This document shows, in pieces, positions 1-64,000 of a DNA stretch of 64,000 bases. Position numbers and translations under genes: made by a program. This stretch comes from Burkholderiales bacterium (GTDB taxonomy: Bacteria > Pseudomonadota > Gammaproteobacteria > Burkholderiales > SG8-39). Numbering within the stretch: position 1 is the first letter of the stretch; the number at the start of each line of letters is the position of its first letter. The stretch spans positions 1 through 64,000 of the forward strand of contig JAOAFL010000058.1 of NCBI GenBank assembly GCA_026416295.1, written 5' to 3'. The notes beneath the pieces were generated by a model. The model searched no databases and was not told the origin of the DNA. It saw nothing but the letters and a program-made list of their open reading frames with translations.

Positions 1-158
1 TTCACCTCCATCGCCCCGCAGCAGTTCCAGTTGCGCACTTCCTCCAGCTCCAGCCCGAGCGCGCGCCCGACCGCGCGCGTCGAGCGGTCATAGGCGTGCG
101 CGGTGCCTTCGAGCGCGCAGCCCGGGTAGTAGGCGACGCGCAGGTATTCGGATTTCAT
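1..158 (-). CDS. hdrB2: sHdrB2-like heterodisulfide reductase subunit B, N-terminal part (runs off the window edge)
   Basis: Minus-strand translation from 158 gives MKSEYLRVAYYPGCALEGTAHAYDRSTRAVGRALGLELEEVRNWNCCGAMEV, with CCG-domain-type motifs; ATGA overlap with the hdrC2 stop. Confidence 0.85.
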   Translation of the reverse strand, partial: MKSEYLRVAYYPGCALEGTAHAYDRSTRAVGRALGLELEEVRNWNCCGAMEV

Positions 159-895
159 GCCCTGTCCTCCAGCCCGAGCGCCTTGCGCCGGCGACGTTCC
201 TCCTCGCGCACGTATTCGGCGATCGCAGCGCCGGCGCTCGCCCAGCCGCGCGTGCGCGGGCGAAAGACCGCCGCGAGCGCGAGCTTGATGCCCTGAAGGA
301 TCGGAAGCCTGCGCGCGACGCGCCGGGCGATTTCGACCAGCCAGTCCTGAAGGAGCGGCTGGCCGGTCTTTTCGAAGAAGCGGCGGATGACGCGACCTTC
401 CTCGATTTTGCCGGTCGCCACCACCTGCTCGGTGAACTCCTCGTCGAAGATCATCGAGGGCTTCTTCGGCGTATGGCCCTTCAGTTCCAGCCAGTGCGCG
501 GTCGCCTTCATCACGCCTTCGGGGAAGACGTCGCGCGGGCAGGCGTAGGTGCACTTGTTGCACGACACGCACTGCCAGATGATCTCCTTGTCGCGCAGCA
601 GTTCCGACTCCATCCCCATGCGGATGAGGTAGATCCAGTAGCGCGGATTGAAGTCGGGATTCACCGCGTGCACGGTGCAGGAATTCGTGCACGAGCCGCA
701 CTGCCAGCAGCGGTGGATGTGCTCGCCGCCGGGAAGCGCCGCGATCTCTTCCTGCAGCCGCTCGTTGTAGTCGGTGACCACGCGCGGCTCGATGAAAGTG
801 CTCCAGTGGCCGGAGACATCCACGCCGTCGAGCACGAGCTTTTCGTGCGTCTTCAGGTTTTCGGGACGGATCAGCGATTTTTCGTGGATCGGCAT
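155..895 (-). CDS. hdrC2: sHdrC2-like subunit with two 4Fe-4S motifs
   Basis: MPIHEKSLIRPENL... with CWQCGSCTNSC and CVSCNKCTYACP; start set to 895 (ORF track extends further upstream). Confidence 0.88.
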   Translation of the reverse strand: MPIHEKSLIRPENLKTHEKLVLDGVDVSGHWSTFIEPRVVTDYNERLQEEIAALPGGEHIHRCWQCGSCTNSCTVHAVNPDFNPRYWIYLIRMGMESELLRDKEIIWQCVSCNKCTYACPRDVFPEGVMKATAHWLELKGHTPKKPSMIFDEEFTEQVVATGKIEEGRVIRRFFEKTGQPLLQDWLVEIARRVARRLPILQGIKLALAAVFRPRTRGWASAGAAIAEYVREEERRRRKALGLEDRA

Positions 896-908
896 GAGAC
901 GTTCAAGC

Positions 909-1739
909 TCAGGAAAGGAGCCTGCGTTCGTCGCTGCCGGCGGCGGCCTTGACACGCAGCCGCCCACGGCTGCCGATGCCGTCAAGGCCCAGGAGCCGGC
1001 GCAGGTGCAGCGCCGGGTCTTCCGGCGCGTTGAAGTCGGCGCGCAGGTACGTGCCGCCCTGCTCGGAAATGTAGTCCGCGTACACCTGCGCAAGGAGCAG
1101 GTCCACGTACTGCAGCACGTCGCGATAGACGCCGTTCGCCGCGAGATACTGCGCGAGTTCCTCGCGCAGGACGAGAAAGGTCGCATAGCGCGCCGGCACT
1201 TCGATGCGCTCGCTGTCCAGGTTCTCGCCGTACCAGATCTCGCGCAGCACGCCGGTGTTCGTCTCCTCGTCCCAGACCCAGCGGCACATGAGCGGATAGC
1301 GCTCGGGGTCCACCGCGTGAAGGATCTCGGCCGCGAGGTCGTGCGTCCAGCGGTGCGCGCGGTCCCCGGGAAACGCGGCGCGGAACGCAGCCATCCGCGC
1401 ATCGGCGCTCGCGGTGTCCTCGCGGCCTTCGAGCAGCCGCGCGACCGCGGCGCGCAGCCCGAGAAATCGTTCGCCTTCCAGATACGGCGCGATGCGCCGC
1501 CTGACCGTCGCGCAGAGCGCGGCGAGCGTGCGGAATTCGTCCGGCCCGAGCGCGGCGGCCGGGCGTTCGACGAGAAGCTCGCGAAACGCCGCCGCCTTCG
1601 CCTGAAGCGCGAGGGCGTAGCGCTCGACGCCGCCCTGCTCGTCGGTCGCGGCCACGAGCCGCTCGAGCGCGGCGGCGAGTTTCGGGCCGCTCAGCTCGAG
1701 GCGCGGTCGTTCGCTCGGTGCGAGCACGTCGCTTTTCAC
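909..1739 (-). CDS. Conserved hypothetical protein typical of sHdr loci (between hdrA and hdrC2)
   Basis: 276 aa ORF overlapping the hdrA stop by 4 nt; position matches the 'hyp' gene of sHdr clusters. Confidence 0.8.
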   Translation of the reverse strand: MKSDVLAPSERPRLELSGPKLAAALERLVAATDEQGGVERYALALQAKAAAFRELLVERPAAALGPDEFRTLAALCATVRRRIAPYLEGERFLGLRAAVARLLEGREDTASADARMAAFRAAFPGDRAHRWTHDLAAEILHAVDPERYPLMCRWVWDEETNTGVLREIWYGENLDSERIEVPARYATFLVLREELAQYLAANGVYRDVLQYVDLLLAQVYADYISEQGGTYLRADFNAPEDPALHLRRLLGLDGIGSRGRLRVKAAAGSDERRLLS

Positions 1740-2782
1740 GCCGCCGCCGCTGCCGGTGCGCGAACGAGCGCGAGCGCCGACATCGCCGCCGCCTTTGCCT
1801 GCGCGATCGAGTCGTCGATCGTCTCCGGGCCGGTCGCGGCGCCCGCGACGAAGACGCCCGGGCGCGAGGTCTCGCCGAGCGCGCCGTAGGCGTGACCCTT
1901 CGCGATGTGGCCGTGCTCCTGCAGCCGCACCCCGAAGATCTCGGCGATGCGCCGGTTCTCGACGTTAGGATCCATGCCGATCGCGTGAACCACCATGTCG
2001 AAAGGGATGGTGATCGGGCGCTTGACCAGCGTATCTTCGCCCTTGACGATCAGGCGCTTTCCGTCGGAGGTCACCTCGGCGATCCGCGCCTTGATGTACT
2101 TCACCTTGAACTCCTCCTGGCTGCGCCAGTAGTAGCCGGTCTCGTACAGCCCGAAAGTGCGGATGTCCATGTAGTAGATGTACACGTGGCAGTCGGGCAG
2201 CTCCTCGCGGATCTCCATCGCGAGGTTGCAAGAGACGGTGCAACAGATCTTCGAGCACCACTCGCGCCCGATCTGCCGGTCGCGCGAGCCGACGCACAGC
2301 AGGATCGCCACCCGCTCGGGCTTGCGGCCGTCGGAGGGACAGCGCACGCCCTTGCCCGAGGAAATCATCTGCTCGACCTGGGTGGTCGTCACCACGTCCG
2401 GATAGGTGCCGAAGCCCCACTCGGGCTTGTTCACCGAATCGAAGTGCGTGAAGCCGGTGCACAGAATCGCCGCAGCCGCCTCCACCGTCTGGCCGTTCGA
2501 AAGCTGCGCGCGAAACGCCCCCGGCGCGCCGTCGAAGCGCTCGACGCGGCAGCCGGTGTGAACGCTAACGAGCGGGTTCTGCTCCACCCGCCTCACCATG
2601 CCGCCGATCGCATCGCGCGCCCACTCGCCCGAGGGCACGAGCTTCGCGTAGCCCGAGAGGATCGGCGCGCCGCCGAGGCGCGACTCTTTTTCGACCAGGA
2701 CCGCACGCTCGCCGACGGCGGCGAGCGCCTGCGCGGCGGCAAGCCCCGCGGGCCCGCCGCCCACGACGAGGATCGGCTTCAT
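1736..2782 (-). CDS. hdrA: sHdrA-like FAD-containing heterodisulfide reductase subunit A
   Basis: MKPILVVGGGPAGLAAAQAL... (Rossmann GxGxxG) and CVGSRDRQIGREWCSKICCTVSCNLA. Confidence 0.92.
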   Translation of the reverse strand: MKPILVVGGGPAGLAAAQALAAVGERAVLVEKESRLGGAPILSGYAKLVPSGEWARDAIGGMVRRVEQNPLVSVHTGCRVERFDGAPGAFRAQLSNGQTVEAAAAILCTGFTHFDSVNKPEWGFGTYPDVVTTTQVEQMISSGKGVRCPSDGRKPERVAILLCVGSRDRQIGREWCSKICCTVSCNLAMEIREELPDCHVYIYYMDIRTFGLYETGYYWRSQEEFKVKYIKARIAEVTSDGKRLIVKGEDTLVKRPITIPFDMVVHAIGMDPNVENRRIAEIFGVRLQEHGHIAKGHAYGALGETSRPGVFVAGAATGPETIDDSIAQAKAAAMSALALVRAPAAAAA

Positions 2783-4116
2783 TGCGCCGCCCGGATCGGG
2801 ATGAAGCCGGGCCCGGAGGTGATCCGGCGGCGCGGATCGTACAGCGATTCGCCCCTGCCCGCTTTCACCTCGTCGAGATAGGCGACGAACTCGGCTTTTT
2901 TCGCCTCCCAGTCGATGCCGAGCTTTTCCATCAGCGCTTCGACCGGGGAGGCGTGCCAGTGAAGCTGCACGATCTTGTACGGATGCGCGCCGCAGACGAG
3001 CGCGGCGAACTGGCAGTCGGCCATGATCGGGATCTCCCAGGTCTTGTTCGCCGCTTTTCCGATCCACTGGTTCTTGTCGAGCGTGGTGATGCAGCCGGTG
3101 TCGTGCCCGATCATCACGTCGGCGCGCGCCTCCTCGACCGCGACGCGCACCTTGCGGTCGATGGCGAAGGAGCGCGTGAACTCGCGCTCGCTGATGATGT
3201 GGCGGAAACCGAAGCCGCAGCAGTCGTACCAGGTGGAGTAGTCGACGACCTCGGTGCCGAGCGCCTGCATCAGGCCGGTCGAGACCGCGAGGCGATTGCC
3301 GCCGAGGATCGCGTCGTCGTAGATCGCGTCCTCCGGCACCATCTTGTAGACGTGGCAGGCTGGATGGATCACCGCGCGGATGCCGCTCGCGTCGATTTCG
3401 CGCATCGCGGCGATTTTCTCGCGCATCACGTGCAGCCACTCGGAGTAATGCACCACCTCTTCGGGAAGCAGGAGCTTTCCGTCCACCAGCCGCCCGAGCT
3501 TGCCGAGGATGGCCTTCACCCGCTCGCGCAGCTTCGCCGAGTGGACGAGGTAGGCGCGCACCTCCTTGTAGTTGCCGAACGAGGTGCCGCAGTGAACGAG
3601 CGGATACCAGTAGCCGTCGGGCAGCCCCTGCGCGCGGGCCGCGACGTACGCCTGGTGGAAGTTGCGCAGGAACACCGCGGCGAGGCTCTCGATGTTGCCG
3701 ATGCCCGAGCCGTGGTAGTTCCAGGCGGTGCACGAGGTCTGGTCGGTCTCGTCGAGGTACTCGACCCCGAGCCGGTTCATGAGCCACAGGAGCGACGCCG
3801 GGTAGCCCGGGATGTTCCCGCACTGGCCGCAGGACTTGTGGTGCCACAGGCGCCGCGTCGGGATCTTCTTGTCCCAGCCGTAAAGCGTCTTCACCGTCAC
3901 CGGCTCGTGCGCTTCGCTCACGCGGTGCACGACGATCTCGCCGTCCTTTTCCAGCTCCCACATCGCGTCGCGCACGTCCTCGACCCGGTCCTTTCCGGTG
4001 AGCATCGAGCGCCGGTCGACCTTCAGTTCCACCCACGCGGTCGCGATGCGTGCTTCCCGCGGGCTCAGGTTCGCGTCGCGCCATTCCGGCCCGTGGCCCG
4101 TGAAGCGTTCATTCAT
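2779..4116 (-). CDS. hdrB1: sHdrB1-like heterodisulfide reductase subunit B
   Basis: 445 aa ORF with HKSCGQCGN, CGTSFGNYK and WYDCCGFGF motifs. Confidence 0.9.
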   Translation of the reverse strand: MNERFTGHGPEWRDANLSPREARIATAWVELKVDRRSMLTGKDRVEDVRDAMWELEKDGEIVVHRVSEAHEPVTVKTLYGWDKKIPTRRLWHHKSCGQCGNIPGYPASLLWLMNRLGVEYLDETDQTSCTAWNYHGSGIGNIESLAAVFLRNFHQAYVAARAQGLPDGYWYPLVHCGTSFGNYKEVRAYLVHSAKLRERVKAILGKLGRLVDGKLLLPEEVVHYSEWLHVMREKIAAMREIDASGIRAVIHPACHVYKMVPEDAIYDDAILGGNRLAVSTGLMQALGTEVVDYSTWYDCCGFGFRHIISEREFTRSFAIDRKVRVAVEEARADVMIGHDTGCITTLDKNQWIGKAANKTWEIPIMADCQFAALVCGAHPYKIVQLHWHASPVEALMEKLGIDWEAKKAEFVAYLDEVKAGRGESLYDPRRRITSGPGFIPIRAAQ

Positions 4117-4870
4117 CGTCGCCTCCTCTCGCTTGCTGCTCTGCGAGGAAGTCTTCCCACTCCTCGCGCTTTTCGTCCATGAAATCCGAGATCACGTCGA
4201 AGAGGTTCGGATCGATCCCTTCGAGCTGTTCGAGCACCCCGGTCTCCTCCCAGATGGTGTAGAGCTCGATCGAGGTGCGCAGGTTCACCTCCCACGCGGT
4301 GGCGGTGGTGTTCAAGGTCGGCACCGGAATCGCCTGGCGCAGGAGCTTGAGCGGCGCCTCGACCTTCGAGATCCGCGGCCCCCAGTCGGGGAAATGGTCC
4401 TTCGTGATCATGTCGGGCGCGAGCTGGTTGCCGGTGGACACCAGCTTCAGCATCACGCGCGAGAAGGGCCGCAGCACGTTCTTCGCCGACTCCATCCGAT
4501 GCTTGATCGCGGTCTCGCGCATGAGCATCACGAGGCCCCCGGGCGAATTGCCGAACGGGCAGCGCGCGGCGCAGGTGTAGCACTGGGCGCACGCCCAGAT
4601 CTTTTCCTGCATCGCGTCGTAGATGCCCTCGAGGTTCTCGGTCCAGAGCAGCTGCACGATCTCGCGCGGCGAGAAATCGTAGTAGTGCGCCGCAGGGCAC
4701 GTGGCGGTGCAGATGCCGCAGTTGAGGCAGCCGTGCAGCTCGTGGTCGAACCGCAGGTCCGACTGGATGTCGCGGAAGATCGCTTCGAGCTTTTCGCGCG
4801 GGACCGGCGGCGCCTCCGACACCGGATCGCCGGCGCGCTGCTGGACGCGGGTCGCGTGCGCGGTCGCCAT
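4109..4870 (-). CDS. hdrC1: sHdrC1-like subunit with two 4Fe-4S motifs
   Basis: CLNCGICTATCP and CAQCYTCAARCP motifs; operon context. Confidence 0.9.
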   Translation of the reverse strand: MATAHATRVQQRAGDPVSEAPPVPREKLEAIFRDIQSDLRFDHELHGCLNCGICTATCPAAHYYDFSPREIVQLLWTENLEGIYDAMQEKIWACAQCYTCAARCPFGNSPGGLVMLMRETAIKHRMESAKNVLRPFSRVMLKLVSTGNQLAPDMITKDHFPDWGPRISKVEAPLKLLRQAIPVPTLNTTATAWEVNLRTSIELYTIWEETGVLEQLEGIDPNLFDVISDFMDEKREEWEDFLAEQQARGGDDE

Positions 4871-4879
4871 CGCTCGCCT

Positions 4880-5257
4880 CTAATAGGTGAGCACCCGGCA
4901 GTCGCCTTCCATCACTTCCTCGATGAGGTGCGCCCCGCCGATCACGCCGGTGCACTCCGGAATCAGGTCTTCCGGCTTCATGTCGAAGAGGTCGAGGTTC
5001 GGCGAGCAGCAGTAGAACTTCACACCCGCCTCGTGCGCCTCGCGGATGAAGTCGTACACGGTCTTCGGCGACCCTTCCTTGACGCGCAGCTTCTCGGCCA
5101 CCCCTTTCTTCATCAGTCGCCCGGCCGTCGCGGTGCAAATCACCTCGACCTCGTAGTCCATCGCCGCCGCGACCGACGCCTGAAAGATCGGCGCACCGAG
5201 TTCCTCGCCGTTCCTCGGATCGGTGTTCGCCATCACGATGACCAGTTTCTTCGCCAC
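4880..5257 (-). CDS. dsrE: DsrE-family sulfur carrier protein
   Basis: 125 aa, MAKKLVIVMANTDPRNGEELGAPIFQASVAAAM..., first gene of the sHdr operon. Confidence 0.85.
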   Translation of the reverse strand: MAKKLVIVMANTDPRNGEELGAPIFQASVAAAMDYEVEVICTATAGRLMKKGVAEKLRVKEGSPKTVYDFIREAHEAGVKFYCCSPNLDLFDMKPEDLIPECTGVIGGAHLIEEVMEGDCRVLTY

Positions 5258-5295
5258 GCCCGTTCCTCCTTGCCGGGGATTGCGCGATGTCGCGC

Positions 5296-5324
5296 AGAAT
5301 ATATTAGGAAATTCTAAAGTGCAA
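5296..5324 (-). promoter_or_regulatory. Candidate sigma70-type promoter for dsrE-hdr
   Basis: Minus strand TTGCAC (5324-5319), 17 nt spacer, TATTCT (5301-5296); inverted repeat AGAAT-N10-ATTCT overlaps it. Confidence 0.5.
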
Positions 5325-5335
5325 CACGCCGCGCG

Positions 5336-6034
5336 TCAGCCCGGCGCGCGCATCCAGCCGGTCGCGGCGACCACGCCGGTCATGATCGGCACCAGCGCGT
5401 CCTCGATGCTGCGCTGCACCGCGCGCAGTCGATCGAGCGTCGCGCCGTAGCCCTCCGGCACCTCGTCGAACTCGAGAATCAGGTCTTCGACCATGCCGAG
5501 CTTCACGCCCGGGTGACCGGCGAAACCGAACGCCCGCGCGCCGACCCGCCACACCGCTGGCCGGTTTTCCTCGTCCACGCCGAGGATTTCCGCCTGCGGC
5601 GGGGGCAGCGCGCGGTCGCGCATGTAGATCGCGAGCGGAAACGCCTCCGGAAGAAACCCGTCGAGCGCATCGGGCGAGACGCGTCGGACGGCGAGCACCG
5701 CGAACGCGAGCGGCGCGGGTTCGGCGCTGCCGCCCGCGGCGAGCGCGAGGATCTGCGCGCCGAGGCCGAAGCCGAGCACCGGCCTTCCTTGCTCGAGGCA
5801 GGCGCGCGCGAGCGCCACCTCCGCCGCGAGGGTCGGCAGATCGCGCGCGCCTGCGCTTCCCCACGGCCCGCCACCAAGCAGCACGAGACCGTCATCGAGC
5901 GCTTCGGGCGCAGGAAGCGCCCGCCCACCGGCGAACGGACGCCAGTAGCGAAATCGCACGCCGCGGCCCTCGAGGTGGTCCTCGATGAGGCCCAGGTACT
6001 CGCCCGCGGTGTGCTGGACGACGTGAACCGTCAC
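5336..6034 (-). CDS. Class I glutamine amidotransferase-like protein of the sHdr/lipoate locus
   Basis: GTG start, VTVHVVQHTAGEYLGLIEDHLEGRG...GPWGSAG...PVLGFGLGAQILA; overlaps the LipS2 stop. The nucleophile Cys position reads GFGLGAQ, not GxCxGxQ. Confidence 0.75.
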   Translation of the reverse strand: MTVHVVQHTAGEYLGLIEDHLEGRGVRFRYWRPFAGGRALPAPEALDDGLVLLGGGPWGSAGARDLPTLAAEVALARACLEQGRPVLGFGLGAQILALAAGGSAEPAPLAFAVLAVRRVSPDALDGFLPEAFPLAIYMRDRALPPPQAEILGVDEENRPAVWRVGARAFGFAGHPGVKLGMVEDLILEFDEVPEGYGATLDRLRAVQRSIEDALVPIMTGVVAATGWMRAPG

Positions 6035-7248
6035 CGCTTCGGCGCAAGGCCGAGCTGGCGGCGGATGCGCCGCAGGTCGCCCTTCGACGGCGCAAACGGG
6101 TAGCTCGCGATGTCGGAGGGCGGCGAGTCGCCGTAGGGCCGGTCGCAGGCGGAAATGTCCTCGGCGAACTTGCCCGGGCAGCCGGAGGTGCGAAACGCAA
6201 CTCCCGCCTCGATCACCGCGTCGAGCTCGCTCGTCGGGATGCCGTAGTCGATGACGCGCCCGGCTTCGTCGAAGCGCATGTGCTCTACGCGCACGCCGCG
6301 ATAGTCGATGAGATAGCGCGCAAGCTGCACCCGCCGCCACTGGTCGCGCGGCGTCGGCGGCAGGTGGTCCATGAGCGAACCCTTCTCGGGAAAGAAGCAG
6401 AAGAGATGGCTGTGGCCGCCGAGGTCGACGAGCTTTTGCACGAGCGCGAGTACGTCGTACTCGGTCTCGCCCATGCCGACGATGATGTGCGCGCCGAACT
6501 TCTGCGGGCCGAAGACGTCGCGCGCGTGCAGGAGGATCTCCCAGTATTTCGCCCACGAGTGCGGCGAGCCGACGCCCTTGCCGCGCGTGCGCTCGAAGAT
6601 CTCGGGGGTGGCGGCATCGAGCGCGACGGTGAAGATGTCGGCGCCGAGCTCCTTCAGCGCCACCACATCGGCGCGCGTCATCGTCGTCGGGTTGGACAGG
6701 ATCGAGACCGGGATCGCCGACGGATCGATGCGGTCGGTCCAGGCTTTCAGCACCGCGCGCGTATCCTCGTCCGAGCGCGGGTGCGTGATCATCGAGATGC
6801 ACATGCGATGAAAGGGGCTCGCCGCGCCGTCGGCGGCGACCTTGTCGATCACCTGCGCAAGCGGCACCGCCGGCCAGTCGACCCGGATGAAGTTGCGGTC
6901 GGCGTAGTCGCGCTCGGCCTCGCGGTGGCGGGCGAGTCCGCAGTAGGCACAGTTCGCCCGGCAGCCTTCCGGGTAGGTCAGCAGCAGGTTCAAGCAGCGC
7001 GTGCACTCGCAGCGGTACATGCGACCGCTCATGATCCCGAGCGTGATCGCCGCCGCGGTGGACATCTGCACGTACTCGGGCGAGCGCATGTTCGGCGTGA
7101 GCACGTTGTAGTTCGGCAGATAGACGCCCTGCGGGGCGACGTTCGCGCGCTTTACGCGCGCGCCGTTCCTCAGCTCGATCGGGATCGTGCCGGGCGCGCG
7201 CGGCAGCATCGGCGCAGCGGCCGGCGATTCGGGTCGAACACAGCTCAT
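6031..7248 (-). CDS. lipS2: Radical SAM protein, LipS2-like lipoyl synthase component
   Basis: CRANCAYCGLARH radical-SAM motif; adjacent to LipT- and LipS1-like ORFs in an sHdr locus. Confidence 0.8.
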   Translation of the reverse strand: MSCVRPESPAAAPMLPRAPGTIPIELRNGARVKRANVAPQGVYLPNYNVLTPNMRSPEYVQMSTAAAITLGIMSGRMYRCECTRCLNLLLTYPEGCRANCAYCGLARHREAERDYADRNFIRVDWPAVPLAQVIDKVAADGAASPFHRMCISMITHPRSDEDTRAVLKAWTDRIDPSAIPVSILSNPTTMTRADVVALKELGADIFTVALDAATPEIFERTRGKGVGSPHSWAKYWEILLHARDVFGPQKFGAHIIVGMGETEYDVLALVQKLVDLGGHSHLFCFFPEKGSLMDHLPPTPRDQWRRVQLARYLIDYRGVRVEHMRFDEAGRVIDYGIPTSELDAVIEAGVAFRTSGCPGKFAEDISACDRPYGDSPPSDIASYPFAPSKGDLRRIRRQLGLAPKR

Positions 7249-8279
7249 TGCCAGTACTCCGGATAGGCGATCCATGCGCGGCGCAGCTCGCGCTTGCCGG
7301 GCGCGGCCGATGCGAGCAGCTCCCGCCGGCGCGAAAGCGCCCGCGCAAGCGAGCGCGCATAGACATCGCGCAGCTCTTCCTCGTATTCGTGGTAGCCGCC
7401 CGAGGCGGCCGCCTCGCCGGCGAGCCGCCCCGAGTGCACTGCGGCGGCGATCCCGGCGCCGGTGACGGGATTGGCGAGCCCGGCGGCGTCGCCGGCAAGC
7501 AGCACCGCCGTGTCGCCGAGCGCGCCTTGCACGCGCAGCATCCCGCCGACCGGGATCGCCCCGCCGGTGATGGCGAGGATGTCTCGCCCGAGGCGCCCGT
7601 CGGCGACAAGCCGCGCGTGCAGCGCGGCGACGATTTCCTTCAGGCGCGCGCGCTCCGACGGCACGACGCCTGCGCCGACGTGGGCGATCGCGCCCTTCGG
7701 AAACAACCAGCCGTAGCCGCCGGGGATGCGGGCGGAGAGAAAGATGTCGGTCGCCGCGTGCGGCGCCGCGAGCGGCACCGTGATCTGGCGCGTCTCGACG
7801 AGCGCGGTGTTGACGCTTCCGATCGCGCGGCCGACGACCGAACGCGGGCCGTCGGCGCCGACGAGGACGCGCGCCGAGAGCCTCGCGCCGTCCGAAAGAA
7901 GCACCGTTCCGTCGGCGGCGACGCGCCGCACGGGCGAGGAAAAGCGCACCTCGGCGCCGGCGCGCACCGCGCGTGCGACGAGCGCCGCATCGAACGCCGC
8001 GCGATCTAGCATACGGCCGCGAAAGTCGGGCGTGGGGTCGGGCGGGTCGTCTTCGACATAGGTCGCCATCGCCTCGATCCTCTGGCGTTCGGAGCGCGCG
8101 ACATCGTCGGCATGCGCCGCAATCATCGCCGGCACGAACTCGGCGCATTGCACCGGACGGCCGGGCGCTCGCCTGCGATCGAGCGCGATCACCCGGGAGC
8201 CGCGCGCGGCCGCCGCGGCGGCCGCGCTCGCGCCTGCCGGGCCGAGCCCCACCACGAGCACGTCGCAGGTTTCGGTCAT
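7245..8279 (-). CDS. lipT: FAD-dependent oxidoreductase, geranylgeranyl-reductase-like (LipT-like)
   Basis: MTETCDVLVVGLGPAGASAAAAAAARG... and GDAAGLANPVTGAGI; locus context. Confidence 0.8.
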   Translation of the reverse strand: MTETCDVLVVGLGPAGASAAAAAAARGSRVIALDRRRAPGRPVQCAEFVPAMIAAHADDVARSERQRIEAMATYVEDDPPDPTPDFRGRMLDRAAFDAALVARAVRAGAEVRFSSPVRRVAADGTVLLSDGARLSARVLVGADGPRSVVGRAIGSVNTALVETRQITVPLAAPHAATDIFLSARIPGGYGWLFPKGAIAHVGAGVVPSERARLKEIVAALHARLVADGRLGRDILAITGGAIPVGGMLRVQGALGDTAVLLAGDAAGLANPVTGAGIAAAVHSGRLAGEAAASGGYHEYEEELRDVYARSLARALSRRRELLASAAPGKRELRRAWIAYPEYWQ

Positions 8280-9322
8280 GCGGCGAGCGCCGCCTGCCGA
8301 TAGAGCCGGATCGTGCGCTCGGTCTTCACCGAGCAGCAGGCGTGCGCCTGATCGGCCGGCCGGCCGATCGCGTGCGCGAGCGCGACCGCGCCCTCCGCGG
8401 GAAACGCGATGCCGTCGAGGCCGGCCATCACCGCATACGCGTCGGTGACACGGCGGTGCATGCCCGGTGGCCGCGCACAGCCGAGAAGGACCGGCCGCTC
8501 GGGCAGGCGGCGTCGCGCCTCCAGAAAGATCCGTCCGACCTCGGCGGGATCCGGGGTCGCGAACGTGCCCGGCTTCGCGTAGAACGGCATCACGACGACG
8601 AGCACGAGCGAATGGATGCGATGGCGCGCGACGATCTCGAGCGCCGCGGGCTCCCCGAGCACCCGTCCGTAGTGAAGGCCGATCACGATATGCGGCACCA
8701 CCTCCATGCGCGTCTCGCAAAGCGCCTCGAGCGTCGCCTCGAAGTCGGCCACCGGACGCTCCAAGTGATAGACCTCGCGGATCGTCTGCTCCGATCCGAT
8801 CACGTCCATCATCGCGGTGTCGACGCCCGCATCGGCCATCGCGCGCGCGCGCGCGCGATCGAGGAGCGCCGTATGCACCGCGATCCGCAACCACGGGAAG
8901 TCCCTCTTCAGGCGAGCGACCGCCGGCCAGTAGCGCTCGTAGCGGATTTCGTTGCGCCGGTTCGATCCGCCCGAGAGCAGAAACCCTTGCAGGCCTCCGG
9001 CGGCGACCATTTCGCGCACGCGCCGCTCGAGGGTCTCGGGGCTCGTCGCCGGGATCATCGGCTCGAGGATCTTCGCCCGGCAATGGTCGCAGTCGAGCGC
9101 GCAGCCGGCGCCGGTCACCGAGAAGGCGGGAAAGCTGTTCTTTCCGCAGCCCTCTAGCTCGCAGCTCGAGTACGCCTTGAAGGTGGGCGTCGAGAAGCGG
9201 ATCGGGCGGCCGGCCGCCGCCCCCGCGCGCTCCATCTCTTCGACGAGCCGCGAATCGAACGGCGCATCCTCCAGCGCCTCGATCGCCGCAAGCCGCTCGA
9301 TCCAGCGCATCGCGCGCGCCAC
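8276..9322 (-). CDS. lipS1: Radical SAM protein, LipS1-like lipoyl synthase component
   Basis: CALDCDHCRAK radical-SAM motif; 4-nt overlap with LipT-like ORF. Confidence 0.8.
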   Translation of the reverse strand: MARAMRWIERLAAIEALEDAPFDSRLVEEMERAGAAAGRPIRFSTPTFKAYSSCELEGCGKNSFPAFSVTGAGCALDCDHCRAKILEPMIPATSPETLERRVREMVAAGGLQGFLLSGGSNRRNEIRYERYWPAVARLKRDFPWLRIAVHTALLDRARARAMADAGVDTAMMDVIGSEQTIREVYHLERPVADFEATLEALCETRMEVVPHIVIGLHYGRVLGEPAALEIVARHRIHSLVLVVVMPFYAKPGTFATPDPAEVGRIFLEARRRLPERPVLLGCARPPGMHRRVTDAYAVMAGLDGIAFPAEGAVALAHAIGRPADQAHACCSVKTERTIRLYRQAALAA

Positions 9323-9344
9323 CCGGCTGCTTCCGCCGCGCCGC

Positions 9345-9572
9345 CTACTTGCGCTTGAGGAAAAACGTGAACTCCTTGTTCGCCTCGGAGTGCGACAGGA
9401 GTTCGTTGCCGGTCTGCTTGGCGAAGGCCTGGAAGTCCTTCACCGATCCCGGGTCGGTGGCGACGATCTTGAGCACCTGCCCCGACTGCATGTCCGAGAG
9501 CGCTTTTTTCGCGCGCAGGATGGGCAGCGGGCAGTTGAGCCCCCGCGCATCGAGTTCCTTGTCGAATTTCAT
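9345..9572 (-). CDS. tusA: TusA-family sulfurtransferase
   Basis: MKFDKELDARGLNCPLPILRAKKAL..., conserved CPxP motif. Confidence 0.95.
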   Translation of the reverse strand: MKFDKELDARGLNCPLPILRAKKALSDMQSGQVLKIVATDPGSVKDFQAFAKQTGNELLSHSEANKEFTFFLKRK

Positions 9573-9595
9573 CTGCGGTTCCGTCCCCTCATCGT

Positions 9596-9871
9596 TCACC
9601 CGAAACGTGCCAGCAGCTCCGCCACCCGCCCGGCGCGCTCGCGACGGGCCTGCGGCGCCGCCGGCAGCTCCTCGCGGATCATGCACGCGACCATCTCGAA
9701 GAACGCCCGATCGAGCGCGCGCCGGGCGGCCGCGAGCTGCTGCGCAATGTTCTCACAAGGCTCGTCGTCCGCGATCATGCGCCGCACCGCCCGCACCTGG
9801 CCCTCGACGCGGGCAAGCCGCGCGTCCATCGCCTTCTTCGCCTCGGCGTCGTGAATTTTCGGTTCGCTCAT
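9596..9871 (-). CDS. CsoR/FrmR (DUF156) family transcriptional repressor
   Basis: 91 aa: VEGQVRAVRRMIADDEPCENIAQQLAAARRALDRAFFEMVACMIREEL; divergent from dsrE2. Confidence 0.85.
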   Translation of the reverse strand: MSEPKIHDAEAKKAMDARLARVEGQVRAVRRMIADDEPCENIAQQLAAARRALDRAFFEMVACMIREELPAAPQARRERAGRVAELLARFG

Positions 9872-9902
9872 CCTCGCGTCCTGTCTCCGACGCGCCGCGA
9901 AT

Positions 9903-9918
9903 ATACACCGGCGGGTAT
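9903..9918. promoter_or_regulatory. Candidate operator for the CsoR-like repressor
   Basis: ATACACCGGCGGGTAT, imperfect palindrome between divergent genes. Confidence 0.4.
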
Positions 9919-9997
9919 CGACGGGCCAGCGCAGTGGGGGTTTCGCGACGCGCCATAAAAATCTCGATCCCGCTCATCAGGGAATCCGCTTTGCCCT

Positions 9998-10014
9998 ATA
10001 CTCGCTGGGAGTAT
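9998..10014. promoter_or_regulatory. Palindrome upstream of dsrE2, candidate operator
   Basis: ATACTC-GCTGG-GAGTAT, perfect 6+5+6 inverted repeat. Confidence 0.4.
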
Positions 10015-10039
10015 TACGCTGATGAGGGAACTAAGCGCG

Positions 10040-10645
10040 ATGTCCGGACTGCCCGACAAAGCCTTCCTCGATCGGCTAATCGCCGAGCGGCTGGACGAGC
10101 TGCTGCCGAAGAAGCTCGCCGAGTTGCGCGAGAAAAAGACGCCCTCGATGACGATCATCGCAACGAAGGGCACGCTCGATTGGGCCTATCCCCCCTTCAT
10201 CCTGTCTTCGACCGCCGCCGCGCTCGGCTGGGAGGTGTCGGTGTTCTTCACCTTCTATGGGCTGAACCTGCTGCGGCGCGACCTGAGCGACCTCAAGGTG
10301 AGCCCGCTCGGAAACCCGGGCATGCCGATGAAGATGCCCTTCGGTCCGGCGTGGTTCAGGCACATCGACTGGAACATCCCGAACGCCGTGCAGGCGATCT
10401 TGCCCGGCTTCGAGTCGGTCGCGACCGCGCTCATGAAGAAGACGATCCGCGACAAGGGGGTGGCCGACATCGAGAGCCTGCGCCAGGCCTGCATCGAGTC
10501 TGGCGTCAATCTGATCGGCTGCCAGATGACGGTGGACCTCTTCGGTTTCACGCGCGAGGACTTCATCCCCGAGGTGAAGGACTACGTCGGTGCGGCGACT
10601 TTCCTGCCGATGGCGCGAGAGGCCGACGTCAACCTTTTCGTCTGA
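10040..10645 (+). CDS. dsrE2: DsrE2-family protein
   Basis: MSGLPDKAFLDRLIAERLDELLPKK...TIIATKGTLDWAYPPFILSSTAAALG...LIGCQMTVDLFG; start placed at the second Met after GAGGGA. Confidence 0.85.
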   Translation: MSGLPDKAFLDRLIAERLDELLPKKLAELREKKTPSMTIIATKGTLDWAYPPFILSSTAAALGWEVSVFFTFYGLNLLRRDLSDLKVSPLGNPGMPMKMPFGPAWFRHIDWNIPNAVQAILPGFESVATALMKKTIRDKGVADIESLRQACIESGVNLIGCQMTVDLFGFTREDFIPEVKDYVGAATFLPMAREADVNLFV

Positions 10646-10881
10646 CGAGCGGCGTCGCGATCGCGCCGTCGCCGGATTCGCCTTCGGCGATCCCCGACCT
10701 GGCCGATCTCGGCTGCGCCGCCTGTTGCGCCGACCTCGCGTCGGAAGGGTTCCGCGCGGCCCGCGACCTCGCATTCGTCGCGAACGCCGCGCCCTGACCG
10801 AACGACGGCTGCGAAAGGAAGCGGCTGCAAGAACGTCGTCTTGCGCGGCGCTCGCTCGGCAAAGAGCGCCGACGCCCGCGG

Positions 10882-11817
10882 TCAGCGGGCTGGCGGCACT
10901 GTCGCGCCGAACTGCTCGGCAAGCAGCCGCTCGCCCTGCTCCAGCACGAAGTAGCGGAACGCCTCCGCCGCCGGCGAGAGCGCTTTCGCGCGGATGTTGA
11001 CGATGTACCAGCGGCGCATCACCGGCGTGCCGGCGATGTCGAGCAGCGCGAGCTGGCCGACCGAAAGCTCCAGGCCCGCGGTGTGCAGCGACAGAAAGGC
11101 AAGGCCCATTCCGGCGATCACCGCCTGCTTGATCGTCTCGTTGCTCGACATCTCCATGATCGGTCGCACCGCGAGGCGGTGTTCGCGGAGGAAATGCTCC
11201 ATCGCGGCGCGGGTGCCGGAGCCCGGCTCTCGCACGATGAAGGGCTCGCCTTCGAGCGCCTTCGGCGCGATTTCCCGCCGGCCCGCGAGCGGGTACGAGG
11301 GCGACGCGAGTACGCCCAGGGGATGGGCGGCGAAGGGTTCGGCGCGCGTGTCGAGCTCGCGCGGCGGCCGACCCATCACCGCCAGATCGACCTCGTTGTC
11401 GTGCAGCAGCCGCGAAAGCTGCTCGCGGTTGCCCACCGCGAGCCGAATTTCGACCGCCGGATGCTCGGCGCGAAAGCGCGCGAGCAGCCGCGGCAGGAAG
11501 TATTTCGCCGTGCTCACCATGCCGATCGTCATCCGGCCGCCCTCTGCGCGACGCAGCACCGACATCGCGTCGGCTGCCTCCTTGAGGGTCGCGAGGACGC
11601 GCCGGGCGTAAACGAGCAGGTATTCGCCCGGCATGGTCAGCCGCACCCCGCGCCCAGCCCGCTCGAAGAGCGGCAAGCCGACCACCGCCTCGAGATCCTT
11701 CACCAGCATCGAAACCGCCGGTTGAGTGAGGTGAAGCTCCTCTGCCGCGCGGGCGAAGCTTCCATGTTTCGCTACCGACGCGAACGCGGTCAGTTGCTTG
11801 AGCGTCGCACCTCGCAT
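10882..11817 (-). CDS. cbbR: LysR-type regulator, CbbR-like
   Basis: N-terminal HTH LKQLTAFASVAKHGSFARAAEELHLTQPAVSMLVKDLE; divergent from cbbL. Confidence 0.9.
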   Translation of the reverse strand: MRGATLKQLTAFASVAKHGSFARAAEELHLTQPAVSMLVKDLEAVVGLPLFERAGRGVRLTMPGEYLLVYARRVLATLKEAADAMSVLRRAEGGRMTIGMVSTAKYFLPRLLARFRAEHPAVEIRLAVGNREQLSRLLHDNEVDLAVMGRPPRELDTRAEPFAAHPLGVLASPSYPLAGRREIAPKALEGEPFIVREPGSGTRAAMEHFLREHRLAVRPIMEMSSNETIKQAVIAGMGLAFLSLHTAGLELSVGQLALLDIAGTPVMRRWYIVNIRAKALSPAAEAFRYFVLEQGERLLAEQFGATVPPAR

Positions 11818-11819
11818 AA

Positions 11820-13316
<1,497 letters not shown>

Positions 13317-13329
13317 ACGGAGCCCGGGA

Positions 13330-13746
13330 ATGCGATTGACGCAAGGCACCTTCTCCTTTCTGCCCGATCTGGACGACGCGCAGATCCGCGCGCAGGTCGA
13401 GTACTGCCTGAAGAACGGCTGGGCGGTGTCGCTCGAGCACACCGACGATCCTCACCCGCGCAACACCTACTGGGAGATGTTCGGCTTGCCGCTCTTCGAT
13501 CTCAAGGACGCGGCGGCGATCCTGTCGCTGATCGAGGAATGCCGCAGGACGTACCCGAACCGCTACATCAAGGTGAACGCGTTCGATTCGACGCGCGGCT
13601 GGGAGGCGCTGCGCCTGTCCTTCATCGTTCACCGGCCGGAAGCGGAGCCCCGCTTCGCCCTCGTTCGCACCGAGGCCGAGGGCCGCAACCTGCGCTATAC
13701 GGCGCATCCGTATGCGGCGTTGCGGCCCGCGGGCGAGCGCTATTGA
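13330..13746 (+). CDS. cbbS: RuBisCO small subunit, red-type
   Basis: [31 protein letters not shown]...[12 protein letters not shown]. Confidence 0.96.
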
Positions 13747-13763
13747 CCCGGGCGGAGCCAACG

Positions 13764-14675
13764 ATGGAGCAGGCGGCGAAGGCGGGACCCGGGCCTGCGC
13801 TCGATCTGCAGGCGCTCTGGCGCGACTCGCAGATCGACGCGGCGCTCGAGTCGCTCGAGCGCGAGCTGGTCGGCCTTTCGCCGGTGAAGACGCGCGTGCG
13901 CGAGATCGCGGCGCTGCTGCTCGTCGAACAGGCGCGCCGCTCGCTCGGCCTGCAGGCGAGCCCGCCGCCGCTGCACATGAGCTTTACCGGAAATCCGGGC
14001 ACAGGAAAGACCACCGTGGCGATGCGCATGGCGTCGATCCTGCACGGCCTCGGCTACGTGCGCAAAGGGCACCTGGTCGCGGTCACGCGCGACGATCTGG
14101 TCGGCCAGTACATCGGCCACACCGCGCCGAAGACCAAGGAAGTGCTCAAGCGCGCGATGGGCGGCGTGCTCTTCATCGACGAGGCCTACTACCTCTACCG
14201 CCCGGAGAACGAGCGCGACTACGGCCAGGAGGCGATCGAGATCCTGCTGCAGGTGATGGAAAACCAGCGCGGCGATCTGGTGGTGATCCTCGCCGGTTAC
14301 CGCGACCGCATGGCGCGTTTCTTCGCCTCCAACCCCGGCATGGCCTCGCGCATCGCGCACCACATCGACTTTCCCGACTACAGCGACGAGGAGCTGTTCC
14401 GCATCGCCGAACTGATGCTCGCGCGCATGAACTACCGCCTGAGCGAGGCGGCGGCCGAGGCGCTGCGCGAGTACATCGCGCTGCGCCGGAAGCAGCCGCA
14501 TTTCGCGAACGCCCGCTCGATCCGCAACGCGCTCGACCGCGCGCGGCTCCGGCACGCGAACCGGCTGTTCGCGCGCCGCGGCGGCGCGCTCGCCGCCGCC
14601 GACCTGACGACGCTCGAGGCCGAGGACTTTCGCGCGAGCCGCGTCTTCCGCGGCGGCGCGGTGGATGCGGCCTGA
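13764..14675 (+). CDS. cbbX: Red-type RuBisCO activase CbbX (AAA+)
   Basis: Walker [10 protein letters not shown], Walker [12 protein letters not shown]; follows cbbS. Confidence 0.96.
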
Positions 14676-15442
14676 TGCTGCAGGCGCTCGTCTTCGACCT
14701 CGACGGCACGCTCGTCGATACCGAAGAGCTGCACCGGCGCGCGTTCAACCAGGCGTTCCGGGCGTTCGCGCTCGACTGGAACTGGGATGCGCCGCTCTAC
14801 GCCGAGCTGCTCGCGGTCTCGGGCGGAGCCGAGAGGATCGCCCGCTACATCGACCGACTGGAGCTCTCGCCTGCCGAAAAGACAGGGTTGCGCCGGCTGG
14901 TGCCCGCCCTGCACCGCACGAAGACGCGCATCTTCGGCGAGCTGGTCGCAGCCGGCGTGCGCGCGCGGCCGGGCGTCGTGCGGCTCGTCGCCGAAGCGCA
15001 CGATGCCGGTCTGCGCCTGGGCGTGGTGGCGAGCTCCGCGGCGGCGAACGCGCTCGCGCTCCTTACCGCCGCGCTCGGGCCTGCGCTCGCCGCCGCCGTG
15101 AGCGCGACGGTGACCGCAGAGCAGGTCGCGCGCCGCAAGCCGGCACCCGATCTCTACGAGCTTGCGCTCGCGACGCTGCGCGTGCCGGCCGCGGCGGCGC
15201 TCGCCTTCGAGGACTCGGCGAACGGCGTCGCCGCGGCGAAGGCCGCCGGGCTGCGCGTGATCGCCACACCCAGCCGCTGGACCGACGGCCAGGACTTCTC
15301 GCGCGCCGATCTGCGGCTGCCCTCTCTCGGCGAACCCGAGGCGCCGCTCGATCGACAGACGCAGCGCGCGCTCGGCGCACCGTGGGTCGACCTCGCGCTG
15401 CTGCGCCGCCGGTTCGCGCCCCCGCGGTTCGCGACCGCCTGA
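14675..15442 (+). CDS. cbbY: HAD-family phosphatase CbbY
   Basis: FDLDGTLVDTEELHRRAFNQAF and FEDSANGVAAAKAAG; overlaps the cbbX stop. Confidence 0.88.
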   Translation: MLQALVFDLDGTLVDTEELHRRAFNQAFRAFALDWNWDAPLYAELLAVSGGAERIARYIDRLELSPAEKTGLRRLVPALHRTKTRIFGELVAAGVRARPGVVRLVAEAHDAGLRLGVVASSAAANALALLTAALGPALAAAVSATVTAEQVARRKPAPDLYELALATLRVPAAAALAFEDSANGVAAAKAAGLRVIATPSRWTDGQDFSRADLRLPSLGEPEAPLDRQTQRALGAPWVDLALLRRRFAPPRFATA

Positions 15443-15459
15443 GCGCACAACGCACCTCG

Positions 15460-16539
15460 ATGCTTCCGGGCGAGCGCACGCTGAGCGGATTCGTTCACGG
15501 CGAAGAGCGCCGGTCTGCGCACGGCACCGGCGGCCTCGCCGCGCTCGTCGAAGACATCGCGCTCGCCGCTGCGCGGATCGCCGAGTTCGTCGGCAAGGGC
15601 GCGCTCGCCGCCGCCCGCCGACCCGCCGGCGCGACCAACGCTTCGGGGGATGCGCCGCAGCCGCTCGCGGCGATCGCGAACGAGATCTTCGTTCGCGCCA
15701 CCCACGGCGCGGAAGCGCTGCCCGCCGCGCTCGCCTCGGGGCAGACGGCGCGGCCGCATCCGGTCGCGTCCGAGCTGCGGCGCGGGCGCTATCTGCTTCT
15801 TTTCGAGGCGCTGGACGCCGCGCCCGACATCGAGGCGAACGCGCCCGCAGGCTCGATCTTCTCGGTGTTGCGCGCGACCGACGGTTCGCGCGAACCCGCC
15901 GAGCGCGATTTCCTCCAGCCGGGGACCGACCAGGTGTGCGCGGGCTATGCGATCTACGGCCCGGCGACGATGCTCGTACTCACCTTCGGCCGCGGCGTGC
16001 ACGCCTTTACGCTCGATCGCGCGCGCGGCGAGTTCGTTCACACGCACCCCGATCTGCGCATCCCGCAGAAGACGACCGAGTTCGCGACCGATCGGGAGAA
16101 CGCGCGCTTTGGGCAGCCGGCGGTGCGGCGTGATGTCGAGGCGCGCCTCGCGGCAAGAAGCGGCGCGCGGGCGCGCGATGTTCACCTGCGCCGCAGCGGG
16201 TCGCTGGTCGCCGAGGCGCATCGCATCCTCGTGCACGGCGGCGCGTTCCTCTCGCTGCGCGGCGAGCGCGAGAACTGCCGCGCCGGGCGGCTGCGGTTGC
16301 TCCACGAAGCGAACCCCATCGGCATGGTGATCGAGCAGGCGGGCGGGCGCGCGAGCACCGGCGACGGACCGGTGCTCGAGGTCGAGCCGCGTTCGCTCGA
16401 GCAGCGCACCGGGTTCGTGTTCGGCGCGCGCCGCGAGGTCGAGCGAATCGAACGCGACCGTCGCGACCGCGACGATCGGCCGTGCGACGCCCCGCTCTTC
16501 GGCGAGCGGGGTCTTTTCCGGACGGGCAGCCGCCTGTAG
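15460..16539 (+). CDS. cbbF: Fructose-1,6-bisphosphatase class I-like protein with altered catalytic motifs
   Basis: FBPase backbone recognisable (FLQPGTDQVCAGYAIYGPATMLVLTFGRGVHAFTLD; EANPIGMVIEQAGGRASTG), but the signature FDPLDGSSNID reads FEALDAAPDIE. Confidence 0.8.
   Translation: MLPGERTLSGFVHGEERRSAHGTGGLAALVEDIALAAARIAEFVGKGALAAARRPAGATNASGDAPQPLAAIANEIFVRATHGAEALPAALASGQTARPHPVASELRRGRYLLLFEALDAAPDIEANAPAGSIFSVLRATDGSREPAERDFLQPGTDQVCAGYAIYGPATMLVLTFGRGVHAFTLDRARGEFVHTHPDLRIPQKTTEFATDRENARFGQPAVRRDVEARLAARSGARARDVHLRRSGSLVAEAHRILVHGGAFLSLRGERENCRAGRLRLLHEANPIGMVIEQAGGRASTGDGPVLEVEPRSLEQRTGFVFGARREVERIERDRRDRDDRPCDAPLFGERGLFRTGSRL
16490..16517 (+). terminator. Terminator-like hairpin inside the 3' end of the FBPase-like ORF
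   Basis: CCCCGCTC-TTCGGC-GAGCGGGG followed by TCTTTT. Confidence 0.5.
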
Positions 16540-16549
16540 CGAGGACGTC

Positions 16550-17455
16550 GTGTCCGCCGAGCACCCGATCATCGCGATCACCGGCTCCTCCGGCGCGGGC
16601 ACCACGTCGGTGTCGAAGACCTTCGCGCAGATCTTCCGCCGCGAGGGGGTAAAGGCCGCCTTCGTCCAAGGCGACGCGTTCCATCGCTACGACCGTGCCG
16701 AGATGCGCGAGAAGATGGCCGAGGCGCTCGCGCGCGGCAACCATCACTTCAGCCATTTCGGGCCGGAGGCGAACCTGTTCGAAGAGCTGGAGGGGCTTTT
16801 TCGCAACTACGCCGAGACCGGGCGCGGGCGCACGCGCAAGTATCTGCACGACGAGCAGGAAGCCGCGCTCTACGGCCAGAAGCCCGGCACCTTCACCGCC
16901 TGGGAGGATCTGCCCGCCGGTACCGACGTGCTTGTCTACGAAGGGCTGCACGGCGGCGTGGTGACCGACACGGTCAACGTCGCGCAGCACGTGGATCTCC
17001 TGATCGGGGTCGTGCCGGTGATCAACCTGGAGTGGATCCAGAAGCTGCACCGCGACCGCGCGACGCGCGGCTACTCGACCGAGGCGGTGACCGACACCAT
17101 CCTGCGCCGCATGCCCGATTACGTGCGCTACATCGTGCCGCAGTTCTCGCGCACGCACATCAACTTCCAGCGCGTGCCGGTGGTCGACACCTCCAACCCT
17201 TTCATCGCGCGCCATGTGCCCACCGCCGACGAATCCATGCTCGTCATCCGCTTCGCCAACCCGCGGGGCATCGATTTTCCCTACCTGCTCGCGATGCTGC
17301 ACGACTCCTTCATGTCGCGGCCGAACACGATCGTATGCCCCGGCGGAAAGATGGACCTCGCGATGCAGCTCATCTTCACGCCGATGATCTGGCGCCTGGT
17401 GGAGCAGCGCCGCCGGGCGCTCGCGGCCGAGGAGCGCGCGCCGCTCCGGATCTAG
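16550..17455 (+). CDS. cbbP: Phosphoribulokinase
   Basis: GTG start, AITGSSGAGTTSVSKTFAQIFRREGVKAAFVQGDAFHRYDR... Confidence 0.95.
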   Translation: MSAEHPIIAITGSSGAGTTSVSKTFAQIFRREGVKAAFVQGDAFHRYDRAEMREKMAEALARGNHHFSHFGPEANLFEELEGLFRNYAETGRGRTRKYLHDEQEAALYGQKPGTFTAWEDLPAGTDVLVYEGLHGGVVTDTVNVAQHVDLLIGVVPVINLEWIQKLHRDRATRGYSTEAVTDTILRRMPDYVRYIVPQFSRTHINFQRVPVVDTSNPFIARHVPTADESMLVIRFANPRGIDFPYLLAMLHDSFMSRPNTIVCPGGKMDLAMQLIFTPMIWRLVEQRRRALAAEERAPLRI

Positions 17456-17475
17456 CGCCGAAAGGAAAACCGCCG

Positions 17476-17570
17476 ATGCGCCCCGTTACGCTTCGCCCGC
17501 TCCTCGACCCCGCCGCCCGCTGCGGCGACGGCGCGCGCGGGGCGCCGGCGCGAGGCTCAGGCACGCGCGA
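17476..17570 (+). pseudogene. Apparent remnant of class II fructose-bisphosphate aldolase (5' end only)
   Basis: RBS-like AAAGGAAAA then MRPVTLRPLLDPAARCGDG, resembling the recalled N-terminus M-x-x-V-S-L-R-x-L-L-D-x-A-A-x-x-G-Y-G; similarity is then lost. Confidence 0.45.
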
Positions 17571-17842
17571 TCGAGACGGGGCCGCGCGGTCCGCGCCGCC
17601 GCGAAAAGGCCGCGGCGCAGCCTTGCGCCCGGGGCCCGACGCGCGATACCGCGCCGACGGCGAACGCGCTCCGGGCCGCCGCGCTGCGTCGTCGGACCGG
17701 ATCGGCGCGAATCGAGCGACGAGCCGAGGTTCGTCGGATCGATGACGTAGGAGCGCGCCTCCGACGGTTGCTGCGGGCGCGAGCGCAACGCCCGGCCCCC
17801 CCGGACCGAGCCGCCCGCGCTCGCGCCCGCGGCGCCGACCCT

Positions 17843-18676
17843 TCAGGCCGCAGGCTGCTCGCAGAGGCTGTGCGGGCAGCGCGCTTCGGCGAAGAACAGC
17901 CAGCGCTCGGTCATGAGCGCTGCAAACTGCACGAGGAACGCCGCAGCGACCGCGGAGAACGTTCCCCCGCCCCAGCCGAGCAGCCACCCCGGCACCGGAA
18001 AGAAGCACGCGAGGAACGCCACGCGCAGGGCGGCGATGAGGCGCGCGGAGCGCCCGATCGCGGCGCCGCCGCGCGCCGCAGGCCGATACCGCACGTTCCG
18101 GAGAAACGCGATCCCGCGCGCGATCCAGCCGAGCGCGGCGAGCCAGAACGCTGCGAGCGCGAGCGGCCCGGCGAACGGCGGGTGCGCGAGCACCGCGAGC
18201 GGCACGCTGAGCGAAAACCCCGAGGCGGTGCCGAGCAGCGCGAAGGCGAGCGGCGTAAGCCGGCGCGCCCGCTCGCGCACGAGCGCGACGCCCGCGCACT
18301 TCATCCCCGTGCACAGAAAAAGCGCTGCATCGAGCACGAGCGTTGCTGCGCCGATCGCGAGCGTATCGGTGCGGGCAAAGCCGAGCGCGCGAGCGCTCGC
18401 CCACAGGAGGATCGCCCCGATGAAGGCTCGGAGCACGATCGCCTCGAGCGCGTCCCACGACGCGCGCGAGCGCGCCGCGGCGCGCTCGCGCCGCCCGAGG
18501 CAAAAGAGCGATGCGGCGAACCCCGCAGCGAGCAACCCGAGCGCGAGCGCCGAGCCCGCGAGCTGAAACGCCGCCGGTGCCGGCCGCGCGACCTCGGCGG
18601 CCACCAGCGCGACGACGAGCCCCTGCCCGGTGCCCGCGAGCGCCGTAGAGAGCACCAGCGGCCAGGCCGGCTTCAA
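17843..18676 (-). CDS. DmsC/SoeC-like membrane anchor subunit (TTG start)
   Basis: 277 aa hydrophobic ORF beginning MKPAWPLVLSTALAGTGQGLVVALVAAEVARP; DMSO reductase anchor-like. Confidence 0.75.
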   Translation of the reverse strand: MKPAWPLVLSTALAGTGQGLVVALVAAEVARPAPAAFQLAGSALALGLLAAGFAASLFCLGRRERAAARSRASWDALEAIVLRAFIGAILLWASARALGFARTDTLAIGAATLVLDAALFLCTGMKCAGVALVRERARRLTPLAFALLGTASGFSLSVPLAVLAHPPFAGPLALAAFWLAALGWIARGIAFLRNVRYRPAARGGAAIGRSARLIAALRVAFLACFFPVPGWLLGWGGGTFSAVAAAFLVQFAALMTERWLFFAEARCPHSLCEQPAA

Positions 18677-18767
18677 GGCGCGCTACCCGTTCGTCCATGC
18701 GCCGCGCGCCGGCTGGCACAAAGCGGCCCGGACACCCTGAGCGGGTTCCGTCGCGCATGCACTCGTC

Positions 18768-18944
18768 GGGGCGGACCCGCTTGCCGGTCCTGGGGCGCGG
18801 CAGAGAGCGCTTCGCCGGGCGCGCGCCGAGCTCGGGCAGGCTCGTGCAGCCACCGTGCCCGCGGCTCGCACGCGAGACTTCCGATGCCGGAGCGCGGATG
18901 TCGCCGAAGAGCCGTGCGTTCGTCGGGCGGGCGAGCGCGCGCAC
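18768..18944 (-). pseudogene. Remnant of the C-terminus of a DmsB/SoeB-type 4Fe-4S subunit
   Basis: RPTNARLFGDIRAPASEVSRASRGHGGCTSLPELGARPAKRSLPR resembles the ...CPTxARxFGDLxDPxSEVSR...LPExGTxP... end of DmsB-type subunits; upstream Cys-rich body not found. Confidence 0.6.
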
Positions 18945-19177
18945 CGTCCGAAGGCGGTTCCAGCGCGCCGCCGCCAGCGCGCACGCCGATGCCGCTGCGG
19001 CGGGCGCCCGGCTCGCACGGCGTGGTGCGGATCTCGGTCGGCAACGCGCCTCCGGCGCAGCGGGCGATCGCCCGATTGTCGGCGCGCGCCGCGCGCGCAG
19101 TCAACGCAGCGCTCCGAACGCGGAATCAGCGGCGCGCGGCCTTGACGCCGCACGAACGCGCCCGCCATCATCGCGCC

Positions 19178-19708
19178 ATGAAAATCGGCATCGTCTCCGA
19201 CAGCCACGATCGGGCGGAGGCGCTCGCCCAGGCGGTGCGTGAAGCGAAGTCCGAAGGCGCCGAGGCGGTCATTCACTGCGGCGACGTGATCGGCGCGCAG
19301 ACGCTGAAAGCGGCGCTCGCCGTCGGCTTGCCGCTGCACGTCATCCACGGCAACAACGTCGGCGATCCGGCGATGCTCGCCGCCGTCGCGCGCGCGAGCG
19401 CGGGGCTTCTGCAGTACCACGGCGCCGACGCGCGCCTCGAACTCGGCGGGCGGCGCGTCTTCGTCGTGCATTACCCGGACTACGGCTACGCGATGGCCTG
19501 TACCGGCGACTGGGACCTCGTCTGCTGCGGCCACTCGCACCAGTACGAGGTGCGCCGCGTCGCGAACGTGAAAGGCGGCGCGACATGGCTCGTCAACCCC
19601 GGCACGGTCGCCGGCCTCGCCGCCCCGCCCACCTGGATGCTCGGCGATCTGGCGGCGATGCGCTTCGAACGCCGGGCGCTCGCGAGCGCGCATCGAACGG
19701 CTGTATGA
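19178..19708 (+). CDS. YfcE/MJ0936-type metallophosphoesterase
   Basis: MKIGIVSDSHDRAEAL...IHCGDVIGAQ...VIHGNNVGD...CCGHSHQYEV. Confidence 0.88.
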   Translation: MKIGIVSDSHDRAEALAQAVREAKSEGAEAVIHCGDVIGAQTLKAALAVGLPLHVIHGNNVGDPAMLAAVARASAGLLQYHGADARLELGGRRVFVVHYPDYGYAMACTGDWDLVCCGHSHQYEVRRVANVKGGATWLVNPGTVAGLAAPPTWMLGDLAAMRFERRALASAHRTAV

Positions 19709-19783
19709 GCGCATAGCGAACGTTAAGGGGCGCGCCGGGGCGCGGCGCTTAGAATCTCGGGCGGCTCAGGGAGGACCGAAGCG

Positions 19784-20596
19784 ATGTTCACCGTCAATCC
19801 GTTCGCGAGCGTCGCCGGCGCGCTGTCGCCCGCGTTCATGCAGTGGTACGTGGTCGCGATGATCGCGCTCGTCGCGCTCGGCACGATCTTCGACGTCGTG
19901 CACAAGGGCAGCGCACGGTACTTCTTCGAGAACTGGCGCCGCACGCGGGAAAGCGGGGCGCGCGCGGTCGGCGCAAGAGAACTCCTCGGCATCGCGGTGC
20001 AGACGCTCCTCGTCGACGTGCTCGCCTCGGGCGAGTTCTGCAACCTGCGCCGGCGGATCGCGCACCTGCTCGGGATGTACGGATTCGTGTTCTACGTCGT
20101 CGCCACCGCGGTGCTCGTGTTCGATCCGGCCGCGGCGCCGTTCTGGATCGCGCTCTGGTGGCTCGGTGCGGCGCTCGTCTGCGTCGGCGGCTACTGGTTC
20201 TGGTTCTTCATCCGCGTGGACGTCGCCGCCGAAGGCCACTCGCCGTTCCGGGTGATGCGCGCCGACCTCTTCATCCTGTCGCTGCTGGCGAGCGCGACGC
20301 TCGCGCTCGTGTGGGCAGCCGCCGGCGGCGGAACCGGCGTGCTGTTCTGGCTGTACCTTCTCGCGACCGCCGTGCTCTTCGGCGGCGTGCCGTGGTCGAA
20401 GTTCGCGCACATGTTCTTCAAGCCGGCGGCAGCGTTCGAGAAGCGCCTCGCGCAGGCGAACGGAAGCTTCGAGAACCTGCCGACGCTGAGCCGCGACGAT
20501 CCGGAGCAGCGCCTGCGCCACTCGATGACGCTGCTTCGCGACGCCCCGATGGACATGGGGCTCGGCATCACGCGGGAGGCGCCGCGGCACTATTGA
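19784..20596 (+). CDS. aprM: AprM-like membrane anchor of APS reductase
   Basis: Hydrophobic 270 aa ORF directly before aprBA. Confidence 0.85.
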   Translation: MFTVNPFASVAGALSPAFMQWYVVAMIALVALGTIFDVVHKGSARYFFENWRRTRESGARAVGARELLGIAVQTLLVDVLASGEFCNLRRRIAHLLGMYGFVFYVVATAVLVFDPAAAPFWIALWWLGAALVCVGGYWFWFFIRVDVAAEGHSPFRVMRADLFILSLLASATLALVWAAAGGGTGVLFWLYLLATAVLFGGVPWSKFAHMFFKPAAAFEKRLAQANGSFENLPTLSRDDPEQRLRHSMTLLRDAPMDMGLGITREAPRHY

Positions 20597-20646
20597 GGCG
20601 CCGCGGCCGGGCGATTCGATCCGTGACGAGCAAGGGAGACTGACGA

Positions 20647-21126
20647 ATGCCGACCTTCGTCTACATGACGAGGTGCGACGGGTGCGGCCACTGCGTCGAC
20701 ATCTGCCCGTCGGACATCATGCACATCGACAAAACGTATCGGCGCGCCTACAACATCGAGCCGAACATGTGCTGGGAGTGCTACTCGTGCGTCAAGGCCT
20801 GCCCCCAGCACGCGATCGACGTGCGCGGCTACGCCGATTTCGCGCCGCTCGGGCACAGCGTGCGCGTGCACCGCGACGAGCAGCGCGGCACGATCGCCTG
20901 GCGGATCAAGTTCCGCAACGGCACCGAGAAGAACTTCCTCTCGCCGATCACCACCAAGCCCTGGGGGCAGGCGATCCCGGACCTGCGCAAGGTGCCGCCG
21001 CCGACCAAAGAAATGCGCGCGAGCCAGCTCCTTTTCAACGAACCGAAATACCTGCGCTTCGACGACGGCGGCCTGCGCACGCTCAAGGACGCGGGTCTCA
21101 CGTTCAAGAAAGGCGTGTTCTACTAA
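20647..21126 (+). CDS. aprB: APS reductase beta subunit
   Basis: MPTFVYMTRCDGCGHCVDICPSDIM...CWECYSCVKACPQHAIDVRGYADFAPLG. Confidence 0.97.
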   Translation: MPTFVYMTRCDGCGHCVDICPSDIMHIDKTYRRAYNIEPNMCWECYSCVKACPQHAIDVRGYADFAPLGHSVRVHRDEQRGTIAWRIKFRNGTEKNFLSPITTKPWGQAIPDLRKVPPPTKEMRASQLLFNEPKYLRFDDGGLRTLKDAGLTFKKGVFY

Positions 21127-22991
21127 TGGCCTACGACACCATCATCGAGGACGGCATCGACGTCCTGATCATCGGCGGCGGCATGGGCGGCTGCGGCGCC
21201 GCGTTCGAGGCGCGCTACTGGGGGCAGGACAAGAAGATCGTGATCGCCGAAAAGGCGAACATCGACCGCTCCGGCGCGGTCGCGCAGGGGCTGTACGCGA
21301 TCAACTGCTACATGGGCACGCGCTGGGGCGAGAACCAGCCGGAGGATCATGTGCGCTACGCGCGCATCGACCTCATGGGCATGGTGCGCGAGGACCTTCA
21401 GTTCGACATGGCGCGCCACGTCGATTCGACGGTGCACCAGTTCGAGGAGTGGGGCCTGCCGATCATGCGCAACCCGAAGACCGGGCGCTACCAGCGCGAA
21501 GGCCGCTGGCAGATCATGATCCACGGCGAATCCTACAAGCCGATCGTCGCCGAGGCGGCGAAAAAATCCGTCGACAAGGTCTTCAACCGCATCTGCGTCA
21601 CCCACCTGCTGATGGACGAGCGCCGCGAGAACCGGGTAGCGGGCGCCGTCGGCTTCAACGTGCGCACCGGCAACTTCCACGTGTTCAAGGCGAAGACGGT
21701 GATCTGCGCGGCGGGCGGCGCCTCCAACATCTTCAAGCCGCGCTCGGTCGGCGAGGGCGCCGGGCGCACCTGGTACGCGCCGTGGTCGTCCGCCTCGGCC
21801 TACGGGCTGCTCATCAACGCCGGCGCGAAGATGACGCAGATGGAAAACCGCATCGTGCTCGCGCGCTTCAAGGACGGCTACGGGCCGGTCGGCGCCTATT
21901 TTCTGCACCTCAAGACCTACACGCAGAACGGCTACGGCGAGGAGTACGAATCGAAGTGGTGGCCCGAGCTGCAGAAGATGGTCGGCAAGGAGTACCTCGA
22001 CCCGGAATCCTGGCACCTCACCCACCGGCCGATTCCGACCTGCCTGCGCAACCACGCGATCATCGCCGAGATCAACGCCGGCCGCGGTCCGATCCACATG
22101 GTGACGATGCGCGCCTTCCAGGACCCGCATCTGGAGGAAGTCGGCTGGGAGAACTTCCTCGGCATGACGGTCGGGCAGGCGGTGCTGTGGGCCGCAACCG
22201 ACGTCGATCCGAAGAACGAGAACCCGGAGCTGATCACCTCGGAACCCTACGTGATGGGCTCGCACGCGACCGGCTCGGGCGCCTGGTGCTCGGGGCCGGA
22301 GGACCTCTCGCCGCCGGAGTACTTCTGGGGCTACAACCGCATGACGACGGTGCACGGCCTCTTCGGCGCGGGCGACGCGGTGGGCGGCACGCCGCATGCG
22401 TTTTCGTCCGGCTCGTTCACCGAAGGGCGGCTCGCGGCGAAGGCCGCGTGCAAGTATATCGACGACGGCAAGGCCGAGGGTATCGTCGTGTCGCAGGCGC
22501 AGATCGAGCGCCTGAAGGCCGAGGTCTACAAGCCGCTCGAGCACTACCGGATCTATCGCAACGCGGTGGTCGCGGGCGACGTCAACCCGTACTACCTCAC
22601 CCCCCAGCAGGGGCTCGATCGGCTGCAGAAGCTGATGGACGAGTACTGCGGCGGCGTGACGGCGAACTACATGACGAACGAGAAGCTGCTCCTCATCGGC
22701 CTGAAGAAGCTCCGCATCCTCGAGGAGGATCTGGAAAAGCTCGCCGCGGCGGACCTGCACCAGCTGCTGCGCGCCTGGGAACTGAAGCACCGGCACCGCG
22801 CGGCCGAATGCGTGACGCACCACACGCTGTTCCGCAAGGAAACGCGCTGGCCGGGCTACTACTATCGCGGCGACTACCTCAGGCTGGACGACAAGAACTG
22901 GCACGTGCTCACCGTGTCGCGCCGCGATCCGCAGACGGGCGAATACACGATGGAAAAGGCGCCGCTCTACCACCTGGTGGAGGACAAGTAG
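21126..22991 (+). CDS. aprA: APS reductase alpha subunit
   Basis: VLIIGGGMGGCGAAFEARYWG...EKANIDRSGAVAQGLYAINCYMG...; 1-nt overlap with aprB. Confidence 0.97.
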   Translation: MAYDTIIEDGIDVLIIGGGMGGCGAAFEARYWGQDKKIVIAEKANIDRSGAVAQGLYAINCYMGTRWGENQPEDHVRYARIDLMGMVREDLQFDMARHVDSTVHQFEEWGLPIMRNPKTGRYQREGRWQIMIHGESYKPIVAEAAKKSVDKVFNRICVTHLLMDERRENRVAGAVGFNVRTGNFHVFKAKTVICAAGGASNIFKPRSVGEGAGRTWYAPWSSASAYGLLINAGAKMTQMENRIVLARFKDGYGPVGAYFLHLKTYTQNGYGEEYESKWWPELQKMVGKEYLDPESWHLTHRPIPTCLRNHAIIAEINAGRGPIHMVTMRAFQDPHLEEVGWENFLGMTVGQAVLWAATDVDPKNENPELITSEPYVMGSHATGSGAWCSGPEDLSPPEYFWGYNRMTTVHGLFGAGDAVGGTPHAFSSGSFTEGRLAAKAACKYIDDGKAEGIVVSQAQIERLKAEVYKPLEHYRIYRNAVVAGDVNPYYLTPQQGLDRLQKLMDEYCGGVTANYMTNEKLLLIGLKKLRILEEDLEKLAAADLHQLLRAWELKHRHRAAECVTHHTLFRKETRWPGYYYRGDYLRLDDKNWHVLTVSRRDPQTGEYTMEKAPLYHLVEDK

Positions 22992-22994
22992 CGA

Positions 22995-23015
22995 CCGCGG
23001 GCGACTCGCCCGCGG
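22995..23015 (+). other. GC-rich hairpin directly after the aprA stop
   Basis: CCGCGGGC-GACTC-GCCCGCGG, no T-tract. Confidence 0.4.
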
Positions 23016-23034
23016 CGATCCGCTGTCGCCGCGC

Positions 23035-23385
23035 GTGAACATCACCGACCGATCGGACGAGGAGATCCTCGCGTGGGCCGAGCCGATGTGGCGCAACCTC
23101 GTGCGCAGCTCGAACGCCGGCAACTACGGCGAGTTCGCGCGCGACTTCGCGCGGCCCTTCGCGCTCGCGATGGACGAGGTCGCGTTCGGGCACCAGTTCG
23201 CGAACAGCGCGCTCGCGCGCGAGCTGTCCGAGGACTTCGACCCGCTCGGCATCCTGCGCCGCGGCGCGCACGTGACGGTGCTCTTTCGCCAGCGCAGCAC
23301 CCGCCGGCCGGGCGAATGGCTCGGGCGGCTCGTTCTCGGCTACGAGGACGGAAAAGTGAAGATCTTCGGCGCGACCGTTTTCTGA
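23035..23385 (+). CDS. Hypothetical protein of the apr locus
   Basis: 116 aa ORF, GTG start, MNITDRSDEEILAWAEPMWRNLV..., tightly packed between aprA and the SlyD-like gene. Confidence 0.7.
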   Translation: MNITDRSDEEILAWAEPMWRNLVRSSNAGNYGEFARDFARPFALAMDEVAFGHQFANSALARELSEDFDPLGILRRGAHVTVLFRQRSTRRPGEWLGRLVLGYEDGKVKIFGATVF

Positions 23386-23397
23386 CCGGAGCCTAGC

Positions 23398-23907
23398 GTG
23401 GCCGAGACCGTTCGCGCCGGAAAATACGTCGAGCTCGCCTACAAGGTGAGCGACCGGCAGACGGGACGCGTGCTGACGGCGGTCGAGTTTCCGCTCGGCT
23501 ACGTGCACGGGTTCAACGAGATCCTGTCGCCCGCGATCCACGCCGCGCTCGAAGGCCGGGCGGCGGGCGACGTGATCGAGGTGCCGATCGACGGTCGGCA
23601 CATCTTCGGCGGCAGGGACGAGTCGCTCGTCGTCGTCGAGCGGCTGGAAAACGTGCCCGAGGAGTACCGACAGGTCGGCATGTCGATCCTCATGGAAAAC
23701 GATCGCGGCGAGCTGCGCACCTTTCACGTCACCCGCATGGACGAGGAGACGCTCACCCTCGACGGCAACAACCCGCTCTGCGAGCGCGAGGTCGTCTTCC
23801 GGCTCGAAGTGCTCGCGGTGCGCGACGCGACCGACGCCGAAAAAGCGGCCGGCGGCCCGCCACCGGCGGCACCCGCGGTCGATTCCTCGCGGCTGCGGCC
23901 GATCTAG
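23398..23907 (+). CDS. SlyD/FKBP-type peptidyl-prolyl isomerase-like protein
   Basis: YVELAYKVSDRQTGRVL...PLGYVHGFNEILSPAIHAALEGRAAGDVIEVPI. Confidence 0.75.
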   Translation: MAETVRAGKYVELAYKVSDRQTGRVLTAVEFPLGYVHGFNEILSPAIHAALEGRAAGDVIEVPIDGRHIFGGRDESLVVVERLENVPEEYRQVGMSILMENDRGELRTFHVTRMDEETLTLDGNNPLCEREVVFRLEVLAVRDATDAEKAAGGPPPAAPAVDSSRLRPI

Positions 23908-23957
23908 CCCGCCGAGGCGCGCGCGTCCCGCCATCGAAACGCATCGTCGGAGGAGTC

Positions 23958-24116
23958 ATGGAAGAGCAGAAACCCCTGCCCAAGGTGCCCGACGGGCACG
24001 CGCGGTTCGTGACCACGCGCCAGTTGCCGCCCACCGAGAAGGGCTTCGTCGGCTTCGAGACGATCTGGGAACCGCCGCACAAGGAGGCGGAGTACGAGAC
24101 GCCGAAAGCGCCGTAG
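23958..24116 (+). CDS. 52-aa small hypothetical protein of the apr locus
   Basis: GGAGGA RBS then MEEQKPLPKVPDGHARFVTTRQLPPTEKGFVGFETIWEPPHKEAEYETPKAP; 7-bp-stem hairpin directly downstream (24118-24136). Confidence 0.6.
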   Translation: MEEQKPLPKVPDGHARFVTTRQLPPTEKGFVGFETIWEPPHKEAEYETPKAP

Positions 24117-24258
24117 CCGGCATCGGCGGGATGCCGCCTGCCGCGCCTTTCGTGCATTACCCTAGCAAATCGCTCGGCTATTCGGGCGCCCGGCTCGCTT
24201 CAAGCGCCAGCGCGTTTATGCTTGAATCAGCTTTTTCTAATACACGCGCAGCGCCCCG

Positions 24259-25185
24259 ATGGCCGACCGGCGGCTCCAGGTCTTTCACGCGGTCGCAAAG
24301 CACCTCTCCTTCACCAAGGCGGCCGAAGCGCTCTTCATGACGCAGCCGGCGGTGACGTTCCAGATCCGCCAGCTCGAGGAACAGTTCAACACGCGGCTCT
24401 TCGACCGCGCGCACGGGCGCATTTCGCTCACGCCGGCCGGGGCGATGGCGTTCGGCTACGCCGAGCGCATCCTCGCGCTCTCGGCCGAGATGGAGGCGCG
24501 CCTGAGGGAAATGAGCGGGCAGATCGCCGGGCCGCTGCTGATCGGCGCGAGCACCACGATCGCCGATTTTCTGCTGCCGCAGGTGCTCGGCGAGTTCAAG
24601 TCCCGCCATCCGGCCGTCTTGCCGCGGCTCTTCGTCGCCAACTCCGAGGCGGTGCAGGGCCGCATCGCCGAGCGCAGCCTCGACCTCGGCTTCATCGAGG
24701 GCGATTCGCATCTGCCCTCTCTCGTCGGCGAAGTCTGCTGCGAGGACGAGCTGCAGGTGGTGTGCGTGCCCTCGCATCCGCTCGCGCGACACAAGTCGAT
24801 TGCGCCCAAGGCGCTCACCGAGCACGCGTATGTCAGCCGCGAGCCCGGCTCGGGAACGCGGCAGGTGATCGACCACTACCTCGAGAAACAGGGTCTTGCG
24901 CCTGCGGCGCTCAACGTCGTGATGGAGGCCGGAAGCCCCGAGGCGCTCAAAGGGCTGGTCGCGACCGGGCTCGGTTTTGCGATCATGTCGCGCGCCACCG
25001 TGGCGAAGGAGGTCCGCCTCGGCCAGCTGGTACGCGTGCCGCTCGCTCCGCCGCTCATCCGCAACCTGTCGGTGGTCTATCCGCGCGAGCGCATCCACTC
25101 CGGGCTCGTCACCCGCTTCATCGATTTCGCCAAAGAGCGGCTCGGGAACGCGCGCGCGCCCGAGACCGCGGCCGCGCGCCGCTGA
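24259..25185 (+). CDS. LysR-family transcriptional regulator
   Basis: RLQVFHAVAKHLSFTKAAEALFMTQPAVTFQIRQLEEQFNTRLF. Confidence 0.9.
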   Translation: MADRRLQVFHAVAKHLSFTKAAEALFMTQPAVTFQIRQLEEQFNTRLFDRAHGRISLTPAGAMAFGYAERILALSAEMEARLREMSGQIAGPLLIGASTTIADFLLPQVLGEFKSRHPAVLPRLFVANSEAVQGRIAERSLDLGFIEGDSHLPSLVGEVCCEDELQVVCVPSHPLARHKSIAPKALTEHAYVSREPGSGTRQVIDHYLEKQGLAPAALNVVMEAGSPEALKGLVATGLGFAIMSRATVAKEVRLGQLVRVPLAPPLIRNLSVVYPRERIHSGLVTRFIDFAKERLGNARAPETAAARR

Positions 25186-25207
25186 GCGGGGCGCGATAAT
25201 ACGCGCG

Positions 25208-25603
25208 ATGGTGGAGCTCGATCCGAAGGAAGCCTACGAGTTCCTGCAGCAGAACCCGGACGCGCTGTTCATCGACGTGCGCAGCGAGATGGAGTACCTC
25301 TTCGTCGGCCATCCGGTCGGCGCGCTGCACGTGTCCTGGAACGACGGGCCGGACTGGGAGGTGAATCCGCACTTCGTCGGCCAGGTGAAGAAACTCGCCG
25401 GCACCGACCACAGCACGCGCCCGATCGTGCTCATCTGCCGCAGCGGCAACCGCTCGCGCGAGGCGGGCGAGGAACTGGAGCGCCACGGCTTCACGCGCAT
25501 CTACCACGTGCGCCACGGCTTCGAGGGCGACCTCGACAGCCGCCACCGGCGCAACTCGAAGAACGGCTGGCGCTTCGACGGGCTGCCCTGGGAGCAGTGC
25601 TGA
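25208..25603 (+). CDS. Rhodanese-like sulfurtransferase
   Basis: FIDVRSEMEYLFVGHPVGALHVSW and active loop CRSGNRS. Confidence 0.9.
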   Translation: MVELDPKEAYEFLQQNPDALFIDVRSEMEYLFVGHPVGALHVSWNDGPDWEVNPHFVGQVKKLAGTDHSTRPIVLICRSGNRSREAGEELERHGFTRIYHVRHGFEGDLDSRHRRNSKNGWRFDGLPWEQC

Positions 25604-25616
25604 AGCCGCGCCGGGG

Positions 25617-26834
25617 CTACCGCGCCGAGTGGCCGGTGAGCTTCACCTCGACGCGCTCGTGCGCTTCCAGCCCCGCGTAGTACTCGCGCAGGATTTCGAG
25701 CACCTCCGGCCGCGAGAATTCCGGTGGCACCGGGCTGCCTTCCGAGAGCCACTTGCGCAGTTTCGTTCCCGAGACGAGGAGCCGATCCGCGTCCTCGTGC
25801 GGGCAGGTGCGGCCCGAGGCCATGCCGCCGCAGCGGTAGCACCAGAACGTCCAGTCCATCTTCATCGGCCGGATCTCGAGCGCCCCGCGCGGGATCTCGT
25901 CGAAGATTCGGTGCGCGTCGAACGGCCCGTAGTAGCTGCCCACCCCCGCGTGGTCGCGCCCGACGATCAGGTGCGAACAGCCGTAGTTCTGGCGAAAGAG
26001 GGCGTGCAGCAGCGCCTCGCGCGGGCCGGCGTAGCGCATATCGAGCGGATAGCCCGCCTGAAGCACCGTGTCCTTGCGGAAATAGCGCTCGATCAGCACC
26101 GCGATCGCGCGCGTGCGCACTTCGGCCGGGATGTCCCCGGGCTTGAGATTGCCGAGGAGCGAATGGATGAGCACGCCGTCGCAGGTCTCGATCGCGACCT
26201 TCACCAGGTATTCGTGCGAGCGGTGCATCGGGTTGCGGGTCTGGAACGCCGCGATGCGCGACCAGCCGAGGCGCTCGAACGCGGCGCGGGTTTCGGCCGG
26301 CGTCATGAAAAGCGCGCCGTAGCGCGCGCGGAATCCGCCGTCGGAGAGGACGCGCACCGGGCCGGCCAGATTCACCTCGCCCTGCGCCATCACCATTTTC
26401 ACCCCCGGATGCTCCGGGTCGGTGGTGCGAAACACCATCGCGCACTCGTGCGCCTTGTCGATCGTGTATTTTTCGGTGATGCGCATCGTCGCGAGGATGT
26501 CGTCGCTCTCGGGGTCAAGGAGCGCGACCTCTGCGCCGACCCTCACGCCGTCCGCGGCGGCGCGCTCGGCCGACAGCGTGATCGGGATCGGCCAGAACAG
26601 ACCGTTCGCGAGCTCCATGCCGTCGCAGACGCGCTGCCAGTCGCCGTACGTCATGAACCCCTCGAGCGGCGTGAAGCCGCCGATGCCGAGCATCACGAGG
26701 TCGCCCTTTTCGCGCGAGCTGATGCGCAGTTTCGGAAGCGTTTCGGCGCGGCGCCGCTCTTCGGCGGCGTGCGCCGGATCGAGCAGCAGGGGCTTCAGGC
26801 CCCGGCCGCCGTGGGGAGCGACAAGACCGGGCAT
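25617..26834 (-). CDS. sat: ATP sulfurylase
   Basis: [32 protein letters not shown], CxxCG zinc-type motif. Confidence 0.95.
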
Positions 26835-26943
26835 GCGGGCGGGGACGCGGTACGAATCCGGCGATACGCTAGCACGGCGCGCGCGCGCACCGAACGCGTA
26901 ATGCTGATGCGCCGATAAGCGCGCTCGATTTCCCGCGCGCGGG

Positions 26944-28065
26944 TCAGCCCTCCTCGAGCAGCGCGTATTGCACCTTCATCGTCGCCGCGGCGCCGGCGAT
27001 CATCGCCGCGAGCGCGAGAAAGGAACCGAGCGCGAGGGTCGAGGCGCCGGTCACGCCCTGGCCGATCGTGCAACCCATCGCGGTGAACCCGCCGAATCCC
27101 ATCAGCAACCCGCCGACCACGTGGCGCACGAAGTCGCCCACCGACACGAACCACTCGAACCGGAAGCTCCCGCTCGCGAGCGAGTAGAGCAGCGAGCCGA
27201 CGATCACGCCGAACACCGCCATCACGCCGAAGTTGAGGAGCGTCCAGCGGCCCGGCTCCATCAGGTAGCGCCCGGTATCGCCGATCGGGCTCACGAAGGT
27301 GAACGACTGCACTTCGACCCGGCTCGGCCGCTCCTCGGCGAAAGCCGCTGCCTCGCGCCAGGCCTCGCTCCAGGGTCCGCCGGTGATCACCCAGCCGGCC
27401 ACCACCGCCAGCCCGACCACGACGCCCCCGGCGACGAGCTCGCGATTTGCGCGGAAGTCGGGAGAGCGCAGCACGAACCAGAGCAGCCCCCCGACGACGA
27501 TCGCCGCGGCGATCGCGCGCGCGGCGCCCCCGCGCGCGCCGGTCGCCGCCGCGACGAACGCATCGACGCTCTGCGCGGAGATGTTCCAGGCGCCGAGATC
27601 GACGATCGTCGGCCGCACCCAGCTCATCACCGCGACGCTGAAGAGCTGTGTCGTGAACATCGCGTAGGCGACCGCGCCGATCGCGATCGCGACGACCAAG
27701 GATTTCGCGTTTCCGCCGCCGATGCGCACGAGCGTCTTCGAGCCGCAGCCGCTCGCGAGCGTCATGCCGATGCCGAAGAGAAAGCCGCCGACGAGGTAGC
27801 GCAGCCAGGCGAACTGCGGCGTGCGGTACGGCGGCTGCGTGTTCTCCGGAAGCGTCACCAGCCCGGCGAGTTCGAGCACCGTGAGCCCGCCGGCGGCGAC
27901 CGCCACCGCGAGCAGCCAGGCGCGCAGCCGTCCGGTGTCGCCGATATTGACCCAGTCGGACACCGCGCCCATCGTGCAGAAATTGGTCTTCGCCATCGTC
28001 GCGCCCATCACGGTCGCGACGAGAAACACCGCCGCGAGCACCTTGAAGTGGATGTCGAGGTCCAT
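26944..28065 (-). CDS. YeeE/YedE-family (thiosulfate/sulfur) transporter
   Basis: Polytopic ORF with [21 protein letters not shown] and [11 protein letters not shown] motifs. Confidence 0.9.
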
Positions 28066-28295
28066 GCCGTTCCCTCCTTGCCTGCTTCGACCGTCGGCGC
28101 CGCCTGCCCCCTCGCCCGATCCCGAAGACCGCGGTCGGCCCGCCGCGCCGGCCGCACGCCGACATAAGGGCGGCGAATCGGCGCATCAGGTGAAATTTTT
28201 TGTCGCGGCGACGCGTTCGTCGCATAGTAGCAATTCCACTTGCGCGCCGTAGAGGGCTGCGGGAAGATTGCGACGATGCGACAAAGGAGGACGCG

Positions 28296-28808
28296 ATGAC
28301 ATCCGGATTCGAACGCTCGCGGCGGAGGATGCTGAGGCTCATCGGGGCGGCGGGGGCCGCTGCCGGCGCGATCTCGCTCGGCCTGGCGATTCCGGCGATC
28401 CCGGCCGGCGCCCAGCAGGCGCTCGGCATGCCGCAGGACGAGGAAAAAGTCGCCGACACGATGAAGCGGCTCTTCGGCAACCGCACCATCCAGGACGCCG
28501 GGGACCGGCTCAAGGTGGACGCGCCGCTCATCGCCGAAAACGGCTCGGTGGTGCCGATCAAGGTGGATGCCGAGCTGCCGATGGCGCCCGACAAGTACGT
28601 GAAGAACATCTACATCATCGCCGACAAGAACCGCCGGCCCCTGAACGCCAGGTTCTCGCTCACGCCCGATGCCGGCAAGGCGTCGATCGCGACCAACATT
28701 CGCCTCGCTTCGACGAGCGACGTGCGCGTCATCGCCGAGATGAGCGACGGCACGCTCTTCGGCGTCACGCGCGAGGTGAAGGTCACCGTCGGCGGCTGCG
28801 GCGGCTGA
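28296..28808 (+). CDS. soxY: Sulfur carrier protein SoxY
   Basis: Twin-Arg-like signal and C-terminal GGCGG. Confidence 0.96.
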   Translation: MTSGFERSRRRMLRLIGAAGAAAGAISLGLAIPAIPAGAQQALGMPQDEEKVADTMKRLFGNRTIQDAGDRLKVDAPLIAENGSVVPIKVDAELPMAPDKYVKNIYIIADKNRRPLNARFSLTPDAGKASIATNIRLASTSDVRVIAEMSDGTLFGVTREVKVTVGGCGG

Positions 28809-28850
28809 GCGGGCGCGCTCGCTTGAGACTGACCGAGAGGAGGCTGGCCG

Positions 28851-29174
28851 ATGTCGGTGGGACAGGTTCGTATCCGCGTGCCGGAAAAGGCGAAGGCGGG
28901 CGAGGTGGTCACGGTGCGCGTGCTCGTCACGCACCCGATGGAGACGCTGCAGTTCAAGGACAACAAGCCGGTGATGAAGCAGTACAACTTCATCCACCGC
29001 GTCGAGGCGACGTATAACGGGCGAAAGGTCTTCGAAGCCGAGATGACGCAGGCGGTGAGCCAGAATCCGCTGATCGCGTTTCCGGTCAAGGTCACCGAGC
29101 CGGGCACGGTCAAGGTGACCTTTCACGAAACCACCGGCAAGACCTACACCGGGGAAGCGCAGATCAGGTTCTGA
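28851..29174 (+). CDS. soxZ: SoxZ
   Basis: 107 aa, directly after soxY, SoxZ-like Ig fold sequence. Confidence 0.95.
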   Translation: MSVGQVRIRVPEKAKAGEVVTVRVLVTHPMETLQFKDNKPVMKQYNFIHRVEATYNGRKVFEAEMTQAVSQNPLIAFPVKVTEPGTVKVTFHETTGKTYTGEAQIRF

Positions 29175-29217
29175 GCTCAGCCGCGGCTTGCGGCAAGCGT
29201 CAAGGAGGAGGCGCTCA

Positions 29218-30591
29218 ATGGGGTTTGACTGGAGGGGGATGTCGCGCGCCCGGCGAACGGCGCTCGCCGCGATCGGGGCGGTGCTCGTCGGCGCCTGCGC
29301 CGCGGTCGGCACGACCGTCACGTCGAAGGAGTGGCAGTCCCGTGCGAGCGTGGAGTCGCAGGGGCTCCTGCGGGTCGTCGACGGCAAGACGATCCAGCAG
29401 CGCTATCCGTACGGCGGCTTCGGCACCGAGAGCTTTCACGAGTGGCCGACCTACGCCTACGGCGGGCCGGAGTACTTCCCGCCGAAGAAGGGCGAGATGC
29501 CGAAGAACATCAAGGGCGACCCGAAGAAGGGCCACGCGCTCATCCGCGCCTCGGCGAAGGGGCCCTGCACCGGCTGCCACGTGATCCCGGACGCGACCGT
29601 CTGGCCTGCCGGCAACGTCGGGCCGGACCTGCGCGCGATCGGCGCCCGCGGCCTTCCCGACGAACTGCTCTACCAGATCGTCTACGACCCGCGCGTGATC
29701 TACGGGCCGGACACGCCGATGGCGCCCTTCGGCGCCTCGGGCATGTGGACGCCCGAGGAGATCGTTCACGTGGTCGCGTACCTGCAGTCGCTCAAGGGCA
29801 ACCCGCCGGGGCAGCCCGAAAAGGTGACCGACGATCCGCACTGGGATCCGCGCACGCGTCCGGTGGTGCGCCCCGACTACGGCGATCCGCTCGACATCAC
29901 CGCGAACCCGGCGCTCGGCTTTGCGCAGGACATCGCCGTGCCCCTGTGGTCGAAGGCGGGTCCGAAGGGGCAGTCGTGCGCGGGCTGCCACGGTCCGATC
30001 GCTGCGCCCGACGCGCAGCGCCCGCTCGGGGTCATCGCCTCGATGGTGGGGGTCGGCGCGCGCTATCCGAAGTGGTTCGCGAAATACAGCCGCATGATGT
30101 CGGTCGAGGACTTCCTCGCGGTGCACGCGCCGGAGACCACCGGCCACGCGATGCCGAGCCAGGGCGACGAAAACCTCGCGATGTCGATCCTCGTGCGGAT
30201 GCAATCGAACGGCATGCCCTACGCGATCGACCTCGCCGACCGCAACGTCCAGGCGGCGATCAAGCGCGGCGAAGCGTCGTTCTACCGCCGCGTCGGTCAG
30301 CGCGGTCAGGCGTGCGCGCACTGCCACACCGCGCGCGGCGGCGGCAACAAGTTCCTGGGCGGCCGGTTCCTCGCCGACGTCGAAAAGGACACGATGGTCA
30401 ACCATCCGTACTGGCGCACCAACTGGCTGCGCGTGATCGACATCCGCATCCGCATGCAGTGGTGCCTGACGCCGCTGCGGGCGAACATGCTCGCGGGGGA
30501 TGCGCCCGAGTACGCCGACCTCGAGACCTTCCTCGTCGCCAAGCAGACGCAGCGCGGCGATCGCGTGATGGTGCCGCGGCTCGCGCACTGA
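29218..30591 (+). CDS. soxXA: Fused SoxX-SoxA cytochrome c
   Basis: N-terminal CTGCH...MAPFG (SoxX-like) followed in one ORF by CAGCH, CAHCH and MQWCLTPLRAN (SoxA-like). Confidence 0.85.
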   Translation: MGFDWRGMSRARRTALAAIGAVLVGACAAVGTTVTSKEWQSRASVESQGLLRVVDGKTIQQRYPYGGFGTESFHEWPTYAYGGPEYFPPKKGEMPKNIKGDPKKGHALIRASAKGPCTGCHVIPDATVWPAGNVGPDLRAIGARGLPDELLYQIVYDPRVIYGPDTPMAPFGASGMWTPEEIVHVVAYLQSLKGNPPGQPEKVTDDPHWDPRTRPVVRPDYGDPLDITANPALGFAQDIAVPLWSKAGPKGQSCAGCHGPIAAPDAQRPLGVIASMVGVGARYPKWFAKYSRMMSVEDFLAVHAPETTGHAMPSQGDENLAMSILVRMQSNGMPYAIDLADRNVQAAIKRGEASFYRRVGQRGQACAHCHTARGGGNKFLGGRFLADVEKDTMVNHPYWRTNWLRVIDIRIRMQWCLTPLRANMLAGDAPEYADLETFLVAKQTQRGDRVMVPRLAH

Positions 30592-30601
30592 CTGCGCGCC
30601 G

Positions 30602-32305
30602 ATGGAAGTCACCCGGCGCGACTTCCTGAAGCTCGCCGCGATCGCCGGCGCGGCGGGCCTTGCGCGCGCCGACGAGGTCTGGGCGGCGCTCGCGCCCGAG
30701 CGGCTGCTCGACTTCGAACCGCTCGGCAACGTCACCCTCCTTCACACCACCGATACGCACGCGACGCTGCGGCCGGTCTACTACCGCGAGCCCGACACGC
30801 TGCTCGGCATCGGCCCGGAGAGGGGCCAGCCGCCCTACCTCACGGGCGAAGCGTTCCTTGCGCATTACGCGATCGCGCGCGGCTCGGCCGAGGCCTACGC
30901 GCTCACGCACGTCGATTTCGCGGAGCTCGCGCGCCGCTACGGCCGCATGGGCGGCTATGCGCATCTGGCGACGCTGGTCAAGCGCATCCGGGCCGAGCGC
31001 CCCGGGCGCGTGCTCCTCATGGACGGCGGCGATACGCTGCAGGGCTCGGCGACCGCGCTCTGGACGAACGGCGCCGACATGCTGGAAGCGCTCAACCTCC
31101 TCGGCGTGGACGTGATGACCCCGCACTGGGAGTTCACGCTCGCGGGCGGCGTCGCGCGCGTGAAGGAACTCTTCGGCGACAAGGACAGCCGGGGCGCGTT
31201 CCGCGGCGACTTCGTCGCGCAGAACGTGATGGACATCTCCTGGGGGCCGCCCGGCGAGCCGGTGTTCCGGCCCTACGTCGTGCGCGAGGTGGGCGGTGCG
31301 CGCCTCGGCGTGATCGGCCAGGCGTTTCCCTACACGCCCGTCTCCCACCCGCAGCGCTACGTGCCCGACCTCAGTTTCGGCATCCGCGACGGCGAGATGC
31401 AGAAGCACGTGGACGAGCTGCGCGCAAAGCACAAGGTGGACGCGGTGGTCGTGCTCTCGCACAACGGCGTCGCGGTCGATCTGAAGCTCGCCGCGCGCGT
31501 GCGCGGCATCGACGTCATCCTGGGCGGCCACACTCACGACGGGCTGCCCGCGCCGATCCGGGTGGGGGAAACCCTCGTCGTCAACTCCGGCGCGCACGGC
31601 AAGTTCCTGTCGCGGCTCGATCTCGACGTGCGCGACGGGCGCGTGCGCGCCTGGCGCTATAAGCTCATTCCGGTGCTCTCGCAGTTCGTCCCTGCGGACG
31701 CGGAGATGTCGGCGCTCATCGCGCGCCTGCGCGCTCCGTACGAAGCGAAGCTCGCCGAGCCGCTCGCGGTCTCCGAGAGCCTCCTTTTCCGACGCGGCAA
31801 CTTCAACGGCAGCTTCGACGAGGTGATCCTTCAGGCGCTGATGGCGCACTACGGCGCCGAGGTCGCGTTCTCGCCCGGCTTCCGCTGGGGGATCACGGTG
31901 CTGCCCGGACAGACGATCACGCTGGAGGACGTTTACGGCCACACCGCGCTCAGCTATCCGAACACCTGGTCGCGCGAGATGACCGGCGCCGAGATCAAGG
32001 CGGTGATGGAGGACGTCGCCGACAATCTCTTCAACCCCGACCCCTACCTGCGCCAGGGCGGCGACATGGCGCGCGTGGGCGGGGCGACCTACACGATCGA
32101 CCCGACGGCGAAAATGGGAAGCCGCATCCTCGACCTGCGCGTCGGCGGCGCGCCGGTCGATCCGGCGCGCCGCTACAAGGCCGCCGGCTGGGCGAGCATG
32201 ATGGAGGTGGACGGCCCGCCGGTGTGGGACGTCGTCGCCGCGTATCTGCGGCAGGTGAAGCGCGTGCGGGTCGAGGAGCGTTCCCGCGTCCGGGTGAAGG
32301 CGTAA
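30602..32305 (+). CDS. soxB: Thiosulfohydrolase SoxB
   Basis: Tat-type TRRDFLK; TLLHTTDTHATLRPVYYREP; LGGHTHDGLP. Confidence 0.96.
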   Translation: MEVTRRDFLKLAAIAGAAGLARADEVWAALAPERLLDFEPLGNVTLLHTTDTHATLRPVYYREPDTLLGIGPERGQPPYLTGEAFLAHYAIARGSAEAYALTHVDFAELARRYGRMGGYAHLATLVKRIRAERPGRVLLMDGGDTLQGSATALWTNGADMLEALNLLGVDVMTPHWEFTLAGGVARVKELFGDKDSRGAFRGDFVAQNVMDISWGPPGEPVFRPYVVREVGGARLGVIGQAFPYTPVSHPQRYVPDLSFGIRDGEMQKHVDELRAKHKVDAVVVLSHNGVAVDLKLAARVRGIDVILGGHTHDGLPAPIRVGETLVVNSGAHGKFLSRLDLDVRDGRVRAWRYKLIPVLSQFVPADAEMSALIARLRAPYEAKLAEPLAVSESLLFRRGNFNGSFDEVILQALMAHYGAEVAFSPGFRWGITVLPGQTITLEDVYGHTALSYPNTWSREMTGAEIKAVMEDVADNLFNPDPYLRQGGDMARVGGATYTIDPTAKMGSRILDLRVGGAPVDPARRYKAAGWASMMEVDGPPVWDVVAAYLRQVKRVRVEERSRVRVKA

Positions 32306-32316
32306 GATAGCGGGGG

Positions 32317-32862
32317 ATGTCAGCCTTCGCCCGCTTGCCGGCGCTCGTCGTCGTAGTCGCGTTCGCGTTCGCGCTCGCCGGCCCGGCGCCGGCGCAGGAC
32401 CGTCCCGCCGAGACCCATTTCTTCGACGCGAGCTTCGGTGACCTGAAGGAAGAGCTGGAACTTGCGCGCAAGGAGGGGAAAAAGGGGCTCTTCCTCATGT
32501 ACGCCGCCGAGGATTGCCCGCCCTGCATCCGCATGAAGAAGACGATCATGAGCCAGCCGCGCGTGCAGGACCATTTCCGGCGGCACTTCCGGGTCATCCA
32601 TATCGATTTCAACGGGGACGCGGAGGTCGCCGACTTCGACGGCCGGCCGATGCGCAGCAAGGACTTCGCGCAGAAAGTCGCCCGCGTGCGCGGCACGCCG
32701 ACTTTCTCGGTGATCGGGCTGGACGGTCGCGAGCTGCTGCGGCACTACGGCCCGACGCGGGACGCGGAGGAATTCATGCTTTTCGCCGACTACGTCGTCA
32801 GCGGCGCACACCGCGCGCAGCCGTTCGACGCGTGGCGGCGCGAGCGGCTCGCGCGCCGCTGA
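32317..32862 (+). CDS. Secreted thioredoxin-fold protein, SoxW-like
   Basis: Signal peptide, LMYAAEDCPPCIRMKKTI. Confidence 0.82.
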   Translation: MSAFARLPALVVVVAFAFALAGPAPAQDRPAETHFFDASFGDLKEELELARKEGKKGLFLMYAAEDCPPCIRMKKTIMSQPRVQDHFRRHFRVIHIDFNGDAEVADFDGRPMRSKDFAQKVARVRGTPTFSVIGLDGRELLRHYGPTRDAEEFMLFADYVVSGAHRAQPFDAWRRERLARR

Positions 32863-32896
32863 CCGGCGGCGAGCCACACCGGCAAAGGAGGGAGCG

Positions 32897-33334
32897 ATGA
32901 ACAAGCGTAACGCGGCGGCGGGGCTTCTTGCCCTGTCGCTCGTCGTGACCGGGTGCGCGGCGACGCAGAGCATGGTCGGACCCGACAAGGTCGTCTATCA
33001 CATCAACAACACCGAGGCGCAGGCATCCGACGCGCTGCGCAACATCGGCAATCATCTGGAGGTGAACCCGCAGGCGCGGATCGTCGTCGTCGCGCACGCG
33101 CGCGGGGTGGACTTCCTGATGAACGGCGCAAAGGACCGCAACGGCAACCCCTATCAGGCCGCGGTCGAACAGCTGAAGCTGCGGGGCGTGCGCTTCGACG
33201 TGTGCGAGATCACGCTGCGCAACCGCAATCTCACGCGCGAGCAGTTCATCCCGGACGCGACGTTCGTGCCCTCGGGGGTGGCCGAAATCACCCGCCTGCA
33301 GCAGCGCGAGGGCTTTGCGTACCTGAGGCCCTGA
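32897..33334 (+). CDS. DsrE-like lipoprotein of the sox locus
   Basis: Lipobox LVVTGCAATQ; DsrE-like body KVVYHINNTEAQASDALRNIGNHL...GVRFDVCEITL. Confidence 0.78.
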   Translation: MNKRNAAAGLLALSLVVTGCAATQSMVGPDKVVYHINNTEAQASDALRNIGNHLEVNPQARIVVVAHARGVDFLMNGAKDRNGNPYQAAVEQLKLRGVRFDVCEITLRNRNLTREQFIPDATFVPSGVAEITRLQQREGFAYLRP

Positions 33335-33528
33335 GGCGCGCCCGGCGCCTGCGCCGGCAAAGACGCGCGATCATCGGCGCGCGCAGACGCCGGGCGATGC
33401 ACCCGCGACGCAGCACAATGCTCGGGGCGGGCAGGGCGCCGGCCGGCCCCGCACAAGGTCTGCGACTGACCCCCGTCGCGTCGCCAAGCGGCGGCAAGCG
33501 GCAGCGCGGTAAAGCGAGTGGGCTCGCC

Positions 33529-33552
33529 GATCCGGGCGGCACCGCCCGGATC
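33529..33552. other. Perfect hairpin downstream of the sox locus
   Basis: GATCCGGGCG-GCAC-CGCCCGGATC; no T-tract. Confidence 0.45.
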
Positions 33553-33590
33553 GAGGGCACGTTCGCCTGAATCCGCTCGAGCGCCACCGC

Positions 33591-34775
33591 ATGCGCCTTG
33601 GGCCGGCCGCGCGCAGCGCCTGCGCGCTCGGTGCCGCGACCGCGCTCAACCTGCCCTTCGGCACGCTCTACGCCTTCAGCGTGCTCCTTGCGCCGATCGA
33701 GGCGAGCCTCGCGGTCGGGCGCGCGGCGACGAGCTTCGTGTTCGCGCTCGCGATCGTGACGCTCACCGCCGGCATGATGCTCGCCCCGCGGCTGTACCGC
33801 ACGACGCCGCCGGCGCTCGTTGCGCTCGGCTGCGGGTCGGCGAGCGCGGCCGGCCTTGCGCTTGCCGCCTCGGCCCGCGAGCTTGTGCAGTTCGCGCTCG
33901 GCTACGGCGTCCTCTTCGGACTCGGCGCAGGCGTCGGCTACATCCTCGTGCAGCAGGGCGTCAACCAGACCGTGCGTGCGCGAAGCGGGCTCGCCAACGG
34001 CTATGTGGTGAGCCTCTATCCGCTCGGGGCGATGATCGGCGCGCCGCTTCTTGCCGCCGCGAACGCGCGCTGGGGGCTCGCCGCCACGCTCGCCGGTCTC
34101 GCGGCAGCGGCGTTTTTCGGCTGCGCGCTCGCCGCCGCGCTGTACCGGGCCTCGAGTATCCGCATGCACGACGCCTCAGGCGCCGCCCCCTCGGGCGAGC
34201 CGCAATGGCCGCTTTTCCTGCGTCTGAGCGCCCTTTTCTTTCTCGCTGCCTCGGCGGGGCTGCTCGTCCTCAGTCAGGCGGCCGGGATCGTGCGCGCCTA
34301 CGGGGGCGAGGCCGCGCTTGCGGTCGGCGCGACCACCTTCATCACCGGCGCGATCGCCGCCTCGCGCGTCGCCGGCGGCTGGCTGACCGACCGCTTTCCG
34401 GTGCCGCAGGTCGCGGTCGGGGCGAACCTCTGCTCCCTCGCCGGCGCGCTCGCGCTCTGGCTCTGGCCCGCGCCGCAGACGGCGGTGCCCGCGCTTGCGA
34501 TGCTCGGCATGGGTTACGGGTTCGTCTCGGGCCTTTCGGCAGCGGCGATCGCGCGGTACTGGCCGCGCAACGCCTTCGGCCAGGTCGCGAGCCGCCTGTA
34601 CGTCGCCTGGTGCCTTGCGGCGCTTCTCCTTCCGGTCGTCGCCGGATGGCTTTTCGACCGCACCGGTGGCTATGGCACAGCGGTCGCGATCGCCGGGGCG
34701 CTCAGCGCCGCCGGCGCGCTCGTCGGTGCCGGCCTGCCGCGGCGGCCGAGCGCGGCCGCGCCGAAGGACCGCTGA
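33591..34775 (+). CDS. Major facilitator superfamily transporter, OFA-like
   Basis: 12-TM-like hydrophobic ORF with LPFGTLYAFSVLLAPIE. Confidence 0.8.
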   Translation: MRLGPAARSACALGAATALNLPFGTLYAFSVLLAPIEASLAVGRAATSFVFALAIVTLTAGMMLAPRLYRTTPPALVALGCGSASAAGLALAASARELVQFALGYGVLFGLGAGVGYILVQQGVNQTVRARSGLANGYVVSLYPLGAMIGAPLLAAANARWGLAATLAGLAAAAFFGCALAAALYRASSIRMHDASGAAPSGEPQWPLFLRLSALFFLAASAGLLVLSQAAGIVRAYGGEAALAVGATTFITGAIAASRVAGGWLTDRFPVPQVAVGANLCSLAGALALWLWPAPQTAVPALAMLGMGYGFVSGLSAAAIARYWPRNAFGQVASRLYVAWCLAALLLPVVAGWLFDRTGGYGTAVAIAGALSAAGALVGAGLPRRPSAAAPKDR

Positions 34776-34776
34776 C

Positions 34777-35358
34777 CTACGCGCCTTCGACCGCGGGTTC
34801 GTGCAACGACACGCGCCGCAGGAGCGGCTCGAAGTCGGCGAGCGCAGGTGTGCGCGTCCCCGGCTCTTTTGCCCGGTCGTCCCACCGCCGCAACCGCACC
34901 GCGTCGAGCGCGTACGGCCGGGCGATGAAGCGCTCGGCTTCGAGCGGCGAGAGCGGCCCGCCTTGCAGCTCCAGGCTGTGGCGCGAGGCGCTCGAGAGCC
35001 GCTCGAGGTACCGCCGGTCGGCGCGGCAGAGGAACCGTTTCGCATCGACGTGCAGCCGGATCGGCTCGAGCACCGCCTCCGGAAAAAGGCCGCGCAGGAA
35101 CGCGACCGCGACCCGCTCGTGCGCGTCGTCCAGGTCGCGCTCGAGGCTGTGCGGCACCTCGGTCACCAGGTGCCCGAGGTCGTGCAGGAGCGCCGCCGCG
35201 ACGAGCGGCTCGCTCGCCCCTTCCTCGAGCGCGAGCGCCGCGCACTGCAACGCGTGCTCGAGCTGGCTCACCGCTTCCGAGCCGTACCAGCGCGCGCCGC
35301 GCGAGGCGTAGAGCTCGAGGATCGCGCTCACGTCGCGGGCCGTCGCGCAGCCGCTCAT
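34777..35358 (-). CDS. HD-domain protein associated with phosphonate operons
   Basis: [13 protein letters not shown] motif; overlaps phnE start. Confidence 0.8.
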
Positions 35359-36143
35359 ACGAGGGCACGGCGCAGCCGCGCCGAGGCGAGGTCCACGAGG
35401 CTCACGGTGGCGACGACGATGATCAGCACCGCGCAGGTCTCGGCGTACTGGAAGCCCCGGATGATCTCCCAGAGCACCAGGCCGATGCCGCCGGCGCCGA
35501 CCATGCCGACCACCGACGCCGAGCGCACGTTCGCCTCGAAGCGATAGAGCGAATACGAGATCCAGAGCGGCATCACCTGCGGCAACACGCCGTAGGCGAT
35601 CTCCTCCAGCTTGCGCGCGCCGGTCGCGCGGATGCCTTCGACCGGCTGCGGGTCGATCGCCTCGACCGCCTCGGAAAAGAGCTTCGCGAGCGTGCCGGTG
35701 GTGTGCACCCAGAGCGCGAGCACGCCGGCGAAGGGTCCGAGGCCCACCGCGACCACGAACAGCATCGCGAACACCATCTCGTTGATCGCGCGGCAGGCGT
35801 CCATCAGGCGCCGGACCGGCTGGTGGATCCACCACGGCGCGATGTTCGCCGACGAAAGCAGCCCGAGCGGTACCGCGCACGCGACCGCGAGCGCCGTTCC
35901 CCAGAGCGCGATCTGCAGCGTGACCAGCATTTCCTGCAGGTAGTGGCGCCACTGGCGGAAGTCCGGGGGAAAGAAATCGGCGGCGAACTTCGCCATGTTG
36001 CCCGCGTCGCGCACGAGATCGCCCGGGCGCAGGTCCGCCCCCTGCCAGGAGGCGGCAAGCAGCGCGAGCACGACGCCCCAGGCGAGCAGCGTCGGCAGCC
36101 CCGGGCGCGGCAGCGCCGGAGCGCGGGCGAGCGCCGCGTTCAC
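35355..36143 (-). CDS. phnE: Phosphonate ABC transporter permease
   Basis: [46 protein letters not shown]. Confidence 0.92.
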
Positions 36144-36147
36144 CGCA

Positions 36148-37122
36148 TTACCTCGCGAGCGCCGCCATCTGCGCGTTCAGCTCCGCGAGCCGCCGGTCGA
36201 TCTCCGCGACCCGCGCCTGTTTCTCGGCGGCCGGCAGGCGCTCGTCGCGCTCGAGCGCGAGCTTCTGGCGAAACAGCTCGAGCTGCCGGATCGGCAGCAG
36301 CTGGTTGTTGTCGGAGGCCTTGAAGCCGGCGATGCCGATCCTGCGCAGCGCCTCGCGTTCGCGCTCGTTCTTGCCGTAGTTGACGAAGAACGCGCGGATT
36401 TTCTCCTTGAGCTGCGGATCGAGGTCGCGGCGCCAGACCATGGGATCGGAGGGAATGAGCGGCGACTTCCAGATGATGCGCAGCTCCTTGGCGCGCTCCG
36501 GGTAGCGGCGCGCGAATTTCTCGTAGCTCTCGTTGTTGCCGGTCGCGACGTCCACCTGGCGCATCGCCACGGCCATCATGTTCGTTTCGTGGTTCGCCTG
36601 GCGCATCGCCTTGAACGAGGTCTTGGGATCCAGGCCGTTCAGCGCCATCGCGTAGTAGCCGGGCACGAGGTAGCCGGAGGTCGAGTTCGAATCGCCGAAG
36701 CCGAGGACGATGTTCTTCGCGTTCTTCTTCACGTCCTCGAGCGAGTGATAGGGGCTGTCGCGATGCGCGAACAGGTACGACCAGTAGCCGGGCGCGCCGC
36801 CTTCGGCGATCTGCTGCGCGAACACCTCGCCGAAGGCGCGGTCGACCGCCTCCATGCCGGATTTGTTGCCGTGCCAGGCGATCTGCACCTTGCCGAAGCG
36901 CATCGCCTCGATGATCCCGCCGTAGTCCGGCGCGAAAAACGCGTTCACGCGGATGCCGAGGTGCTTCTGAAGGTCCTCGAGCAGCACCGCCCAGTCCTGC
37001 TTGAGCGCCTGGGTGGATTCGGTGGAGATGATGCCGAAGTTGATCTCGGCGGGCGTCTGGGCCGACGCCGGCGCGGCGAGCGCCGCGGCGGCGGCGAGCC
37101 CCGCGAGCAGTCGTCTGATCAT
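36148..37122 (-). CDS. phnD: Phosphonate ABC transporter substrate-binding protein
   Basis: Signal peptide; [31 protein letters not shown]. Confidence 0.92.
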
Positions 37123-37158
37123 CGAACGCTCCTTCTGCGCAACCGCGGGCGGCGTCGT

Positions 37159-38013
37159 TCAGGCGGCGAGCGCCGCCCGTCTTGCGTCCCGCGCGCCGGC
37201 CGCCTGCTCGCGGCGCTCGGGAAGAGGAATCCAGTCCGGCAGCCCGAGGATCTCGTCGGCCTCGGCACCGTAGAGGCGCCTCAGCGTCTCGCCGTCGAGC
37301 GCCGCCGACGGCCCGTCGTAGACCACGCGGCCCGCGGCGAGCGCGACCACCCGCGCGCAGTAGCGCAGCGCCACATGCACCTGGTGCAGCGACACGAGCA
37401 CGGTGCAACCGTCCTCGCGGTTGATCGCGGCGAGGATCTCCATCACCCGGCGCGCGGATTCCGGATCGAGCGAGGCGATCGGCTCGTCGGCGAGCACGAC
37501 GCGCGCGCCCTGCACCAGCGCGCGCGCGATTGCCGCGCGCTGCTGCTGGCCGCCCGAGAGGGTCGAGGCGCGCTGCGCGGCGAACTCGGCGATGCCGACG
37601 CGCGCGAGCGCCTCGTAGCCGAGACGCACGTCCTCGCGGCGAAAGAGCCGCGGCAGCGTGCGCCAGAGCGGCGTGCGGTGCAGCGTGCCGGTCATGACGT
37701 TGACGATGAGCGGCAGCCGCCCCACCAGGTTGAACTGCTGGAAGACGAAGCCGATGCCGGCGCGCACCTCGCGGATGTCGGCGGCAAGGCGTCCGGCGCG
37801 CTGAACGAGCCGGCCATGGACGCGGATTTCGCCCGAGCCGCGGTCGGCGACCGCGAGCCCGGCGATGTGGCGCAGCAGCGTGCTCTTTCCGGAGCCCGAG
37901 GCGCCGATCAGCGCCACCATCTCGCCGGGCCGGATGTCGAGCGAGACGTCGTCGAGCGCGCGGCGCGCGCCGAAGGTCTTCGTCAGATGCGCGATGCCGA
38001 TGGCGGGCGTCAT
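37159..38013 (-). CDS. phnC: Phosphonate ABC transporter ATP-binding protein
   Basis: Walker [29 protein letters not shown]. Confidence 0.92.
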
Positions 38014-38053
38014 GGTGCGAGATCGCGTGCGGCCGCGAGTCTGGACCGGCGAG

Positions 38054-38082
38054 GTGACAGGCGATTGACGGCTCGGTGACGG
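38054..38082 (-). promoter_or_regulatory. Triple half-site Pho box for phnCDE
   Basis: Plus-strand GTGACAG-GCGA-TTGACGG-CTCG-GTGACGG: three half-sites at exact 11-bp period, about 41 bp upstream of phnC. Confidence 0.75.
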
Positions 38083-38096
38083 AATCGCGTCGCGCC

Positions 38097-39236
38097 TCAG
38101 GCGACCCGCACGCCCTCGCGCCAGACGGCACGCACGACCGGCTGCTCGCCCGCAAGGCGCACCTGCACGAGGTCGGCGCGCAAGCCCGGCGCGATCGCGC
38201 CGCGGTCCTCGAGCCCCGCCGCGCGCGCCGGCTGCAGGCTCACCGTCGCCACCGCCTGCGCGAGCGTGAATCCGGCCTGCGCGACCAGGCGGAACGCGCC
38301 CGCGAGCAGGCTCGCCGGCACGTAGTCCGAAGACAGCGCGTCGAGCAAGCCGGCGCGCGCGAGATCGAGCACGGCGACGTTGCCCGAGTGCGAGCCGCCG
38401 CGCACGAGGTTCGGCGCGCCGGCGACGATCGTCATCGCGCGGCCGCGCGCCGCGCGCGCCGCCTCGAGCCGCGTCGGGAATTCGGCGATGGTGGCGCCGT
38501 CGGCGTGCGCCTCGGCGACGTGCTCGGGCCGCGTGTCGTCGTGACTCGCGAGCGGGATCGCGCGCGCTCGCGCCCAGTCGCAGAAGAAACGCCGGTTGGG
38601 CGCCGCGTGGCGCGCCTGCAGCTCGCGCGCCTCGGCGAGCATGCGCGCGAACTTCGCCTCCGACCAGCCTTTCTTTCCGCAGTAGTAGACCCGCGCCTGC
38701 TCGACGTCCTCCCACTGGCGCTGGCCCGGGGTGTGGTCCATGAGCGAGACCAGCCCGACGAGCGGATGCTCGGCGAACGGCGCGAACAGCTCGCGCGCGT
38801 TCGGCGCCGGAAGCTCGATGCGCGCGTGCACGCGGTGCTCGGCGCGCAGCAGCCCCTCGCGTGCGGCGCGCGCGATCGCCGCGAGCGCCGGCGCCATGTC
38901 CTGCCCGCGCACCGCCTCCGGGTCGGCGTCGCCCACGCCGAGCGCGTCGAACACCGTGGTGATGCCCGCAGCCGCCACCTCGGCGTCGTGCGCGAGCAGC
39001 GCCGGCAACGCCGGCCAGTGCACTTTCGGCCGCGGCATCAGGTGGCGCTCGAAGTTGTCGGTGTGCAGCTCGACCAGCCCCGGCAGCAGGAAGTCGCCCT
39101 CCAGGTCGGCGCCGACCAGCCCTGCGCCCGGGTCGACCGCCACGATGCGCCCCTCGCGCACCGCGACCGAGGCGCGAACGACCTCGCCCTCGGTCACCAC
39201 GCGGGCGTTGCGCAGCGCGAGCGCCGCGCCGCTCAT
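38097..39236 (-). CDS. phnM: PhnM, C-P lyase pathway diphosphatase
   Basis: [25 protein letters not shown]; operon. Confidence 0.94.
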
Positions 39237-39925
39237 CGCCCGCGCTCCAGGTCGAAGACGCGGGTCGCGACCGCGTCGCGCACCCGCGCGTCGTGAAAGA
39301 TGCCGACGATCGCGGCGCCGGCGCGCCGCAGCTCGCCGATCAGCGCGACGACGGTCGCGCGGTTGTCGGCATCGAGCGCGGCGGTCGGCTCGTCGAGCAG
39401 CAGCACCGGCCGCGGCTCGAGCAGCGCGCGCGCGATGTTGACCCGCTGCTGCTCGCCGCCGGAAAAGGTCGCCGGCGGCACCTCCCACAGGCGCATCGGC
39501 ACCCGCAGGCGAAGCAGCAGCTGCCCCGCGGCGCGGCGCGCTGCGGCGAGCGCCTCGGCGCTCTCGCCGCAGCGCTCGATGAGCGGCTCGGCGACCACGT
39601 CGAGGGCGGGCACACGCGGGACCGCGCGCAGGAACTGGCTGACGTAGCCGAGCGCCTCGCGCCGCAGCGCAAGGAGCTCGCGCGGCGGCGCGCCGACCAC
39701 CTCGCGGCCGAGCACGCGGATCGAGCCGGCGTTCGCGCGGTAGGTGCCGTAGATGCATTTGAGCAGCGTGCTCTTGCCGGAACCGGAACGCCCTTCGAGC
39801 GCGACGCATTCGCCCGCGCGCACCTCGAGCGTAACGTCCCGCAGCACGCGCAGCTCGACCCCGCCCTGCGCGTGCAGGACGAACGACTTGCACAACCCCC
39901 GGATCGCGAGCGCGGGCTCGTTCAT
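39233..39925 (-). CDS. phnL: PhnL, ABC-type ATPase of C-P lyase
   Basis: Walker [26 protein letters not shown]. Confidence 0.92.
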
Positions 39926-40698
39926 GGCGCGAGCGCCGAGGCGACGAGCTGCTGGGTGTACGGGTGATGCGGATCGTCGAGCACCTGATCGGTGAGGCCG
40001 GTCTCGACCACGCGCCCGTCCTTCAGCACCATCATGCGGTGCGCGAGCAGCCGCGCGACGCCGAGGTCGTGGGTGACGACGATCGCCGCGAGCGACAGGC
40101 GCCGCACGAGGCCGCGCAGAAGGTCGACGAGCCGCGCCTGCACCGAGACGTCGAGTCCGCTCGTCGGCTCGTCCATGAAGACGAGCCGCGGGCGCGTGAC
40201 CAGGTTGCGCGCGATCTGCAGCCGCTGGCGCATGCCGCCGGAGAACGCGAGCGGCGACTCGTCGAGCCGCGCCGCGTCCATCTCGACCTGCGCGAGCCAG
40301 TGCGCCGCCTGCGCGCGGATCCAGCCGTAGCGCCGCGCCCCCAGCGCCATCAGCCGCTCGCCGATGTTGGCGCCCGCCGAGACGGTCATGCGCAGCCCGT
40401 CCTCCGGCCGCTGGTGCACGAACCCCCAGTCGGTGCGCTCGAGCAGCCGGCGCGCCGCCTCCGACATCGCGTGCACGTCGCGCCAGCCCTCGTGACGCGT
40501 GCGGAACTCGACCGTGCCGGCGTCCGGCGCCATCCGGCCCGCGAGGCAGGCGAGCAGCGTGCTCTTTCCCGAGCCCGATTCGCCGACCACCGCGAGCACT
40601 TCGCCCTCCCACAGCTCGAGCGAGACCTCGGCAAGCGCGAGCCGCGCGCCGAAGCGCTTGGCGAGCCCTGCGGCGCGCAGGATCGGCGCCTCGCTCAC
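39922..40698 (-). CDS. phnK: PhnK, ABC-type ATPase of C-P lyase
   Basis: Walker A GESGSGKST; AFSGGMRQRLQIARNLVTRP; GTG start. Confidence 0.92.
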   Translation of the reverse strand: MSEAPILRAAGLAKRFGARLALAEVSLELWEGEVLAVVGESGSGKSTLLACLAGRMAPDAGTVEFRTRHEGWRDVHAMSEAARRLLERTDWGFVHQRPEDGLRMTVSAGANIGERLMALGARRYGWIRAQAAHWLAQVEMDAARLDESPLAFSGGMRQRLQIARNLVTRPRLVFMDEPTSGLDVSVQARLVDLLRGLVRRLSLAAIVVTHDLGVARLLAHRMMVLKDGRVVETGLTDQVLDDPHHPYTQQLVASALAP

Positions 40699-41579
40699 CG
40701 CGCGTCTGCGCGCGCGCGCCGCGCGGCGCACCAGTCGGTGTCCGAGCACACATACAGCCGCCCGCCGCGGTCGTCGGTCACCACCTCGTCGAGGAAGCTC
40801 TCGCGCGAGCCGCACAGCGCGCACGCCGCCTGCCAGCGCTGCACCTCGAACGGATGGTCCTCGAAGCCGAGGCTCTCGACGCGCGTGTAGGGCGGCACCG
40901 CGTAGATGCGCTTTTCGCGCCCGGCGCCGAACAGCATCAGCGCCGGCGACATGTGCAGCTTCGGATTGTCGAACTTCGGGATCGGCGAGGGCGCCATCAG
41001 GTAGCGGCCGTTCACGATCACCGGATAGTCGTACGCGGTGACGATGCGGCCGTAGCGCGCGATGTCCTCGTACAGCTTGACGTGCATCAGCCCGTAGTCG
41101 GCGAGCGCGTGCATGCGCCGCGTCTCGGACTCGCGCGGCTCGAGCCGCTGCATCGGCTCGGGCACCGGCACCTGAAAGACGACGATCTGACCCTCGGCGA
41201 GCGGCGTCTCCGGGATGCGGTGGCGCGTCTGGATCACGGTCGCGTGGGCGGTGCGCTCGGTGGTCGCGATGCCCGCGGTGCGCTCGAAAAAGCGCCGGAT
41301 GTTCACCGCGTTCACGGTGTCGTCGGCGCCCTGGTCGATCACCTTGAGCACGTCCTGCGGGCCGATCACGGCGGCGGTCACCTGCATGCCGCCGGTGCCC
41401 CAGCCCCAGGGCAGCGGCATCTCGCGCGCGGCGAACGGCACCTGGTAGCCCGGGATCGCGACCGCCTTCAGGATCGCGCGCCGGATCATGCGCTTGGTGC
41501 GCTCGTCGAGGTACGCGAAGTTGTAGCGCGCCCGCTCGCCGGCGGCGCGCACCGCGGCAAGCGCTGCGCGCGCGCTCAT
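40695..41579 (-). CDS. phnJ: PhnJ, C-P lyase catalytic subunit
   Basis: NFAYLDERTKRMIRRAILKAVAIPGYQVPF; C-terminal Cys motif CALCGSRESF...CSDTDWC. Confidence 0.96.
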   Translation of the reverse strand: MSARAALAAVRAAGERARYNFAYLDERTKRMIRRAILKAVAIPGYQVPFAAREMPLPWGWGTGGMQVTAAVIGPQDVLKVIDQGADDTVNAVNIRRFFERTAGIATTERTAHATVIQTRHRIPETPLAEGQIVVFQVPVPEPMQRLEPRESETRRMHALADYGLMHVKLYEDIARYGRIVTAYDYPVIVNGRYLMAPSPIPKFDNPKLHMSPALMLFGAGREKRIYAVPPYTRVESLGFEDHPFEVQRWQAACALCGSRESFLDEVVTDDRGGRLYVCSDTDWCAARRARADAR

Positions 41580-42652
41580 GCCGGCGGCTCTCCGGCCTGC
41601 GCGCGCAGGCGCCGCACGAGATCGAGCTCCGCCTGGAAGTCCACGTAATGCGGAAGCTTCAGGTGCTGCACGAACCCGGCGGCTTCCAGCGCGTCCGAGT
41701 GCGCGAGGACGAACTCTTCCATCTGCGCCGGCGCGCTCACCGGCTCGCCGAGCTCCGGCGCGCGCAGCGCGCGGTCGACGAGCGCCATCGCCATCGCCTT
41801 GCGCTCGCCGTGGCCGAAGGCGAGGCCGTAGCCGCGGGTGAACTGCGGCGGGCGCGTCCCGGAGCCCGCGAACTGGTTGATCATCTGGCACTCGGTCAGC
41901 TCCACCTCGCCGACGACGACCGGAAAGCCGAGCTCTTCGGGCACGAGCTCGACGTCGACGGTGCCGTAGCGCAGCTCGCCCGCGAACGGGTGCGTGTGCG
42001 CGTAGCCGCGCTGGGTCGAATAGCCGAGCGCGAGCAGAAACCCTTCGTCGGCGCGCGCGAGGTTCTGCAGCCGCGCGGCGCGCGGGGCGGGAAACAAAAG
42101 CGGCTCGCGCGTGAGATCCGGCGGCTCGCCCGCCCCGGGCGGTTCGGCCTCGGCCTCGACGAGGCCCTCGGCGGCGAGCAGCTCGAGCACGCTCGGGGCG
42201 GCTTCCGCGACGGCCGGCGCTTCCGGCGCAGGCGGCGGCGCCTCGGGCGCTTCGAGCGCGAAATCGAGCAGCCGCTGGCTGTAGTCGAACGTCGGGCCGA
42301 GGAGCTGGCCGCCCGGCAGGTCCTTGAACGCCGCCGAGATGCGGCGCGCAAGGCGCATGCGCGCGGTCTCGAGCGGCAGCGAGTAGCCGAGGCGCGGCAG
42401 CGTCGTGCGGAAGGCGCGCACGAGAAAGATCGCCTCCAGCGTGTCGCCGCGCGCCTGCTTGAGCGCGAGCGCCGCGAGGTCCGGGTCGTAGAGCGAGCCC
42501 TCGGCCATCACGCGGTCGACCGCGAGCCGCAGCTGCTCGCGCACCTGCGCGACCGAGAGCTCCGGCACCGCCGGATCGCCGCGGCGCCGCTCGGCAAGGA
42601 GCGCGAGCGAATTCTCGATCGCGCGCTCGCCGCCCTTGACCGCGACGTACAC
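41576..42652 (-). CDS. phnI: PhnI, C-P lyase subunit
   Basis: YVAVKGGERAIENSLALLAERRRGD; GTG start. Confidence 0.95.
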   Translation of the reverse strand: MYVAVKGGERAIENSLALLAERRRGDPAVPELSVAQVREQLRLAVDRVMAEGSLYDPDLAALALKQARGDTLEAIFLVRAFRTTLPRLGYSLPLETARMRLARRISAAFKDLPGGQLLGPTFDYSQRLLDFALEAPEAPPPAPEAPAVAEAAPSVLELLAAEGLVEAEAEPPGAGEPPDLTREPLLFPAPRAARLQNLARADEGFLLALGYSTQRGYAHTHPFAGELRYGTVDVELVPEELGFPVVVGEVELTECQMINQFAGSGTRPPQFTRGYGLAFGHGERKAMAMALVDRALRAPELGEPVSAPAQMEEFVLAHSDALEAAGFVQHLKLPHYVDFQAELDLVRRLRAQAGEPPA

Positions 42653-42654
42653 GC

Positions 42655-43248
42655 TCAGCCCTCGATGCGCGTGGTGCGCGCGAGCGCGCACAGCCGCTCG
42701 CCGCAGGCGAGGTAGAGGTCCACGCCGCGCGGAAACGCGCGGTGGTTTTCGTCCCACTGGGCGAGAAAGCCGGCGTCGAGATCGGGCACCGCGATCCGGC
42801 GCTCGCCGCGTACCCCCGGGCCGGCGAGCCGCCAGCCGGCGCCCTCGGCGAGCGCGGAGACCTGCACGACGACGCTCGCCGAGCGCTCCGGGTGAAGGTC
42901 GGTCCCCCAGGCGAACGCCGCAAGCGGCGGAAGCTCGGCCGCCGAGGCGACGAGCGCGAAATCCGCCTCGGCGCAGTCGGCGACCAGCCGGCAGCCGGTG
43001 TGAAAGCGAAGGTTGGCCGCCGCCGCGCCGTCGCCGAACGAGGCCGACAGCCACAGCCGCGTGTCCGCATCGAGCAGCGCAAGGAGCAGCGTCTGCGCCG
43101 CCGGCGCGACGCCCGCGAGCGGCGCGGCCGGGCGCGCGACCGCGACGATCGTGCCCGGCTGCGCCAACGCCGAAAGCGCCGCCCGGAACGCGCGCTGGCT
43201 GTCGAGCACCGGATCGGCGAAGCCGGGCACGATCCGGTCGAGCGCCAT
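42655..43248 (-). CDS. phnH: PhnH, C-P lyase subunit
   Basis: PGFADPVLDSQRAFRAALSALAQPG. Confidence 0.93.
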   Translation of the reverse strand: MALDRIVPGFADPVLDSQRAFRAALSALAQPGTIVAVARPAAPLAGVAPAAQTLLLALLDADTRLWLSASFGDGAAAANLRFHTGCRLVADCAEADFALVASAAELPPLAAFAWGTDLHPERSASVVVQVSALAEGAGWRLAGPGVRGERRIAVPDLDAGFLAQWDENHRAFPRGVDLYLACGERLCALARTTRIEG

Positions 43249-43253
43249 CGCGC

Positions 43254-43736
43254 TCACGTCGGCTCCCCCGGCGCGCGCGCGAGGGTGAAGAATTCGACGC
43301 GCGTCGCCTGCGCCTTGCGCGCCGCGCGCTCGGCCTCGGCGGCAAGGCGCGCCCGCAGCGGCTCGACGAGCCGCGCGCGCAGCGCCTCGCGCCGCTCGGC
43401 GCGCTGCAGCAGCGCGTCGGCGAGCGCCGCGAGCTCCGCCTTGCGCGCCGAGCGGCCCTGCACGTAGGCGATGCCCACCTCGCCCGAGTCGAGGCGCAGT
43501 GCGCAGCGCGTGATCGTCATTTCGCCGAGGTTGAAGCGCTCGCCGCTGCCGCCGGCGCGCGCACGCAACATCACGAGCCCGGTCTCCGGCGGCCGCAACC
43601 AGGTGCGCGCCGGAAGCGCACCGGCGAGCTGCTCGGTGCGCGCCCACTGTTCGAGAAACGCGAGCGGCGCGCGCGCGAGCAGGCCCATCCAGTCGCGGCG
43701 CGCCTCGCGCAGCGCTTCGTCAACCGCGTGCCACAT
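43254..43736 (-). CDS. phnG: PhnG, C-P lyase subunit
   Basis: RRDWMGLLARA...ERFNLGEMTITRCAL...GIAYVQGRSARKAELAALADALLQ; real start may be an internal GTG. Confidence 0.92.
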   Translation of the reverse strand: MWHAVDEALREARRDWMGLLARAPLAFLEQWARTEQLAGALPARTWLRPPETGLVMLRARAGGSGERFNLGEMTITRCALRLDSGEVGIAYVQGRSARKAELAALADALLQRAERREALRARLVEPLRARLAAEAERAARKAQATRVEFFTLARAPGEPT

Positions 43737-43745
43737 CGCGCGGGC

Positions 43746-44366
43746 ATGCTAGCGATCGTGCGTGACGCTTTTTTGAACGGCGCCGCCGACCGCGGCCGCC
43801 TGGTGTACCTCGTCGGCCCGTCGGGCGCGGGCAAGGACAGCCTGCTCGCGTGGGTGCGCGCGCAGCGCCCCGCGCGCGTTCGCGTCGCGCCGCGCGCGGT
43901 CACGCGCGCGACCGGCGGCGGCACCGACTTCGCGGTGAGCGAGGCGCGCTTCGCCGCGCTGCTTGCGCGCGGCGCGTTCGCGCTCTACTGGCGCGCCAAT
44001 GGCCTCGCCTACGGCGTGCCGCGCGCGATCGAGCGCTGGCTCGCAGCCGGCCTGACCGTCGTCGTGAACGGCTCGCGCGCGCACCTTGCGGAGGCGCGCC
44101 TGCGCTTTCCGGCGCTCGAGGCGGTGCACGTCACCGCGCCGAAACTCCTCCTCGCGCGGCGGCTCGCGCAGCGGGCGCGCGAGCCCGAGGCCGAGATCGT
44201 GCGGCGCCTTGCGCGCAACGACGACGCCTTCGCCGCCGTGCCGGAGGCCGCGCTCACGATCGTGAACGACGGGCCGCTCGCGCACGCCGGCCGGCAGCTG
44301 CTCGAGTTTGTCGAACCTCGCCCGGTGCCCGCGCACGAGCGTCCTGTCCCGTCAAGGAATCTCTGA
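43746..44366 (+). CDS. phnN: PhnN, ribose 1,5-bisphosphokinase
   Basis: GRLVYLVGPSGAGKDSLLAWVR; divergent from phnG. Confidence 0.88.
   Translation: MLAIVRDAFLNGAADRGRLVYLVGPSGAGKDSLLAWVRAQRPARVRVAPRAVTRATGGGTDFAVSEARFAALLARGAFALYWRANGLAYGVPRAIERWLAAGLTVVVNGSRAHLAEARLRFPALEAVHVTAPKLLLARRLAQRAREPEAEIVRRLARNDDAFAAVPEAALTIVNDGPLAHAGRQLLEFVEPRPVPAHERPVPSRNL
43762..43779 (-). promoter_or_regulatory. Weak Pho-box-like repeat at the phnG/phnN divergent starts
   Basis: GTGACGC-TTTT-TTGAACG, 11-bp period, imperfect second half-site. Confidence 0.3.
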
Positions 44367-44459
44367 ACACGCTCCCGTGAGTCGTCTCCGCGGCGTGAGC
44401 GTTTCGACGCGATAACGGGTCGGCAACGGCGCCTCGACCGCAAGCTCTCGCGCTTGCGC

Positions 44460-44570
44460 CTGGGGCGAGTTTGCCGTCCACCGGGTGAAGCGCCTGTGGG
44501 GCTTCGCGAAGACCCGCGACCGGGAGCAGTTCTCCAGTCCCGAGGAGTGCCTCGCCGATTTCTCCGGTGC
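44460..44570 (+). pseudogene. Possible IS5-type transposase fragment
   Basis: EFAVHRVKRLWGFAKTRDRE resembles the VxRVKRLWGFAKVRYRGL segment of IS5-family transposases; no intact ORF. Confidence 0.4.
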
Positions 44571-44612
44571 AGGCACGCTCGGCAAAGACCGGCGACAACC
44601 TCGCCCGGTGCT

Positions 44613-45449
44613 TTACGTCGTCGCCAAGGCGCCGGTCTGAATCGGTTCCGCCCGTTCGTCGAACGGTGCGTCCGCCCCGGTCGCGGCGGCATTGCCGTAG
44701 ATTCGGGCAAGCGCTGCCACGTCGAGCGCGCTCGCCGGCCCGTCGAAGACCACGGTACCGTTTGCGATTCCGACGATCCGGTCTGCGAACCGCCGCGCGA
44801 GCGGTACCTGATGCAGGCTGACGACCGCGGCGATGCCGCCGCTGCGACAGACCTCGCGCAGGAGGCTGAGGATATGCGCCGCGTTCGCCGGATCGAGGCT
44901 CGCCACGGGTTCGTCGGCGAGCATGATCTGCGGCTGCTGCGCGAGTGCTCGGGCGACGCCGACGCGCTGCTGTTGGCCGCCCGAGAGCTGATCGCACCGG
45001 CGCAGCGCGTGCTGGATCAGCCCGACGCGTTCCAGCGCTTCCAGCGCGATCTGCCGGTCCGCGCGCGGAAGCGGAAACAGCGTGCGCAGCCCCGAGTGGA
45101 ATCCGAGCCGCCCGGTGAGCACGTTGGCGAGCGCGGTGAGACGGCCGATCAGTTGGTGCTGCTGGAATACCATCGCGACCTGGCGGCGCAACGCCCGCCG
45201 CTGCTTGCGGTCGCGCGCGATTCCAAGGGACCGCATCCATACCTCGCCCTCGGTGGGTTCGACCAAACCGTTCAGGGTGCGGAGCAGCGTAGACTTGCCG
45301 GCTCCCGACGGCCCGAGGAGCACGACGAACTCCCCGGGGGCGATGCGCAGATGCGTCGGATGCAGCGCGCGCAAGCCGCCGCCGTACACGACCCCGATCC
45401 CGCGCGCCTCGAGCAGCGGACTCGTCGGGTGCGTCGCGCTCGTCGCCAT
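44613..45449 (-). CDS. ptxA: Phosphite/phosphonate ABC transporter ATP-binding protein
   Basis: Second PhnC-type ATPase: [41 protein letters not shown]. Confidence 0.85.
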   Translation of the reverse strand: MATSATHPTSPLLEARGIGVVYGGGLRALHPTHLRIAPGEFVVLLGPSGAGKSTLLRTLNGLVEPTEGEVWMRSLGIARDRKQRRALRRQVAMVFQQHQLIGRLTALANVLTGRLGFHSGLRTLFPLPRADRQIALEALERVGLIQHALRRCDQLSGGQQQRVGVARALAQQPQIMLADEPVASLDPANAAHILSLLREVCRSGGIAAVVSLHQVPLARRFADRIVGIANGTVVFDGPASALDVAALARIYGNAAATGADAPFDERAEPIQTGALATT

Positions 45450-45504
45450 CGCGTATCGCCGTTCCTTGCGCCCAAGGGCAAATGCGTCGAGAGTACCCGC
45501 GCCC

Positions 45505-45522
45505 GATGACGGCCGAATGACG
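45505..45522 (-). promoter_or_regulatory. Pho box oriented toward ptxA
   Basis: GATGACG-GCCG-AATGACG on plus strand (CGTCATT-CGGC-CGTCATC on minus), 11-bp period. Confidence 0.6.
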
Positions 45523-45537
45523 TCGTCGGACTCGTCG

Positions 45538-45555
45538 CGTCATCGTTCGGTCATC
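45538..45555 (+). promoter_or_regulatory. Pho box oriented toward ptxD
   Basis: CGTCATC-GTTC-GGTCATC, 11-bp period. Confidence 0.6.
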
Positions 45556-45631
45556 GGGTACGCGCAACATTGTCCCGTTGGCGAGGCGCGAGCGCGCCCC
45601 GCCGTCGCAGCGCCATAACGCAGGCTCCCGC

Positions 45632-46630
45632 ATGAATCGACCTGTCGTCCTCGTCACCCACCGCGTCTTTCCTGAAACGCTCGATTTGCTGAACGCGCGC
45701 TTCCAGGTGATCGCGAACCGCGACGAGGAGCCGCTTCCTCGAGCGGAGCTGCTTCGGCTCGCGAGCGGCGCCGATGCGATGCTCGCCTTCATGACCGATC
45801 GCGTCGATGCGGGATTTCTCGACGGATGTCCGCGGCTTCGAGTGGTCGCCTGCGCGCTCGCCGGTTACGACAACTTCGACGTGGAGGCCTGCACGCGCCG
45901 GGGCGTGTGGCTGACGGTCGTGCCCGATCTGCTGAGCGATCCGACCGCCGAGCTCGCGCTCGGTCTCGCGATCGGTCTGGCGCGTCACATCGCCACCGCC
46001 GACCGCATCGTGCGCGCCGGCCGGTTCTCGGGATGGCGCCCGAGGCTGTACGGCACGTCGCTCGACGCAAGCACCGTCGCGATCGTCGGGGGCGGGCGTC
46101 TCGGCCGCGCGATCGCGCGCAAGCTGCGCGGATTCGACTGCACCGTCCTCGTCTGCGACCCTCGTCCGAGCGAGGGCATGCCGGAAAACGCGCGCTACGC
46201 CCCGGCGGAGGAGGCGCTCGTCGGCGCGGATTTCGTGTTCCTCGCGGTTCCGCTCGAGGCGGCGACCGCGAAGATGGTGAACGCGTCGTGGCTCGAGCGA
46301 CTGAAGCCCGGGGCGCTGCTCGTCAACTGCGCGCGCGGCTCGGTCGTCGACGAGGCGGCCGTCGCCAGAGCGCTCGAAGCGGGCCGCCTCGGGGGCTACG
46401 CCGCCGACGTTTTCGCGTTCGAGGATTGGGCGCGTCCCGATCGGCCGGCGTACGTCCACCCGACGCTGCTCGAGCTTTCCGACCGCACCCTTTTCACCGC
46501 GCATCTCGGCTCGGCCGTCGCGCGCGCTCGCCGCGAGATCGAGCGCTACGCGGCGCTCGCGATCGTCGAGGCGCTGGACGGCGCCCGTCCGCGGGGCGCG
46601 GTGAACGTTCCGGCGCCTGCGGGCGCCTAG
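45632..46630 (+). CDS. ptxD: Phosphite dehydrogenase-like D-2-hydroxyacid dehydrogenase
   Basis: VVLVTHRVFPETLDLL...YDNFDVEACTRRGVWLTVVPDLLSDPTAELALGLAIGLARHI...FSGWRPRLYGTSLDASTVAIVGGGRLG...AHLGSAV. Confidence 0.88.
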   Translation: MNRPVVLVTHRVFPETLDLLNARFQVIANRDEEPLPRAELLRLASGADAMLAFMTDRVDAGFLDGCPRLRVVACALAGYDNFDVEACTRRGVWLTVVPDLLSDPTAELALGLAIGLARHIATADRIVRAGRFSGWRPRLYGTSLDASTVAIVGGGRLGRAIARKLRGFDCTVLVCDPRPSEGMPENARYAPAEEALVGADFVFLAVPLEAATAKMVNASWLERLKPGALLVNCARGSVVDEAAVARALEAGRLGGYAADVFAFEDWARPDRPAYVHPTLLELSDRTLFTAHLGSAVARARREIERYAALAIVEALDGARPRGAVNVPAPAGA

Positions 46631-46664
46631 GCCGCACCCGGCCCCGCTGCTTCGGCGTTGTCGG

Positions 46665-47474
46665 CTACTTCAGTCGACGCCGTAACCAGGCGCCGAGGCT
46701 GTCGACGACGACGACGCAGCCGAGGATGGTGAGAAGCAGCGCCGAAACCTCCGCGTAGGAGATCAGGCGCAGCGCCGCCATCAGTTCGAAACCGATTCCG
46801 CCCGCACCGACGATGCCGAGCACGGCGGAGGCCCGGAAGTGGTACTCCCAGCGATAGATCGTGATGTCGGCGAGCTGCGGCAGCACCTGCGGAAGCACCG
46901 CGTGCGTGATCACCTGAAAACGCGTCGCACCGGCCGCAGCCGCCGCCTCGAGGGGCTTCGGATCCACATGCTCGATCGCCTCGGCGTAAAACTTCGCCAC
47001 CATGCCGGTCGAGTGCAGCGCGAGCGCGAGCACCCCCGGCAGCGCGCCGAACCCGACCGCCGCGACCAGAATCACCCCGAAAATGATTTCCGGTACCGAG
47101 CGCAAGGCAGCGAGCAGCGTGCGCGCCGCGTAGTACACCGCGCCGCCGGGCGAAGTGTTCGAGGCCGCGAGCAGCGCGAGCGGCAGCGACAGCGCCACCG
47201 CGAGCGCCGTGCCCGCGACCGACATCGCCAACGTCTCCCCAAGCGGCCGCACCCAGGCGCGCCAGCGGCTGAAGTCGGGCGGCACCATCTCGCGGGCGAG
47301 CTGAGCGATCGCCGCGCCGCCCTCGACATAGCGGCGCAGGTCGAAAAACCCTGTGACCGCGAGCGAGACGACGCACACGAGCAGCACTGCCCCCGCGAGC
47401 CGCGCGCGCGCAAGGTTGCGTCGGCGAGCGCTCGCGAGAATCGCGTCGTAGTGTGCGGCCGCGCCGGTCGTCAT
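46665..47474 (-). CDS. ptxC: Phosphite/phosphonate ABC transporter permease
   Basis: PhnE-type: TRFQVITHAVLPQVLPQLADITIYRWEYHFRASAVLGIVGAGGIG. Confidence 0.85.
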   Translation of the reverse strand: MTTGAAAHYDAILASARRRNLARARLAGAVLLVCVVSLAVTGFFDLRRYVEGGAAIAQLAREMVPPDFSRWRAWVRPLGETLAMSVAGTALAVALSLPLALLAASNTSPGGAVYYAARTLLAALRSVPEIIFGVILVAAVGFGALPGVLALALHSTGMVAKFYAEAIEHVDPKPLEAAAAAGATRFQVITHAVLPQVLPQLADITIYRWEYHFRASAVLGIVGAGGIGFELMAALRLISYAEVSALLLTILGCVVVVDSLGAWLRRRLK

Positions 47475-48346
47475 TTCATCTTCGTCAGATCGATGTTGAG
47501 GATGCGTGCCGTCTCGCGCAGCACGTCGTACGCACGATCGTCGGTCGGGGCAAAGCCCTCGACCCGAAACGCCCGGAGCACCTCCCGGTCCTTCATCTCG
47601 AGGAAGGCCGCGCGCAGCGCCTGCTTCAGTTCAGGGGCGAGGTAGCCCTGCATGGTGACGGGATAGTTCGGAATCGGATCGGAAAGCGCGATCTGGACCA
47701 GGCGCGCGCTGTCGATCGTCTTGCGTTCGACGAGCTGTCGGTAAATCTGCTCCGAGAGCGCGCCGGCCGGAACCTGTCCCACCTGGACTGCTCGCGCCAC
47801 CGCGTCGTGCGTGCCGAGATGCACGACCTTGTAGTCGCGGTCTCCGACCAGATCGGCTTTGCTGAGAAGAAAAGCCCGGGGAACGAGATGACTCGAGGTC
47901 GACGCCTGATCGCCGAAGGCAAAAGCGCGGCCGCGGATATCGGCCAGCGTCTTCACCGGACCGCCCGCGGTCGCGATCAGAATCGACCGATACGTCGGCT
48001 CGCCGCGCTCGACGCCGACCGCGAAGGGTTCGATGCCGGGCGCCTTCGACTTCGCGAGCACATAGGAGAACCCGCCGAAGTATCCCACCTCGATCCGGCC
48101 GAAGCGCATCGCTTCGATCATCGACGAATAGTCCGTGGTCACCACGATCTCGATGTCCTTTTTCAACCTTTGCTCGAGGTAGGCCTTGAGCGGCTGCGCG
48201 TTGCGGATCAACGTCGAGGCGTTCTCGTCGGGCAGCAGCGCGACCCGCAGTTTCTCGGGATCGGCCCTCTGTGCCCACGCGGCGCCGAAGGCCCCGCAGG
48301 CGATCAGCGCACAGGCAATCCACCTCGCAAAAGTGCATCGTGTCAT
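47471..48346 (-). CDS. ptxB: Phosphite/phosphonate ABC transporter substrate-binding protein
   Basis: Signal peptide then RVALLPDENASTLIRNAQPLKAYLEQRLKKDIEIVVTTDYSSMIEAMRFGRIEVGYFG. Confidence 0.87.
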   Translation of the reverse strand: MTRCTFARWIACALIACGAFGAAWAQRADPEKLRVALLPDENASTLIRNAQPLKAYLEQRLKKDIEIVVTTDYSSMIEAMRFGRIEVGYFGGFSYVLAKSKAPGIEPFAVGVERGEPTYRSILIATAGGPVKTLADIRGRAFAFGDQASTSSHLVPRAFLLSKADLVGDRDYKVVHLGTHDAVARAVQVGQVPAGALSEQIYRQLVERKTIDSARLVQIALSDPIPNYPVTMQGYLAPELKQALRAAFLEMKDREVLRAFRVEGFAPTDDRAYDVLRETARILNIDLTKMK

Positions 48347-48559
48347 CGGTTCCTCCAAGCCGTCATGGCGTTCGAAAGATTCGAAGGCGGCAGCGACGGC
48401 GAACGGGCCTTTCCGAACCGGACTGGCCGGTGAGCAGAGCGGCACCCCCGCGCGTCGCTCGCCGAAGGCGCGCGCGTCGGCGTCCATCCGCCCGAGGGCG
48501 CCCCGAACGGCGGCCGCTGCGCGCACATGATCTTCTTTTTCAGAGTGTGAAGCGAGGGC

Positions 48560-48588
48560 GTGACGCCGCGTTGACAGCGCGGTGACAG
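48560..48588 (-). promoter_or_regulatory. Triple half-site Pho box for ptxBC
   Basis: GTGACGC-CGCG-TTGACAG-CGCG-GTGACAG on plus strand, exact 11-bp period, minus orientation. Confidence 0.75.
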
Positions 48589-48693
48589 TCGGAAGTCACG
48601 CGCCCGAAGGACGAGGCCCGGGTGCGCGCTCCCGGGCTGCGCGGTCGAATTGCACCGTTACTTTCGCGCGCCGCGCGCCGTGAGGCGCGCCGC

Positions 48694-50829
48694 CTACGCG
48701 TTCGCCATGCCGGCCATCTCGCCCGCCTCGAGGCGCCGCTCGCGCGGCCAGTCGAGCGTGCCGAGCCGCGCGAGCAGCTCCTCCTGCACGCCCCGCGCGC
48801 GGCCGCGGCGCGGCGCGCGCTCGTAGCCGCCCTCGGCGTTCATCAGCCAGCTCTGCGCGCTGTCCTCCAGATAGGCCTCGAGCCCCTCGCGCACGACGCG
48901 CGCCTTCAGCGCCGGATCGAGCACCGGAAACGCGATCTCGATGCGGCGGAAGAAATTGCGGTCCATCCAGTCGGCGCTCGCGAGATAGACGTCCTCGGCG
49001 CCGTCGTTCGCGAAGAAGAACACCCGCGCGTGCTCGAGAAACCGCCCGACCACCGAGCGCACGCGGATGTTGTCCGAGAGCCCGGGCACGCCGGGCCGCA
49101 GCGCGCACGCCCCGCGCACGACGAGGTCCACCTGCACGCCCGCCTGCGAGGCGGCGTAGAGCTCCTCGATCAGCTCGGGCTCGAGCAGCGCGTTCATCTT
49201 CGCCGCGATGCGCGCCGGCCGGCCTTCCTTCGCGATGCGCGCCTCGTTCCTCACCGCGGCCACCAGCCGCCGGTGCAGCGTGAAAGGCGACATCCACAGG
49301 TGCTTCATGCGGCTCGCGCGCCCGAGGCCGGTCAACTGCTTGAACACTTCGCTCACCTCGGCGGTAATCTCCTCGTGCGCGGTGAGCAGCCCGAAGTCGG
49401 TGTACTGGCGCGCGGTCCGAAGGTGATAGTTGCCGGTGGCAAGATGTGCGTAGCGGCGCAGCACCGGTCCCGAAGGCCCCTCCTCGCGGCGCACGACGAG
49501 CGCCATCTTCGCGTGGGTCTTGTGCCCGACCACCCCGTAGACGACGTGCGCGCCCGCTTCCTCCAGACGCGCCGCCCAGCCGATGTTCGCCTCCTCGTCG
49601 AAGCGCGCCATCAGCTCGACGACCACCGTGACCTCTTTTCCGCGGCGCGCGGCCTCGATCAGGATCTCCATCAGCTCCGAGTCGGTGCCGGTGCGGTACA
49701 CCGTCTGCTTGATCGCGATCACGCGGGAATCGGTGACCGCGGTGCGCATCAGCTCCACCACCGGCGCAAACGACTGGTACGGGTGGTGCAGCAGGATGTC
49801 GCCCGAGCGCAGCGCCGCGTAGATGTCGCGCTCGCGCGCGAGCGGCTCGGGCAGGCCGGGGCGAAACGGCGGATAGAGCAGATCGGGCCGCTCGACCTGC
49901 TCGGGCACCTCGCGCAGCCGGTACAGGTTCACCGGCCCGTCGACGCGATAGAGGTCCAGCGCGCCGAGGTTGAACTGCTGCAGCAGGAAGTCGGCGACCT
50001 CGGCGGGGCAGCTCTCGGCCACTTCCAGCCGCACCGCGTCGCCGAAGTGACGGTGCAGCAGCTCGCTCTGCACCGCGAGCCGCAGGTTCTTGATCTCCTC
50101 CTCGTCGACGAACAGGTCGGAGTTGCGCGTCACGCGGAACTGGTGGCAGCCCTTTACCTCCATGCCGGCGAACAGCTCGTCCATGTGCGCGTGCAGGATC
50201 GAGGAGAGGAACACGAACGCGAACGGGGCACCGGCGACCTCGGCCGGCAGGCGAATGAGCCGCGGCAGCGCGCGCGGCGCCTGCACGATCGCGTGGCGCG
50301 ACTTGCGCCCGAAGGCGTCGCGCCCGGCGAGCTCGATCGCGAAGTTGAGGCTCTTGTTGTAGACGCGCGGAAACGGGTGCGCCGGATCGAGCCCGATCGG
50401 CGTGAGCACCGGCAGCAGCTCCCGCTCGAAATAGTCGCGCAGCCAGGCGCGCTGCGCCTCGGTCCATTGCTCGCGCCGCGGAAAGACGATGCCCTCGCGC
50501 GCGAGCGCCGGCAGCAGCACTTCGTTCAGCAGTCGGTACTGCTCGGCCACCAGCGCGTGCGCCTCGGCCGAGACCGCCTCGAACACCTCGGCCGGCGAGC
50601 GTCCGTCGGGGCCGGCGACCTTCACGCCGAGCCGGATCTGCTCCTTCAGCCCCGCGACGCGGATCTCGAAGAATTCGTCGAGGTTGGACGAGACGATCGT
50701 GAGAAAGCGCAGCCGCTCGAGCAGCGGCACCGCGTCGTCGGCCGCGAGCGCGAGCACGCGCCGGTTGAACGCGAGCACGCCGAGCTCGCGGTTGAGGAAA
50801 TGCGACGGCGGCAGTGCCTTGCGGGTCAT
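48694..50829 (-). CDS. ppk: Polyphosphate kinase 1
   Basis: FLNRELGVLAFNRRVL...SSNLDEFFEIRVAG...HLATGNYHLRTARQYTDFGLLT. Confidence 0.96.
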   Translation of the reverse strand: MTRKALPPSHFLNRELGVLAFNRRVLALAADDAVPLLERLRFLTIVSSNLDEFFEIRVAGLKEQIRLGVKVAGPDGRSPAEVFEAVSAEAHALVAEQYRLLNEVLLPALAREGIVFPRREQWTEAQRAWLRDYFERELLPVLTPIGLDPAHPFPRVYNKSLNFAIELAGRDAFGRKSRHAIVQAPRALPRLIRLPAEVAGAPFAFVFLSSILHAHMDELFAGMEVKGCHQFRVTRNSDLFVDEEEIKNLRLAVQSELLHRHFGDAVRLEVAESCPAEVADFLLQQFNLGALDLYRVDGPVNLYRLREVPEQVERPDLLYPPFRPGLPEPLARERDIYAALRSGDILLHHPYQSFAPVVELMRTAVTDSRVIAIKQTVYRTGTDSELMEILIEAARRGKEVTVVVELMARFDEEANIGWAARLEEAGAHVVYGVVGHKTHAKMALVVRREEGPSGPVLRRYAHLATGNYHLRTARQYTDFGLLTAHEEITAEVSEVFKQLTGLGRASRMKHLWMSPFTLHRRLVAAVRNEARIAKEGRPARIAAKMNALLEPELIEELYAASQAGVQVDLVVRGACALRPGVPGLSDNIRVRSVVGRFLEHARVFFFANDGAEDVYLASADWMDRNFFRRIEIAFPVLDPALKARVVREGLEAYLEDSAQSWLMNAEGGYERAPRRGRARGVQEELLARLGTLDWPRERRLEAGEMAGMANA

Positions 50830-50888
50830 CGACGGAACCGCCCGCGGACAGACGCGGGCCAGCGTGCCCGGTATTCTATTGCCGCGAG

Positions 50889-50906
50889 ATGACGCGCATG
50901 TGACGG
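50889..50906 (-). promoter_or_regulatory. Pho box in the ppk-ppx divergent region
   Basis: ATGACGC-GCAT-GTGACGG, 11-bp period, minus orientation. Confidence 0.55.
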
Positions 50907-50945
50907 CGGTTTGCGCCGCACAGACCGCGGTGCTAACGTGTCCGC

Positions 50946-52460
50946 ATGACCCGGCCCGACGTGCTCGCGGCGGTCGACCTCGGCTCGAACAGCTTTCACC
51001 TGCTGGTCGGTCGGGTCGCCGACGGCGTCGTCTATCCGCTCGACACCGTGCGCGAGCCGGTGCGCCTCGGTGCGGGGCTCGGCGCCGACAAGCGGCTCGA
51101 TCGGGCGACGCAGCTGCGAGCGCTGGAAGCGCTCGCGCGCATCGGCGAGCGGCTGCGCGGCATGCCGCGCGAGGCGGTGCGCGCGGTCGGCACCAACGCC
51201 TTGCGCGTGGCGAAGAACGCGCCCCAGTTCCTGCGCGAGGCGCGCCGCGCGCTCGGCTTTCCGATCGAGGTGATCGCCGGGCGCGAGGAGGCGCGGCTCA
51301 TCTATATCGGCGTCACGCATACGCTGCCGCCGGCGGCGCACCGGCGCCTGGTGGTCGACATCGGCGGCGGCTCGACCGAGCTCATCATCGGCACGGGACT
51401 CGAGCCGCAGCTCACCGAATCGCTCTACGTCGGCTGCGTGAGCGCGAGCCTGCGCTTCTTTCCCGACGGGCGCGTGGACAAGGCGCGCATGAAGGCGGCC
51501 GAAATGGCGGCGCGCCAGGAACTGGCGGCGGTCGCCGGCGCCTACCGCGCGCACGGCTGGCAGGAAGCGGTCGGCGCCTCCGGCACCATCCGCGCGATCG
51601 AGGCGATCCTCGCCGCGCACGGCTGGTCCGGGGAAGGCGTCACGCGCGAAGGCCTGGAACGGCTGCGCGCGGCGCTCATCAAGCACGAGCGCGCCGACCC
51701 GGCGCGCATCGCCGGTCTGCGGCCGGGCCGCGCGCCGGTGCTGCCCGGCGGCGTCGCGATCCTGCGCGCGGTGCTGGATGAGCTCGGCGTCGAGCGCATG
51801 CGCGTCGCCGAAGGCGCGCTGCGCCACGGCGTGCTCTACGATCTCCTCGGTCGCGTCGAGCAGCGCGACGTGCGCGCGGCCACCGTCGCGCAGCTGATCG
51901 AGCGCTATCACGTCGATCCGGGCCAGGGCGAGCGGGTGCGCGCGCTCGCGCTGCGCATCTTCGATCAGCTGGAGCCCGAGCGCCGCGGCGCCGAGCACGA
52001 GGCCGACCGGCTGCTGCTCGGCTGGGCGGGCCAACTGGCCGAAATCGGCCTTTCGATCGAGCACTCGCAGTACCACAAGCATTCGGCCTACATCCTCGCC
52101 AACGCCGACCTGCCGGGCTTTTCGCGCATGGAGCAGGCGCGACTTGCGCGCCTCGTGCTCGCGCATCGCGGCAAGCTCGCCAAGGTGCGCGACGCCGACA
52201 TGGACGCCGCGGACTGGCGCATGGTGTTCGCGCTTCGCCTCGCCGCGTTGCTGCTGCGCCGCCGCGCCGAGATCGAGCTGCCGCCGCTGCGCGTTTCGGC
52301 CGACGACGAGGGTTTTGCGCTCGCGCTGCCCGAGGACTGGCTCGAGCGCAACCCGTTGTCGGCGGCGGCGCTCGAATCGGAAGCCGGCTACTGGCGCGCG
52401 GTCGGCATGAAGTTCGCCGTCGCCGCGCTCTCGGACCGGCGCGCGCTCGCCTCAGCGTAG
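50946..52460 (+). CDS. ppx: Exopolyphosphatase / pppGpp phosphohydrolase
   Basis: AAVDLGSNSFHLLVGRV; VVDIGGGSTELIIG. Confidence 0.95.
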   Translation: MTRPDVLAAVDLGSNSFHLLVGRVADGVVYPLDTVREPVRLGAGLGADKRLDRATQLRALEALARIGERLRGMPREAVRAVGTNALRVAKNAPQFLREARRALGFPIEVIAGREEARLIYIGVTHTLPPAAHRRLVVDIGGGSTELIIGTGLEPQLTESLYVGCVSASLRFFPDGRVDKARMKAAEMAARQELAAVAGAYRAHGWQEAVGASGTIRAIEAILAAHGWSGEGVTREGLERLRAALIKHERADPARIAGLRPGRAPVLPGGVAILRAVLDELGVERMRVAEGALRHGVLYDLLGRVEQRDVRAATVAQLIERYHVDPGQGERVRALALRIFDQLEPERRGAEHEADRLLLGWAGQLAEIGLSIEHSQYHKHSAYILANADLPGFSRMEQARLARLVLAHRGKLAKVRDADMDAADWRMVFALRLAALLLRRRAEIELPPLRVSADDEGFALALPEDWLERNPLSAAALESEAGYWRAVGMKFAVAALSDRRALASA

Positions 52461-52522
52461 CGCTCGCGCGGCGGCCGCGCGGCGCGAGGATGCTAAACTG
52501 CGGGCTCCAGTCCCGCGCACCG

Positions 52523-52876
52523 ATGAACCTGCGCAATTTCGGCGCCCGCCTCGCGGCGCTCCTCGGCGCCTGCGCGATCGCGCTTCAGACGCTGTGGCCG
52601 CTCGCCGGCGCAAGCGCCGCTCCCCGCGCGCCGACATTGGAGCTTTGCGCCCCCGAGAGCGGCTCGCCGGCGCAGCAGGCGCCCGCCGAAGGACACAGCC
52701 TCTGCGCGCTCTGCCTCGTCGGATGCGAGCGCGCGGCGGCGGCGCCGAACGCGAAGGCGGAAGCGGCGCAGCCGCCGCACCGCTCGAGCGAGGGCGCGGC
52801 GCTCGCGCGCGCCGCGCCCCGCGAGCCGCAGCTGCACGGCGCCCCGCGCCCGAGGGCCCCGCCCGCTCGCGCCTGA
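52523..52876 (+). CDS. Small secreted Cys-containing protein, DUF2946-like
   Basis: Signal peptide, ELCAPES...HSLCALCLVGCE; followed by copper chaperone genes. Confidence 0.6.
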   Translation: MNLRNFGARLAALLGACAIALQTLWPLAGASAAPRAPTLELCAPESGSPAQQAPAEGHSLCALCLVGCERAAAAPNAKAEAAQPPHRSSEGAALARAAPREPQLHGAPRPRAPPARA

Positions 52877-52948
52877 ACGAATCGGGTCTGCGCGCCGGGC
52901 GTGGCCGGCGCGCCGGCCTTGGGGTTCATCGACGTCGAGCGAGGTACG

Positions 52949-53527
52949 GTGGCGAGGTTATCCGCGATATTCGTTCTGGTCGTCGCGCTCGCGGGCTGCA
53001 GCCCGCAGGCCGAGCGCTTCTACGGCACGGACCTTACCGGGGTCCAGTGGGGACGGGAGCTCGTTCTCCAGGATCCCGACGGCCGCACGCGCTCGCTCGC
53101 CGACTTCCGCGGCAAGGTGGTCGCCGTGTTCTTCGGCTTCGTGCTCTGCCCCGATGTATGCCCGACGGCGCTCGCGCGGGCCGCCGAGGCGAAGAAGCGG
53201 CTCGGCGCCGACGGCGAGCGGCTGCAGGTCGTCTTCGTCACCGTCGATCCGGAGCGCGACAGCGCGGAGCTGCTGCGGCAGTACACCGCCGCGTTCGACC
53301 CGTCGTTCCTCGGCCTGCGCGGCAGCGCCGAGGAAACGCGTCGCGTCGCCGCCGAATTCAAGGTGTTCTACGAGAAGGTCCCCTCCGGCAGCTCCTACAC
53401 GGTGAACCACAGCACCCTCACCTACCTGTTCGACACCCAGGGCAGGCTGCGTGTCGGCGTTCCCCACGCGATGAGCGCCGAGCAGCTCGCCCACGACATC
53501 CGCCTGCTCCTCAAGCAGGCCTCGTGA
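52949..53527 (+). CDS. SCO1/SenC-family copper chaperone lipoprotein
   Basis: VVALAGCSPQ lipobox; FFGFVLCPDVCPTALA; FVTVDPERDSAELL. Confidence 0.92.
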   Translation: MARLSAIFVLVVALAGCSPQAERFYGTDLTGVQWGRELVLQDPDGRTRSLADFRGKVVAVFFGFVLCPDVCPTALARAAEAKKRLGADGERLQVVFVTVDPERDSAELLRQYTAAFDPSFLGLRGSAEETRRVAAEFKVFYEKVPSGSSYTVNHSTLTYLFDTQGRLRVGVPHAMSAEQLAHDIRLLLKQAS

Positions 53528-53549
53528 ACGAATCTTCAAGGAGATGCCC

Positions 53550-54014
53550 ATGAAGCGAATTGTCTTCGCCTCGTTTTTCTGTCTCGCTGCCACCGCCGCG
53601 TCCGCTCAGGTGACGGTCAAGGACCCGTGGGTGCGCGCGACCGTCCCCGCGCAGAAGGCGACCGGCGCCTTCATGAAGCTCGAATCGGGCGAGGACGCAC
53701 GGCTGGTTGCCGCGAGCTCGCCGGTCGCCAGCGTCGTCGAGCTGCACGAGACGGTGATGGAGGGCGACAAGATGAGGATGCGCGCGGTGCCCTCGATCGC
53801 CATTCCGGCGGGCAAGGGCGCAGAGCTGCGTCCCGGTGGCCATCACGTGATGCTGATGGACCTGAAAGGCCAGATCAAGGAAGGCGACGCCGTTCCGCTC
53901 AGCCTTACCTTCGAGACGAAGGACGGCAAGCGCCAGACAGTGGAGCTGAAGGCGCCGGCGCGGCCGCTCAAGACCATGCCGGGCCACGACGAGCCGGCGA
54001 TGAAGAAGCATTGA
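53550..54014 (+). CDS. PCuAC-family periplasmic copper chaperone
   Basis: VTVKDPWVRATVPAQKATGAFMKLES...ELHETVMEGDKMRMRAV...GGHHVMLMDLK. Confidence 0.93.
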   Translation: MKRIVFASFFCLAATAASAQVTVKDPWVRATVPAQKATGAFMKLESGEDARLVAASSPVASVVELHETVMEGDKMRMRAVPSIAIPAGKGAELRPGGHHVMLMDLKGQIKEGDAVPLSLTFETKDGKRQTVELKAPARPLKTMPGHDEPAMKKH

Positions 54015-54042
54015 CGGGCGGCGCGGGCGCGCCGCGCCCGCG

Positions 54043-55308
54043 CTAGCGGCCGGCGGGGCTGCTCGTCGCGGCCGGCCGCGGCGTCGCGGTCGCCGCCGCG
54101 AGCAGCCGCGACGCCGGAAAGCGCGCGGCGAAGCGGCTGCCTTTGCCGGGCGTGCTTTCGATCGCGAGCGTGGCGTTGTGGCGCGCGAGCGCGTGCTTGA
54201 CGATCGCCAGCCCGAGCCCGGTGCCGCCGGTCTCGCGCGAGCGGCCGCGGTCGACGCGATAGAAGCGTTCGGTGAGCCGCGGCAGGTGTTCAGGGGCGAT
54301 GCCGATGCCGGTGTCCTCGACCGCGAACTCCGCGCCCCAGTCGCCCGAGCGCCAGGAGAGGCGAACCTCGCCGCCCTCGGGCGTGTAGCGCACCGCGTTC
54401 GTCACCAGATTGGCGAACGCGCTCGCGATCTCGGATTCCGCGCCGGCGAGGTCGTGCGCCCCGTCGATCGCGAGCGAGATGCGGTGCTGCCCGCGCGACA
54501 GCGACTCGGCCTCGGCGCGCAGCCGCTCGAGCAGCGGCCGCACCGCGACCCGCTCGTCGGCGGGCGGCGGCGGCGCGTGTTCGAGCGCCGAAAGCGTGAG
54601 CAGGTCCTCGACGAGGCGCTTCATGCGCTCGGCCTGAGGCGCCATCAGCCCGACGTAGTCGCGCACGCGGTCGGCGTCGAGCTTGAGGTCCCGGATCGTC
54701 TCGAGGAAGCCGATGAGCACCGTGAGCGGCGTGCGCAGCTCGTGCGAGACGTTGGCGACAAAATCGCGGCGCATCGTCTCCAGCCGCTCCGCGCCGGTGA
54801 CGTCCTGCGACAGCAGCAGGTATTCCGCCTGACCGAAAGGCACGAGCTGCAGCGCGAAGATGCGCTCGCCGCCGCGCGCGACCCGCACCGGCTGCGAGAA
54901 ATCGCGCGTTTCGAGGTACTGCACGAACGCCGGCTCGCGCACGAAGTTGGCGATCGGCTGGCCGCGGTCCTTGTCCGGATCCAGGCCGAGGTGCGCGGCC
55001 GCGGCGCGGTTGCACCAGTCGAGCCGCAGGCCGGCGTCGAGCACGGCGACGCCGTAGGGCAACGCCTGCGCCGCGCGCCGCTGACGCACGATCAGCTCGG
55101 CGAGCCGCCGCCGGCGGCGCAGCCCCGCGCGCCGGTGCCGGTGCAGATGGTCGAACACCTCGCCCCAGACACCCTCGCCCTCGGGCGGATCGGCAAGACG
55201 CGGCTGCGCCGCCCAGTCGCGCAGCCGGCGCAGCTCGCGCCGCTCGCGCCACAGCAGCCACGCGAGCACGGCGACGGCGATGTTGAGGGCGAGGACGAGA
55301 AGGATCAT
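54043..55308 (-). CDS. phoR: Phosphate regulon sensor kinase
   Basis: HisKA FVANVSHELRTPLTVLIGFLETI; ATPase G boxes; next to phoB. Confidence 0.93.
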   Translation of the reverse strand: MILLVLALNIAVAVLAWLLWRERRELRRLRDWAAQPRLADPPEGEGVWGEVFDHLHRHRRAGLRRRRRLAELIVRQRRAAQALPYGVAVLDAGLRLDWCNRAAAAHLGLDPDKDRGQPIANFVREPAFVQYLETRDFSQPVRVARGGERIFALQLVPFGQAEYLLLSQDVTGAERLETMRRDFVANVSHELRTPLTVLIGFLETIRDLKLDADRVRDYVGLMAPQAERMKRLVEDLLTLSALEHAPPPPADERVAVRPLLERLRAEAESLSRGQHRISLAIDGAHDLAGAESEIASAFANLVTNAVRYTPEGGEVRLSWRSGDWGAEFAVEDTGIGIAPEHLPRLTERFYRVDRGRSRETGGTGLGLAIVKHALARHNATLAIESTPGKGSRFAARFPASRLLAAATATPRPAATSSPAGR

Positions 55309-56024
55309 TCGGATCGCGGACGCGCCTCCGCGACCTGCGGCTCCGGCCGCAGCACGTAGCCCGAGCCGCGCACCGTCTCGATCAGCGCGTCGTGCCCGCT
55401 CGGCGCGAGCGCCTGCCGCAGGCGGCGGATGTGCACGTCCACCGTGCGCTCCTCGATGAAGACGTGATCTCCCCAGACTTCGTCGAGGAGCTGCTTGCGC
55501 GAATACACCCGGTTCGGGTGCGTCATCAGAAATCGAAGCAGACGGAACTCGGTCGGCCCGAGCGCGAGCGGCTGGCCGTGACCGGTCACGCGGTGCGCCG
55601 CGGGATCGAGCCGCAGCCCCGCGATCTCGACCGGCTCGGTGCCCTGGTGCGGCTTGCGCCGACGCAGCACCGAACGGATGCGCGCCACCAGCTCGCGTCC
55701 GGAGAACGGCTTGACGACGTAGTCGTCCGCGCCCGCCTCCAGGCCCGCGATGCGGTCGGGCTCGTCGGCGCGCGCGGTGAGAAACAGGATCGGCAGGTCG
55801 CGCGTGCGCGCCTCGGCTCTCAGCCGGCGCGCGAGCGCAAGCCCCGACTGCCCGGGCAGCATCCAGTCGAGCAGCACGACGTCCGGCAGCGAATGCGCAA
55901 GGAGCCGCAGCGCTTCCTCGGCGCTCGCCGCGCGCCGGGTGCGGAAGCCGGCGTGCTCCAGGTTGACCGCGACCAGTTCCTGGATCGCCGGCTCGTCCTC
56001 GACGATGAGCACGGTCGCGCTCAT
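55305..56024 (-). CDS. phoB: Phosphate regulon response regulator
   Basis: ILIVEDEPAIQELVAVNLEHAGF...DVVLLDWMLPG...RLRQALAPSGHDALIETVRGSGY. Confidence 0.95.
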   Translation of the reverse strand: MSATVLIVEDEPAIQELVAVNLEHAGFRTRRAASAEEALRLLAHSLPDVVLLDWMLPGQSGLALARRLRAEARTRDLPILFLTARADEPDRIAGLEAGADDYVVKPFSGRELVARIRSVLRRRKPHQGTEPVEIAGLRLDPAAHRVTGHGQPLALGPTEFRLLRFLMTHPNRVYSRKQLLDEVWGDHVFIEERTVDVHIRRLRQALAPSGHDALIETVRGSGYVLRPEPQVAEARPRSE

Positions 56025-56031
56025 CCCGGCC

Positions 56032-56745
56032 TCAGTTCTTCGACAGCTCCCGCTCGACGTCGGCGAACGAGGTATGGCGCACGTCGGTGCCGCGCACGAT
56101 GTAGATCACCTGCTCGGCGACGTTCTTCGCGTGATCGCCGATGCGCTCGATCGCCTTGGCGACCCAGACGATCTCCAGCCCGGCGGTGATCGTGCGCGGG
56201 TCCTCCATCATGTAGGTGATCGCCTGGCGCAGCACCGAGGTGAATTCGGAGTCGATCGTCGGGTCCTCCTTCAGCACCTCGGCCGCCGCGGCCGCGTCCA
56301 GGCGCGCGAACGCGTCGAGCGCCTGGCGCAGCATGCGCAGCGCGGTGTCGGCCGCATGCCGGATCGCCGGGAAGCGCTGCGCGTGCTGCGGCCCCTGCTG
56401 GTGCAGCGCGCGCGCCATGCGCGCGATCTTCTCGGCTTCGTCGCCCATGCGCTCGAGGTCGGTGACGATCTTCGAGATGCCCATGATGAGGCGCAGGTCG
56501 CTCGCCGCCGGCTGGCGGCGCACGACGATATGGCTGCAGGCGCTGTCGATCGCCACCTCGTAGCCGTTCACGCGCCGGTCGTTCTCGATCACCTGCTCGA
56601 CGATCGCGGCATCGCCCGAGGCGTAGGCGCGCATCGCGGCGAGGATCTGCGCTTCGACGAGCCCCCCCATCTGCAGCACGCGCGTGCGCGTTTCCTCGAG
56701 GTCCGCCTCGAAGGCCTTCGAAATGTGCTCGGTCGGCGGCATCAC
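56032..56745 (-). CDS. phoU: Phosphate transport regulator PhoU
   Basis: HISKAFEADLEETRTRVLQMGGLVEAQI. Confidence 0.95.
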   Translation of the reverse strand: MMPPTEHISKAFEADLEETRTRVLQMGGLVEAQILAAMRAYASGDAAIVEQVIENDRRVNGYEVAIDSACSHIVVRRQPAASDLRLIMGISKIVTDLERMGDEAEKIARMARALHQQGPQHAQRFPAIRHAADTALRMLRQALDAFARLDAAAAAEVLKEDPTIDSEFTSVLRQAITYMMEDPRTITAGLEIVWVAKAIERIGDHAKNVAEQVIYIVRGTDVRHTSFADVERELSKN

Positions 56746-56770
56746 GCCCTCGCGCCACTGCGGTACGCAC

Positions 56771-57604
56771 TCATCCGAACCTCCCGGTGATGTAGTCCTC
56801 GGTCTGCTTGTGCTTCGGCTTGATGAACAGCTCGTCGGTGCGGCCGAACTCGATCAGCTCGCCGAGGTACATGTACGCGGTGTAGTCCGAGACGCGCGCC
56901 GCCTGCTGCATGTTGTGGGTGACGATGAGGATCGTCACGCGCGATTTGAGTTCGGTGATCAGCTCCTCGATGCTCGCGGTGGCGATCGGATCGAGCGCCG
57001 AGGTCGGCTCGTCGAAGAGCAGCATCTCCGGGTCGGTCGCGAGCGCGCGCGCGATGCACAGGCGCTGCTGCTGGCCGCCCGAGAGGTTGAACGCCGGTTC
57101 CTCCAGCCGGTCTTTCACCTCGTCCCAGAGCGCCGCGGCGCGCAGCGCCTGCTCGACCTTGTCGGCGAGCGTCCGGCGCGAGCGCTCGCCGCGCACCCGC
57201 AGCCCGTAGGCGACGTTCTCGAAGATCGACTTCGGGAACGGGTTCGGCTTCTGGAACACCATCGCGAGCCGCATGCGCACCTCGATCGGGTCGACCGACG
57301 CATCGAGCAGGTTCATGTCGTCCGGGTAGAGCCGGATCTCGCCCTCGTAGCGGTTGCCCGGGTAGAGGTCGTGCATGCGGTTGAAGCAGCGCAGGAACGT
57401 CGATTTGCCGCAGCCCGAGGGTCCGATGAGCGCGGTCACGCGGTGCTCGTGCACGACGAGGTCGATGTTTTTGAGCGCCTGGACCTCGCCGTAATAGAAG
57501 CTCAGGCCGCGCGCCGCGGCCTTCGGCGCGGGGTCCGGTTCGGTCTCGGCCCGCGGCGCCGGCACGGCGGCCGACACCGGTCGCACGGAGGTGGTGCTCA
57601 CCAT
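56771..57604 (-). CDS. pstB: Phosphate ABC transporter ATPase
   Basis: [47 protein letters not shown]. Confidence 0.97.
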
Positions 57605-58545
57605 TTGATCCTCTTTCGCAGACGGTAACGCAGCCAGATCGCGAGCGCGTTCATCGCGAGCGTCGCGACGATGATCACGATGCCGGTCGCCGCAGCGTTC
57701 AGCAGGAACTTCTCGTCGGGCCGCGACACCCAGTTGAACATCTGGATCGGCAGCACGGTGAACGGCGACAGCAGCCACTCGAACGAGACGTAGGGCGCCT
57801 CGCTGCGCAGCGGCGAGGGCGGAAGAAAGGCGATGAAGGTGAGCGCGCCCACGGTAATCAGCGGCGCGGTCTCGCCGATCGCGCGCGCAAGGCCGATGAT
57901 GACGCCGGTCATGATCCCGCCGATCGAGTAGGGCAGCACGTGATCCGCCACCACCTGCCAGCGGGTCGCGCCCACGCCGTAGGCCGCCTCGCGGATCGCG
58001 ACGGGAATCGCGCGAATCGCCTCGCGCGTGGTGACGATGATCACCGGAAGAATGAGCAGCGCGAGCGTCAGCCCGGCGGTGGCGATGCTCTGTCCCAGCC
58101 CGAAGATGTAGACGAAGAGCCCGAGCGCGAGCAGCCCGTAGACGATCGAGGGCACGCCCGCGAGGTTGGTGACGTTGATCTCGATCAGGTCGGTCACCCA
58201 GTTCTTCGGCGCGTATTCCTCGAGGTAGATCCCGGCGGCGACACCGAGCGGCACGGCCGCGACCATCGTGACGAGCATCACGAGACAGGTGCCGACCCAG
58301 GCCGACAGGATCCCGGCGCGCTCGGCGTGCCGCGACGGGAAGTTCATGAAAAAGTCGCGCGAAAACCGCGGCAGGCCGTCGATCATCAGGTCGACGAACA
58401 GCACGAGCAGCGTCACCACGCCGACCATCATGCACACGAGCCCCACCAGCCCGAAGACGATGTCGGCGCGCTTGTGGCGGCGGATCAGTTCGCGCATCGC
58501 CGCCAGTTCCGCGCTGCGCGGCGGCTGCGGCGCGTCGGTGCGCAT
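57598..58545 (-). CDS. pstA: Phosphate ABC transporter permease
   Basis: PstA-type: [20 protein letters not shown]...[22 protein letters not shown]. Confidence 0.95.
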
Positions 58546-58546
58546 G

Positions 58547-59491
58547 TCAGTACCTCTCGCGGAAACTGCGTCGCAGCAGGTGCCCGATGACGTTGAAGGC
58601 GAGCGTCATCAGCACGAGCACCAGCCCGGCGGCGAAAATGCTCTGGTAGGCGATCGAGCCGTGCGGCAGGTCGCCGAGCGCCACCTGCACGATGTAGGCG
58701 GTGATCGTCGCCGCGGACTCGGTCGGATTGAACGTGAAGTTCGGCTGCTGCCCGGCGGCGACCGCGACCACCATCGTTTCGCCCACCGCGCGCGAGATGC
58801 CGAGGATGAACGCGGCGACCACGCCCGAGAGCGCGGCGGGCAGCACCACCTTGATCGCGGTCTGGAAGCGCGTCGCCCCCATCGCGTAGGAGCCTTCGCG
58901 CAGGCTCATCGGCACCGCGCGCATCGCGTCCTCGGAGACCGAGCTGACGTACGGGATGATCATGATGCCGATGACGATGCCCGGGCTGAGCATGTTGAAC
59001 CCGGGCAGCTCCGGCATCAGCTTCTGAAGCAGCGGCGTCACGAACAGCAGCGCGAAATAGCCGTAGACCACCGTCGGCACGCCCTCGAGCAGCTCGAGAA
59101 ACGGCTTTACCGTCTCGCGCACGCCGTGCGGCGCGAATTCCGAGAGGTAGATCGCGGTCACCAGCCCGAGCGGCACGGCGACGACGAGCGCGACGCCCGC
59201 GGTCGTCACCGTGCCGGCGACCAGCGGCAGCACGCCGTACTGCGGGTTGGTGAAGAGCGGCGTCCAGACGGTGCCGGTGAGGAATTCCCGCAGCGAGACG
59301 ACCTCGAAGAATCCGAGCGACTCGTAGAGCAGGATGACGACGATCGCGACCGTGGTCGCGACCGCCGACAGGGCGCACAGAAACAGCACCGCCTCGATCG
59401 CGCTTTCCTTCAGCCGCCGCGCGCGCTTGTGCGCGAGCCGCGCGGCGTGGACCGACTGCGCGACGGGCATGCGGACGCCGACCTGCTCCAT
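58547..59491 (-). CDS. pstC: Phosphate ABC transporter permease
   Basis: PstC-type: FLELLEGVPTVVYGYFALLFVTPLLQ. Confidence 0.95.
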   Translation of the reverse strand: MEQVGVRMPVAQSVHAARLAHKRARRLKESAIEAVLFLCALSAVATTVAIVVILLYESLGFFEVVSLREFLTGTVWTPLFTNPQYGVLPLVAGTVTTAGVALVVAVPLGLVTAIYLSEFAPHGVRETVKPFLELLEGVPTVVYGYFALLFVTPLLQKLMPELPGFNMLSPGIVIGIMIIPYVSSVSEDAMRAVPMSLREGSYAMGATRFQTAIKVVLPAALSGVVAAFILGISRAVGETMVVAVAAGQQPNFTFNPTESAATITAYIVQVALGDLPHGSIAYQSIFAAGLVLVLMTLAFNVIGHLLRRSFRERY

Positions 59492-59530
59492 GGCGGGGAC
59501 GGGAGGCGGTATTTTATCGGTTCAGGGCGC

Positions 59531-59558
59531 AAAAAAACGGAGGGCCGCAGCCCTCCGT
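59531..59558 (-). terminator. Rho-independent terminator between pstS and pstC
   Basis: Minus strand ACGGAGGGC-TGCG-GCCCTCCGT followed by a T-tract. Confidence 0.85.
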
Positions 59559-59578
59559 GTCGCGGGGCAGGGATCCCG

Positions 59579-60574
<996 letters not shown>

Positions 60575-60621
60575 CGCTTTGTTTCTCCTGTCAATTGAGA
60601 ACGCCAGTCTAGGCGTCGAAG

Positions 60622-60639
60622 GTTACAGGTTTGTGACAG
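60622..60639 (-). promoter_or_regulatory. Pho box for pstS
   Basis: GTTACAG-GTTT-GTGACAG on plus strand, 11-bp period, minus orientation. Confidence 0.8.
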
Positions 60640-60804
60640 CGCGCCCGTGGCCGCGCGCGCGCCGCGCCGTGCGCGCGCCGAAACCCGCGGTGCGGTGCGC
60701 GCCTCGCCGAGAAGATAGGCGGCGCTGCGCGCGAGAAAGGCGCGCACGATCGCGTCCGCGCAAACGGGCTCGGGCTGCATCGCGCGCGGTACGATACGGT
60801 CGCT

Positions 60805-60822
60805 CGGCGACAGCCCGATGAC
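60805..60822 (-). promoter_or_regulatory. Second upstream Pho box
   Basis: GCGACAG-CCCG-ATGACAG on plus strand, 11-bp period, minus orientation; about 25 bp upstream of a 69-aa ORF. Confidence 0.55.
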
Positions 60823-60869
60823 AGCGCGCGCTGCGCCTCGGTGCGCAGCGTGTTGGCATACTGTGCGTC

Positions 60870-61367
60870 ATGCGCGTCTTCAACGTCCTTTTTCTCTGCA
60901 CCGGAAACTCGGCGCGCTCGATCCTCGCCGAGGCGTATCTCAACGCCCGCGGCGGCGGCCGCTTTCGCGCGTTCAGCGCCGGCAGCCGCCCCGCCGGGCG
61001 CGTGAACCCGTTCGCGCTCGAGCTGCTCGCCGCGCGCGGCATCGCGACGGATGCGCTGCGCTCGAAGTCGTGGGACGAATTCGCGCAGCCGTCGGCGCCG
61101 CGCATGGATCTCGTGATCACCGTGTGCGATTCGGCAGCGGGCGAGCACTGTCCGTTCTGGCCGGGCCAGCCGATCACCGCGCACTGGGGCGTACCGGATC
61201 CGGCCGCGGCCGCAGGCGACGACGAGGCGCGGCGCCGCGCGTTCGCGATCGCGTTCGAGCGACTGCGCGCGCGCATCGATCGGCTGCTCGAACTGCCGAT
61301 CGAGTCGCTCGATCCGCGCGCGCTGCGCGAGCGGCTCGCCGAGATCGGCCGCACCACCGACCGATGA
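60870..61367 (+). CDS. arsC: ArsC-like (low-MW phosphatase fold) arsenate reductase
   Basis: VLFLCTGNSARSILAEAYLN...DLVITVCDSAAGEHCPFWPG. Confidence 0.88.
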   Translation: MRVFNVLFLCTGNSARSILAEAYLNARGGGRFRAFSAGSRPAGRVNPFALELLAARGIATDALRSKSWDEFAQPSAPRMDLVITVCDSAAGEHCPFWPGQPITAHWGVPDPAAAAGDDEARRRAFAIAFERLRARIDRLLELPIESLDPRALRERLAEIGRTTDR

Positions 61368-62101
61368 TCCTTCGGCGCGCCGCCGCCGAAGCGCTCGGCA
61401 CGGCGCTCCTTGCCGCCGCCGTGGTCGGCTCGGGCATCATGGCCGAGCGGCTCGCGCGAGGCGAGGAGGCGCTCGCGCTGCTCGCGAACGCGATCGCGAC
61501 CGGCTGCGCGCTCTTCGTCCTCATCGAAGCGTTGAAGGGCGCAAGCGGCGCGCACTTCAATCCGGTGGTCACCGCCGCGCTCGCGCTCGCGCGTCGGCAC
61601 CCGGTGCGCGAGATCGCGCCGTACGTCGTCGCGCAGCTTCTCGGCGCGCTCGCGGGCGTGCTCGCGGCGCACGCGATGTTCGATCTGCCGCTCGTTCAGC
61701 TGTCGGGGAAAGCGCGCACGGGTGCCGGGCAGTGGCTCGCCGAGGCGATCGCCACCTTCGGTCTCGTCTTCGTCGTCCTGCGCGGCGTGCGCACCGCGAG
61801 CGCCGCGTTGCCCGCCGCGGTCGCCGCCTACATCACCGCCGCCTACTGGTTCACCGCGTCGACTTCGTTCGCGAACCCGGCGCTCACCGTCGGCCGCGCG
61901 CTCTCGGGCACGTTCTCCGGGATCGCGCCGGAGCACGCCCCGGCGTTCGTCCTCGCGCAGTTCGGCGGCGCCGCGGCCGCCTGGGCGTTCGAGCGCTGGC
62001 TCTCTGCGCCGCGTGCCGACGCCCCGGCGCCGGCGCCCCGGCCCCTCAGAACGGATACGCGGTCGCGCGGTCCTGGATCGTCACCCACTGCCACTGGGTG
62101 A
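61364..62101 (+). CDS. MIP-family aquaporin/aquaglyceroporin-like channel
   Basis: GAHFNPVVTAALAL and TSFANPALTVGRAL; overlaps arsC stop. Confidence 0.85.
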   Translation: MILRRAAAEALGTALLAAAVVGSGIMAERLARGEEALALLANAIATGCALFVLIEALKGASGAHFNPVVTAALALARRHPVREIAPYVVAQLLGALAGVLAAHAMFDLPLVQLSGKARTGAGQWLAEAIATFGLVFVVLRGVRTASAALPAAVAAYITAAYWFTASTSFANPALTVGRALSGTFSGIAPEHAPAFVLAQFGGAAAAWAFERWLSAPRADAPAPAPRPLRTDTRSRGPGSSPTATG

Positions 62102-63527
62102 ACTCCTCCCAGTTGGCGACGCCCCCGTGCCGGCCGCCGTTGCCGGAGGCGCCGGTGCCGCCGAAGGGCACCCAGGGTTCGTCGGCGACCGTCTGGTCGT
62201 TGATGTGGATGATCCCGGTCTTAAGCCTCGCGGTAAACGCGAGCGCCCGCTCGAGCGACTGCGTGATCACGCCGGCCGACAGTCCGTATTCGGTGGCGTT
62301 CGCGAGCGCGATCGCCTCCTCGTCCGACTCGAACGGCATCACCGCGACCACCGGTCCGAACACCTCCTCGTGCACGACCCGCATGCTGGCGTTGACGCCC
62401 TCGAGCACGGTGGGCCGGTAGCACAGACCTTCGTAGGTGCCGCCGGCGCGCAGCACCGCGCCCTTCGCGATCGCGTCCTTGACGATGCCGTCCACGCGCT
62501 CCAGTTGCCGCGCGTTGATGAGCGGGCCGAGGGCGACGGTGCCCGAGAGCGGATCGCCGACCGGCAGCCGCTTCGCTTTCTCGACCAGCCGCTCGGTGAG
62601 ATCGCGCGCGATCGAGCGGTGCGCAAGGACCGTGCCGGTCGCCATGCAGATCTGCCCCTGGTGCAGATACGCGCCCCAGGCGACGCAGGAGGCAGCGACA
62701 TCCAGATCGGCGTCGTCCAGCACGATGGTCGAGTTCTTGCCGCCGAGCTCCAGCGTCACCTTCTTCAGGTGCCGGCTCGCGAGCTCCCCCACCTTGCGAC
62801 CCGTGGCCGAAGAGCCGGTGAACGAGATCATCGCGACGTCGGGATCGGCGATCAGCGCCTCGCCGGTCGCCGCGCCCCCGGGCAGCACGTGCAGCAGCCC
62901 CGGCGGCAGTCCCGCCGCCTCGAACAGCCGCGCGAGGATGAAGCCGCCGGTGATCGGCGTCTGCGGATCGGGTTTGAGGATCACCGCGTTACCGAGCGCG
63001 AGCGCCGGGGCGACCGCGCGCGTCGAAAGGATGAGCGGAAAGTTGAACGGCGAGATCACGCCCACCACGCCGTGCGGCACGCGCCGCGCAAAGCTCATGC
63101 GCTTCGGGCCCGAAGGCAGCATCACGCCGGGCGGTTGCGTCGCGATCGCCGCCGCCTCGATGAGGATCTCGGTCGCGAACTGGATCTCCTTGTCGGCCTT
63201 CGGCGCGATGCCGCCGGTCTCGCGCATGATCCACGGGCGCAGCTGCTCGGCGTGCGCTTCCAGAAGCTGCGCCGCGCGCCGGAGCACCGCCGCGCGCCGA
63301 TCGGCCGGGGTCGCGGCCCATTCGGGCTGCGCGGCGCGCGCCGCCTTCGCCGCCTCGCGCACGTCCTCGGCGTCGGCGATGCCGACCTCGGTGAGGACTT
63401 TCCCGGTCGCCGGCTCGATCACCTCGCGCGTGCCGCCCTTCGGCATCAGCCAGCGGCCGCTGTAGACCTTGCCCTTCCAGGCGTTCTCGGCGGCGAGGGT
63501 GACCGCCGTCGTCTGCTGCGTGGACAT
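62046..63527 (-). CDS. NAD(P)-dependent aldehyde dehydrogenase, benzaldehyde-dehydrogenase-like
   Basis: VISPFNFPLILSTRAVAPALALGNAVILKPDPQTP, VTLELGGKNSTIVLDDADLD, GQICMATG. Confidence 0.9.
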   Translation of the reverse strand: MSTQQTTAVTLAAENAWKGKVYSGRWLMPKGGTREVIEPATGKVLTEVGIADAEDVREAAKAARAAQPEWAATPADRRAAVLRRAAQLLEAHAEQLRPWIMRETGGIAPKADKEIQFATEILIEAAAIATQPPGVMLPSGPKRMSFARRVPHGVVGVISPFNFPLILSTRAVAPALALGNAVILKPDPQTPITGGFILARLFEAAGLPPGLLHVLPGGAATGEALIADPDVAMISFTGSSATGRKVGELASRHLKKVTLELGGKNSTIVLDDADLDVAASCVAWGAYLHQGQICMATGTVLAHRSIARDLTERLVEKAKRLPVGDPLSGTVALGPLINARQLERVDGIVKDAIAKGAVLRAGGTYEGLCYRPTVLEGVNASMRVVHEEVFGPVVAVMPFESDEEAIALANATEYGLSAGVITQSLERALAFTARLKTGIIHINDQTVADEPWVPFGGTGASGNGGRHGGVANWEEFTQWQWVTIQDRATAYPF

Positions 63528-63998
63528 GAACAATCCTCCTTTCCAGGTGAGGGCGCCGGGGCGAGCCTCGGCGCCGAGATAGGCGGCGCGCAACCGCTCG
63601 GAGCGAAGGAGCTTTGCCGCCGGCCCCTGCATCACCACCGAGCCGCGCTCGATCACGTAGGCGCTGTCGGCGATCGCGAGCGCCTTGGCGACGTTCTGCT
63701 CGACGAGGAGAACCGTCACCCCTTCGTCGCGGATGCGGCGCACGATCGCGAGCAGTTCGTCGACCATCTTCGGCGCAAGGCCGAGCGAAGGCTCGTCCAG
63801 CATCAGAAGCCGCGGCTGCCCCATCAGCGCGCGGCCGACCGCGAGCATCTGCTGCTCGCCGCCGGACATCGTGCCGGCCAGTTGCCCGCGCCGCTCGGCA
63901 AGCCGCGGAAAGAGCGCGAATACGCGCGCAAGCCTTGCCGCGCGCTCTGCGCGCGGCACCAGATACCCGCCGAGCTCGAGGTTCTCCTCGACCGTCAT
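63528..63998 (-). CDS. livF: LivF-type branched-chain amino acid ABC ATPase, partial and in-frame with the downstream ALDH
   Basis: TMSGGEQQMLAVGRALMGQPRLLMLDEPSLGLAPKMVDELLAIV; no stop before the ALDH Met; truncated by the window edge. Confidence 0.88.
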
Positions 63999-64000
63999 CT

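Follow-up and report, generated by a model that had tools for sequence, protein, structure and literature searches.

The cbb operon and its bisphosphatase gene

The window, by which we mean the whole analysed stretch of 64,000 nucleotides, carries a Calvin-cycle operon in the order cbbR<-|->cbbL-cbbS-cbbX-cbbY(HAD)-fbp-prk. A cbbR-like LysR regulator (10882-11817, minus strand), an open reading frame with an equivalent at the same position in related operons, is divergent from a plus-strand series that begins with cbbL for the RuBisCO large subunit (11862-13316; NF003252, 791 bits), cbbS (13330-13746; PF00101) and cbbX for the RuBisCO activase (13770-14675; TIGR02880, 518 bits). A CbbY-like HAD phosphatase gene (14675-15442), recognised by its HAD motifs and by orthologues in the same place in related operons, precedes fbp, and an intact phosphoribulokinase gene, prk (16550-17455; PF00485; NF011997, 511 bits), follows it directly, so that each neighbour named in the original prediction of a cbb setting is verified. 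The fbp gene itself (15460-16539, plus strand) is a single open reading frame from ATG to TAG with no internal stop, encoding 359 amino acids. Its product matches the Pfam domains FBPase (PF00316, 4e-35) and FBPase_C (PF18913, 4e-28) over its full length and above the curated cut-offs, and is by both domains a class I fructose-1,6-bisphosphatase (FBPase); alignment with about 95 intact orthologues and the flanking cbbY and prk identify it as a degenerate orthologue of CbbF, the class I FBPase of cbb operons. Against NF006779, the NCBIfam equivalog model for class 1 FBPase, it scores 303 bits, below the cut-off of 349 expected of the active enzyme.

Several further features of the region were recorded. 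Two forms of the RuBisCO part of the operon alternate among genomes, with only about 60% of CbbL in common: the window type, which has cbbX, and one that lacks it (window 11862-14675 compared with L056-L063 and L059, from the same genus and family). The cbbR, cbbY, fbp and prk genes keep their positions across this switch, and both forms occur even inside one genus (G000/G008 versus G003/G006). In the CbbY-like gene, too, GC at the first and second codon positions is higher than in its relatives. Sulfur-oxidation genes follow the cbb cluster at 19784-26834, among them a QmoC-like membrane protein and aprB (TIGR02060), together with AprA-like and Sat-like open reading frames assigned by reading alone.

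Loss of the active site

In FBPase the metals are bound by D118, D121, E280, E97 and the L120 carbonyl, D74 and E98 hold the base waters, and the mobile dynamic loop contains D68 (pig numbering; PMC5639204, PMC3785478). The motif readings that first drew attention to the gene, FEALDAAPDIE (15802-15834), ASGQ and LRRSGS, are all present and line up without offset with the corresponding motifs in close orthologues. By alignment, the position of D74, part of the catalytic base relay, is occupied by Ala (GCG, 15667-15669), the metal and base residues E97-E98 by Gly-Gln (GGG CAG, 15739-15744), giving ASGQ at the SEE site, and DPLDGSSNID by EALDAAPDIE (15805-15834), in which D118E, G122A, S123A, S124P, N125D and D127E accompany a retained D121; the core phosphate/metal motif DPLDGSSN, expected of an active enzyme, thus reads EALDAAPD. 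The 6-phosphate pocket is damaged at four of its seven positions, with Asp at N212 (16090-16092) and Ser at Y264 (16252-16254) among the changes, and Arg-Arg stands at R243-Y/W244 (16189-16194), where the aromatic residue is lost and R243 kept. The full list of lesions is D74A, E97G, E98Q, D118E, P119A, G122A, S123A, S124P, N125D, D127E, N212D, Y/W244R, Y264S and Y279H, against L120, D121, R243, K274 (as R), R276 and E280 (16306-16308, in LLHEANP), which are kept, as is the C-terminal tail DAPLFGERGLFR (16486-16521), a feature specific to cbb-type FBPases that persists in degenerate copies. The D68 position is D in the window protein and E in 95 of 95 intact orthologues. Within the metal and base set of D68, D74, E97, E98, D118, D121 and E280, just D121 and E280 are unchanged; for the four metal ligands singled out in the original prediction this means that D121 and E280 survive and that E97 (to Gly) and D118 (to Glu) are lost.

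The changes are concentrated in the active site. Among 138 sites conserved in at least 95% of 95 intact cbb-type orthologues, 15 of 21 active-site residues are changed in the window protein, compared with 27 of 117 other conserved sites (Fisher p=3e-5), the list of active-site positions drawing in part on background about the pig enzyme; with the residues flagged beforehand set aside the comparison is 5/8 against 27/117 (p=0.026). Intact orthologues are changed at 0-1% of the 138 positions, and the five nearest orthologues of the window protein (59-61% identity), with nearly all of the roughly 95 others, retain the motifs. The window protein reaches 61% identity with its nearest orthologue, in G006, where about 85% is typical between intact orthologues. 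The original prediction described a well-kept fold with neither stop nor frameshift; the open frame stands, but the fold is less well kept than was supposed, given this identity and the alteration of 23% of the other conserved sites. It is clear that most of the catalytic residues of this CbbF have been lost, which places it among pseudoenzymes in the sense of enzyme homologues without their catalytic residues, and classical FBPase activity is, as judged from these residues, very unlikely.

Reading frame and predicted structure

A codon-by-codon comparison of the window gene with its G006 orthologue shows a single frame with one in-frame 3-base insertion and no compensating frameshifts. The odd motifs are therefore the product of substitutions plus that insertion and not a local frame artefact, and a frameshift pair or assembly error at the motifs is ruled out. 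Differences from the nearest orthologue amount to about 300 bases, spread along the gene and distributed 93/73/134 over the three codon positions. GC3 is in the normal range of the genome; GC at the first and second codon positions is 0.777 and 0.552, as against about 0.68 and 0.46 in intact copies. None of the usual marks of a pseudogene (stop, frameshift or truncation) is seen, the frame being open and both ends intact, which is weak evidence in GC-rich DNA: a GC-rich neutral simulation yields only about two stops per 90 missense changes, with P(0)=0.14, and because of this the lack of stops was dismissed as a sign of selection.

The window protein shares with CbbF and other class I FBPases (PF00316 plus PF18913, NF006779; the pig and human enzymes, PDB 1EYI) the two-domain fold, the length, the slot before prk and the cbb-specific tail, and differs from them in lacking the catalytic base, most metal ligands, the 1-phosphate loop and part of the 6-phosphate pocket, and in its sub-cut-off score. 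The solved structure nearest in sequence is the Stenotrophomonas FBPase (PDB 7K74), at 39% identity. An AlphaFold2 model of the window protein (mean pLDDT 79, pTM 0.83) superposes on R-state pig FBPase 1EYI, solved with Mg, F6P and phosphate, with a TM-score of 0.93 by target length; the corresponding model for G035 has a pLDDT of 76.5 and a poor stretch at 195-233. The window model shows that the sequence is compatible with the FBPase fold, and it counts for little as proof of how the degenerate protein itself folds, since the underlying alignment consists mostly of intact enzymes.

Degenerate copies in related genomes

Across 98 genomes of the family, the cbb-type FBPase gene is flanked by cbbY and prk, or holds an equivalent position, and almost all copies are intact. 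The exceptions and their counterparts elsewhere in the order carry lesions of their own. G035 and G100, which belong to two genera, both lack the same 12 residues of the dynamic loop and carry R276E; in place of SEE they have SEA/SKA, and in place of DPLDGSSN they have DPLCGAPE/DPLVGAPG. G028 and G111 have in common STD/ATD, FDAIDRPSN, D74A and E280D. In another family of the order, a clade of five species in four genera (G055, G140, G150, G171 and G129) carries DPLNGSGNLD (D121N), a loop deletion, D74E or its equivalent, an altered E98 and R276G; the exact codon pattern for DPLNGSGNLD, sought in 399 genomes drawn from across the order, was matched in 4, all of them in that one family. Culturable bacteria are among the carriers of the DPLNGSGN form. 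The DPLNGSGN copy of G171 (L218:7980-11259) is one of a tandem pair, with an intact cbbF immediately on one side and prk immediately on the other, and transketolase, GAPDH and PGK genes beyond prk; that of G129 (L220:8623-9669) sits beside urease and SNF2 helicase genes, away from prk. A further altered copy, with APDG for SEE and DALDCSNN, is found in G126 (L215, G126:C1:1353569-1354645), a genome with three FBPase genes.

These relatives resemble the window copy in belonging to the same orthologous group, in having lost D74 and E98 and, usually, in occupying the slot before prk (G035/G100, G028/G111 and the DPLNGSGN clade); they differ in the lesions themselves and in that constraint after the loss is proven for them. 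The lost ligands vary by lineage, with D121 replaced by C, V or N in some and E97/E98 together with D74 in others, two lineages having deleted the dynamic loop, and no shared new set of acidic or nucleophilic residues was found among the degenerate lineages compared. G100, G028/G111 and the DPLNGSGN clade keep most residues of the sugar/6-phosphate pocket, their metal and 1-phosphate side being disabled, and the tail DAPLFGxRGLFR is retained. The copies of G035, G028, G055 and G171 score 366-426 bits against NF006779, above its cut-off of 349, and would thus receive the NCBI name "class 1 fructose-bisphosphatase". For the window lineage no close relative with the same changes was found, and FBPase matches in a plasmid search were all below 60% identity.

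In the same survey, partial lesions were seen in otherwise intact copies at L127 and L165 (D74H with a rewritten loop; E97K), and at L085 (G064:C8:1565-2641) a cbb-type fbp is split across two frames, either by an assembly frameshift or by a true break. Close cbb-type FBPases also occur in records titled Chloroflexi or Actinobacteria (Mycolicibacterium, Pseudonocardia; L107, L121, L124, L126, L128, L136, L148, L151, L165 and L167), a pattern attributable to gene transfer or to binning error.

In the trees, G028/G111, G035/G100, the DPLNGSGN clade and G126 occupy separate places, each beside intact enzymes, which implies at least four origins of degenerate CbbF within one order. A single origin of all the degenerate copies is unsupported by these trees. 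The window protein groups with intact enzymes of the G006/G014 type (support 87/87), its long branch (about 1.0 for fbp against 0.097 for prk) making the exact place unsure, and the AU test does not reject shared ancestry of the window copy with G035/G100 alone (p=0.15).

Codon-model evidence on selection after the loss

A custom-written codon model (GY94, F3x4) with one omega per branch class, shared by all sites, was fitted to three degenerate lineages and to the window. For G028/G111 the stem omega is 0.53, not different from 1, and the tips give 0.061 against a background of 0.055 (2dlnL of 233 versus omega of 1); for G035/G100 the stem is 1.16, again not different from 1, and the tips 0.064 against 0.066 (2dlnL 257). 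The stem of the DPLNGSGN clade has an omega of at least 1, at the upper bound on a short branch and not different from 1, and inside the clade omega is 0.057 compared with 0.079 in intact enzymes (2dlnL 803 versus neutrality). In all three lineages, then, a burst of amino-acid change at the loss is followed by constraint at the level of intact enzymes, and, on their sequences, the proteins have the look of pseudoenzymes under selection. Translational coupling to prk, taken as the sole cause of the kept frame, fails both on missense constraint at an omega near 0.06 and on the G129 copy, which lies away from prk.

The window is represented by one long branch, with an omega of 0.139 against a background of 0.060 (2dlnL 8.7 for the difference and 43 versus 1), and a model that splits this branch into an intact phase and a recent neutral one is 4.1 lnL units worse for the same number of parameters. 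On the other side, the 23% of conserved sites changed outside the active site is about what some 90 neutral missense changes would give, and far above the value for any intact orthologue. Continued partial constraint on the window copy is graded likely, rather than proven, because the models give all sites a single omega, synonymous substitutions are close to saturated and the 23% matches a neutral phase; as close relatives with the same changes are absent, selection here cannot be cleanly told from slow decay. The earlier suggestion of selection on the fold without FBPase chemistry therefore holds for the loss of chemistry and, with dN/dS values of 0.057-0.064, for constraint in the three related lineages, and is only moderately supported for the window copy itself.

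Possible alternative enzymes for the bisphosphatase step

The window genome encodes a second class I FBPase at G000:C139:16074-17051 that is intact, with ASEE/VSEE and DPLDGSSNID present and 530 bits against NF006779, and GlpX was found neither there nor in any of the 98 genomes of the family. The genome is therefore able to hydrolyse fructose 1,6-bisphosphate (FBP) without the degenerate gene, which supports the idea that its loss was masked by another bisphosphatase. Its phosphofructokinase (PFK) is of the ATP/mixed type. Families of pyrophosphate-dependent PFK (PPi-PFK) are present in G035, G100, G028 and G055, and PPi-PFK has been reported to substitute for FBPase and sedoheptulose bisphosphatase (SBPase) in other autotrophs (PMC4287430). 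The PPi-PFK-based Calvin cycle of Methylococcus and vent symbionts resembles the present case in that dephosphorylation of FBP and sedoheptulose bisphosphate (SBP) is taken over by another enzyme (PMC4287430); FBPase genes are absent there, whereas here a dead-looking copy is kept, and the window genome has an ATP-type PFK and a second FBPase instead. PPi-PFK does not predict degeneracy, since G003 has it together with an intact CbbF and it is missing from the window genome. No second class I FBPase was found in G035, G100, G055 or G140, the genomes of G055 and G140 being complete and the other two incomplete drafts, and for this reason a hetero-oligomer with an active FBPase was rejected as the mechanism common to all.

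Interpretation

Four other accounts of the window gene have to be weighed. An error or chimera in a metagenome contig might be suspected in a draft genome of 140 contigs, but the spread of base differences over the gene, most numerous at third codon positions, the kept frame, the normal GC3 and the occurrence of like changes in independent genomes make this a negligible prospect. As little can be said for an ordinary FBPase that tolerates its substitutions: the overall family match and the retention of E280, D121, R243 and R276 would fit, but E97, E98, D74 and D118 are the residues on which the metals and the base depend (PMC5639204, PMC3785478) and are invariant in the 95 intact orthologues. 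A repurposed enzyme, whose altered residues serve another reaction or substrate, is improbable though less so; the strong constraint on the degenerate relatives and the survival of D118, E97 and E280 in some of them, and of most of the 6-phosphate pocket in G100, G028/G111 and the DPLNGSGN clade, would suit it, but different ligands are lost in each lineage without a common replacement, and in the window protein the metal ligands, the phosphate loop and the pocket are all lost.

The most substantial competitor, which we regard as a real if lesser possibility, is that the window copy is merely decaying, the second FBPase having relieved selection on a gene that has not yet met a stop or frameshift. 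The intact FBPase elsewhere in the genome, the long fbp branch beside a short one for prk, the shift towards GC-rich codons at positions 1 and 2, the few stops expected under neutrality and the neutral-like toll on conserved sites outside the active site all agree with decay. It is opposed by a branch omega far under 1 and the poorer fit of a neutral phase, by active-site residues having changed three times as often as other conserved residues, by the kept C-terminal tail and by the three sister cases in which constraint is demonstrable.

The explanation we favour, with a probability of roughly 0.52, is that the window gene is a former CbbF, the fructose/sedoheptulose bisphosphatase of the Calvin cycle, that is now a non-catalytic protein of the FBPase fold, likely acting via its folded surface. 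The degenerate proteins would no longer hydrolyse FBP or SBP, that step being carried out by the second FBPase in the window genome or by PPi-PFK in several others, and the retained protein would most likely regulate Calvin-cycle regeneration, by sensing sugar phosphates or as a scaffold, or alternatively join active FBPase as a regulatory subunit in genomes that have such an enzyme. A sugar-phosphate sensor would fit G100, G028/G111 and the DPLNGSGN clade, because most of their pocket is still there and it is the metal and 1-phosphate side that is disabled; for the window protein, whose role we infer from its relatives and which is perhaps further toward loss, a scaffold, an inactive subunit or advancing loss would be more natural, as its pocket is damaged too. 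The slot before prk and the kept tail may point to Calvin-cycle partners, although that slot is not essential, since the G129 copy does without it. Mixed tetramers with active FBPase would be possible in the window genome (G000), G028, G171 and G129, and not in G055/G140. For the order as a whole, we put at even odds the broader proposition that Calvin-cycle operons have repeatedly turned CbbF into a selected non-catalytic regulator of the FBPase fold, a sugar-phosphate sensor or scaffold, sometimes in tandem with the active enzyme, with the window copy as an extreme member.

Pseudoenzymes are a known kind of protein, and what would be new here is a pseudoenzyme line inside the classical class I FBPase family; searches of an open-access collection of papers for FBPase pseudoenzymes and degenerate cbbF found no such protein among Calvin-cycle class I FBPases. 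The retention of apparently dead proteins under strong selection suggests a second, non-catalytic job that is seemingly undescribed. If this is true, a bisphosphatase gene in a carbon-fixation operon would not be evidence of FBPase or SBPase activity, and the NCBI equivalog model passes the relatives that were tested. The bacterial control of the regeneration phase would then have an unrecognised protein component, and the repeated origins, with different lesions and the same outcome, would amount to a natural experiment on how an enzyme loses its chemistry yet stays useful.
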